Virus record (IMG/VR): IMGVR_UViG_3300042924_005117
Coordinates: 1 to 32,752 of that record
Direction: 5' to 3' (one strand)
DNA: 32,752 bases
DNA from: a virus
The position numbers and the translations under genes are program-made. This document shows positions 1-32,752 of this stretch, piece by piece. Positions within the stretch are counted from its first letter, which is position 1. Each line of letters opens with the position of its first letter. The notes under the pieces were generated by a model that saw nothing but the letters and a program-made list of their open reading frames with translations, ran no database searches and had not been told where the DNA came from.

Positions 1-1326
1 GATTACGGCACTGAGTTCGTTAAAGGCTACTTGGGCAGCGCGTGCCGTTTGTCCGCTGCTTTGCAGATTGGATATAAGGGTACGAGTTTGAGGATTTAGA
101 CCTCCCAGCAAGGCTTCAAGACTTTGCGTAGCATCTCCAGTTCCACGCAGAGCTTTTGCGAAGTCTCTAGCAGAATTAGCAGCTGTATCAAAAGCACTAC
201 CTATTGCGGTGCCAACAAGGGATAAACCAAAACCAAAAGAACCGCCTAATGCGCCTCCGATGGCACCGCCTGCGCCGCCACCGACAGCTGCGCCAAGGCC
301 TTGACCAAAAAGTAAGGGGAACGCGCCGCCAATGATTGCATTGCCCGCTGCTTCAGATGCTTGTTTTCTATTTGTTGCTCGTTTGGCAACGGCAGCAGCA
401 TTGCGTTCCAATACTTTGTTGAGTTTGATCTCAAATAGTTCTTCTCTGGTTATTAACTGTAAAGTTTCTCGCCTAATCGCGTTTTCTTGCTGCTTTGTTT
501 TGAGTATTGCTTGTGCGTTAGCGGCTTCTCGTTGTCCTTCTGTGAAGCCGCCACTGAATCCCGGACCACCGGGCGCAAACTCGACCGCTCCGGCTGTTTG
601 CCCTCTCAGAAACTCTTTTTGTAGCCTTTGTTGGCGGATAAATTCAGCAGTTTGTGCACGAGCGGCGCGAGCTGCAGTTTCTGTACGCTGCGTGAATTCT
701 TGCTGTCTATCTGCAAGTTTTTGTGTTTGATTAGCGCTTTCGGCGGCAGCATTTGCTTGGGCTTCTAGAGCAGCTTGAACTTTTGCTGCTTGCGCATCTA
801 GCTTGGAATTAGCGAGCTGCCGCTCACGTTCAAATTGGTCTTGTAGTACCGCGTTTAATTCAGTACGTCCCTTGCGTTCGGCAAGTATCTGTTCTGTTCG
901 TCCACGGAGTTGTGAGGATAGTGCGACTGGCGAAGCCTGGCCAGGGCCGATAGGACCAGCGTATTGCGTAGTCTCTCTTACGCCAGCGGCGGCAAGCTTC
1001 GCTTTCCGCTCTTGCTCAGTGATTTGTTTTAGTAGCTCGGCTCTTTCACGTAGGCCTGTATTAAGCTCGTTTGTTGCTGTTATGTATTTTTTGGCTGCAA
1101 TAGTTGCTTCATCTGTGCCCAAAGCGACTTCACTAAATGCAGCAGCTGCCCGGCCTACAACGTCACGTAAATTGTTGATGTTGCGGACAATGCCTCCGCT
1201 ACCGATATTTTCTAGGTAGTTGTTGAGTTGGTTTACAAGTTTTGATGTTGCGGATACTTCGTTTTGAAGCCGCTTAAGTTCTTGGGCGCCGCGTACCGCA
1301 ATTTCAATATCGGCTCTGTAAGCCAC
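1..1326 (-). CDS. Tail tape measure protein, N-terminal part (runs off the window)
   Basis: The frame is open from a GTG at 1326 to base 1, giving 442 residues with no stop, so the gene continues past the left edge. Tape measure proteins fill the tail tube and set its length. Here the N-terminal half is rich in Ala, Gln, Arg and Glu and looks like long helices or coiled coil. A Gly/Ala-rich hydrophobic stretch (GGAGGAIGGALGG and neighbours) follows, of the kind expected for the membrane-active part. A GGAG lies just upstream of the GTG. The position directly after the frameshifted tail chaperone is where siphoviruses keep this gene. The family call rests on composition, length and context, not on a catalytic motif. 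Confidence 0.82.
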   Translation of the reverse strand, partial: MAYRADIEIAVRGAQELKRLQNEVSATSKLVNQLNNYLENIGSGGIVRNINNLRDVVGRAAAAFSEVALGTDEATIAAKKYITATNELNTGLRERAELLKQITEQERKAKLAAAGVRETTQYAGPIGPGQASPVALSSQLRGRTEQILAERKGRTELNAVLQDQFERERQLANSKLDAQAAKVQAALEAQANAAAESANQTQKLADRQQEFTQRTETAARAARAQTAEFIRQQRLQKEFLRGQTAGAVEFAPGGPGFSGGFTEGQREAANAQAILKTKQQENAIRRETLQLITREELFEIKLNKVLERNAAAVAKRATNRKQASEAAGNAIIGGAFPLLFGQGLGAAVGGGAGGAIGGALGGSFGFGLSLVGTAIGSAFDTAANSARDFAKALRGTGDATQSLEALLGGLNPQTRTLISNLQSSGQTARAAQVAFNELSAVI

Positions 1327-1364
1327 GGCTCCACGTCACACTCTGGTACTTCAGTTTACGGTGT

Positions 1365-1390
1365 AAAAAAGCCGCCGGGTTAGCGGCGGC
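1365..1390 (-). terminator. Rho-independent terminator overlapping the end of the frameshifted tail chaperone
   Basis: On the minus strand GCCGCC and GGCGGC form a stem around a short loop, followed by six T residues. It overlaps the last codons of the frameshift product and precedes the tape measure GTG, so it may reduce transcription into the tape measure gene. Confidence 0.7.
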
Positions 1391-1906
1391 GTCTGGCCTT
1401 GTCCATCTCTTTCTGCTGGTCTTCGTTCAGAATCTGGAAGTAGGCGCTCCAGCCGAGTAATTCCTCGGCTGTCATGGTGGTCCGAACTTCGGTAAGCGTT
1501 AGGCCCAGTTCCTTGGCAACGCCAAACTGGAGCATGAGCCAGTTGTCCTTGCGCAGTTCGGCGCTCAGGATTTTGGGTCGATGGGCTCGGCGTCGTCGGT
1601 CAGGATCGCCAACATCAGAGCCTGCAAGTCTTTGTCCTTCACCTCGTTTTTCAACACATCGACTTCGCCGACGCTGAACAGTTTGGAGCCGGATTCGTCG
1701 AGGGCCTTTGCGATCAGCAGTTGGAGTGCAAAAGCGTTGGCGTCGTCAGACTTGGCCTGCTTTTGGGCGCGTTCGCGCTCGGCCATCGTCAGCGGTGCCA
1801 CCCACATTTCAAATTTGCTGCCGTCGGACAGCTCTACTACTTTTTTGACTGGCTCCAGGTTGGCGGCCTTGCGGAGACGGTCGATTGCGCGTACAGGAAC
1901 GGGCAT
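1380..1906 (-). CDS. Tail assembly chaperone, -1 frameshift (gpGT-like) form
   Basis: In the -1 frame the reading continues from 1571 to a TAA at 1380-1382, adding 63 residues (starting ILSAELRKDNW and ending MDKARRRR). The added part has no sensible start codon at its beginning and contains WSAYFQILNEDQQ, a normal-looking protein sequence. The fusion would be about 175 residues. Lambda-like siphoviruses make G and GT in this way and need both in a set ratio. The site and gene order are visible in the sequence; frameshifting efficiency is not. Confidence 0.8.
1565..1906 (-). CDS. Tail assembly chaperone, short (gpG-like) form
   Basis: This 113-residue protein begins MPVPVRAIDRL and ends DDAEPIDPKS. 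It lies between the tail tube gene and the tape measure gene, the position of lambda G. Such chaperones bind the tape measure protein during tail assembly. The acidic, Leu-rich sequence and the size fit the family. The zero-frame stop (1565-1567) follows a slippery heptamer by one codon, so part of the ribosomes should shift into the -1 frame and make a longer form (see 1380-1906). Confidence 0.8.
   Translation of the reverse strand: MPVPVRAIDRLRKAANLEPVKKVVELSDGSKFEMWVAPLTMAERERAQKQAKSDDANAFALQLLIAKALDESGSKLFSVGEVDVLKNEVKDKDLQALMLAILTDDAEPIDPKS
1571..1577 (-). promoter_or_regulatory. Programmed -1 frameshift site C CCA AAA
   Basis: On the minus strand the codons read GAC CCA AAA TCC TGA. 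The heptamer CCCAAAA is in the correct phase for tandem -1 slippage (CCA to CCC and AAA to AAA). A small GCGC/GCGC hairpin begins about six bases downstream. Confidence 0.8.
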
Positions 1907-1949
1907 ACCAATGCTTGGGGTATGGGATTAGTGTAGCGGAGTAGAAATG

Positions 1950-1973
1950 AAAAACCCCGGCTGGGGGCCGGGG
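1950..1973 (-). terminator. Rho-independent terminator after the tail tube gene
   Basis: CCCCGGC (1955-1961) and GCCGGGG (1967-1973) are a perfect 7-bp stem with a five-base loop. On the minus strand they are followed by TTTTT. It sits 30 bases past the stop of the tail tube gene and before the tail chaperone gene. Confidence 0.85.
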
Positions 1974-2002
1974 CTTGCTGAACTGACTGCGACAGCAGAC
2001 TA

Positions 2003-2776
2003 TCAGGCGGAGGTGCTGAAGTCGAAGGTCGGGGTGCCAGCAGGGCGGAAGTTGACGGTTACCGATTGGGCGTCGTCGGGGTTGATGTTCAGGCTGGCCG
2101 AGGTCAGCACTGCATCGAAAGCGATGGAACGGCTCAGGCTCTCGCTCAGGGTGCCGCCGCTGAACACGCGGTCGGTGTAGAGCTTGAAGGCAGCGCCGTT
2201 TTGCTGGCGCTGGAGCACGTCCTCGATCATGCGGTTGGACAGGGCGGCGTCCTCGTTGGTCATGTAGACCGTTGCGGTGCCGGTGCCATCGCCGAAGCCA
2301 CTGATGTAGCTACGGAAGGGCACATATTGGCCGGGGGTTTGGCCGATTGTGGTTACGTCGATCTCAGCGCGGCTGATCTCAAAGCTCCAGTCGCGGACTT
2401 GGCCGACGACGGCGAAGTCGGCGTAGTACACCTCAAACTCGTTGGGAGCAGCCACGGTGCCATCGTCGGTGATGGCCAGGATGGTGCCGCCGGCAGAGGT
2501 CGATACGGTGAGCGCACCAGTTGCAGCGGTGTAGCTCAGCACGTAGTAGGTGGTGGCGTCAGAGATAGGCGCAGGCAGGGTGCCGGTGCCGGAGCCGCCC
2601 GTCTGGCTGTTCACCACGCGGAATTTCACCGGGTCGCCTGCCTTGAAGTTCAGGTAGGGGGCGACGGTGATTACATCGGTGCCAGTGTTGACGCCGGCTT
2701 CGCCGAAAGTGCCGGTGGTGCCGGCGGGTTTGTAGTAGAGGGCGCCGGACGTGCCGGACAGAACGGTGGTGGCCAT
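2003..2776 (-). CDS. Major tail (tube) protein
   Basis: The likely start is the ATG at 2776 (MATTVLSGTSG), giving 257 residues. A GTG at 2809 would add 11 residues, but neither start has a clear ribosome binding site. The protein is rich in Thr, Gly, Val and Ser and has the beta-rich look of tail tube subunits, including VGQVRDWSFEISRAEIDVTT and a later stretch about displacing residues in a fibre-like fold. It lies between the tail terminator and tail chaperone genes and is followed by its own strong terminator, as expected for a protein made in high amounts. Confidence 0.78.
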   Translation of the reverse strand: MATTVLSGTSGALYYKPAGTTGTFGEAGVNTGTDVITVAPYLNFKAGDPVKFRVVNSQTGGSGTGTLPAPISDATTYYVLSYTAATGALTVSTSAGGTILAITDDGTVAAPNEFEVYYADFAVVGQVRDWSFEISRAEIDVTTIGQTPGQYVPFRSYISGFGDGTGTATVYMTNEDAALSNRMIEDVLQRQQNGAAFKLYTDRVFSGGTLSESLSRSIAFDAVLTSASLNINPDDAQSVTVNFRPAGTPTFDFSTSA

Positions 2777-2851
2777 AGGGCGTACCAAGTGGACGTTGTG
2801 GGCGGGCACTGCCCGGCTTAATACAGGTTAGCGCCTGTTGTTAAGCACTAC

Positions 2852-3283
2852 CTATGACAGGACAGTTGCAACGTAGGAGGTATCAATCCTCCCAACAAAA
2901 TGCGGAGCTTCTTCTGTTGCTGAAAAAGTTGGGCCGTTAAGTTCGCCGACGCGGAAAAATACGCCACTGGTTGTTTTGGCGGCGTTATTGAGTGTTTCCA
3001 GTGCGTTGACTGCTGTTGTGATCAGAGTTTGGTTGCGTGCGGGACCTTTGCCTTTCTCGGTGAAAATGCGGATAACAATCGCGCCACGAGCGTTGTCAAC
3101 GCTGCTGGTAAGTGTGGGTTCGTTGGTAATACCGAAAGTAACATTGACGCGAACGTACTCAGTGGTGGTGTTAGGCGGGACTGCTGTGATGTTGTCGAAA
3201 TAAACGGGTACTGGTGGCACCAGTGCGTCAAACGCTGTAAGCAGCGGGTTTTCGACAGCGGCGCGGATCGCTTGGTAGTTCAT
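2852..3283 (-). CDS. Tail terminator / tail completion protein (DUF4128-like)
   Basis: This 143-residue protein starts MNYQAIRAAVENPLL and has VPVYFDN followed by YVRVNVTFG. That arrangement is typical of small tail terminator proteins of the gpU/DUF4128 kind, which cap the tail tube and join it to the head. Its ATG overlaps the stop of the preceding gene (ATGA), so the two are translationally coupled. Its place between a connector-like gene and the tail tube gene supports the call. Confidence 0.72.
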   Translation of the reverse strand: MNYQAIRAAVENPLLTAFDALVPPVPVYFDNITAVPPNTTTEYVRVNVTFGITNEPTLTSSVDNARGAIVIRIFTEKGKGPARNQTLITTAVNALETLNNAAKTTSGVFFRVGELNGPTFSATEEAPHFVGRIDTSYVATVLS

Positions 3284-3819
3284 AGTTTCACGCTGCGAAG
3301 TGCTTGATCCATGTAGAGACTTATCGTCTTGTCTATTTTCCCACCGCGTAGATATGTTGTGTACCAGTCCAAAGGTGCTGTGCGTTGATTAGGTCCATCC
3401 GCTTGCAGGGATAGATCACCGCGAGTTCCGCTAGTGCGATTACCCCTTTCGGCTTCTTTAATCGGCCCAAAGCCTGGGTATCTGTAGGTACTTTCGACTA
3501 AATCAAGTGCTACATCCGCATGTGGGGCTTTGTTTGCGATATAGTATTTTACTTCGGGCTTAAATTTATACTCTTTTGGAGTAAGAATAGGTGCCAGCAA
3601 TCTTTGCGGTGCTCCTGGTGATCCACTGCCGCTGGATACCTTACTTTCGCTGGCTATTTCCCAAGAGTTAGAAAATTCACCGGACCATGCAGGTCCTAGT
3701 TCTTGTAGATCTTTTACTACTCCTTGTGCTGACCGTGCGGCTCCCAAAATGAGCGGCGCTAAAACTGCCGCTTCTAGTTTCTCGGCAAGTTTCATAATAT
3801 CGTTGCGGCGTCGTGCCAT
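3280..3819 (-). CDS. Head-tail joining / minor tail protein (HK97 gp10-like position)
   Basis: This 179-residue protein starts MARRRNDIMKLAEKLE. It has a helical N-terminal half, a middle reading GEFSNSWEI, and a C-terminal DWYTTYLRGGKIDKT segment. Proteins of this size and position in siphoviruses are neck or minor tail components. Its start overlaps the upstream stop (TAATG), and its stop overlaps the next start. Codon use looks more AT-rich than in its neighbours. I do not recognise a specific family; the role is inferred from position. Confidence 0.6.
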   Translation of the reverse strand: MARRRNDIMKLAEKLEAAVLAPLILGAARSAQGVVKDLQELGPAWSGEFSNSWEIASESKVSSGSGSPGAPQRLLAPILTPKEYKFKPEVKYYIANKAPHADVALDLVESTYRYPGFGPIKEAERGNRTSGTRGDLSLQADGPNQRTAPLDWYTTYLRGGKIDKTISLYMDQALRSVKL

Positions 3820-4196
3820 TACTGGGGCCTCACGATTAGGGAGTGGTAAACCGGGTTGTCGCCGCGATAAGTGGTGATGGCGATGATCTTTGCCTCGCGG
3901 GTTGCTCCAGCTTGTTGGTATTGGATGCGGTCGGCTTCGGTTGGGTAGTAAGTGCCAAGCTCTCCGGCTCCAATGATGACTTTGAGATCGGTTGTTTGAT
4001 ACAGACCTTCAGCCTCACGAGGACTTACGCGCGTAATAACGGCTTTGATCGTGACGGTGGTGTCGGAACCAGTGACTGCTCCGGTGGTTGGGTTATAGGT
4101 GCGAGGTGTTGCGGTTTTGATGTACGTGATGTTTTGGCCCCAGTCGGCGAGGACTGAGGTGGGAATTGGGGCGAAGGTGGTGTCGATCAGGCCCAT
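3819..4196 (-). CDS. Head completion / stopper-like protein
   Basis: I chose the ATG at 4196 (MGLIDTTFAPIP) because it lies one base after the TGA of the preceding gene. An upstream in-frame GTG at 4238 would force a 41-base overlap. The product is 125 residues with beta-strand-rich sequence (TVTIKAVITRVSPREAEGLYQ, then YRGDNPVYHSLIVRPQ at the end). Small beta-barrel proteins of this size at this place plug the portal after packaging. The function is inferred from order and size. Confidence 0.62.
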   Translation of the reverse strand: MGLIDTTFAPIPTSVLADWGQNITYIKTATPRTYNPTTGAVTGSDTTVTIKAVITRVSPREAEGLYQTTDLKVIIGAGELGTYYPTEADRIQYQQAGATREAKIIAITTYRGDNPVYHSLIVRPQ

Positions 4197-4197
4197 G

Positions 4198-4728
4198 TCA
4201 GCCTCGACGTAGACGGACGGCGTAGTTGGTGGCGCCACCCATGCAGTAGGCGCCGAGGTAAGTCTGCAGCCAGGGATAGAGATCGAATACGTTGTTCACC
4301 ATGCCTGGTGTTGTCGAGCTGGACTTGTATTTGACCTTCAGTTCGCCCAGTTCCACTTGGTCGTAGAGGCCAGTGGTGCCGGTGCTGCCGGTGATGGCGT
4401 CGGTGTCGTTGGCGAGAGCGCGTGCCAGTTCGTAGGTGGCGACTTTTATTTCTGTTGGGATGACGGTGCAGACCAGTTCGATGCCGTCAACCTCAAAGTC
4501 CTCGCGGGGCCACTTCAAGGCTTGGGTTGTGGTGCAGCGGTCGCCGTAGAAGCTGAGGGCGTCGATCCAGCGGGTGGCGCTGATGAGGGCGCGGTTTTTT
4601 TGGTCGTCGGTCTTATTTGTCCAAGTGGCTGAGTCTGGGACGGTCTCGAAATATGTGTTTGCAGCGGCCAGCGTCACGTAGCTATTGGCTGACGCGCCGG
4701 CAACAGTGGCATCAATGACGGCAGCCAC
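4198..4728 (-). CDS. Head-tail connector, DnaT-like (DnaT_2) family
   Basis: The 176-residue protein starts at a GTG and reads ANSYVTLAAANTYFET, then RALISATRWIDALSFYG and ALKWPREDF. This pattern is typical of phage proteins annotated as putative DnaT-like ssDNA-binding protein. In structural operons these correspond to the helical head-tail adaptor that sits under the portal. The C-terminus (LGAYCMGGATNYAVRLRRG) is also common in them. The name DnaT-like is historical and the adaptor role is more likely here. Confidence 0.7.
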   Translation of the reverse strand: MAAVIDATVAGASANSYVTLAAANTYFETVPDSATWTNKTDDQKNRALISATRWIDALSFYGDRCTTTQALKWPREDFEVDGIELVCTVIPTEIKVATYELARALANDTDAITGSTGTTGLYDQVELGELKVKYKSSSTTPGMVNNVFDLYPWLQTYLGAYCMGGATNYAVRLRRG

Positions 4729-4730
4729 AA

Positions 4731-4925
4731 TCAGTACATCCTTTGTTTGAGTCTAGCGCCAGTGCGTGATTTCCTCTGTTTGGGGGGATCGCGTAGCACC
4801 ATTGAGTGATAAACCTTGGCGCCAAACATTTCCAGTTCGGCTTGGGCTTCTAGGTGTTGGCCGTACTGGACGTCAACAAAGCTGCGACAGTTATCCTGTA
4901 GTACGAAGAGACGCACTGTACTCAT
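4731..4925 (-). CDS. Small protein of the head operon, unknown function
   Basis: This ORF encodes 64 residues from the ATG at 4925 (MSTVRLFVLQDNCRSF) to a stop two bases before the next gene's GTG. It includes LEAQAELEMFGAKVYHSM and has a very basic C-terminus. The tight spacing to the connector gene supports translation. Its start codon overlaps, on the opposite strand, the ATG of the plus-strand gene 4924-5199. No family is recognised. Confidence 0.55.
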   Translation of the reverse strand: MSTVRLFVLQDNCRSFVDVQYGQHLEAQAELEMFGAKVYHSMVLRDPPKQRKSRTGARLKQRMY

Positions 4926-5199
4926 GCCTGCTCGCAAAGCTGCTGACAGCCTAGAAGTAAAGGAGAAATCCGCACCGTCCGCGCTGCCTGGTGACACCGT
5001 TCGCTCACTGGAGCCTGTTGCTGAGGCAATCCGCGAAATGTTTGCCGCCGGTAAAGATGCAGAGACGATCCAGCAGGAGCTGGCCGTTAGTCCACATGTG
5101 TTTCGTGAACTGCTCAGCCACTCTTACAAGATGGTGGGTCGTGCTCCAGAGATTTTTGAATATCAGGAGCGGATTCGGATTGGTGAAATTGAGGGTTGA
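4924..5199 (+). CDS. Small HTH-like protein on the opposite strand inside the head operon
   Basis: The product is 91 residues from the ATG at 4924 (MPARKAADSLEVK). The segment AIREMFAAGKDAETIQQELA followed by VSPHVFRELL has the spacing of a small helix-turn-helix. A strong terminator begins 12 bases past the stop. It is the only plus-strand gene in the first 13.8 kb and is divergent from, and overlaps, the start of 4731-4925. A DNA-binding role is an inference from pattern only. It could be a moron-type accessory gene. Confidence 0.6.
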   Translation: MPARKAADSLEVKEKSAPSALPGDTVRSLEPVAEAIREMFAAGKDAETIQQELAVSPHVFRELLSHSYKMVGRAPEIFEYQERIRIGEIEG

Positions 5200-5210
5200 G
5201 TAGACAAAAG

Positions 5211-5239
5211 AAAAGGCCCCCGGTTGTGGGGGCCTTTTT
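5211..5239. terminator. Bidirectional rho-independent terminator
   Basis: GGCCCCC (5215-5221) and GGGGGCC (5228-5234) form a perfect 7-bp stem with a six-base loop. There is an A-run before it and TTTTT after it. It therefore serves the plus-strand gene ending at 5199 and the major capsid gene ending at 5257 on the minus strand. Confidence 0.88.
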
Positions 5240-5256
5240 AATGTCCTGCTGAAAGA

Positions 5257-6363
5257 TCAGTAGGCAGAGGTGTCGAAGGGGGTGTTGACCAGCAGACGAG
5301 CGATGGGCACTTGCTTGGTAGTGCTGTACACCAGGCTCCAGGAGGCGGTGTCGGCCAGGTTGCCGGTGGTGGCAGCGTTGGTCGGGTTGTCGCCAGCCAC
5401 GTTCCACTTGGTGCCAGTCACGTGGTAACCGTAGTGGTAATCCACGGCCAAGATGTCCTGCATCGACAGGATGTTGCGGTCTGCAGCCAGACGCAGATCC
5501 TGTTGGATGCCCTCGGAAACGACGCCGCTCTGGAAGAGGTACACGGGGTACTTCTTCGCGTGGGTCGAGGTTCCGCCGGTCAGAGCAACCAGCTGGTCGT
5601 CGATCACTACGCGGAGACCAGCAAAGGTCGCCACTTCGGTTTGGGTCACGCCCACACCGCCGCCACCCCATACGACGGAACCGCCGGCAGACAGTGCAGA
5701 GGTGCTGAAGGTCAGCATCCCCACCTGCTGGAGGTAGTACGCAACGTTGGAGTGCATTGCGATGGAGTCGAGGTTGTCGCCTCGCTCACCCAGCAGGGCC
5801 TTGGCGGCCACCACGTTGGCGACGTTCAGGAAGTTGGCCTCGGTCATCGAACCGGGGACACCAGCAAAAGTCTTGTTGGTCTGGTTGGGACCAAGCACGC
5901 CGGCACCGGAGATGCCGCCGAATAGACCCAGCAGCTGAGCAGCCAGGGTGGCGGTCTTCAGCTTGTTGATGGCGGCGGTCAGCTGGTTGCGGACGTGGGC
6001 CAGAGGATCGGCGCCAGAGCCGAGCTTGCTGAGGTCGTCTGCGGCGTAAGCAAAGCCACGGTGCAGAATCGTCATGATCTGCTCGTCGGCAGTGACGTTC
6101 TGGGCGGTCAGATAACCCAGGCCACCGTTCCAGCCGGAGGTGGAGAGGATCTGGGTCTCGGTGGGGGCAATGGGGTCGAAGAAAGGCACGCGCACGCGGG
6201 TGCCGCCAGCGCGGGCGTCGAGGGCAGCGTTGCGCTGCACGATGCCGCTCTGGATCCACTTCGATTGCTCGAAAATGCCCTCAGCGGTGTACTGAAGAAA
6301 CTCGGGACGAGTTACAAGGTTCGAGAGAAAAGTTCCCCCGAAGTTGCTGTTAGAAGCAGACAT
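5257..6363 (-). CDS. Major capsid protein
   Basis: This 368-residue protein begins MSASNSNFGGTFLSN. It contains FEQSKWIQSGIVQRNAALD and GGTRVRVPFFDPIAPTET, a pattern seen in HK97-fold coat proteins of siphoviruses. Further on are ILHRGFAYAADDLSKLG and IAMHSNVAYYLQQVGML, also typical. A GGAG seven bases upstream of the ATG supports the start. It follows the scaffold gene and is followed by a strong terminator, fitting the most abundant virion protein. Confidence 0.88.
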   Translation of the reverse strand: MSASNSNFGGTFLSNLVTRPEFLQYTAEGIFEQSKWIQSGIVQRNAALDARAGGTRVRVPFFDPIAPTETQILSTSGWNGGLGYLTAQNVTADEQIMTILHRGFAYAADDLSKLGSGADPLAHVRNQLTAAINKLKTATLAAQLLGLFGGISGAGVLGPNQTNKTFAGVPGSMTEANFLNVANVVAAKALLGERGDNLDSIAMHSNVAYYLQQVGMLTFSTSALSAGGSVVWGGGGVGVTQTEVATFAGLRVVIDDQLVALTGGTSTHAKKYPVYLFQSGVVSEGIQQDLRLAADRNILSMQDILAVDYHYGYHVTGTKWNVAGDNPTNAATTGNLADTASWSLVYSTTKQVPIARLLVNTPFDTSAY

Positions 6364-6410
6364 TGGGTAGCTCCAGTGGAGTCAAGGTTGGGGAGGTTGC
6401 CCCACAGGGG

Positions 6411-7118
6411 CTAGAGGCCGGCCTCAGCTTTCAACAACCGGGCCTTGTCGGGGTCGCTGTTCAGCATCAGCATTTGCTGAGTGACGTTCCAGCTGTCCTT
6501 AGACCAGGGGTTGGTTTGGCCGGGGAGGGAGGTATTGCGGGCACTACCCGTAACACCCATGCCGGCACGGTTCGTAGCTGCAAAATGATGCTCGTAACCG
6601 CTGCCGGGGTTCTTCAAGTTGGCGATGTACTCACCAACTGGAACTTCCACGCCGCCGACAACAGCCACAGGCTGTCCTTCTTTAGCGCGTAGGTTCTCCT
6701 GAAGTAAACGATACAGCTGATCAGGTGCCAGTGCACCAGCTTGGGAAAGCTGTGCGATAGCGGCAGATTTCACTTGTTCTTGTGTAAATCCTTGGCGGAT
6801 TTGTTCCACTTCGGATTCTTTCGCGGCGAGTTGTTGCTTGAGGTCAGCAACAGTTTGCTGGGCTTCTTCCCAGAGAGTTTTGAACTCGCCGGATTCAGCT
6901 AGCTTTGCGGTTTTTGCTGACTCTTGGGCTATACGCAGCTCATCGAGCTGTTTTTGGAGGGTTTCGCGGTTTTCGCGGTCTTTGCGGCGTTCGGCGATCA
7001 ACTCTTGGTTTTTCGCACGAAGCGCTTCGAGTTGGGCGGCCAGATCGGAGCTTTCAGCCACAGGCTGAGGGGCAACAGGCTCCACAAGAGTCACTGGTGC
7101 TTGCTGTTCTTCGGGCAC
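6411..7118 (-). CDS. Capsid scaffolding protein
   Basis: The protein has 235 residues from a GTG at 7118. Residues of about 25-120 are an unbroken Glu/Lys/Gln/Ala-rich region with heptad-like Leu spacing, including LAAQLEALRAKNQELIAERR, and predict a long coiled coil. The C-terminal part is shorter and less charged (NPWSKDSWNVTQQML). Length, coiled coil and position between the portal and the capsid gene match phage scaffolds, which shape the procapsid and then leave. No protease motif was seen. Confidence 0.82.
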   Translation of the reverse strand: MPEEQQAPVTLVEPVAPQPVAESSDLAAQLEALRAKNQELIAERRKDRENRETLQKQLDELRIAQESAKTAKLAESGEFKTLWEEAQQTVADLKQQLAAKESEVEQIRQGFTQEQVKSAAIAQLSQAGALAPDQLYRLLQENLRAKEGQPVAVVGGVEVPVGEYIANLKNPGSGYEHHFAATNRAGMGVTGSARNTSLPGQTNPWSKDSWNVTQQMLMLNSDPDKARLLKAEAGL

Positions 7119-7153
7119 AGTTGTGTATTACTTGGACATTTCTAGGTTAGCAG

Positions 7154-8596
7154 TTAAGAGTTTTCCGGGCTATCCATGCCCGATTCTGAGTCAGGCTCTT
7201 CTTGCGTAGAAGCGGGCTCGACAATTTCGATAGCGGAACGTCCTGCTGCTTCCACTTCGTCTTCGACATTGATGTTGTCCGGGAGAACTTCGCCACGGCG
7301 GAGGATCTCCAGCAGCATCGCGTCGCTGATTTTGCCCATCTGGTTCAGTTGTGCCAGTACAGATACGTCTTGGCCGATCAAGCGGTAGTAGTCGAAGTCG
7401 CGGTCGATTGTGATTTCAGGCGGTTCCATGCCCACGTATTGGGCGGCGAAACCGAAGGCTTGGTTGAGGGCGCTTTCCAGTTCTTGGCTGATAATCGAGA
7501 GGACGCTGTTGGACTGGGCTTGGTCGATGCGCTTGGCCTCGGCGGACTCGGCAACAAACTTTTGGCCGAAGAGCTTGGTGACGCCAAGCGTGGACATTTG
7601 GCCCTCCAGTGCTTGGAGTTCTTGCATTTGGGCGTCGAAGCTGGTGGCGTCGGCCTGTACGTAGTACGCCTTGTTGCCCGGCTGCATGGCGATGGCGTAG
7701 TTGACGCCCATCGTTGCCGAACCAGTGGTGTCGTCCCAGCCCTCTAGGACAAGGGTGGGCATGGCGGCAATGTGTAGGGCGTGGATTAGGTCGGCTTGGC
7801 GTTGGTAGTGCGTGATATTCAGGTTGGCAATGTCCAGTAGTGGGGGCTGGGATACCAGCAGGCCACGGCGGTTGCTGTAGATCGGGACTAGGGGAATTTC
7901 GTTGAGGCTGTAGCCGCCGGTGGCGGTGAACTCCACGAGTTCTTGGCCCAGCGTGTAAAGGTCGTAGCGGCCGGGGTAGATGACGCGCATTTCCTCGACT
8001 TGCTCTTCGCCGAATTCGTTCAGCGGGCGAACGTCGTAGTCGTGGATGCGGACTTGCAGCAGGCGGTTGGTGCCAGATTCCTTGCGCCAGCCCCAGATCT
8101 GGGGGGCGTCGACGTGCACGAAGTAGGGGCGGCGGCCCATGGCGCGTTCTTCGGCCAGATTTCGGGCTTCAGTCGCTGCCGGGTAGTCCACCAAAATGGC
8201 GCTGTGGCCGTAGGTAAGACTGCTTACTAGGGCGCGGCGGGCGTATTCGTTGATGTTTGAGCCAAGTCCGTCGATGTTTTGTGCCAGCTCCAGCCAGTAG
8301 GGGTCGCCCTCGATGTGGATAGGCTTGCGGAGGATGGCGCCAGCAGCGGTTTCGATCAGGCGGCTCGTGTACGGGCTGAGGACGCTGCGGTCTACGCGGG
8401 TTTGATATGCGTCGTCGTCTTCACGCGGTTCTTGAGGGAGGTAGGTCTCGCTCATGTCGCGGATGTAGTTTGTGCCGCGCGTGACAGCTGCCATGACGCC
8501 CCAGTCCGGCATCATGCCGATGACTTCGAGGCTGCGGACGAACGGGGATTCGCTGACTACAGCTCCAGTTGGCGGGATGTTGGCGCTGTAGACCAC
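7154..8596 (-). CDS. Portal protein (DUF4055-type)
   Basis: The protein has 480 residues from a GTG at 8596, with AGGAG eight bases upstream. It includes YLPQEPREDDDAYQTRVDRS, then YTSRLIETAAGAILRKP, and later QADLIHALHIAAMPTLVLEG. These features are typical of the DUF4055 portal family. The portal dodecamer sits at one capsid vertex and is the channel for DNA. The gene lies between the terminase region and the scaffold gene, the usual order. The last 30 residues are acidic. Confidence 0.85.
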   Translation of the reverse strand: MVYSANIPPTGAVVSESPFVRSLEVIGMMPDWGVMAAVTRGTNYIRDMSETYLPQEPREDDDAYQTRVDRSVLSPYTSRLIETAAGAILRKPIHIEGDPYWLELAQNIDGLGSNINEYARRALVSSLTYGHSAILVDYPAATEARNLAEERAMGRRPYFVHVDAPQIWGWRKESGTNRLLQVRIHDYDVRPLNEFGEEQVEEMRVIYPGRYDLYTLGQELVEFTATGGYSLNEIPLVPIYSNRRGLLVSQPPLLDIANLNITHYQRQADLIHALHIAAMPTLVLEGWDDTTGSATMGVNYAIAMQPGNKAYYVQADATSFDAQMQELQALEGQMSTLGVTKLFGQKFVAESAEAKRIDQAQSNSVLSIISQELESALNQAFGFAAQYVGMEPPEITIDRDFDYYRLIGQDVSVLAQLNQMGKISDAMLLEILRRGEVLPDNINVEDEVEAAGRSAIEIVEPASTQEEPDSESGMDSPENS

Positions 8597-8633
8597 GGCT
8601 AGGCTCCTACTTTGTACTTATTTTGGCAGAGAG

Positions 8634-8912
8634 TCACCACTTGGTTTTGTTTGCCCAGTAAGCGGCAGACATTTTTCCTTTGGCGATGTTGTCTGCGTGG
8701 CGTGCTTTGAAGGCTTCGCGGCGTGCTTTATTTGCCGCTGATTCACCTTCACGCTTGGGTGATCCAGAAACTCCTTGTTGGCCGAAGCGGATAAGTTTTA
8801 CTTTGTCGCCGTCTTTTGCTAAGACGGCGTGTGATTTATTTGGGTGGTTTGGGGTGCGCTTGGGTTTGTTGTAACCCGAGAACTTTTCGCCACGATACTC
8901 AATCATCGTCAT
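8634..8912 (-). CDS. Conserved small phage protein, unknown function
   Basis: The 92 residues start MTMIEYRGEKFSGYNKPKR and end MSAAYWANKTKW. The protein is strongly basic and begins within the end of the preceding gene (8899-9096), so the two are coupled. A second Met two codons in is an alternative start. Small proteins with this KxKLIRFGxQG and SAAYWANKxKW arrangement are common in environmental phages. The basic charge and place between TerL and portal suggest a DNA-associated or virion role, but this is not shown. Confidence 0.75.
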   Translation of the reverse strand: MTMIEYRGEKFSGYNKPKRTPNHPNKSHAVLAKDGDKVKLIRFGQQGVSGSPKREGESAANKARREAFKARHADNIAKGKMSAAYWANKTKW

Positions 8913-9096
8913 CTTCCTCGTCGTCGGGATCGGAGATTGGCACCAGCACTTCGATGCCTTGGGCGAGCATTGCTACAAAGCCGCCCAAGATTTCTGGGTT
9001 TTGGGGTGATTTGAAGACGAATGTGGCGTGAGTGAGGCCGTCTTCAGCATCAATTTCGATGTGAACACAGCCTCCGTTTACTGTTTGTATCGCCAT
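8899..9096 (-). CDS. Small acidic-tailed protein, unknown function
   Basis: The protein has 65 residues, MAIQTVNGGCVHIEI and onward, ending in a run of Asp and Glu (DPDDEEDDDD). Its start overlaps the stop of the gene before it, and its stop overlaps the start of the next, so it is embedded in a coupled set. No family recognised. The acidic tail next to a very basic neighbour protein could allow pairing of the two, which is speculative. Confidence 0.65.
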   Translation of the reverse strand: MAIQTVNGGCVHIEIDAEDGLTHATFVFKSPQNPEILGGFVAMLAQGIEVLVPISDPDDEEDDDD

Positions 9097-9446
9097 TAGC
9101 CGTGATAAGCGACTGCAATGTGAGGGACGACAGTTGGTGTGCCAGAGCTGATTTCAGAAATACGCATACGGATCTTTGCGGCAGGTTTGCCGTCGTAGAA
9201 ATAAACGTACTGGCCGTTGGAGTTGATGGTTTTGCTGGTGTCGAGCGTGAACCAGTTGCCGTTGCCGTTGAAGCTGCACTCCAAGTCCAGTTTGAAGTTG
9301 GCGCCGCCGGTAACTGTGGCCGCAAATGTGTAGCTAGAGGATTGGGCAGGAACCTCCATCCAGTCATCTAGCGCGGTGAGATTTGCGCCAGTGAACTCGA
9401 CGATGTTGGTGAAGTGGTCTTTGGCGGTGATTGCTTTGGCGGCCAT
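9096..9446 (-). CDS. Probable beta-rich virion or decoration-like protein
   Basis: The protein has 116 residues starting MAAKAITAKDHFTNI. An AGGAGG-type site from the end of the upstream gene lies eight bases before the ATG. The rest is rich in Thr, Ser, Asn and Val with alternating pattern (SYTFAATVTGGANFKLDLE, then GQYVYFYDGKPAAKIRMRIS), suggesting a beta-sandwich. Such proteins in this place may be head decoration or neck proteins; that role is inferred only. Confidence 0.65.
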   Translation of the reverse strand: MAAKAITAKDHFTNIVEFTGANLTALDDWMEVPAQSSSYTFAATVTGGANFKLDLECSFNGNGNWFTLDTSKTINSNGQYVYFYDGKPAAKIRMRISEISSGTPTVVPHIAVAYHG

Positions 9447-9448
9447 GG

Positions 9449-9604
9449 TTATTTCCTCCGTTTTTTAGCTGTTTTGGCGGCTGCTTTGAAGGCAGCGGCG
9501 GTGGGGGCACCTTTTGTGCCAGGTTTGCGCATTTTTTCGCCGCTGCCGGCAGCGATGCGCTTGCGTTTTGCAGCGATATTGCTGTAAAGGCCGCGTTTTG
9601 CCAT
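9449..9604 (-). CDS. Short basic phage protein, unknown function
   Basis: A 51-residue gene running from the ATG at 9604 (MAKRGLYSNIAAKRKR) to the TAA at 9449. About one third of the residues are Lys or Arg. The pattern RGLYxNIxAKRKRIAAGSGE followed by a KPGTKGAPTAAAF segment recurs in many environmental phages. Its ATG overlaps the upstream TAA by one base (TAATG), and its last codons carry the ribosome binding site of the next gene. Likely nucleic-acid binding or virion associated, by charge only. Confidence 0.75.
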   Translation of the reverse strand: MAKRGLYSNIAAKRKRIAAGSGEKMRKPGTKGAPTAAAFKAAAKTAKKRRK

Positions 9605-9774
9605 TACTTCTTCCTCTTTTTGCGGGTCATGCCGGCCTCGGACATAGCAATAGCAATCGCCTGCTTGCGGCTGGTTACTTTTTTGCCCGAGCTGGACTTC
9701 AGTGCGCCAGATTTATACTCTGACATCACTTTTTCGACCTTTTTTTGGCCTTTGGTGGGCTTTTTTGCCGCCAT
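9604..9774 (-). CDS. Short basic protein, DUF6496-like
   Basis: I place the start at the ATG at 9774 (MAAKKPTKGQKKVEKVM), giving 56 residues. The frame is open further upstream but that part overlaps the terminase. The core MSEYKSGALKSSSGKKV and the run SRKQAIAIAMSEAG are typical of DUF6496. The protein ends RKKRKK. It is coupled to the next gene through TAATG. Function unknown; the high positive charge suggests contact with DNA. Confidence 0.75.
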   Translation of the reverse strand: MAAKKPTKGQKKVEKVMSEYKSGALKSSSGKKVTSRKQAIAIAMSEAGMTRKKRKK

Positions 9775-9793
9775 TGTGTGCCAGCAAGGGGTG

Positions 9794-11044
9794 TTACCAC
9801 ACACGATAGGACGTTTTGCCGAGACTCTCGGGCTTGGCCAAATTGAAGGTTTGTAGGCATAAATAACCAAGGGCGTCAAACGCGTGGTCTACGCCGAGGT
9901 TTTTGTTGGGGAGGCCCGTTCCAGGGGAGTAGGTCAGCGTGCGGAGAGATTTGATTAACTCCTTGCAGCGCGGGTGGATGAACAGGCGGCGGGTTCCAGT
10001 TGCATCAAGCAGCGCGGTATTGACGCAGGTGATCTTGTCGCGGATTTTCCAGGGATTTCTGGGGCTGGAAACGGTGAAGCCGCTCTTGCGGAGGATGTTG
10101 TGGTCGGTGGCGCCAACGCCGCTGGTCTTGCGGGCGCCACCAGTGGGGTCGGGGCAGGCGATAATTCGGCGCTCCACGCCGTAGCGGGATTGGATTTCTT
10201 CGCACAGGTCCCAGGTGGTGGCGCCGCCGGTCATGATGATTTCGTCGAAGACCCAGAGCACGTCGCCTTTTTTCACTGCGCAGACGGCGCTCATTGGGTC
10301 CACGTTGAAGTCCACTCCAAGCAAGAGGGGTAGGACGGGGAGATCTTGGACTTGTTTGTCGATGTTGTCGTCGCCAAATGAGACTGCAACGAGACCACTG
10401 AGATTCTCGAAGCTGGCCTCGAACTCTTGGCGGAATGTGCGAGGGTCGAGTTGCGCGCGGGCGGCTTCGATCTCTTCTGGTGGGACGTTATCGCCGTCGA
10501 TTGTTGTGAATTGCCAGCGGCTCCAGTCCTTGTCGCCGCTATCCGCGTATTGCCAGAGTTCGTAGAACCAGCTAGCGGTGCCGTCCGGGGTGGAGATAAA
10601 TAGTGCCCAGCCTTGTTTGTCCGCGAGGGCGGGGCGGATCACCTCGAACCAGACCTCTGCGTCCATGAAGGCGGCTTCGTCGAGGACAACTCCAGCGAGG
10701 CTTCTGCCGCGTAGGGCCATCGCGTTCTCAGTGCCCTTCAGTTCGATGGTTGAGCCGTTCACCAGCTCGATCTTGAGGTCCGTTTCGTTCTTGGCCTTGA
10801 TCCAGGCTTTCGGAACGAGGCGTTTCAGGACTTTCCAGGCAATGTCTTTCGCCATCCGGTATGTAGGGGCGGCATAGAAAAAGGTTTCGCCCGGCCTTTC
10901 GATCGCCCCACGCAATAACTCGATACATGACAGGTAACTTTTGCCGAATCTTCGGCCAGCTACCAATACTCTGAAGCGTTTTCGGCTGGAAAACACCTCG
11001 CCTTGGGCATAGCGAAGGGTGAGTGCTCCAGCAGAATCGGGCAT
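9794..11044 (-). CDS. terL: Terminase large subunit
   Basis: This 416-residue packaging motor has an ATPase half and a nuclease half. Walker A is GRRFGKS (residues 30-36) and Walker B is VVLDE with catalytic Glu near 123, followed by SLAGVV-type context and a coupling segment FISTPDG near 149-155. The nuclease half has the first acidic residue in LLGVDFNVDP (Asp near 245) and a late DHAFDALGY. It cuts concatemers and pumps DNA through the portal. The ATG has no clear ribosome binding site. A terminator and a short repeat region lie upstream. Confidence 0.92.
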   Translation of the reverse strand: MPDSAGALTLRYAQGEVFSSRKRFRVLVAGRRFGKSYLSCIELLRGAIERPGETFFYAAPTYRMAKDIAWKVLKRLVPKAWIKAKNETDLKIELVNGSTIELKGTENAMALRGRSLAGVVLDEAAFMDAEVWFEVIRPALADKQGWALFISTPDGTASWFYELWQYADSGDKDWSRWQFTTIDGDNVPPEEIEAARAQLDPRTFRQEFEASFENLSGLVAVSFGDDNIDKQVQDLPVLPLLLGVDFNVDPMSAVCAVKKGDVLWVFDEIIMTGGATTWDLCEEIQSRYGVERRIIACPDPTGGARKTSGVGATDHNILRKSGFTVSSPRNPWKIRDKITCVNTALLDATGTRRLFIHPRCKELIKSLRTLTYSPGTGLPNKNLGVDHAFDALGYLCLQTFNLAKPESLGKTSYRVW

Positions 11045-11070
11045 TTTTTGGGGTATGGGTACCTTCTAGG

Positions 11071-11119
11071 GTAGTACAGGAATTGAACCCCTGCCCCGGT
11101 GTAGTACAGAAGAAGGAAT
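11071..11119. repeat. Imperfect direct repeat upstream of terL
   Basis: GTAGTACAG starts at 11071 and again at 11101, exactly 30 bases apart. Each is followed by a GAATTGA element (immediately in the first, five bases later in the second). The repeats lie in the 117-base gap between a terminator and the terL start, where packaging sites often lie. The gap holds no convincing gene. Confidence 0.55.
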
Positions 11120-11161
11120 TGAGGATATGTCAGTAGGTTCCCTGGGTGCCGCCCACGGCGC

Positions 11162-11187
11162 AAAAAAGCCGGAGGTCGCCCCCCGGC
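11162..11187 (-). terminator. Rho-independent terminator upstream of terL
   Basis: On the minus strand an 8-bp GC-rich stem with one G-U pair and a four-base loop is followed by TTTTTT. It closes the small-gene unit ending at 11198 and separates it from terL. Confidence 0.75.
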
Positions 11188-11197
11188 CTGTGGTGTG

Positions 11198-11350
11198 CTA
11201 GAGTAGTGCCCAAGCGGTGAGCGCGGCGAGCGTCGCCCAGAGGATCCGCTGCTGTTGCTGTAGCCGTTCGATGGTGGCGGCCTGGTGATCAGTCAGCTCC
11301 AGTGCGGCGGAGATGATCTCGGGCTTGGGGCTGCGGTCGGTGATGTTCAT
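11198..11350 (-). CDS. Tiny membrane protein between terS and terL
   Basis: A 50-residue product from the ATG at 11350 (MNITDRSPKPEII) to a TAG at 11198. A polar N-terminal part (ELTDHQAATIERLQQQQR) is followed by one hydrophobic segment at the C-terminus (ILWATLAALTAWALL). It has its own promoter-like element and its own terminator. A C-tail-anchored topology is implied. Function unknown. The similar size and promoter of 11440-11601 suggest a shared regulation. Confidence 0.6.
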   Translation of the reverse strand: MNITDRSPKPEIISAALELTDHQAATIERLQQQQRILWATLAALTAWALL

Positions 11351-11370
11351 GGGAGGGTTTCCCTTAGGAC

Positions 11371-11390
11371 TCCGTTATTGTAGCACAGCA
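11371..11390 (-). promoter_or_regulatory. Extended -10 promoter element for 11198-11350
   Basis: On the minus strand the element reads TGCTGTGCTACAATAACGGA: a TACAAT -10 box preceded by TGn. No good -35 is visible. It matches the element upstream of 11440-11601 almost base for base. Confidence 0.6.
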
Positions 11391-11412
11391 GAGCCGCGCA
11401 GTGCGGCCCTAC

Positions 11413-11429
11413 TGTCACATTGTGTAACA
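11413..11429. promoter_or_regulatory. Double TGTNACA palindrome upstream of a promoter
   Basis: TGTCACA (11413-11419) and TGTAACA (11423-11429) are each self-complementary around the centre base and are three bases apart. They lie just upstream of the promoter at 11371-11390, where a regulator could bind. Confidence 0.35.
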
Positions 11430-11439
11430 TCAGCAGAGC

Positions 11440-11601
11440 TTATCGCCCGAGCACCACGAGGCGGCACTCGGCGGCGGAGCGGCCGGCAGATTCACAGCGC
11501 TGGATCTGGGAATGATTATCAAACCCCATGGCAACTAGGGCAGCCACGATGGCGCCACATGCCAGCAGGTAGCCGGCAAAGCTGCGGTCGGTGTTGGTCA
11601 T
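11440..11601 (-). CDS. Small single-span membrane protein
   Basis: The likely start is the ATG at 11601 (MTNTDRSFAGYLLACG), giving 53 residues. One hydrophobic segment, AGYLLACGAIVAALVAMGF, lies near the N-terminus. A polar tail with two Cys residues follows (RCESAGRSAAEC), which could lie outside the cytoplasm. Its promoter element is a near copy of that of 11198-11350. Function unknown. A role as a small membrane effector, such as exclusion or lysis control, is possible but not shown. Confidence 0.6.
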   Translation of the reverse strand: MTNTDRSFAGYLLACGAIVAALVAMGFDNHSQIQRCESAGRSAAECRLVVLGR

Positions 11602-11626
11602 GACGGGAAGCTGGGTTCGCTTGCTC

Positions 11627-11644
11627 CCGTATTGTATCACAGCA
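11627..11644 (-). promoter_or_regulatory. Extended -10 promoter element for 11440-11601
   Basis: On the minus strand it reads GCTGTGATACAATACGGG, with a TACAAT -10 and an upstream TGn. It is nearly identical to the element at 11371-11390. Confidence 0.6.
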
Positions 11645-11656
11645 GCCGCCAGCTGC

Positions 11657-12115
11657 CTAGCCCTGGCGCCGATCCTCCACGGTGATTTCGAGTCGCGGTG
11701 CAGCGGCTGCCTGTTGTTCTATACCGCTCTCGTTAACTACCTTGCCCAAACTATCGAGAACCTGCGCGGCGGTTTGTAACTGCCCCTTGCGGATTGCAGC
11801 GTTAAATAGCTTGACGCGCATTGTTTGTAGTCTTGCGAGCATGTTCTCTCTATCACGCTCCCAATCTTCGCTGTTCCACTTGTTTACAGCTTCCCAGTCT
11901 CGCCAGGCGGTCGCTACAGAGCAACCCTCACGTTCCGCGTGTTCTAGAACCAGCTGACGTGCAGATAGGCCGTCAAGCTGCCTGCGATACAGGCGCTGCT
12001 GACGTTGTTCGATGTAGGCGTAAGGGTTCCGCTTGCCGTAAGGTCGCGGCGTATTGTCCACATCTTCCGCCGCAACTTCCGGCGCTTCGTTGTTAGCTTC
12101 CGGTTGCTGGCTCAC
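11657..12115 (-). CDS. Probable terminase small subunit
   Basis: I favour a GTG start at 12115 (then SQQPEANNEAPEV), giving 152 residues; a TTG at 12169 is further upstream. After an acidic, disordered-looking N-terminus comes YIEQRQQRLYRRQLDGLSA and a helix-turn-helix-like stretch with EGCSVATAWRDWEAVNKW. A helical C-terminal half follows (QLQTAAQVLDSLGKVVNESG). This architecture, and the place upstream of terL with only two tiny genes between, fit a TerS that recognises the packaging site. There is no sequence motif that proves it. Confidence 0.65.
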   Translation of the reverse strand: MSQQPEANNEAPEVAAEDVDNTPRPYGKRNPYAYIEQRQQRLYRRQLDGLSARQLVLEHAEREGCSVATAWRDWEAVNKWNSEDWERDRENMLARLQTMRVKLFNAAIRKGQLQTAAQVLDSLGKVVNESGIEQQAAAAPRLEITVEDRRQG

Positions 12116-12170
12116 TGTTACAATCCCGAACCCGTTTGGTTCAATACTAGCGCCACCACTGCGGCACAAT

Positions 12171-12194
12171 AAAAAAGCACCGCCTGAGCGGTGC
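12171..12194 (-). terminator. Rho-independent terminator
   Basis: GCACCGC and GCGGTGC form a 7-bp stem with a four-base loop, followed on the minus strand by TTTTTT. It closes the unit that ends with 12218-12466. Confidence 0.85.
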
Positions 12195-12217
12195 TGACTA
12201 AGCGAAGCGAAGGCCGC

Positions 12218-12466
12218 TCAGTAGGACGGCAAGACGAAGGCAACGGTACAACTACCAACGGGCCGTAGCTCGAATCCCTCGCCGTGCTCGAACGTCCGGC
12301 ACCGGCAACCTGTCAGCCCCAGTGCAGCCTTGGCAGCGGTCACAATCTGCCGACGGCTGGCATCCTGTGGAAGCGCCAGCTGATCACGCCGAACCCAGCT
12401 GTAGTTAGCCTCGCCGCCGAACGTATCGGTAAGCTCAACATCCCAAACGGTAAGAGTTTCCAGCAT
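12218..12466 (-). CDS. Conserved phage protein, unknown function
   Basis: The protein has 82 residues starting MLETLTVWDVELTD. The stretch ELTDTFGGEANYSWVRR is a recognisable pattern shared by small proteins in many phages and some prophages. It is the last gene before a strong terminator and lies three bases past the stop of 12470-12802, so the two are cotranscribed. The basic middle part and the Trp/Tyr-rich motif suggest a folded domain, but I cannot give a function. Confidence 0.7.
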   Translation of the reverse strand: MLETLTVWDVELTDTFGGEANYSWVRRDQLALPQDASRRQIVTAAKAALGLTGCRCRTFEHGEGFELRPVGSCTVAFVLPSY

Positions 12467-12469
12467 CGC

Positions 12470-12802
12470 TCAGCCCTCCACCACATTGGTACGCTCGAAA
12501 TAATCCGCCACGGCAAGCCAGACCTCTAGGCCCGGATACTGGCAAGCGGTAAAGTCGATCTCACCGCTAGCCGTAACCTCTAGGCGGGTTCCCCAGTACG
12601 TGCCAGGCACAAGCAGTTCGGCACTGCGGCAGCGTCCGGGCCAGCTGCGCAGAACTGCCAGCCGCTGGCGGTCACGCTTGCTTTTGTCGTTGCGCCAGGC
12701 CCGCACTTCATCGGCGCGGGCGTAGCGAGGGTCGAAGTAATCCTGTTGTCTGATGGTGGCGTGGCGGCTGGCGTAGGCCAGCAGATCCTGAACTGTTGCC
12801 AT
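12470..12802 (-). CDS. Hypothetical protein
   Basis: I choose the ATG at 12802 (MATVQDLLAYASRHA), giving 110 residues. Longer readings start inside the preceding gene. The middle is very basic (RAWRNDKSKRDRQRLAVLR), and the end is acidic and aromatic (YPGLEVWLAVADYFERT). A good promoter (TTGACG, 18 bases, TATTGT) lies directly upstream and partly inside the end of the preceding gene. No family recognised. Confidence 0.6.
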   Translation of the reverse strand: MATVQDLLAYASRHATIRQQDYFDPRYARADEVRAWRNDKSKRDRQRLAVLRSWPGRCRSAELLVPGTYWGTRLEVTASGEIDFTACQYPGLEVWLAVADYFERTNVVEG

Positions 12803-12834
12803 GGTTTGAGCCTTAGGGTGGGGTCTCGTGTGAA

Positions 12835-12864
12835 ACAATAGCGCCGGCAGGTGCCAGCCGTCAA
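12835..12864 (-). promoter_or_regulatory. Promoter upstream of 12470-12802
   Basis: On the minus strand TTGACG (12859-12864) and TATTGT (12835-12840) are separated by 18 bases. The -10 hexamer is shared with the promoters at 13747 and 16161. Confidence 0.6.
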
Positions 12865-13718
12865 GCAAGTGGCGCGACCAGTGCTCCAACAGATCCGTCC
12901 GGCCACGGGTAGGACTCCCGGCGCCATTCCTGATCAAGCGGCAGCAGTGCCAGGCCGGTTAGCCCCACGAGATCCAAGCGGTCGATTCCTGCGGCGATCC
13001 GCTCCAGTCTGATGTAGGCGCCAGTGCTCAGGTCCTGCACTTCCCATTCCTCGCCGGCCATTTCGCGGCAAGCGTTGAAAAGCTCCAGCAGATCGCGCTC
13101 CAGCTGATCATCGGGCAGGGAGTCCAGCTGATCATCTGCCCAATACTTCGCGGTGCTGGGGCCGTAAGCGTTACGCTCCAGCACGTCCACAGGACAATAG
13201 GCAGCCAGCTGATCTCGGATTGCGTCGCGCCACTCTGACGCGTAGCAGTCTTGCCAAGCACGGTCGATCTCTTCCAGCTCCAGCGTAAAGTGCTCGTCTT
13301 CAGAGATCAGCGGATAATGCTCCAGTGCTTCAACAGTTTCAATGACGTCAGCCGGAACCCGCAGCAGATCCAGCACAACGCCGGAACCGTTCCACCCATA
13401 ACCAACGGTGAGGATGCCGCCGTGCGGGTCGGGTGTGCTGGCCGGATCGGTAAGCACGTTGTAATTAGCCTTGCCCACTAGGCCGGTGCTGGCGTAATCG
13501 CTCCAGCTGCAGTAGGTGGGCACGAAACCTAGGGAGACGCCGCGCCAGCGCTCGGATAGGCAGGTTTCGAGATGGCGCTCTGGGGTCTGGTGCCAGGAGC
13601 CGAAACCATCGCGCTCGGGTTCGCCGTCTCGGATCAGCAGCCAGTGGCCGGAGCATCCGGCGAGACGATCAATACGCTCCAGCAGAGCGGGGCTGGCTTT
13701 TGGTGTGGTGGTTTGCAT
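12861..13718 (-). CDS. Hypothetical protein, about 285 residues
   Basis: The likely start is the ATG at 13718 (MQTTTPKASPALLER); a GTG at 13748 would lie on top of the promoter. The protein is acidic and Trp/Tyr-rich, with a middle region WSDYASTGLVGKANYN and a long acidic helical part (EALEHYPLISEDEHFTLELE). Near the end are SYPWPDGSV and a hydrophobic Leu run. I do not recognise a domain. It is the first gene of the minus unit running toward terS and is divergent from 13825. Confidence 0.65.
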   Translation of the reverse strand: MQTTTPKASPALLERIDRLAGCSGHWLLIRDGEPERDGFGSWHQTPERHLETCLSERWRGVSLGFVPTYCSWSDYASTGLVGKANYNVLTDPASTPDPHGGILTVGYGWNGSGVVLDLLRVPADVIETVEALEHYPLISEDEHFTLELEEIDRAWQDCYASEWRDAIRDQLAAYCPVDVLERNAYGPSTAKYWADDQLDSLPDDQLERDLLELFNACREMAGEEWEVQDLSTGAYIRLERIAAGIDRLDLVGLTGLALLPLDQEWRRESYPWPDGSVGALVAPLA

Positions 13719-13746
13719 GGCAGGGTGTGCCTTGGTGTGCTCGCCC

Positions 13747-13774
13747 ACAATACTACATCAGCCCCAGCTGGCAA
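13747..13774 (-). promoter_or_regulatory. Promoter upstream of 12861-13718
   Basis: On the minus strand TTGCCA (13769-13774), a 16-base spacer and TATTGT (13747-13752) precede the gene. It lies in the short divergent region shared with the plus-strand gene at 13825. Confidence 0.55.
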
Positions 13775-13824
13775 GCCTTGCGCTTGGTGGTAGTGTTAGA
13801 GGGTAAACCCTCACCCATAGGGAG

Positions 13825-14235
13825 ATGCTCACCAGTCAAAAGGAACGGCAGCAGCTTGCCCGAGATCAGCGGGAAGCTGAGCGGGAAATGACGCGCCAGG
13901 AGAAACGGGCGCTGCGGGATCTGCGCTACTGCGCGGAACGTTCCACCCTCTCAGAGATTGAGTGGCGTGATTTGCTGCGGCTGCACCAGTTGCACGGCAA
14001 GGAAGGGATCCGGGAGCTCTGGGAGTCGGTGATCCCGTATTGGAATCAGTGCCAAGCTCGCAATGGCGGCGAACCATGCCCCAGCGATCTCGTGCCAGCT
14101 GGTTTGAAATTAAGTGCAAAAAAAGCGCGCACAACACCCACGACACGCAAACCGGCAGGTGCTCCACGCAAAGCCCGCGCTGATGCCGGCAAACCTCGCG
14201 CCAGTTACAGACCTCGTACCAGTTCCACCAAATGA
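13825..14235 (+). CDS. Basic hypothetical protein
   Basis: The product is 136 residues (MLTSQKERQQLARDQRE onward). An AGGGAG abuts the ATG, which is closer than ideal. The first half is a charged helix with many Arg and Glu residues (EMTRQEKRALRDLRYCAERS). The last 45 residues are a Lys/Arg/Pro/Thr-rich tail that looks disordered. Its stop overlaps the next ATG (ATGA). The basic tail suggests nucleic-acid contact. No family recognised. Confidence 0.6.
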   Translation: MLTSQKERQQLARDQREAEREMTRQEKRALRDLRYCAERSTLSEIEWRDLLRLHQLHGKEGIRELWESVIPYWNQCQARNGGEPCPSDLVPAGLKLSAKKARTTPTTRKPAGAPRKARADAGKPRASYRPRTSSTK

Positions 14236-14393
14236 AGAACCTCTACCGAATCCAATACAAAGCACCTGGCCAACCCTGGCAGGATCACACCAGCTCACCA
14301 GCAACCACAGAAGTAGAAGCGTGGACAAAGCTCGCCGCATGGGAGCGATACTGCCCCACCGATAGGTGGCGCTGGGTTCGCCCGGTTGACTGA
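14232..14393 (+). CDS. Short hypothetical protein coupled to the preceding gene
   Basis: A 53-residue protein, MKNLYRIQYKAPGQPWQ and onward, rich in Trp (six) and Tyr. The ATG overlaps the TGA of 13825-14235, and a hairpin terminator follows 11 bases after its stop. The Trp-rich end (DRWRWVRPVD) looks like a small folded domain. Function unknown. Confidence 0.6.
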   Translation: MKNLYRIQYKAPGQPWQDHTSSPATTEVEAWTKLAAWERYCPTDRWRWVRPVD

Positions 14394-14403
14394 TACGCTC
14401 CAC

Positions 14404-14425
14404 GGCTCCCACCATGGGAGCCTTT
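14404..14425 (+). terminator. Probable terminator of the 13825-14393 unit
   Basis: GGCTCCCA and TGGGAGCC form a perfect 8-bp stem with a three-base loop, followed by a short TTTCT run. The weak T-run lowers confidence. Confidence 0.6.
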
Positions 14426-14549
14426 CTGCTGCCCTTAGGTGAGACTCACGAGACACGCCACGAGACACCCGTAGGCTGAGCACCAAGTACGCTCCAGCAG
14501 ACCTCCCACCATAGGAGAAAGTATTAGCAGGATCGCCAATACGTGCCAA

Positions 14550-14580
14550 GTATTGAGGTTATGAATAACCGAAACAATAC
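14550..14580. promoter_or_regulatory. Nested dyad in the 14394-14628 gap
   Basis: GTATTG (14550-14555) pairs with CAATAC (14575-14580), and inside them GGTTAT pairs with ATAACC around two bases. The 235-base gap between the convergent genes otherwise holds the terminator at 14404 and three TGAATGG copies. No gene was seen in it. Confidence 0.4.
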
Positions 14581-14628
14581 ATGAATGGCCTTGAATGGCG
14601 TTCCAGTGAATGGTTTTTGCCGAGGCCG

Positions 14629-15471
14629 TTAGGCCGAGGCTTGAATGACATCAAAGTATCTGTGACAGCGTTCCATGAATGACTGTTCAGCTTGTTCCAG
14701 TTCTACCGCATCCATATAGTGGACGTTTGGGGTGCCACAGCGACGTGCCAGTACAATCACGGCGCCAGATGCTTTTAAGCCTGTTAAATGCTTGAGTCCC
14801 AGTGAATACGCTCCACACTGGTCGATATATGAATGACCGCTAGGAAGCCTGTCGTCGCGGTCGGTTTTACGTCCCACGCTAGTTTTCCAGTCGACAACAT
14901 GAATGCCTTGTTTACCTTTTAAGGTAAGCAGAGCGTCTGCTGTTCCAGCAAAACCTGCGGGATGGTGAATGCTAAATTCACTTGCAAAAATCTCGGTTAC
15001 GTTTTCAGCGATCCAGTCAGATAGTGAACGAGCGTAACCTTTTGCGCTGAATCCTACGGGGGGAACATTGGGGCGTACCCTTTTGAGTGCCCATTGGGTA
15101 ATGGGTGTAGGAATACGCGCCAGGCCTTGTTCGTCCCAGCGGATAGAGTTTCGTTTGTTTGCTGTGGAACGGGCTAATTGCATTGAGGTTTTTAATAGGT
15201 ATTCCGCTTGGTTGTGCGTCATGTTGCCTCTGTTTGCTGCAACATTTCGCTGGCAGGTAGCTTCTACTTCCCCGAGGCGGGCGGCCCAGCGTTCCAGTCC
15301 GGAGGTGTCGCTTGTCTCTTTTAGTATTCTAGTTACACTGTGATACACGTTACCGTTAATGTCCCGGTAGATCCTGCCGCCGGGGTCGGATTCGTCGTCA
15401 CGTTCCAGCTTCCAACGCCTTAATCCAGCAAGTGTGTCTTGTGTATTAGGCATTTGAATAGTTTTTCCCAT
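14629..15471 (-). CDS. PD-(D/E)XK nuclease, RecB/Cas4-like exonuclease
   Basis: The 280-residue protein has the RecB-type nuclease core. A Glu in ASEFSIHH (residue 165), GTAD (Asp 179), VDWKTS (Asp 194 and Lys 196) and QCGAY (Gln 218, Tyr 222) match motifs I-III and the QxxxY motif. The N-terminal half, with KETSDTSGLERWAARLGEVE, is helical and could bind DNA. MPNTQDTLAG, six codons in, is an alternative start. The gene lies just downstream of the probable ssDNA-binding protein gene. Together they suggest a recombination or end-processing pair for replication. No Cas4 Fe-S cysteine cluster is visible, so it is not a Cas4. Confidence 0.85.
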   Translation of the reverse strand: MGKTIQMPNTQDTLAGLRRWKLERDDESDPGGRIYRDINGNVYHSVTRILKETSDTSGLERWAARLGEVEATCQRNVAANRGNMTHNQAEYLLKTSMQLARSTANKRNSIRWDEQGLARIPTPITQWALKRVRPNVPPVGFSAKGYARSLSDWIAENVTEIFASEFSIHHPAGFAGTADALLTLKGKQGIHVVDWKTSVGRKTDRDDRLPSGHSYIDQCGAYSLGLKHLTGLKASGAVIVLARRCGTPNVHYMDAVELEQAEQSFMERCHRYFDVIQASA

Positions 15472-15486
15472 TTACACCTTACCAGC

Positions 15487-15511
15487 AAAAAAAGCCCCCG
15501 GTAAAGGGGGC
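15487..15511 (-). terminator. Rho-independent terminator after the ssDNA-binding protein gene
   Basis: GCCCCC (15494-15499) and GGGGGC (15506-15511) form the stem, and the minus strand then has seven T residues. It lies between the ssb-like gene and the nuclease gene. Confidence 0.85.
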
Positions 15512-15532
15512 ATTGAAAAATTTGAGGCGAGA

Positions 15533-16114
15533 TCAAGCTGCCTTGAACGGGTTAGCCCCCTCGATTAGCCGGTTGATGTCGAAGCCCTCGGACTTCGCTT
15601 CGAGCCAGGCGGCGTCGATGTGCTCTTGCGAGCCTTTTTTCCGAGGCACAGGACGAACGGTGTACTCGGTCAAAAGACCGGAGCCTTTCTTGCTCACCGT
15701 GAAGTCCCATTCCAGCAACTCGGAGTAATCCTCCATTTGACTGATCTGATCCAGCTCTTTGATGATCGACTTTTGAGTGATCTGCAGGACCTGGACTTTG
15801 CCGGACTCGTAATTGAAGACAGGAAGTGCGATGAAAAATTTGACGTCAACCGTGCCAGGGCCACCGCGACCTTCACGCGGTTCGAAGTCGCCCATCTCCA
15901 CGATCACATCCTCGTAGGTGGGTTCCTCAAGGAAGCGAAAAGGCTTGTTAGTGCCGTTGTTCGATCCCCAGCACTCGTACCCTTCGAGGGGTTCGTCGCT
16001 GAGCAGCGCGAAGCGGACAGACCCGCCGTCAGGCAGCTTCGACAGCGATAGGTATCCGCCACCCGTTCCAGAGCCGGAAACGGCGGCGGAGGCGTTTTTG
16101 GAAAGGAGTCCCAT
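15533..16114 (-). CDS. Probable single-stranded DNA-binding protein
   Basis: I choose the ATG at 16114 (MGLLSKNASAAVSG), giving 193 residues. Longer readings run into the promoter. After a Gly/Ser-rich N-terminus the sequence has beta-rich parts (GGYLSLSKLPDGGSVRFALL; VDVKFFIALPVFNYESGKVQ). A DFTVSKKGSGLLTEYTVRP segment follows, of the kind seen in cyanophage ssDNA-binding proteins. The gene is divergent from the primase-helicase and next to the nuclease, which fits a replication role. The fold assignment is an inference. Confidence 0.62.
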   Translation of the reverse strand: MGLLSKNASAAVSGSGTGGGYLSLSKLPDGGSVRFALLSDEPLEGYECWGSNNGTNKPFRFLEEPTYEDVIVEMGDFEPREGRGGPGTVDVKFFIALPVFNYESGKVQVLQITQKSIIKELDQISQMEDYSELLEWDFTVSKKGSGLLTEYTVRPVPRKKGSQEHIDAAWLEAKSEGFDINRLIEGANPFKAA

Positions 16115-16160
16115 GGAAATTTTTGGTGCTTTGGATGGTCGCCCTTGGGCAACGTGTAAC

Positions 16161-16189
16161 ACAATAGCACGAGCTTGACGGACTGTCTA
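16161..16189 (-). promoter_or_regulatory. Promoter of the ssDNA-binding protein gene
   Basis: On the minus strand TAGACA (16184-16189), a 17-base spacer and TATTGT (16161-16166) are present, with TGC directly before the -10. It is the best promoter seen in the window. Confidence 0.7.
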
Positions 16190-16200
16190 CCATTGGAAAA

Positions 16201-16229
16201 CGCCCCAGCCACCTAGGGTAGCCGGGGCG
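16201..16229. promoter_or_regulatory. Long hairpin between divergent replication genes
   Basis: The 29 bases starting CGCCCC and ending GGGGCG fold into one near-perfect dyad centred near 16215 with two mismatches. On the minus strand it is followed by TTTTCC; on the plus strand it lies 32 bases before the primase GTG. It could be an attenuator, an operator or a leader structure. Confidence 0.5.
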
Positions 16230-16261
16230 GATAGCAAACATTCCTGTAGGAGTCTAACAAC

Positions 16262-18712
16262 GTGTCTAGTGAGACGCAAGAGCTGCTGGCGTTTGTGCGC
16301 CAGTTGCCCGTAGGACCGGCTTACGCGCCCATTTACGCCAAGGGGCAGGTCTTCGGAAAGCACCAAGACATATCGAAAGGCAAGGCGCCCCACGAGAACT
16401 CCCACCACACGGTGATGAGTCCTGCGGACGTGGCGTTGCTGATTGAGCGCCAGCCTGAGGTCTTCAAGGCAGTCGGTCTGTTTACCGGGATTCGCAGCGG
16501 CGGTCTCGTGATTCTTGATGTAGACGCAAACCTCGCCAACCTGCGAAAGAAGTGGGGCGAGACGCTGGATGGCGCTCCGGTAGTGACGTCCACCAAGAAG
16601 AACGCCGCCAAATTCATCTTCCGCGTGCCGGAAGCGCAGCGTTCCAAGGTCAAGGGGATTAGCGGGCGCGTCACAGGACAGGGCTACGAGGTCCTGTGGG
16701 GGATGCAGGGCGTTATTGCGGGGGAATATCCCGGCAGCAGCGATGGCAAGGCTCCAGAGGGCTTTTACGCGCTCCAGGGGGATCTTTCACAGGTGCCTGA
16801 GGCGCCGGAGTGGCTTCTGGCTGAAATGCGGGCAGCGAAGGATGCCGAGGCACCGGCGCAAGGCTTAATCAAGAACCGCAAAGGGCTTGATTTTTCTGGT
16901 CGCACAGAAGACGAGCTGTTTGATCTTGTGCAGGACTGTCTTTCGGTTCTGCCTCACCTTGGACGCGGCACCGAGGATTACTGGTGGTCTGTAGGCGCAA
17001 TGATTGCCGAGGCACTTCCTAATGAGAAGGGCCTCATGTTGTGGTCCTCGTGGAGTGCCGAAGATCCAGCGTTTGAGGACGACTGGAAAAATGGCAGTCC
17101 TTGTGAGGCAAAATGGCCGCACATCCTTAAGCGGGCTGGACGGGCTGAAAACAAGGGACTCGGCTCTCTGATTTTTCTGGCTGATCAGTACGACGCTGAG
17201 CGCCAGCGATTCCGTGAATCAAGCCGCACCACGCTTGGTGAGGTGGAGAAGGATCGGGTTCAGCGGTTCCAGGCGGTTGGTCTTTCGCACGACGAAATTA
17301 TCCGGCGGGCTACCGCCGCGATGAAGCTCGAAAACCCCTCCGAGGTCCAGCACACAATCTTCGAGATCGCCCAAGCTGCTGGCTACCGGGATCCTGCGGC
17401 GATTGTGCGCCTGCTGATTGCGGACCAGGAATATCGCCGTGGTTCGCAGGGCGGCAGCCTGAAGGAGATTTTCAGCGTGGAGGAGCAGCCGATTGAGTAC
17501 CTGATTCCTGATCTGCTGCCGAAGCCGGGCACGCTGCTGATGCACGGGCGTGGTGGCTGCGGCAAGACCATGGCAGTGATGACTCTTGCCAAGCACATCG
17601 CACGCGGAATCCCGTTCTCCGTGCGTGGGGCTGAGGTGCCTGTCGAACAGGGCAAGGTTTTGTGGCTTAACGGCGATCAGAACAGCCGGCGGATCCGCAA
17701 GCAGTTTGCTGACCTGGATTTCACCGCTGACGACCCTGTGGTGGTTCAGAACAAGGTCTCGATGCTCTGGTATCCCTGGTTCATCCAGCAGATCGAAGAG
17801 CACCGTCCCAAGCTCGTGGTGTGGGACTCCGTGACCGCTTGTATGCGCGGATCGGCTTATGACCAGAACAAGGCTGAGTACGCCGAGCCCATCTACTGGT
17901 ACAGCGCCGAAAACGGCGAGAGCTTCCCGGCAACCACCATCGTCTTCATCCACCACGCAGCCAAGAGCGGCGACTTCAGGGGCACCTCAGCGCTCCAAGA
18001 CGCCGTAGACGAGTCTTGGGGCATCAAACGCCCGGAGAAGTCCGAACTGGAGCGTGTAGGGGCCTCTGCGCGGCTTATCACCATCGGTAAGAGCCGTGAA
18101 GGCAACGAGGGCAAGCAGCTGATCCTGCGCCAGAAGGAAGACCTCACCTTCTCGCTCCAGGACCTGCCTCCGGTGGATGGTGTCGATTCCGCCAGCCCCG
18201 CCTCGATCATCGACCGGGTGCTGCAGCGGCTTCGTACCAAGGGCGTGCCCATGACTAAGGCGGAGCTCAACGCCGATCCGCTTCTGGGCGGCAGTGTCAG
18301 CGCAATCTCCAAGTCGCTCCAGCGCTTGGTGGACCGGGGGTTGGTTGTTGTTGAGGGGGATCGTTCCAGCAAGCGCTATTTAGCTGTTCTCGCGCGCAGG
18401 GGGGGAGGAGGTATTACCTGTCCCAAAGAAGAAGAAGTCAGTACTGGAGCGACTTCTCAGGAAATCGGCTGTCCCGGTTTGTCCCAAGTTGTCCCAAGTT
18501 GTCCCAAACCGGCCCCTGGAGCGGCAAAAGGACAAGTTGGGACAAAACGGGACAAACTGGGACAGCTAAAATCGTCAGAACTGTTGCAGCGCAGTGGTTC
18601 TGACAGTTTGGGACAGCAGGACATTTCTATCTTCACGCGCGAGGAGGCTGAGGCGGATCGGACCAGGCAGGAGCTGAACCAGATGCTGAAGGACGCTGAC
18701 ATCTGGGGCTAA
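16262..18712 (+). CDS. Primase-helicase (Prim-Pol plus RecA-like ATPase)
   Basis: The 816-residue protein starts at a GTG with AGGAG about ten bases upstream. Residues of about 1-200 look like a bifunctional primase-polymerase domain, with the acidic pair in LDVDAN (Asp 86 and Asp 88). Residues 210-310 resemble a PriCT domain (YWWSVGAMIAEALPN). The RecA-like ATPase has Walker A GRGGCGKT (429-436), Walker B VVWDS (Asp 522), and VFIHHAAKSGDFRGTSAL as a sensor region. A winged-helix-like part near 660-710 follows. The last 100 residues are low complexity and their DNA carries the repeat array described separately. It opens the early plus-strand operon. Confidence 0.88.
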   Translation: MSSETQELLAFVRQLPVGPAYAPIYAKGQVFGKHQDISKGKAPHENSHHTVMSPADVALLIERQPEVFKAVGLFTGIRSGGLVILDVDANLANLRKKWGETLDGAPVVTSTKKNAAKFIFRVPEAQRSKVKGISGRVTGQGYEVLWGMQGVIAGEYPGSSDGKAPEGFYALQGDLSQVPEAPEWLLAEMRAAKDAEAPAQGLIKNRKGLDFSGRTEDELFDLVQDCLSVLPHLGRGTEDYWWSVGAMIAEALPNEKGLMLWSSWSAEDPAFEDDWKNGSPCEAKWPHILKRAGRAENKGLGSLIFLADQYDAERQRFRESSRTTLGEVEKDRVQRFQAVGLSHDEIIRRATAAMKLENPSEVQHTIFEIAQAAGYRDPAAIVRLLIADQEYRRGSQGGSLKEIFSVEEQPIEYLIPDLLPKPGTLLMHGRGGCGKTMAVMTLAKHIARGIPFSVRGAEVPVEQGKVLWLNGDQNSRRIRKQFADLDFTADDPVVVQNKVSMLWYPWFIQQIEEHRPKLVVWDSVTACMRGSAYDQNKAEYAEPIYWYSAENGESFPATTIVFIHHAAKSGDFRGTSALQDAVDESWGIKRPEKSELERVGASARLITIGKSREGNEGKQLILRQKEDLTFSLQDLPPVDGVDSASPASIIDRVLQRLRTKGVPMTKAELNADPLLGGSVSAISKSLQRLVDRGLVVVEGDRSSKRYLAVLARRGGGGITCPKEEEVSTGATSQEIGCPGLSQVVPSCPKPAPGAAKGQVGTKRDKLGQLKSSELLQRSGSDSLGQQDISIFTREEAEADRTRQELNQMLKDADIWG
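18470..18564. repeat. Two facing arrays of TGTCCC repeats with 10-base spacing
   Basis: TGTCCC(A/G) copies start at 18470, 18480, 18490 and 18500. Reverse-oriented copies lie at 18527 (degenerate), 18537, 18547 and 18557. Single further copies are at 18419 and, reversed, at 18608. The 10-base period is not a multiple of three, so it does not come from a repeated peptide. All copies lie in the 3' end of the primase-helicase coding sequence. This looks like an iteron array for an origin or a DNA-binding protein. Confidence 0.8.
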
Positions 18713-18719
18713 AAGCTGT

Positions 18720-18744
18720 AGAGTTATGCGGCTCGCATAACTCT
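18720..18744. promoter_or_regulatory. Perfect 11-base inverted repeat against the start codon of the RHH gene
   Basis: AGAGTTATGCG and CGCATAACTCT are separated by GCT. The second arm ends one base before the ATG at 18746. It occupies the place where a ribosome binding site should be and lies eight bases past the primase stop. It could be the operator of the ribbon-helix-helix protein or an RNA hairpin that limits translation. Confidence 0.7.
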
Positions 18745-18745
18745 T

Positions 18746-18967
18746 ATGCCTAGAACCACTGTTTCTCTGGACTCAAAGACAGGGGCGTGCCTTCGTTACT
18801 TGGCTAACCAAGAGCGGAGGTCCGCCTCGAACCTTGTCAACCTTCTCATTTGGGACAAGCTTCGGGATTGGACAAACCACTGGAAGCCTGAAGAAATCGA
18901 ACAGCTGCTCGACTCTTTCGAGGTAGCCGACCTAAAAAACTCAGATGGGCCACTTCACGCCGCCTAA
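18746..18967 (+). CDS. Ribbon-helix-helix (CopG/Arc-like) DNA-binding protein
   Basis: The 73-residue protein starts MPRTTVSLDSKTGACLRYLA, a short strand followed by a helix. ERRSASNLVNLLIWDKLR forms the second helix, the usual RHH layout. Such proteins bind DNA as dimers and often repress their own promoter. A perfect inverted repeat lies directly before its start codon. The C-terminal 25 residues are acidic and outside the domain. It follows the primase-helicase gene by 33 bases. Confidence 0.72.
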   Translation: MPRTTVSLDSKTGACLRYLANQERRSASNLVNLLIWDKLRDWTNHWKPEEIEQLLDSFEVADLKNSDGPLHAA

Positions 18968-19286
18968 CTTTTTCCTAGGGCTCATGCGGGTTGCCGCGTG
19001 GGTGTTTTGGAGAGATCCCGTGAAGTCGGAACCGCCCCAGCCGAAACGCCCCAGGAAGCCGACTCTGGGGTACACCGTCGGCGACATTCCTTACGAGCTG
19101 CTCGCCGTGGTCCGCGTCTCGTGGTTCCGCAAGGGCATGGCCTACGAGGTGGAGGAGTACCAGATCGAGGAGTCGGACGACGCCCCAAAGCAGTTCGCCT
19201 ACATCGTTGGGACAGCACTCCGCCAAGGCGCTGACGTCTGCGTGCTCACGCAGTACGAGCCAGAAGCCTTAGGTGTGCAACAATAG
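18945..19286 (+). CDS. Hypothetical protein
   Basis: The frame gives 113 residues from the ATG at 18945, overlapping the RHH gene by 23 bases. An ATG at 18984 (MRVAAWVFWRDP) with AGGG just upstream is an equally good start. The C-terminal part reads GDIPYELLAVVRVSWFRKGM and then an acidic beta-like region. No family recognised. Confidence 0.6.
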   Translation: MGHFTPPNFFLGLMRVAAWVFWRDPVKSEPPQPKRPRKPTLGYTVGDIPYELLAVVRVSWFRKGMAYEVEEYQIEESDDAPKQFAYIVGTALRQGADVCVLTQYEPEALGVQQ

Positions 19287-19290
19287 AAGG
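19274..19290 (+). promoter_or_regulatory. Promoter-like element TGTGCAACAATA
   Basis: The sequence TGTGCAACAATAGAAGG at the end of the preceding gene resembles the minus-strand extended -10 elements at 11371 and 11627 (TGTGNTACAATA). A related copy, TGTGCAACACTA, lies at 20338. It could drive the 231-base leader before 19518. Confidence 0.4.
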
Positions 19291-19517
19291 GTTCCCGCTC
19301 TGCTTCGGCATCGGGCTAATAGAGCCCAAGCCCCTGTGCGTCCTTGAGGCGTCTCACGCTTGGGCCATCAAATTCGAGGGGTGCAGCTCGGTCGGGGCTG
19401 CATTAAACGCGACTCGCCCATAAACCTTTGTACGCCCCTCATCCCAAATCCACTGGTATGACTAGCTTTCGTACCTAACTTAAAAAACTCTTAAGTAGTC
19501 ATTACCACTAATCATCC
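19287..19517 (+). other. Gene-free region with two stem-loops, possible structured leader
   Basis: No ORF of interest was seen. GCCCAAGC (19324-19331) pairs with GCTTGGGC (19358-19365), and TGCAGC (19382-19387) pairs with GCTGCA (19397-19402). ACTTAA and TTAAGT (19478-19496) form a third dyad near the end. The region could be a leader RNA or a small RNA; neither is proven. Confidence 0.35.
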
Positions 19518-19913
19518 ATGGCACAACAACATCCCATCACCCCACCGCCATCGGAGCTTGTGCTGCAGTGGATAGGCGAGTTCTTTGGCTGCACTGCTGG
19601 CGGAGAACTTAGCGATTCAGAGCGTTTTCTCACCACCCGCGCTGCCCAATGGGGCGCAGACCAGGAGCTGGAGGCGTGCTGCAAGATGCTGTATGACAGG
19701 TACGACAGGGTTCGCCATGCAACTGGATTTCCTGGAAGCGACATGAGCGATTGGCTCCGCGCCGCCCGCCGCCCCAAGCCGCCGAGCTTGAAGGAACAGG
19801 CGCAGCAGTCCCTGCTTCGACTCGCTAACTACTCAAACAAATTGATGGCTGAGGACGCTGCTGACATGGAAACCATCCGCCGCGCCCTTGAACAACTTCC
19901 TGATCACAAGTAG
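19518..19913 (+). CDS. Hypothetical protein
   Basis: The protein has 131 residues from MAQQHPITPPPSELVLQW. It is helical and fairly acidic, with WGADQELEACCKMLYDRYD and DMSDWLRAARRPKPPSL. Similar small proteins occur in cyanophages and in some unicellular cyanobacteria. No ribosome binding site is visible before the ATG. Function unknown. Confidence 0.65.
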   Translation: MAQQHPITPPPSELVLQWIGEFFGCTAGGELSDSERFLTTRAAQWGADQELEACCKMLYDRYDRVRHATGFPGSDMSDWLRAARRPKPPSLKEQAQQSLLRLANYSNKLMAEDAADMETIRRALEQLPDHK

Positions 19914-19927
19914 TCGCTTCCACTTCT

Positions 19928-20149
19928 ATGTCTGAACTTTCACCCCAGGCTCAAGAGGTGTTCTGGGCATTTAACCAAGCATCCAGCGGCAAGCCTGATG
20001 ACTGGCACTATCTGCCTGCCATTGCCGCCGCACTGCGAGCTGCTGCAGATCAAGTGGTTCTTCCTAAGTATCAATACGCTGAGTGGGAACTAGCCCACGC
20101 GATCTGCGAAGAGATCTTTGCCATCGCTGACGAGCTTGAAGCCCAGTAG
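19928..20149 (+). CDS. Small conserved cyanophage-type protein
   Basis: The 73 residues read MSELSPQAQEVFWAFNQASS and then AIAAALRAAADQVV. The motif with AAALRAAADQV is frequent in small proteins of cyanophages and cyanobacteria. It is acidic and helical. It lies 14 bases after the preceding gene. Function unknown. Confidence 0.65.
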   Translation: MSELSPQAQEVFWAFNQASSGKPDDWHYLPAIAAALRAAADQVVLPKYQYAEWELAHAICEEIFAIADELEAQ

Positions 20150-20391
20150 TCACCTTCGTTAATAGGGGTAGCCGGTGGTGGGTCCTCACGCGGTGTCCAC
20201 CTTGTTTCCCGCAGCCGGCTGCTACTGGACCGCCTAGATCCCTCAAAAAAGGTCTAGGACCAAAAGCGTAGCCAGCCTCAGCCGCCTTCGCGGTTGTGAA
20301 GAAAAGCAACAGCCCGGCCTTGCGCTTGGGCGGCTTGTGTGCAACACTAAGGGCAAGCCCGCCACGGCGAGCCCTCCATTACTGATTAACA
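20150..20391 (+). other. Gene-free region rich in hairpins, possible small RNA or leader
   Basis: No credible gene was seen in these 242 bases. Visible stems are CCTAGA/TCTAGG around an A-rich loop near 20234-20260, CAGCCGC/GCGGTTG around CTTC near 20278-20298, and the self-complementary GCAGCCGGCTGC near 20211. A promoter-like TGTGCAACACTA is at 20338-20349. Confidence 0.35.
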
Positions 20392-20634
20392 ATGTACGAG
20401 CCATTCCAAGCCAAAGTTGCCAACACAGACCTCAGCCCTTGGTACTACGCCGTCGGCTGGGCCAGGCACTCGCTCCAGTTGCAGATCACCCGTTACAAGG
20501 GCCTCGGTCTCAATACCAACTACGAGGAGAAGCAGGTGGCCCAGCTGCTGGAGCTGGAGCAATTCTTGAAGATGTCGTGGGATCAGTGGATGGAATCCCT
20601 TCTTCCCGGCGAAACTGCACAGGAGGTCAAGTGA
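20392..20634 (+). CDS. Hypothetical protein
   Basis: The protein has 80 residues starting MYEPFQAKVANTDLSPWYY. It is rich in Trp and Gln and helical in the second half (VAQLLELEQFLKMSWDQWM). The stop overlaps the next gene's GTG (GTGA). The promoter-like element at 20338 lies 40 bases upstream. Function unknown. Confidence 0.6.
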   Translation: MYEPFQAKVANTDLSPWYYAVGWARHSLQLQITRYKGLGLNTNYEEKQVAQLLELEQFLKMSWDQWMESLLPGETAQEVK

Positions 20635-20888
20635 GCCAGGTACAAAGCATTGAGGAGCTGCGCTTTGAAGGCGACCATCTTGTTGTCGATGCCGTTGTTG
20701 ACGACATGGTGGTGCGTTATGCGCAGACCGCCTTTGAGCCAGCGGAGTGGGGGCCTGCCCTGTGCCGAGGCACCCTCTACTTTTCAGATGAAGACTTGAT
20801 TCCAGCGACAGATGCCGAACTCCGGGCCATGCTCACAGATCGGGTCGACGACTGGACTCCACTCGACACGTCTGATTGGGACGTCTGA
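20631..20888 (+). CDS. Small acidic hypothetical protein
   Basis: The product is 85 residues from a GTG at 20631 that overlaps the upstream TGA, with AGGAGG five bases before it, a perfect ribosome binding site. The protein is acidic and beta-rich at the start (EELRFEGDHLVVDAVVDDMV), then GTLYFSDEDLIPATDAE. No family recognised. Confidence 0.68.
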   Translation: MSQVQSIEELRFEGDHLVVDAVVDDMVVRYAQTAFEPAEWGPALCRGTLYFSDEDLIPATDAELRAMLTDRVDDWTPLDTSDWDV

Positions 20889-21138
20889 AGCTCGTGACCT
20901 ACGTAACCAGGACGACTATGACGACTGGGAAGTAGGTCTAGAGCCCATTCCGGGGGATACGCACTGGGTCCGGGTTCGCACCTTGACCCAGCTTTATCGC
21001 CACCTCATCTACGTGTTCGCCACCAGCGACACCATCAGCTCCACTCGACTTGCACAGCTGGCGATCCACGAGATTCTCAAGTTGAGACTCACGGATCTCA
21101 CCCGGATACGCCAGCAAGATCCCAACTACTTCGCATGA
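20812..21138 (+). CDS. Hypothetical protein with uncertain start
   Basis: The frame is open from the ATG at 20812, which overlaps the previous gene by 77 bases, to a TGA overlapping the next ATG. The credible part begins near 20885 (residues reading ARDLRNQDDYDDWEVGLE). No ATG or GTG lies there, so the start may be the upstream ATG or a non-standard codon. The second half is helical (ATSDTISSTRLAQLAIHEIL). Function unknown. Confidence 0.55.
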   Translation: MPNSGPCSQIGSTTGLHSTRLIGTSEARDLRNQDDYDDWEVGLEPIPGDTHWVRVRTLTQLYRHLIYVFATSDTISSTRLAQLAIHEILKLRLTDLTRIRQQDPNYFA

Positions 21139-21320
21139 CTGACTGGTACGCCGACTACTACCGCCAATCGCGGGGCTACAACGACAACGACGTGCGCGAG
21201 CTGCGCAGTGTTCCACGCAAGCCCTCGACTGAGGTGCCGGACGTGTTCAAGCACAGGTTTGCCGATCCTGCTGAGTACGATGCCTGGGTCGAAGAGCGCC
21301 GCCGCGCCTACTTCGGCTGA
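21135..21320 (+). CDS. Short hypothetical protein
   Basis: The protein has 61 residues, MTDWYADYYRQSRGYNDND and onward, rich in Tyr, Arg and Asp. The ATG overlaps the upstream TGA. The end reads EYDAWVEERRRAYFG. It is part of the coupled chain of small early genes. No family recognised. Confidence 0.6.
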   Translation: MTDWYADYYRQSRGYNDNDVRELRSVPRKPSTEVPDVFKHRFADPAEYDAWVEERRRAYFG

Positions 21321-21336
21321 ACTCGATCCAACACGA

Positions 21337-21594
21337 ATGACTGAAACTTCAATGGTGCCCTTCTACCGCTCCTATCTGCTGGGCGGGAAGCTGGTGTACC
21401 TCGATAAATTGTCCGAGCTGTCCGATAGCGAGCTGAACATGCTCAACATCGAGACTATGGCTTCCCTGGAGGAAGCACGGCGTGATTACGACGCCATCGA
21501 AAACAAGCAAAGCGAGGAGGGCGGTTCTGTGTACCGCCGCCTCAAGGTGGCTGGTTATTTCCAAGCCGCCATCAAGCTGGAGCTTCAAAACTGA
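21337..21594 (+). CDS. Hypothetical protein
   Basis: I take the ATG at 21337 (MTETSMVPFYRSYLLGGK), giving 85 residues; a Met five codons later is an alternative. The segment YLDKLSELSDSELNMLNIE is an acidic helix. A longer reading from 21208 would cover the preceding gene. No family recognised. Confidence 0.6.
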   Translation: MTETSMVPFYRSYLLGGKLVYLDKLSELSDSELNMLNIETMASLEEARRDYDAIENKQSEEGGSVYRRLKVAGYFQAAIKLELQN

Positions 21595-21627
21595 CCATCC
21601 CCTACTACACTGCACCCGTTCTTACTC

Positions 21628-22038
21628 ATGAGCATGTACGTCCTCTCTGAATCCCAGTTCGATCAAATCTCCAAAGCACTCGAAGCAGCACGCTTTGCTC
21701 TGGAGACGTCCCAGCACGTTCAGCTGGATCTGACTAAGCCCAAGCAGACCATTCCCCTGCCTGCTGGCGAGAAAATTGTCCGGGCAACGTCCGTACAAAA
21801 AGCCCAGTCTCAAAGTAAGACTCGTAAGTCCAGCCGCAAGGGCAAGCGTGGTGTGGCGGTGTTGAACGAGGGGCAGGTGTTGGAAATTAAGCGGCAGATC
21901 GCGTCTGGTGGGAAGTCCGTCGCAAAAATTGCTCGTGACTTTGGCGTTCATGTCACCACCATCAACTGCATCAAGTCCGGCAAGACTTGGAAGCATGTGG
22001 CGCTCCAGCAGCCCACTCCGGTTGTGGTGGCTGACTGA
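21628..22038 (+). CDS. Helix-turn-helix protein
   Basis: The protein has 136 residues from MSMYVLSESQFDQISKALE. The N-terminal part is helical. A very basic stretch (SKTRKSSRKGKRG) is followed by a resolvase-type helix-turn-helix: VLEIKRQIASGGKSVAKIA, then ARDFGVHVTTINCIKSGKTW. This type of C-terminal HTH often accompanies phage DNA-binding or HNH proteins. It most likely binds DNA; the target is unknown. The stop overlaps the next ATG. Confidence 0.72.
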   Translation: MSMYVLSESQFDQISKALEAARFALETSQHVQLDLTKPKQTIPLPAGEKIVRATSVQKAQSQSKTRKSSRKGKRGVAVLNEGQVLEIKRQIASGGKSVAKIARDFGVHVTTINCIKSGKTWKHVALQQPTPVVVAD

Positions 22039-22550
22039 TGGCGATCTTGTGTGATCATGAGATCCACAACCTGGCGCGGCGGGGCTTGATCTCGCCGTTT
22101 CTCCAGGAGTTGGTAAATCCCGCCAGTCTCGATGTGAGACTCGGTGAGAATCTGCTGGTAGAAGAGCCGAAAGTTCCTGCCTTACTTCCTTTCAGCATTG
22201 CTGGGCATACGAAGGAAGATCCGTTCATGCTCCAGCCGCATGAGTTCGTGCTTGCGGAGACGTTGGAGGAGTTCGATCTCCCGGATTGTGTCGCTGGGCA
22301 GCTGGCGCTTAAGTCGAGTCGTGCCAGAGAAGGGATTGAGCATCTTCTTGCCGGGTACATCGACCCCGGGTACAAAGGGCGGCTAACGCTGGAACTGCAA
22401 AACGCTAGGTCCTTGCACGCTGTTCCGCTGTGGCCCGGTATGCGTATCGCGCAGATTGTGTTCCACAAAATGTCAATGTTGCCCGGTAAGAGTTACTCCG
22501 TGACTGGTCGCTATCAAGGTGACACTGCTGTTCAGGCTTCTAAAGGATGA
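22038..22550 (+). CDS. dCTP deaminase-like protein (dUTPase superfamily)
   Basis: The 170-residue protein has the Dcd layout. PASLDVRLG (residues 28-36), PHEFVLAETLEEFDLPD (67-83), LKSSRAREGIE (91-101) and GYIDPGYKGRLTLELQN (106-122) are seen in order. The Glu in TLEL (119) is the expected catalytic Glu that activates water. Dcd converts dCTP to dUTP for dTTP synthesis, and some family members hydrolyse the product further. In a phage it would raise the dTTP supply for replication. It sits in the early operon near the DUF3310 and polymerase genes. Confidence 0.82.
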   Translation: MAILCDHEIHNLARRGLISPFLQELVNPASLDVRLGENLLVEEPKVPALLPFSIAGHTKEDPFMLQPHEFVLAETLEEFDLPDCVAGQLALKSSRAREGIEHLLAGYIDPGYKGRLTLELQNARSLHAVPLWPGMRIAQIVFHKMSMLPGKSYSVTGRYQGDTAVQASKG

Positions 22551-22789
22551 GTAATTCAGTTGACCATCCCTCGCACTACACGGCGGGGAAGACTGAGGTG
22601 ATTGAGGTGCTTGAGGATTGGGTGCGACATGCGCCTGATGCTCGTACTGGTTCGCTCCAGTGGCAGTGCCTTAAATATCTCAGTCGGATGTGGCTGAAGA
22701 AAGATCCGCTGGAGGATGCGATGAAGTGTCGCTGGTATCTGAACCGCTTGATTAACACCTTGGCAACGGAGCCCTATCAGAACCGATGA
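22547..22789 (+). CDS. DUF3310 protein
   Basis: The protein has 80 residues with VDHPSHYTAGKTEVIEVLED at the start, then WQCLKYLSRMWLKKDPLEDA and KCRWYLNRLI. This arrangement (HPxHY, KYLSR, KxxWYL) is the DUF3310 signature found in many phage replication operons, including T7-like phages. Its biochemical role is not settled. It overlaps the dCTP deaminase gene and the next gene by a few bases. Confidence 0.85.
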   Translation: MSNSVDHPSHYTAGKTEVIEVLEDWVRHAPDARTGSLQWQCLKYLSRMWLKKDPLEDAMKCRWYLNRLINTLATEPYQNR

Positions 22790-22950
22790 GGTACTGGTGG
22801 CGGATTGTCGCCAAGGCGTTGGGTGAGAAGGCGCACCAGCACAATCGGATTGCTGATCAGGTTGCACTGGTGCGTTTTTGCATCTTGCTGGCTTACATGA
22901 CTACAAACATTTTCATTTGCGCAGGAGTTATTCGTCACTGGAATGGCTAA
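22786..22950 (+). CDS. Small membrane protein
   Basis: A 54-residue gene beginning with ATG overlapping the DUF3310 stop and ending in TAA at 22948-22950. The first half is basic (MRYWWRIVAKALGEKAHQHN). The hydrophobic VALVRFCILLAYMTTNIFI forms one membrane helix. The next gene starts inside its end. Function unknown. Confidence 0.6.
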   Translation: MRYWWRIVAKALGEKAHQHNRIADQVALVRFCILLAYMTTNIFICAGVIRHWNG

Positions 22951-23446
22951 CTATTGCACTCACAGTTTTCGCAGAATCATCAACACGTACAACTGGAGAA
23001 ACGGGTCGACGATCCGCTCGTACCGCTTCCGTTGTAAGTGTTGTGGGTACAGGTGGAACGTTTATTACGACAAGAAACTCAAGCGGGAAGTTGTTCCAAC
23101 GCACAAGTCGGACAACAAACCCCTGGAGACAAGAAAGCTGACTCCAGAAGAAGTCAAGTTGATCCTTACGGATCAGCGGGACAACGTAAAGCTGGCGCGG
23201 CTCTTAGGTGTTGTGCCCCAGTCGGTTAGTCAGATCAGGACAGGGCGGGCGTACAAAGATTTGTGGCCTGAGCTTCCACGCCGAGCTGCACAAGTTAAAG
23301 CTTCGGAGCCTGTACCGACGATTCGTAGTACGAAAATTACGTGTCGGGATTGTGCGCACTGGTGGCAAAAGCGGTGCAGCTTGGATGTTCCAGAAGCTGG
23401 TGGGACTTTTGCCATCGAATGTTCCTTCTATCAAGTTGATGAGTAA
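22943..23446 (+). CDS. Zinc-ribbon, HTH and Cys-motif protein
   Basis: This 167-residue protein has a ribbon CKCCGYRWNVYYDKK with a CxxC pair near residue 30. An HTH-like region follows near 70-105: RDNVKLARLLGVVPQSVSQI and RTGRAYKDLWPEL. The C-terminus carries the motif CRDCAHWWQKRCSL, then PEAGGTFAIEC. The last part is also present in the next gene. Such proteins in cyanophage early regions may be transcription regulators; this is an inference. Confidence 0.7.
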   Translation: MANYCTHSFRRIINTYNWRNGSTIRSYRFRCKCCGYRWNVYYDKKLKREVVPTHKSDNKPLETRKLTPEEVKLILTDQRDNVKLARLLGVVPQSVSQIRTGRAYKDLWPELPRRAAQVKASEPVPTIRSTKITCRDCAHWWQKRCSLDVPEAGGTFAIECSFYQVDE

Positions 23447-23721
23447 TGGCCATCACGATCAACAGCAGGGCGTGCCAAGGCTGTGGTACGCCGACGACAA
23501 ACCCGGTGCTGTGCATGAAGTGTTATCGCACCAGTCCTGCTGGGCGGGAAGAGGAGCGGATGGAACGGCTGCGGCGGGGTTACAAGCCCCAGCCGGATGG
23601 CGGCCCATGCAAAAACTGCATACATTGGAAGGCGAGGTGCTTGCTTGGGTTTCCCGAGGGTGGGACACTCGCGGCGGCGGTGCTCTGCTCGGCGCGGGAG
23701 GTTGACAGCCTGCTAGAGTAG
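23446..23721 (+). CDS. Small Cys-rich zinc-binding protein
   Basis: The 91 residues contain an N-terminal CQGCGTPTTNPVLCMKC (two CxxC pairs) and a C-terminal CKNCIHWKARCLLGFPEGG. The C-terminal part resembles the end of the preceding protein (CxxCxHW, RCxLxxPExGG). Its ATG overlaps the upstream stop. A regulatory or DNA-binding role is possible but not proven. Confidence 0.68.
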   Translation: MAITINSRACQGCGTPTTNPVLCMKCYRTSPAGREEERMERLRRGYKPQPDGGPCKNCIHWKARCLLGFPEGGTLAAAVLCSAREVDSLLE

Positions 23722-23746
23722 TAGGGTACAAGCTGCCCTACCAGGC

Positions 23747-25573
23747 ATGACAATCCTTCAAGGCATCGAGCATCTGTCCACGCTCGATGATGCAAGTTTC
23801 GTTGCGTTTGATGTTGAGACCACCGGGCTCCAGCCGAAGTTCGGTGGCCTTCGTCTTGTGCAGTTGGCGACCTTTGGTAAGCCTCCAGTAGTGCTGGATT
23901 GCTGGAACTTCAGTGATGAAGACTGGATCACGCTGGAGGAGTTCTGCAGCGTTTCAAGGCAATGGCTGGCGCACAATGCGGTGTTTGACCTTGGGTGGTT
24001 GCAGGAGCATGAGATCTATCCAGAGGGCAAGGTTTACTGCTCGATGCTGGCCAGTCGGATACTGACGAACGGGCTGCCGAATCTGAAGCACGGGCTCCAG
24101 CACGTCGTTCACCGCTACCTCGGCCAAGACATTTCCAAGGAAGAGCAAAAGAGCGATTGGTCGGCTGATCTGCGCGTGGAGCAGATCGAGTATGCGGCTA
24201 AGGATGTGGTGGTGCTGACCCAGCTATGGGAACAAATCACCAAGCGGATGGCAACTGGCGCGTTGATGCCTGCGTGGGAGCTTGAGTGCAAGGCGCTTCC
24301 GGCAATGGCGCAGCTGTGGCGTACAGGGCTGCCATTCGATAAGAAGATGCTGGAGCAGCTGATTGAAGATCTCGATATTGAAAATGTTGAGGTCGGTGAA
24401 AAGTTCATCGAGGATTTTGATACAGCGCTTCCGCCAGAACACAAGCTGCACCGGGGGCTTGATGGGAAGTTGTTGTACCAGACGAAGCCGGGTCCGAAAG
24501 GTAAGAAGCCGGACCCGAATGTATTTAACCTCAATAGTCCGGCGCAGTTACTTAAAAAGTTCACTGCTTTGTTGGGTGAGCCGCCGATGGATATGAAGAA
24601 CGGGAAGCCCAGTGCTAGTCGTTCTGCGCTCCAGGAATACGTCGGTGATCACAAAGTTGTGGCGGATTATTTGCGGTGGAAAAAGATTGAAAAGCGGCGG
24701 CAGATGGCGGAAACTTTGTTGAAAAACTATTCGGCTGATGGGTTTATTCGCGCCAGTTATCTACAGCTTGGCGCTGATACTGGAAGGATGAGTTGTATTT
24801 CGCCAAACCTGCAGCAGATTCCGCGTGATCCGCGTTTCAGGTTGGCGGTGCAAGCTCCAGCCGGTTGGAAACTGGTTGTAGCGGACTACGGGCAGATGGA
24901 GCTGCGCCTGGCAGCCGCAGAAGCACAGGATCCCTTAATGACAGAGGTGTTCCAGCAGGGGCAGGACCTCCATACGATGACGGCGACGCAGATTTATGGG
25001 GTTGAGCCAGATGAGGTTACGAAAGAGCAGCGGCAAATCGCAAAATCGGCAAACTTCGGATTGTTGTACGGAAGTGGTGCAAAAGGACTCAGAAATTACG
25101 CAGCAGCAACAGGCATCCAGATGGATCTTGATGAGGCGGCGGAGGTGCGGCAAAAGTTCCACGCTGCATATAAAGGCATCTCCCAATGGCAGCAGCAAAA
25201 TGCTCGCGCTGCTGATGCGGCTAAGGACAATCCATCTATCCGCATACGCATCTCGGGCTTGCGGCGGTTTCTACCGGGTGAGCACAACAAACTCACCACG
25301 CGCTGCAACACTCCAATCCAAGGGGCAGGTGCTGCAGTCCTCAAACTTACTCTCGGCAAACTGTGGCCTCTACTCCACGCCGACGGGGAGGACGTGGTGC
25401 GTTTGGCCGGCGTGGTGCATGACGAAATCATCTTGCTCGTCCGCGAAGAACACGCAGATGTCTGGGCGCTCCAGCTGCAAACCGTGATGGAGGAAGCTGA
25501 AGCTCGTTGGTTGGGCAAAATTCCACCGCTTGCTGAAGCTAAGGTCGGGGATAGCTGGCAAGAGGCCAAGTGA
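23747..25573 (+). CDS. polA: DNA polymerase, family A, with 3'-5' exonuclease
   Basis: The 608-residue protein has an exonuclease domain: FDVETTG (Asp 22, Glu 24), AHNAVFDLGWL, and YAAKDVVVL. The polymerase domain follows, with motif A VVADYGQMELR (Asp 380), motif B RQIAKSANFGLLYG near 428-441, and motif C VVHDEI (Asp 559). No 5'-3' exonuclease domain is present, as in T7-type and cyanophage polymerases. It is the replicative polymerase. A TTGACA is at 23702-23707, but no strong -10 follows it at the usual spacing. The gene is 25 bases after 23721. Confidence 0.95.
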   Translation: MTILQGIEHLSTLDDASFVAFDVETTGLQPKFGGLRLVQLATFGKPPVVLDCWNFSDEDWITLEEFCSVSRQWLAHNAVFDLGWLQEHEIYPEGKVYCSMLASRILTNGLPNLKHGLQHVVHRYLGQDISKEEQKSDWSADLRVEQIEYAAKDVVVLTQLWEQITKRMATGALMPAWELECKALPAMAQLWRTGLPFDKKMLEQLIEDLDIENVEVGEKFIEDFDTALPPEHKLHRGLDGKLLYQTKPGPKGKKPDPNVFNLNSPAQLLKKFTALLGEPPMDMKNGKPSASRSALQEYVGDHKVVADYLRWKKIEKRRQMAETLLKNYSADGFIRASYLQLGADTGRMSCISPNLQQIPRDPRFRLAVQAPAGWKLVVADYGQMELRLAAAEAQDPLMTEVFQQGQDLHTMTATQIYGVEPDEVTKEQRQIAKSANFGLLYGSGAKGLRNYAAATGIQMDLDEAAEVRQKFHAAYKGISQWQQQNARAADAAKDNPSIRIRISGLRRFLPGEHNKLTTRCNTPIQGAGAAVLKLTLGKLWPLLHADGEDVVRLAGVVHDEIILLVREEHADVWALQLQTVMEEAEARWLGKIPPLAEAKVGDSWQEAK

Positions 25574-25740
25574 CCCAGGAGGATTTTGAGTACCGCGTTC
25601 GGATGCACACGCGCCACGGCGGTACTCACGATCTGTTCATCGTTGCTCCAGATGCTTTCTCCGCACGGATGAAGGCACTGGAGCTTTGTCCTGAGCATCG
25701 GCCCCAGTCGGTGATGCGAGTCTCAGATTGCGTCTCATGA
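25570..25740 (+). CDS. Short hypothetical protein after the polymerase
   Basis: A 56-residue gene starting with a GTG that overlaps the polymerase TGA. It reads MTQEDFEYRVRMHTRHGGTH (GTG read as Met) and ends SVMRVSDCVS. The next gene's ATG overlaps its TGA. It is likely real because of this coupling. Function unknown. Confidence 0.6.
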   Translation: MTQEDFEYRVRMHTRHGGTHDLFIVAPDAFSARMKALELCPEHRPQSVMRVSDCVS

Positions 25741-25946
25741 GTCCAGCCCGCACGGGAAGAGAGCTGGTGCTCGAATGGCTGAATCGGGAAATTCGTGCGG
25801 CGAAGACGGCGGATTTGCAGCGGGCTGCGGCTTTTTTGGAGTGGGCTAGGGATATACGGAAGGGATGCGCCAAGCAGAGGGGTGGGGCGCGGGTGGCGCA
25901 GGCTAATGCGTGGCGGAAACGGGTGGATGATGACGTGCGGTGGTGA
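25737..25946 (+). CDS. Basic hypothetical protein
   Basis: I take the ATG at 25737 (MSPARTGRELVLEWLNREIR), which overlaps the stop of the previous gene, giving 69 residues. The protein is a basic, Arg/Ala/Trp-rich helix throughout. It is the last gene of the polymerase cluster. No family recognised. Confidence 0.6.
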   Translation: MSPARTGRELVLEWLNREIRAAKTADLQRAAAFLEWARDIRKGCAKQRGGARVAQANAWRKRVDDDVRW

Positions 25947-25973
25947 GACTACTGTGACTCAGTATGCTATTGT
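25947..25973 (+). promoter_or_regulatory. Motif GACTACTGTG and TATTGT promoter box before 25996
   Basis: GACTACTGTG is at 25947-25956 and TGC-TATTGT (an extended -10) at 25965-25973. A copy of the 10-mer on the other strand follows the gene (26322-26331) and another is at the integrase start. Confidence 0.5.
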
Positions 25974-25995
25974 GTAGCAGACTAGACCGCAGGCC

Positions 25996-26265
25996 ATGCC
26001 CCTGAACCACGGAAACAAGTATTACTGCCAGCTCCTGATTGACCCCAACCGTTACAAGCTGGCGGAGAATCTTGCGTCCCAAGAGGGCAAGAAGGTTACG
26101 GCGTATCTGCGGGAGCTGGTTTACGCAGGATTGGCGCTGAGATCGTCGGAGTACAAGACTGCTCAGGAAGCGGATGAGGCGGCCTGGCGCGAATCGGTGA
26201 AGCGGCGAGTTGAGGGGCGGATGCGTTCCAAGCAAGAGGGCAAAGTGTCAGAAACTGACGCATGA
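25996..26265 (+). CDS. Small RHH-like DNA-binding protein candidate
   Basis: The protein has 89 residues: NKYYCQLLIDPNRYKLAENL, then SQEGKKVTAYLRELVYAGLA. The strand followed by two helices fits a CopG/ribbon-helix-helix protein. An acidic-basic helical tail follows. It has its own promoter-like region, and the 10-mer GACTACTGTG flanks it on both sides in opposite orientation. A regulatory role is likely, though the target is not known. Confidence 0.65.
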   Translation: MPLNHGNKYYCQLLIDPNRYKLAENLASQEGKKVTAYLRELVYAGLALRSSEYKTAQEADEAAWRESVKRRVEGRMRSKQEGKVSETDA

Positions 26266-26321
26266 GACTCAGTTGTGTTTCGTGATATACCGACAGCGTG
26301 CGCAGATAGCCTTTAACCTTA

Positions 26322-26333
26322 CACAGTAGTCAC
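26322..26333 (-). repeat. Reverse copy of GACTACTGTG
   Basis: CACAGTAGTC at 26322-26331 is the exact reverse complement of the 10-mer at 25947-25956. The 77-base gap 26266-26342 holds no gene. Confidence 0.5.
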
Positions 26334-26342
26334 TTGAGAGCA

Positions 26343-26558
26343 ATGACGCGCTATGTCGTCATGGTCGAGGATCGCTGGGTTACGGCGGTTTACGACTCTG
26401 GTAAAGGAATCGGTTTCACCAGATCCAAGGAGGACGCATCCTCGTGGGTCACATACGAGCGGGCTGTCGCTGCGGCGAGAACTGTTGCTCAGTCTTGTAA
26501 CTGCGACGCTGCTGTGCATTGCGTTGATGAACCCGCCTATCCCCAATCATGGAAGTAG
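26343..26558 (+). CDS. Hypothetical protein
   Basis: The product is 71 residues from the ATG at 26343 (MTRYVVMVEDRWVTAVYDSG). A beta-rich first half and a helix (ERAVAAARTVAQSCNCDAAV) follow. The next gene starts inside it. Function unknown. Confidence 0.6.
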   Translation: MTRYVVMVEDRWVTAVYDSGKGIGFTRSKEDASSWVTYERAVAAARTVAQSCNCDAAVHCVDEPAYPQSWK

Positions 26559-26872
26559 TGCCATTCCAGGAACAGCAGGACCCCGAACTGAGGCTCGGTG
26601 AAGGTCGCTCGCGTACCAGTGCAGAAAAAGCTCAGCTGTTCGAGCTGATGATTTGGCTGCCTGGCCAAGGCGCCATGCGGGACTTGGTGCGGGCGGAGTC
26701 GCTCCAGCAGGCGATTCAGTTTGCGCAAAACCGCTACCCGAACTGCAAGGTGGAGGTGCCGACGGCGGCGGCGAAAAAACCTAAGCTGGCTCGTGCCAAA
26801 AATGGGCCGCGTGAAACGGCCCGTAGGCGTCTCAAACTCGTGGAGAAAAGGAATGAGCCAGCAGATCGCTGA
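26549..26872 (+). CDS. Hypothetical protein with basic C-terminus
   Basis: The protein has 107 residues starting MEVVPFQEQQDPELRLGEGR. A folded-looking middle reads LFELMIWLPGQGAMRDLV and AIQFAQNRYPNCKVEV. A strongly basic tail follows (AKKPKLARAKNG and RRRLK). It overlaps both neighbours. No family recognised. Confidence 0.6.
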   Translation: MEVVPFQEQQDPELRLGEGRSRTSAEKAQLFELMIWLPGQGAMRDLVRAESLQQAIQFAQNRYPNCKVEVPTAAAKKPKLARAKNGPRETARRRLKLVEKRNEPADR

Positions 26873-27023
26873 CTGGGCACGCCAGTCGTGGGGTGAGGTC
26901 ATCGTCGACCAGAATCGCGCTGACCTTTTGGACAAGCTCTACTTCTGGGATGGGCGGGACAAAAAAGACCACCCGCTCCACGCCACATATACCGGGCTGT
27001 ATCGCAAATACACCGCCAACTAG
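26853..27023 (+). CDS. Short hypothetical protein, end of the plus-strand operon
   Basis: The product is 56 residues from an ATG with AAAAGGA upstream (MSQQIADWARQSWGEVIVDQ). It ends HATYTGLYRKYTAN and meets the minus-strand gene 27020-27241 tail to tail with four bases shared. No terminator was seen between them. Function unknown. Confidence 0.62.
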   Translation: MSQQIADWARQSWGEVIVDQNRADLLDKLYFWDGRDKKDHPLHATYTGLYRKYTAN

Positions 27024-27241
27024 GCGGAGTCGCGGTCCATCCCAAACTGATCGGCCAGGTTATCTGCAGCTTCGCGGATAGCCCAGGCCGATTTTGTGCG
27101 TTCCAGCTGGTGGAGCGTATTGAGGACAAGGGCGGCTTCAAGTAGGCCGCGATAGTCCTGTTTGTTGAACAGGTTGACTAACCACTGGTCAGTGGCGGCC
27201 TTGTGGAAGCTGGACTCAGCGCTGTGTTCGATGGGGCGCAT
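27020..27241 (-). CDS. Small hypothetical protein after the endolysin gene
   Basis: This gene encodes 73 residues, MRPIEHSAESSFHKAATDQW and onward, helical (DYRGLLEAALVLNTLHQLER). It starts two bases after the endolysin stop, so it belongs to the lysis unit. No membrane segment. Function unknown. Confidence 0.62.
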   Translation of the reverse strand: MRPIEHSAESSFHKAATDQWLVNLFNKQDYRGLLEAALVLNTLHQLERTKSAWAIREAADNLADQFGMDRDSA

Positions 27242-27243
27242 GA

Positions 27244-28371
27244 TTAACCTTTGCGGATTCGCATGAACCAGCCTGTGTCGTTGCCTTCAATGAGCCAGCG
27301 AGGCAGCCAGTTCTTTCTGGAGTAGGCGATGCCAGCTCCACCTTTGTTGCTGACGTAGCCGCCGTTTACCAAATCCGCTTCACCGAAAGGATCGTTGTGG
27401 ATGAAATGTGTAGGCGTATATCCGACCACTACGGTCCAGTGACCTGTTCCACTCGGGTTGGGTATAGCCCCCCGATGTAGCCAGCCGACGGGAACCGGAT
27501 GACCGTTAGCGATTTCAGTTTCTAAGTCCTCGACTGTGCCATCCATCTCGAAGGTGGCAGTCAGCCCCAGTGCTTTGAGGGCAGCAATCTGTGCTTTGGG
27601 GTCGGTTGTGTCGCCGAAACGAGCGCGTAAGGCGTTGTACTCATAATCGCCGTTTACTTTTCCGTAGTAGCGAGCCACCATCGCGCAGCTGGAACTAAAG
27701 CACTGACGCCAGCCCTTGGGACCGTCATCCGATCCAAGCTGGTATTCGTAGGGAACTTTGAGTAGCTTTTGGTTTGGCGGAACGACAGGTTTAGCGCCTG
27801 CATGTTGTTCCATCAGTTGGATTAGCTTCCCTGGGTAGTTCGGGTCTGTTGCGTAGCCCTCTTTGTGAAGCCATCTAGCGGCCTCTTCACGGGTAGCAGC
27901 GTTATTGCAGCCCTTGTAGTTTTTGTAGTCTTTGTACCAGTGATCTACGAGGTAGATCACGCATGAGAGCAAATCTGGAAAGTCGATGAAACTGTCAGTG
28001 ATTGTTACCCACTGACCGTTAATAAACTCTTGTGTTTTCTTGTCGCTGCCTTCACCTTTAAGACCGAAAAAATTGTTTCTTCCAGATACTAATTTGCCGT
28101 AATTTGATTCGAGTGCCCATTGGGCAGCTACGAGTTCGGGGAATTTTGCACCAGCAACTCTGGCAGCTTCAAGGATGCCTTCCCAGCTGTTGGGAAACTG
28201 GCTTTGTTTGCCGGCAACGCTCCAAGTTTTGAACCAGCCTTGGTCGCGGCCCAAGATATGCGGATTGGCCTTATTGATTGCTTGCTCCAGTTCGGTGACA
28301 GCCGCCATCTGATGGGGCAGTCCCTTGTAGAAGCGAAACAGGTCGCTAAGACGGATTTTGTTGCTTGCCAT
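27244..28371 (-). CDS. Endolysin: glucosaminidase plus C39-like peptidase
   Basis: The 375-residue protein has two lytic domains. Residues of about 65-190 match a FlgJ-like glucosaminidase: VAAQWALESNYGKL with catalytic Glu 88, then GRNNFFGLKG. Residues 205-360 match a papain-fold C39-type peptidase, with Cys 224 in WRQCFSSSCAMVARYYG, His 311 in GTGHWTVVVGY and Asp 327 in HNDPFGE. The first would cut glycan strands and the second peptide bonds. No signal peptide is visible, so a holin would be needed. Alternatively, the C39 part may act on proteins. Confidence 0.85.
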   Translation of the reverse strand: MASNKIRLSDLFRFYKGLPHQMAAVTELEQAINKANPHILGRDQGWFKTWSVAGKQSQFPNSWEGILEAARVAGAKFPELVAAQWALESNYGKLVSGRNNFFGLKGEGSDKKTQEFINGQWVTITDSFIDFPDLLSCVIYLVDHWYKDYKNYKGCNNAATREEAARWLHKEGYATDPNYPGKLIQLMEQHAGAKPVVPPNQKLLKVPYEYQLGSDDGPKGWRQCFSSSCAMVARYYGKVNGDYEYNALRARFGDTTDPKAQIAALKALGLTATFEMDGTVEDLETEIANGHPVPVGWLHRGAIPNPSGTGHWTVVVGYTPTHFIHNDPFGEADLVNGGYVSNKGGAGIAYSRKNWLPRWLIEGNDTGWFMRIRKG

Positions 28372-28716
28372 CGGACCAAGGGGCGTGGATGCTCATGGCG
28401 CCGCCCAGTAGGCGGCTGTCGCCGGTTTGGAGCTGTTCATCAATTTCGTGGTGAACGATCACAGGAGGTGGATCGGTCGGTTGGGTTGCGTGCCAGTCCG
28501 CTTCAGCCCTGTCGAGCTTGCCGGGGAGTAGTAGATCAAACCACCACTCCCGTACAGCCTGCTCCCAAGTTTTGCCTAGAGCTTTTTTCCTTTGATAGCG
28601 CGGAGGGCGTGGAACACCAGCTGGATGATGCTGTTGTCCTTCAGCGGCGACAGAGCAATCAGCTCGGAAGCGGCTGCGACGCAAATCCAGAAGGCTGGAT
28701 GCTGGATAAAGTCCAT
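28346..28716 (-). CDS. Frameshift product of the lysis-region membrane protein (candidate)
   Basis: If ribosomes slip -1 at 28582-28588, the 46-residue membrane protein is extended from the last Lys by 78 residues (ALGKTWEQAVREWWFDLLLP and onward) to a stop at 28346-28348, about 123 residues in all. The extension is hydrophilic, Trp-containing, and has no ATG, GTG or TTG before MSIHAPW near its end, so an independent start is unlikely. It overlaps the endolysin start by 26 bases. The short and long forms could differ in function, as with holin and antiholin pairs. This is inferred from sequence. Confidence 0.6.
28576..28716 (-). CDS. Small membrane protein of the lysis region, short form
   Basis: This gene encodes 46 residues from the ATG at 28716 (MDFIQHPAFWICVAAASE) to a TAG at 28576. 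WICVAAASELIALSPL is a weak membrane helix and IIQLVFHALRAIKGKK an amphipathic second one. Small proteins of this type are widespread in cyanophages. It lies directly before the endolysin, where a holin could be encoded. It ends in a slippery run (see frameshift entry). Confidence 0.65.
   Translation of the reverse strand: MDFIQHPAFWICVAAASELIALSPLKDNSIIQLVFHALRAIKGKKL
28582..28588 (-). promoter_or_regulatory. Candidate -1 frameshift site A AAA AAG
   Basis: In the zero frame the codons read GGA AAA AAG CTC TAG, so the heptamer is in the correct phase and the stop follows one codon later. This is the dnaX-type slippery sequence. A 9-bp stem (28543-28551 with 28524-28532, one G-U pair, ten-base loop) lies about 30 bases downstream, further than usual. 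Confidence 0.65.
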
Positions 28717-28815
28717 GTGAAATAGGAACCCTGCAGGAAGTTTAGCTGTACTAGAGAAGAGTTCCTGCGCACGTAATAGTTTCTACCGCTACATTCCGGG
28801 TAGCTACTGCTTGGT

Positions 28816-29136
28816 ATGGACCATCGCATTGAGGATGGCGAATACTTAAACAAGAAGGAAGCAAAAGCACGATTTAGGCAATCAATCCTTAACCATTGGA
28901 ATAACTCCTGCGCATACTGCGGGGTAGATCTGGGGCGATCTGCAACCCTGGATCATGTGCACCCCAAATTCAGAGGAGGGCATACGCATCAGCAGAATCT
29001 TGTGGCTTGCTGCTTTGGGTGCAATATCTCAAAATCGGCGGAAGATTGGCTGGAGTGGTACAGGGACCAGCCTTTTTGGGAGCCGCATCGAGAGGACGCG
29101 ATTATTGCGTGGATTACTGAGGGGCTTGTTGCTTAG
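28816..29136 (+). CDS. HNH endonuclease, free-standing
   Basis: The 106-residue protein has an HNH domain: CAYCG (Cys 32 and 35), LDHVHP (Asp 46, His 47), NLVACCFGCN (Asn 61, Cys 66 and 69), and NISKS. The paired CxxC motifs hold a structural zinc. It is on the plus strand, against the surrounding lysis genes, and its end overlaps the end of 29114-29299 by 23 bases. Such genes may be homing endonucleases or nicking factors. The upstream 99 bases hold no other gene. Confidence 0.82.
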   Translation: MDHRIEDGEYLNKKEAKARFRQSILNHWNNSCAYCGVDLGRSATLDHVHPKFRGGHTHQQNLVACCFGCNISKSAEDWLEWYRDQPFWEPHREDAIIAWITEGLVA

Positions 29137-29299
29137 GATCCCAGCCCATGCCTTCGAGGTACATCATTGCGATGTAGTGGTCTTCGGCGTAGCGGCAGAT
29201 GCTGCCTTTGCAGGCGCGGTAGTACAGCTCGCCGCGTTCGTTTTCCAGCTGATCCAGGCTGTAGCCGTTGCCGTAGTCGGTGGTGCTGACGATGCTCAT
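29114..29299 (-). CDS. Small hypothetical protein
   Basis: The protein has 61 residues, starting MSIVSTTDYGNGYSLDQLE. It has the sequence YYRACKGSICRYAEDHYIAM, with two Cys residues, and an acidic/aromatic composition. Its ATG overlaps the stop of 29296-29547 (ATGA). Function unknown. Confidence 0.65.
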   Translation of the reverse strand: MSIVSTTDYGNGYSLDQLENERGELYYRACKGSICRYAEDHYIAMMYLEGMGWDPKQQAPQ

Positions 29300-29547
29300 T
29301 TTTTGCTGCCGACGGTCATTTCAATGTGGCGCACTCTGGTTTCGAGATCACTAAGCCTTTCTTTTGAATCGTTCTTGAGTTCTTGAATATCAGCAGCGAC
29401 CGTACTAACCGATTGATCAAGCTTGGCAACCTGAATAAAAAGACCACCTAACCCGATGACAGCTGTGGCCAGCAATGCCGGCACAGCTTGGTTGATCAAG
29501 TTAGGTGGTTGTGGTGCGGCGGCGTGTACTTCCTCGTGATGTTCCAT
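29296..29547 (-). CDS. Holin-like protein: one membrane span plus coiled coil
   Basis: I choose the ATG at 29547 (MEHHEEVHAAAPQPPNLINQ), giving 83 residues. AVPALLATAVIGLGGLFIQV is a membrane segment. From SVSTVAADIQELKNDSKERL onward the protein is a charged coiled coil. This layout is seen in XhlA-like and class III-type holin accessories. It lies in the lysis region near the endolysin. The lysis role is inferred. Confidence 0.66.
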   Translation of the reverse strand: MEHHEEVHAAAPQPPNLINQAVPALLATAVIGLGGLFIQVAKLDQSVSTVAADIQELKNDSKERLSDLETRVRHIEMTVGSKK

Positions 29548-29578
29548 TGCGAGGCATACTGCCGACCTTTTTACTAAT

Positions 29579-29716
29579 TTAGCGCCCTTGGCCGACCAGT
29601 TTTTTCTTGCCACGGCGGCGCGGACGGCTGTGCTGGCCGTAACCCTGCCTTGTGGTTTTGGGGCGTCCTGCCTTGTGATCGACGCGCCCCAGTGCAGTTT
29701 TACTCTTGACCGCCAA
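29579..29716 (-). CDS. Short, very basic protein with a TTG start
   Basis: The frame has 45 codons from a TTG at 29716 (MAVKSKTALGRVDHKAGRPK read with Met) to a TAA at 29579, with GGAGG about nine bases upstream. The rest is TTRQGYGQHSRPRRRGKKKL. The arrangement KTALGRxDHKAGRPK is shared by small basic proteins in cyanophages. It overlaps the end of 29700-30203. Probably binds nucleic acid or virion proteins; not proven. Confidence 0.7.
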   Translation of the reverse strand: MAVKSKTALGRVDHKAGRPKTTRQGYGQHSRPRRRGKKKLVGQGR

Positions 29717-30203
29717 TTTCAGGATCCTCCATTACAGGTTGAGGTGCGTAGGGATCAACGGGCCACGCGGGATAATCGGGTCCGGTGATATATGCCGCCA
29801 GAGCGGCGGTGTCGGTAGTCTGCTGGATTTCGTAGACCTTGCTGCCAGAGGCGAGACGGATTTCCTCGCGCCAAGTGCGCAGCACAGGATCAGCGGTTTT
29901 GCCGTTATCTGCCTCGCGGATGATGATCCAGTCCGTTGGTGCCAGCAGGGTGTTGGCCGTGTGGCGCGTCTGCTGAGTCCACTGCTCAACCAACTGAGTG
30001 TGGTCCTTAGGGATCAGGTTGCCCTCGGCGTCGTAGCCCCAGTAGAAGCGTTGGTCCCAGGTGGCAGGATCGGGCACTTCAGTAATGCCGATAGCCTCGC
30101 GCTCCTCGGGGCTGGCCAGTCTGACCCAGTTAGCCGGGTACTGGACGCCGTTATGGGTGAAGGCCACGTCTGGGCTCAGTGGCTTGCCGTCTAACAGGAA
30201 CAT
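29700..30203 (-). CDS. Tail fibre assembly-like protein
   Basis: The protein has 167 residues starting MFLLDGKPLSPDVAFTHNGV. It contains YPANWVRLASPEEREAIGI, FYWGYDAEGNLIPKDH, and TLLAPTDWIIIREADNGKTA followed by RTWREEIRLASG. This resembles proteins found next to fibre genes in cyanophages and tail fibre chaperones. It is close to the SPRY fibre gene, with the integrase between them. The family assignment is a judgement from pattern and position. Confidence 0.62.
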   Translation of the reverse strand: MFLLDGKPLSPDVAFTHNGVQYPANWVRLASPEEREAIGITEVPDPATWDQRFYWGYDAEGNLIPKDHTQLVEQWTQQTRHTANTLLAPTDWIIIREADNGKTADPVLRTWREEIRLASGSKVYEIQQTTDTAALAAYITGPDYPAWPVDPYAPQPVMEDPEIGGQE

Positions 30204-30260
30204 CTGTACTGGACCTAGACAGGAGGCACGTATAGCGGTACTTTACTCGGCCCTGTAGGC

Positions 30261-30270
30261 GACTACTGTG
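30261..30270 (+). repeat. Third copy of GACTACTGTG, overlapping the integrase start
   Basis: The 10-mer found on both sides of 25996-26265 is repeated here. Its last three bases are the GTG start of the integrase, so a protein bound here could block the gene's translation or transcription start. Confidence 0.55.
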
Positions 30271-31122
30271 CCACACACCCTCCAAAGCGCATGGGCCGAG
30301 TTCCACGCAGAGCGTTCTGCTGTCTTGTGTCCCACCAGTCTCATGGCGGACTACAGGCAAGTCGATAAGTGGATCGGGCGCTGTCCGGTTACGGAACTGG
30401 AGCAAGGCAGGCAGGTTCTTACATGGGTTTTGAGCCAGCAACCCGTCAAGTCCAGCCGCCGTGTGGCGATGTATGTCAAGGCTCTTTACCGCTGGGTCAG
30501 CAGCGAAGACATTGCTTACCTACCCAAGAATCCGATTGCCAGTTTTCGGATGCCGAAAGCACCCCAAATGGATGAAGAAATCATCGTAATTCCACGCAGT
30601 GAAGTAGCGCTTTTACTCACTGCTCTAGAAGCTCGCCAAACAAAATGTGGCGCACGTTGGTCGGCTTACTCTGAATTTATGCTCCAGACAGCAATGCGTA
30701 CAGGTGAAGTTCGCGCTGCCAAATGGACTGACCTAAAGGATGGCAAACTATTGATCCATTGCAATTACACCCTTACGCATGGCCTGAAACTTTCTACAAA
30801 AACAAATAAAAAACGTGTTGTGCCTTTGAACGAAAAGTGTTTAGAAATTCTTGATTCCGTAGACAAGGACAATGAGTACATTTTTCCGTACAACAGGTAT
30901 GCGTTCCAGAGCTTCTTCTATGACAGAGCGAAGGAATTGCACAACGCTGGATTAACCAGCCATCGTTATCGGCCTTACGATCTGCGCCATACAGCAATCA
31001 GCCGTTGGATTGAGGCGGGAATACCTGTGGCGCAAGTCGCAAAGTGGGCCGGTAATACGGCTGAGGTTATTTGGAAGCACTACTGCAATACGACACAGGA
31101 CTACGAAATGCCGACGCTTTAA
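30268..31122 (+). CDS. int: Tyrosine-type integrase
   Basis: The 284-residue protein starts at a GTG. An N-terminal SAM-like core-binding part (LMADYRQVDKWIGRCPVTEL) is followed by the catalytic domain. Arg in AMRTGEVRA (near 144), Lys in KTNKKRVVPL, Arg 240 in YDLRHTAIS and Tyr 272 in WKHYC are present. The usual first His of the HxxR motif is Tyr, and the GH position near 262 reads GN, as in some phage integrases. It would insert and excise the genome at att sites. No clear att core was found next to it. It is convergent with the fibre gene. Confidence 0.88.
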   Translation: MPHTLQSAWAEFHAERSAVLCPTSLMADYRQVDKWIGRCPVTELEQGRQVLTWVLSQQPVKSSRRVAMYVKALYRWVSSEDIAYLPKNPIASFRMPKAPQMDEEIIVIPRSEVALLLTALEARQTKCGARWSAYSEFMLQTAMRTGEVRAAKWTDLKDGKLLIHCNYTLTHGLKLSTKTNKKRVVPLNEKCLEILDSVDKDNEYIFPYNRYAFQSFFYDRAKELHNAGLTSHRYRPYDLRHTAISRWIEAGIPVAQVAKWAGNTAEVIWKHYCNTTQDYEMPTL

Positions 31123-31151
31123 CCTTGTTCACTACTGGGTCGGGGTTCGGG

Positions 31152-32752
31152 TCATCGGGCGCGGGCGTATTGGAAGGGCGATTCGGCCCAAGCAAAACCG
31201 ACGTAGGTTCCGCCGGAAGCGTTGCGAGCGGCATCACTTGTTCTCACCTTGAAGCCGTTGCTAAGCAAATCAAAGTTGTATGCGCTGTTGCTTATTTCGG
31301 CGTCGCTACCGTTGGCCCAGAGGTTTGCATCGGCAACGTTGTAAGTGTTTCTGGCGGTGTCATACATGTGCCAGTAGCTGGTTGAGTCGGTGCGCTTCAG
31401 AAGTATTAGCCTGGGGCGGAAGCCTAGCCATACCATAGGCCCGTCACTTGACCCATTTCCAGTAAACGAAAACGCGTTAGCGTACCCGACTACTGGGCTG
31501 AATACATATGCCACATAGGTGACACCGCTGCTATTTGGGTTGCCGTTGCCAATAGAAAATACTGTTGATGTTGGCGATGTGCTGTTCCATACACTTGTAC
31601 CTGCTGTTTCGGCAGATGTCTCGTTTAACTGAATCCGCTTCGTGGCTCCCAAAGAACTGTGATACACATACCAAGCATCTGCAGTGCTTCGGGCTTTAAC
31701 GATAATCATGCCTGGGGCAACACCTAGGCCGTGTCCGATTGTTCCAGCTGTACCTGTTCCAGTCCAGGTAACCACACTGAACCCCGCACTTGCATTAGCC
31801 CGCACCTGAGAAGTGATGGAGCCTTGTGTGTTAGTGACGGTGCTGCTGCCTGCGTCCCAGGTCCAGGCGACTTGTGTGCCTGCGTTTGAGTTGAATGTGT
31901 TGGATGAGCTGGTGCCGGGAGAAAGGGTAAATCCGTCAGAGGTAAAAGCTGATAAGTATCCGTCAACTTCGTTAACGAGCTCAGCAACTGTAGAGTTTGA
32001 AACCAAAAACCTGGATGGGCCTCTAACGGTGTCAAATAGGCCGTTGACAAAATTGTTATTTCGCGCTTTCAACCAAACCAAATCTGGGCTAAACCCCAAT
32101 CCAGAAATCGTCTGGGTTCCACCATTGCCCGTGTAGAGCTTCACATCGAAGACGCTAGTAGGCTTCGTGACTACTGGTGCGGGCAGGTTTGCCGTGCAGA
32201 GCGCCTTGAAGCCGCTGGGGGCGGTGTAGGCGAAGGGGCGTTGGCCGAAGTTGCAATCCATAACGCCGTATTGGCCGTCGTAACTGATAATCACTGGAAC
32301 AAGTTCTCTACCGGCGGTGCCACCAATTGTCCCTGTCACTATCTGTGTATTGTTTCGCCTGAAAGTGAATGTATTAGCGTCTAGGTCAACTGCAATAGAA
32401 AGTACATCACCACTTGAGAAAGCAGTTCCTCCATCCGTGTTGGATCCTGAGAAGTTTTTGTAGTACCCGTTATCTTGTAACACTAAAGCATCTGTAACTG
32501 CATTCATGTTTGTTGTAGAGCCGAATGCAGTTGACAAGCCAAATCCAAACGCATTCCATTGAGACGTTGAAATCCTGGGGGTCACTGGCCCGTTGCCAAG
32601 CGTTACCTCCCAATACCACTTGCCTGTTGAAACAGCGATTGATCCGTTTGAGCGGCGGTATGCGGAGGGTCCAACAAAGCGGAGATTTCCTTGGCTGTAC
32701 GTTCCGCTTGTGCTGGTTAAAGGATTCAACGTGCAGTAGTTTCCACGGACCT
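31152..32752 (-). CDS. Tail fibre with SPRY domain, C-terminal part (runs off the window)
   Basis: The frame is open to the right edge (residues VRGNYCTLNPLTSTS), so the start is outside. The N-terminal 160 residues contain a SPRY-like domain: GKWYWEVTLGNG, NAFGFGLSTAFG, DVLSIAVDLDANTFTFRRNN. Three repeated modules then follow, each with a GLGFSPDLVWLKARN-type line (GLGFSPDLVWLK, GLGVAPGMIIVK, GFRPRLILLK). The end is GFAWAESPFQYARAR, a common fibre terminus. It is likely the receptor-binding or side fibre. It lies 29 bases from the integrase end. Confidence 0.8.
   Translation of the reverse strand, partial: VRGNYCTLNPLTSTSGTYSQGNLRFVGPSAYRRSNGSIAVSTGKWYWEVTLGNGPVTPRISTSQWNAFGFGLSTAFGSTTNMNAVTDALVLQDNGYYKNFSGSNTDGGTAFSSGDVLSIAVDLDANTFTFRRNNTQIVTGTIGGTAGRELVPVIISYDGQYGVMDCNFGQRPFAYTAPSGFKALCTANLPAPVVTKPTSVFDVKLYTGNGGTQTISGLGFSPDLVWLKARNNNFVNGLFDTVRGPSRFLVSNSTVAELVNEVDGYLSAFTSDGFTLSPGTSSSNTFNSNAGTQVAWTWDAGSSTVTNTQGSITSQVRANASAGFSVVTWTGTGTAGTIGHGLGVAPGMIIVKARSTADAWYVYHSSLGATKRIQLNETSAETAGTSVWNSTSPTSTVFSIGNGNPNSSGVTYVAYVFSPVVGYANAFSFTGNGSSDGPMVWLGFRPRLILLKRTDSTSYWHMYDTARNTYNVADANLWANGSDAEISNSAYNFDLLSNGFKVRTSDAARNASGGTYVGFAWAESPFQYARAR

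What the first reader, a model, noticed from the sequence alone, without database searches (positions are those of the whole stretch)
18419..18616. Iteron-like array with exact 10-base period inside the primase-helicase gene
Four TGTCCC copies on the plus strand (18470, 18480, 18490, 18500) face four copies on the other strand (18527 degenerate, 18537, 18547, 18557). Outlying copies are at 18419 and 18608. Ten bases is one helical turn, so a protein could bind all copies on one face. The period does not match codons. The peptide here is low complexity, as if the DNA signal constrained it. Iterons inside or near the initiator gene are known for phage origins such as lambda O. This one, in a Prim-Pol/RecA-type gene, appears unusual.
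Basis: partly seen in the sequence, partly recalled or inferred. Interest (0 to 1): 0.78.

Follow-up and report, generated by a model that had tools for sequence, protein, structure and literature searches.

The report
Phage replication origin inside its initiator gene
A virus of bacteria appears to carry the landing strip for its own DNA-copying protein inside that protein's gene, and relatives swap the landing strip and the protein's reading head together, which makes it directly testable how such viruses choose where to start copying.

Summary
The array is real. All five pairs share one exact dyad at 18517. The sites fall in all three codon phases, inside a disordered linker (aa 712-800) between a winged-helix domain (aa 646-708) and a C-terminal helix of a Prim-Pol/PriCT-2/RepA-type (AAA_25) helicase.

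97 distinct tails from related phages carry a lineage-specific array at the same place in nearly every case. Motif (TGTCCC, TGTCCG, TCGGAAAA, TGTCAAA, TGTA[AT]AAA) and spacing (10, 16 or 17 bp) change by clade; the dyad arrangement largely persists. The motif tracks the winged helix, and winged helix plus array exchange as one block. In distant Prim-Pol/RepA genes, including cultured phages, arrays with other motifs start at the stop codon.

Best explanation: self-encoded iteron origin bound by the protein's own winged helix. This is inferred, not shown biochemically. The RHH protein is not the likely binder, and the 10-bp helical-face argument is not general. SaPI Rep, SCC Cch2, RSF1010 and pRN1 are precedents: a new variant of a known kind.

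The parts
16262..18712 (+). Primase-helicase gene (816 aa): Prim-Pol, PriCT_2, AAA_25 (RepA/RecA-type helicase), C-terminal winged helix, disordered linker, terminal helix
   Evidence: Pfam; AF2 model and PDB fold match to RSF1010 RepA helicase
18179..18400 (+). Winged-helix DNA-binding domain (aa 640-713)
   Evidence: AF2 pLDDT 83, H-H-H-E-E, matches MarR/ArsR-type winged helices; weak MarR_2 hit
18296..18334 (+). Predicted recognition helix (aa 679-691)
   Evidence: AF2; residues vary with motif class
18395..18661 (+). Codons of the disordered linker (aa 712-800) that hold the array
   Evidence: pLDDT 24-41
18419..18424 (+). Left outer site TGTCCC
   Evidence: conserved position
18470..18475 (+). 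Left array site 1 TGTCCC
18480..18485 (+). Left array site 2 TGTCCC
18490..18495 (+). Left array site 3 TGTCCC
18500..18505 (+). Left array site 4 TGTCCC
18529..18534 (-). Right array site 4, degenerate (AGGACA on +)
   Evidence: sequence; intact GGGACA at this position in L004
18539..18544 (-). Right array site 3
18549..18554 (-). Right array site 2
18559..18564 (-). Right array site 1
18610..18615 (-). Right outer site
18444..18451 (+). Central element CTGGAGCG of the left outer unit; conserved in different reading frames across clades (LER vs TGA)
18575..18603 (.). Palindrome TCAGAACTGTTGC-AGC-GCAGTGGTTCTGA of the right outer unit; stable only in the TGTCCC clade
18665..18706 (+). Conserved C-terminal helix (aa 802-815) beyond the array

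Best explanation
The array is an intragenic iteron-type replication origin. The winged-helix domain encoded immediately upstream (aa 646-708 of the same protein) binds the TGTCCC sites in duplex DNA. The two mirror-image half-arrays assemble two sets of the primase-helicase head to head about the dyad at 18517; the RepA-type helicase domains open the DNA there and the Prim-Pol domain makes the first primers. The DNA requirement fixes the sequence of a linker peptide that does not need to fold. Shown here by comparison: dyad arrangement, lineage-specific motif change across the sites of an array, co-inheritance with the winged helix, and recurrence at the 3' end of distant homologous genes. Inferred: binding by this winged helix, helicase loading, and origin function.
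For: Site geometry kept in 25 related tails in three codon phases. 97 distinct tails: in nearly all, the sites of one array share one motif, but the motif differs by clade. More sites fall in dyad pairs than expected (TGTCCC 194 vs 110; TCGGAAAA 24 of 25 vs 10.5). Motif class needs 8 changes on the winged-helix and AAA trees (minimum 7) but 17 on the Prim-Pol tree. L009 and L027 are 80-97% identical to about aa 616, then 54-70% over winged helix plus array, then 85-89% again in the next conserved gene: one exchanged block. Recognition-helix position 10 is R/K in all TGTCAAA, TGTCNAA and GGCAAAA loci and never in 29 TGTA[AT]AAA loci; Glu at position 7 occurs only with TGTCCG (12/12). A blind DNA scan for TGTCCCN4TGTCCCN4TGTCCC outside the family gave 24 loci with an AAA_25-like gene; in 22 the array lies within -149 to +93 bp of its stop codon. 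In 8 of 16 annotated phages/plasmids with distant RepA-type genes the densest repeat starts within -4 to +39 bp of the stop: GGTACA x11, GGTTCA x13, GCGTGACA x11, GCGGAGAT x12 and others. The linker is disordered; the winged helix is confidently modelled.
Against: No biochemical or replication data. No clear GC-skew turn. No pronounced AT-rich unwinding element (AT 0.42-0.50 in the array). 59 of the TGTCCC-array loci found by pattern have no AAA_25-like gene, though some lie in other initiator-like genes. Eight of 16 sampled RepA-type records have no array. Winged helix and array are adjacent, so joint exchange could partly be linkage. The residue-base correlations rest on few independent events. 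Motifs of L064, L072, L076 and a few others were weak.
Confidence: 0.78

Rival explanations
1. The inverted repeats act as an RNA or single-strand hairpin (transcript element, or a pRN1-like stem-loop origin) rather than as duplex binding sites.
For: The window strand folds far better than shuffles (z -9.8). The right outer unit has a supported palindrome (alifold -5.5 vs null mean -0.13). Outer spacers are 42% complementary across the dyad against about 15-34% in shifted registers. pRN1 and Bordetella phage BIP-1 are proposed to use large stem-loops 3' of the gene (PMC4234260).
Against: Hairpin stability of the outer units is not kept outside the TGTCCC clade (mean z about -1 to 0.3). The spacers between the 10-bp repeats pair only 198 of 376 times. 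In distant genes the arrays are largely direct repeats, often after the stop codon.
Confidence: 0.08
2. Operator: the array is a binding site for autoregulation or for control of the downstream gene, bound by the winged helix, the RHH protein or a host factor.
For: Tandem 10-bp sites suit cooperative repressors such as RHH proteins (own knowledge); an RHH-like gene (Pfam RHH_5, sub-threshold) follows at 18746.
Against: The RHH gene is absent or replaced in most loci that keep the array. The array is at the gene's 3' end, far from its own promoter. Motif changes follow the winged helix and helicase domain.
Confidence: 0.08
3. A partition (centromere), packaging or recombination site placed in the gene.
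For: The nearest winged-helix structures include plasmid partition proteins (AspA 5k5o, pNOB8 4rs8).
Against: Terminase is about 7 kb away; no ParA appeared among the family hits; arrays recur next to replication genes specifically.
Confidence: 0.05

Closest known systems
SaPI Rep and SCC Cch2 initiator helicases with downstream iteron origins (PMC7581432)
   Same: A C-terminal DNA-binding domain of the initiator helicase recognises short repeats directly downstream of its own gene; two hexamers proposed; Cch2 C-terminal domain binding to its repeats was shown biochemically
   Different: Separate primase and helicase rather than one polypeptide; here the helicase is RecA/RepA-type fused to Prim-Pol, and the array lies inside the coding sequence with exact dyad layout
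RSF1010 oriV with RepA, RepB' and RepC (summarised in PMC4234260)
   Same: RepA-type helicase (best PDB match), a dedicated primase and iteron recognition cooperate
   Different: Three separate proteins; ssi hairpins for primer start, which are not general here
pRN1 ORF904 and Bordetella phage BIP-1 type (PMC4234260)
   Same: Prim-Pol, helicase and C-terminal winged helix in one protein; origin 3' of the gene
   Different: SF3 helicase; origin described as a large stem-loop without identified binding motifs
Phage lambda O and ori-lambda (own knowledge)
   Same: Iterons inside the initiator gene, in a linker between domains
   Different: Non-enzymatic initiator with an N-terminal DNA-binding domain; direct iterons plus AT-rich region; not homologous
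PrimQH and PolpTN2 AEP families (PMC5862659)
   Same: AEP plus PriCT plus RepA/DnaB-type ATPase plus C-terminal winged helix; the winged helix was proposed to recognise the origin
   Different: That was a prediction without any target sites; candidate sites are proposed here

Membership tests
Iteron-type origin | Multiple short repeats of one motif clustered next to or in the initiator gene | tested here: met
Iteron-type origin | Cognate initiator with a DNA-binding domain encoded alongside, specificity matched to the repeats | tested here: inconclusive
   Winged helix present; motif and winged helix co-vary and co-exchange; no binding assay
Iteron-type origin | AT-rich DNA unwinding element | tested here: inconclusive
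   Only a modest AT rise
Iteron-type origin | Replication starts there | not testable with these tools
   GC skew uninformative
RSF1010-like RepABC oriV | RepA-type hexameric helicase | tested here: met
   Foldseek 1nlf E 6.8e-10; hexamer itself not tested
RSF1010-like RepABC oriV | ssi hairpins for primer start | tested here: not met
   Right-unit palindrome only in one clade
pRN1-type stem-loop origin | Conserved stem-loop rather than repeated binding motif | tested here: not met
   Motif conserved, continuous pairing not
SaPI/SCC-type downstream iteron origin | Array immediately 3' of the initiator helicase gene and C-terminal DNA-binding domain | tested here: met
   Met in position in distant homologues; intragenic in the window
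SaPI/SCC-type downstream iteron origin | Rep/Cch helicase family | tested here: not met
   AAA_25/RepA fold instead
RHH (CopG/omega-like) operator | Cognate RHH gene retained with the sites | tested here: not met

The most novel reading that the evidence does not exclude
A widespread class of phage replication modules in which the DNA-reading domain of a fused primase-helicase and its dyad origin form one overlapping specificity cassette (in the window about 550 bp, winged helix through array and tail). The origin is translated as a tolerated linker, its motif is rewritten throughout in step with the reading helix, and phages swap the cassette by recombination, which would give related co-infecting phages mutually exclusive origins.
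Probability: 0.5. Interest if true: 0.75.

Novelty: new variant of a known kind. Interest (0 to 1): 0.62.

Why it matters
It gives candidate target sites for the C-terminal winged helix of Prim-Pol/RepA-type replication proteins, which published work proposed as origin readers but without sites. It predicts origins for cultured phages (Rhizobium 16-3 and RHph_N65, Alteromonas PB15 and XX1924, Idiomarinaceae 1N2-2, Salicola CGphi29) as well as for many uncultured phages. It offers a natural series of matched protein-DNA specificity switches, and an example of an origin that has become coding sequence.

Tried and rejected
RHH protein as binder (absent from most array-bearing loci). Ten-bp helical face as the defining feature (16-17 bp in other clades). 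RNA or cruciform hairpin as the general principle. Rfam and tRNA: nothing. GC skew for an origin turn: uninformative. A GTG primase signal in the central element, suggested by the NrS-1 and pRN1 primases (PMC8718748): the trinucleotide is present in only some clades by inspection, not pursued. Host: the genome scan returned only two MAG contigs, so the host is unresolved. The closest named phage proteins to the window gene cover at most a third of it. Literature searches in the held library found no description of these arrays; that is not proof of absence.

Full report
WHAT IS THERE. The gene at 16262-18712 encodes an 816-aa Prim-Pol / PriCT_2 / AAA_25 protein. Near its 3' end TGTCCC occurs on + at 18419, 18470, 18480, 18490 and 18500, and in reverse at 18529 (AGGACA), 18539, 18549, 18559 and 18610. 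Starts of every mirror pair sum to 37029, so all ten sites share one exact dyad at 18517. Nine exact sites in 197 bp is above anything in 5000 synonymous shuffles (maximum 6) or codon-order shuffles (maximum 4). The sites use all three codon phases, so protein-level selection cannot produce them.

PROTEIN CONTEXT. The AlphaFold model gives confident Prim-Pol and helicase domains and a winged helix at aa 646-708. A stretch with pLDDT 24-41 follows at aa 712-800, then a short terminal helix at 802-815. The array (aa 720-785) lies in the disordered stretch. The helicase part is closest to RSF1010 RepA; the winged helix modelled on its own (pLDDT 83) resembles MarR/ArsR-type DNA-binding domains. 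The low-complexity peptide is therefore a linker that can tolerate a DNA constraint.

CONSERVATION AND CONCERTED CHANGE. Sixty-six related viral loci, extended with two further queries, give 97 distinct gene tails. Site offsets [0,51,61,71,81] are kept in 25 TGTCCC-clade tails; the span is 197 bp, or 209 bp where 12 bp are inserted at the centre. A clade with 65% identical proteins has TGTCCG instead at most of its sites. Further clades use TCGGAAAA, TGTCAAA or TGTA[AT]AAA with 16-17 bp spacing. Sites fall in dyad pairs about 1.4 to 2.3 times more often than random placement in the five larger classes. The 10-bp period is thus one solution; dyad layout is the more general feature. A second element, CTGGARCG, in the middle of the outer unit is kept in different reading frames (LER in one clade, TGA in another), again pointing to nucleic-acid-level selection.

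COUPLING TO THE WINGED HELIX. Mapping motif class on trees needs 8 changes for the winged helix and for the helicase domain (minimum 7), but 17 for Prim-Pol. L009 and L027 are 80-97% identical through the gene up to about aa 616. They fall to 54-70% over winged helix, array and tail, have different small genes next, and return to 85-89% in the following gene; L008 and L026 show the same pattern. Array and winged helix therefore move as one block. Within the recognition helix, position 10 is Arg/Lys where the motif has C at its fourth base (TGTCAAA, TGTCNAA, and the aligned base of GGCAAAA) and Val/Ile/Gln/Thr/Ala in all 29 TGTA[AT]AAA loci; Glu at position 7 is seen only with TGTCCG. In the TGTCCC clade position 10 is variable (S, A, R, K) beside an invariant Lys at 11. 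These correlations rest on few independent events and adjacency could contribute, so they are suggestive.

GENERALITY. A blind scan of viral contigs for three TGTCCC at 10-bp spacing hit 15 loci of this family. Outside it, 24 hit loci contain an AAA_25-like gene, and in 22 of these the array lies within -149 to +93 bp of that gene's stop codon. Pfam confirms Prim-Pol and/or AAA_25 in the ones tested. Fifty-nine other hits have no such gene; some of their arrays lie in genes matching 'replication initiation' or 'replisome organizer' families. Among 16 annotated phage or plasmid records with distant RepA-type genes, 8 have their densest repeat starting within -4 to +39 bp of the stop codon, with several different words (GGTACA, GGTTCA, GGGACA, GCGTGACA, GCGGAGAT, AAGTGAG), and 8 have none (analysed in 102 and 111). 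The simplest history, an inference, is that the array originally followed the gene and the reading frame grew through it in the window's family; in L182 repeats lie on both sides of the stop.

MECHANISM. Most likely the winged helix binds the repeats, two mirror-image assemblies form about the dyad, the RepA-type helicases open the DNA, and Prim-Pol primes. Binding, loading and origin function are inferred. RSF1010 (RepC on iterons, RepA unwinding, RepB' priming; PMC4234260) is the functional parallel with the three roles on separate proteins. SaPI Rep and SCC Cch2 (PMC7581432) are precedents for a C-terminal domain reading repeats immediately downstream of its own gene. pRN1 and BIP-1 (PMC4234260) are precedents for origins 3' of a Prim-Pol-helicase-winged-helix gene, described there as stem-loops. 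Kazlauskas et al. (PMC5862659) predicted origin recognition by winged helices of such proteins without naming sites. A swap of a winged-helix domain between near-identical phage replication initiators has been reported in Gordonia phages (PMC10684548).

ALTERNATIVES. Hairpin or RNA function is weakened because outer-unit hairpins are not stable outside the TGTCCC clade and spacers between repeats pair only about half the time. An RHH operator is weakened because the RHH gene is missing or replaced in most array-bearing loci. Packaging or partition lacks support.

LIMITS. All evidence is comparative. GC skew and AT content do not independently mark an origin. Most loci are metagenomic fragments and the host is unknown. 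Literature coverage is limited to the open papers held.

Noticed in passing
whole window; related contigs: CTGGARCG is about tenfold over-represented (29 vs 3.0 expected) and strongly one-sided: 26 on the - strand, with the only + copies at 18047, 18444 and 18516. In the representative related loci the region left of the gene has 0 on + and 264 on -. In some marine records the orientation flips at the array, in the window it does not. Possibly a primase-start, Chi-like or other polar signal.
   Followed up: partly
18713-18945: The slot after the gene is hypervariable: RHH-like genes of several kinds, a roughly 230-aa ORF, or nothing, followed by a conserved 113-aa ORF.
   Followed up: partly
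L183, L195, L201, L224, L243, L246: TGTCCC arrays at 10-bp spacing also lie inside genes of a different type, several matching phage replication-initiator families (O-like, replisome organizer), suggesting the same word is used by unrelated initiators.
   Followed up: partly
[quoted passage not shown] possible terminator or operator.
   Followed up: no
L052:6460-6587: In-frame 33-bp repeats expand the C-terminal tail of this relative after the array.
   Followed up: no
L011:6221-6262 and other relatives: Some relatives insert 12 bp at the dyad centre or have an extra site at 11-bp spacing while the overall mirror layout is kept.
   Followed up: partly
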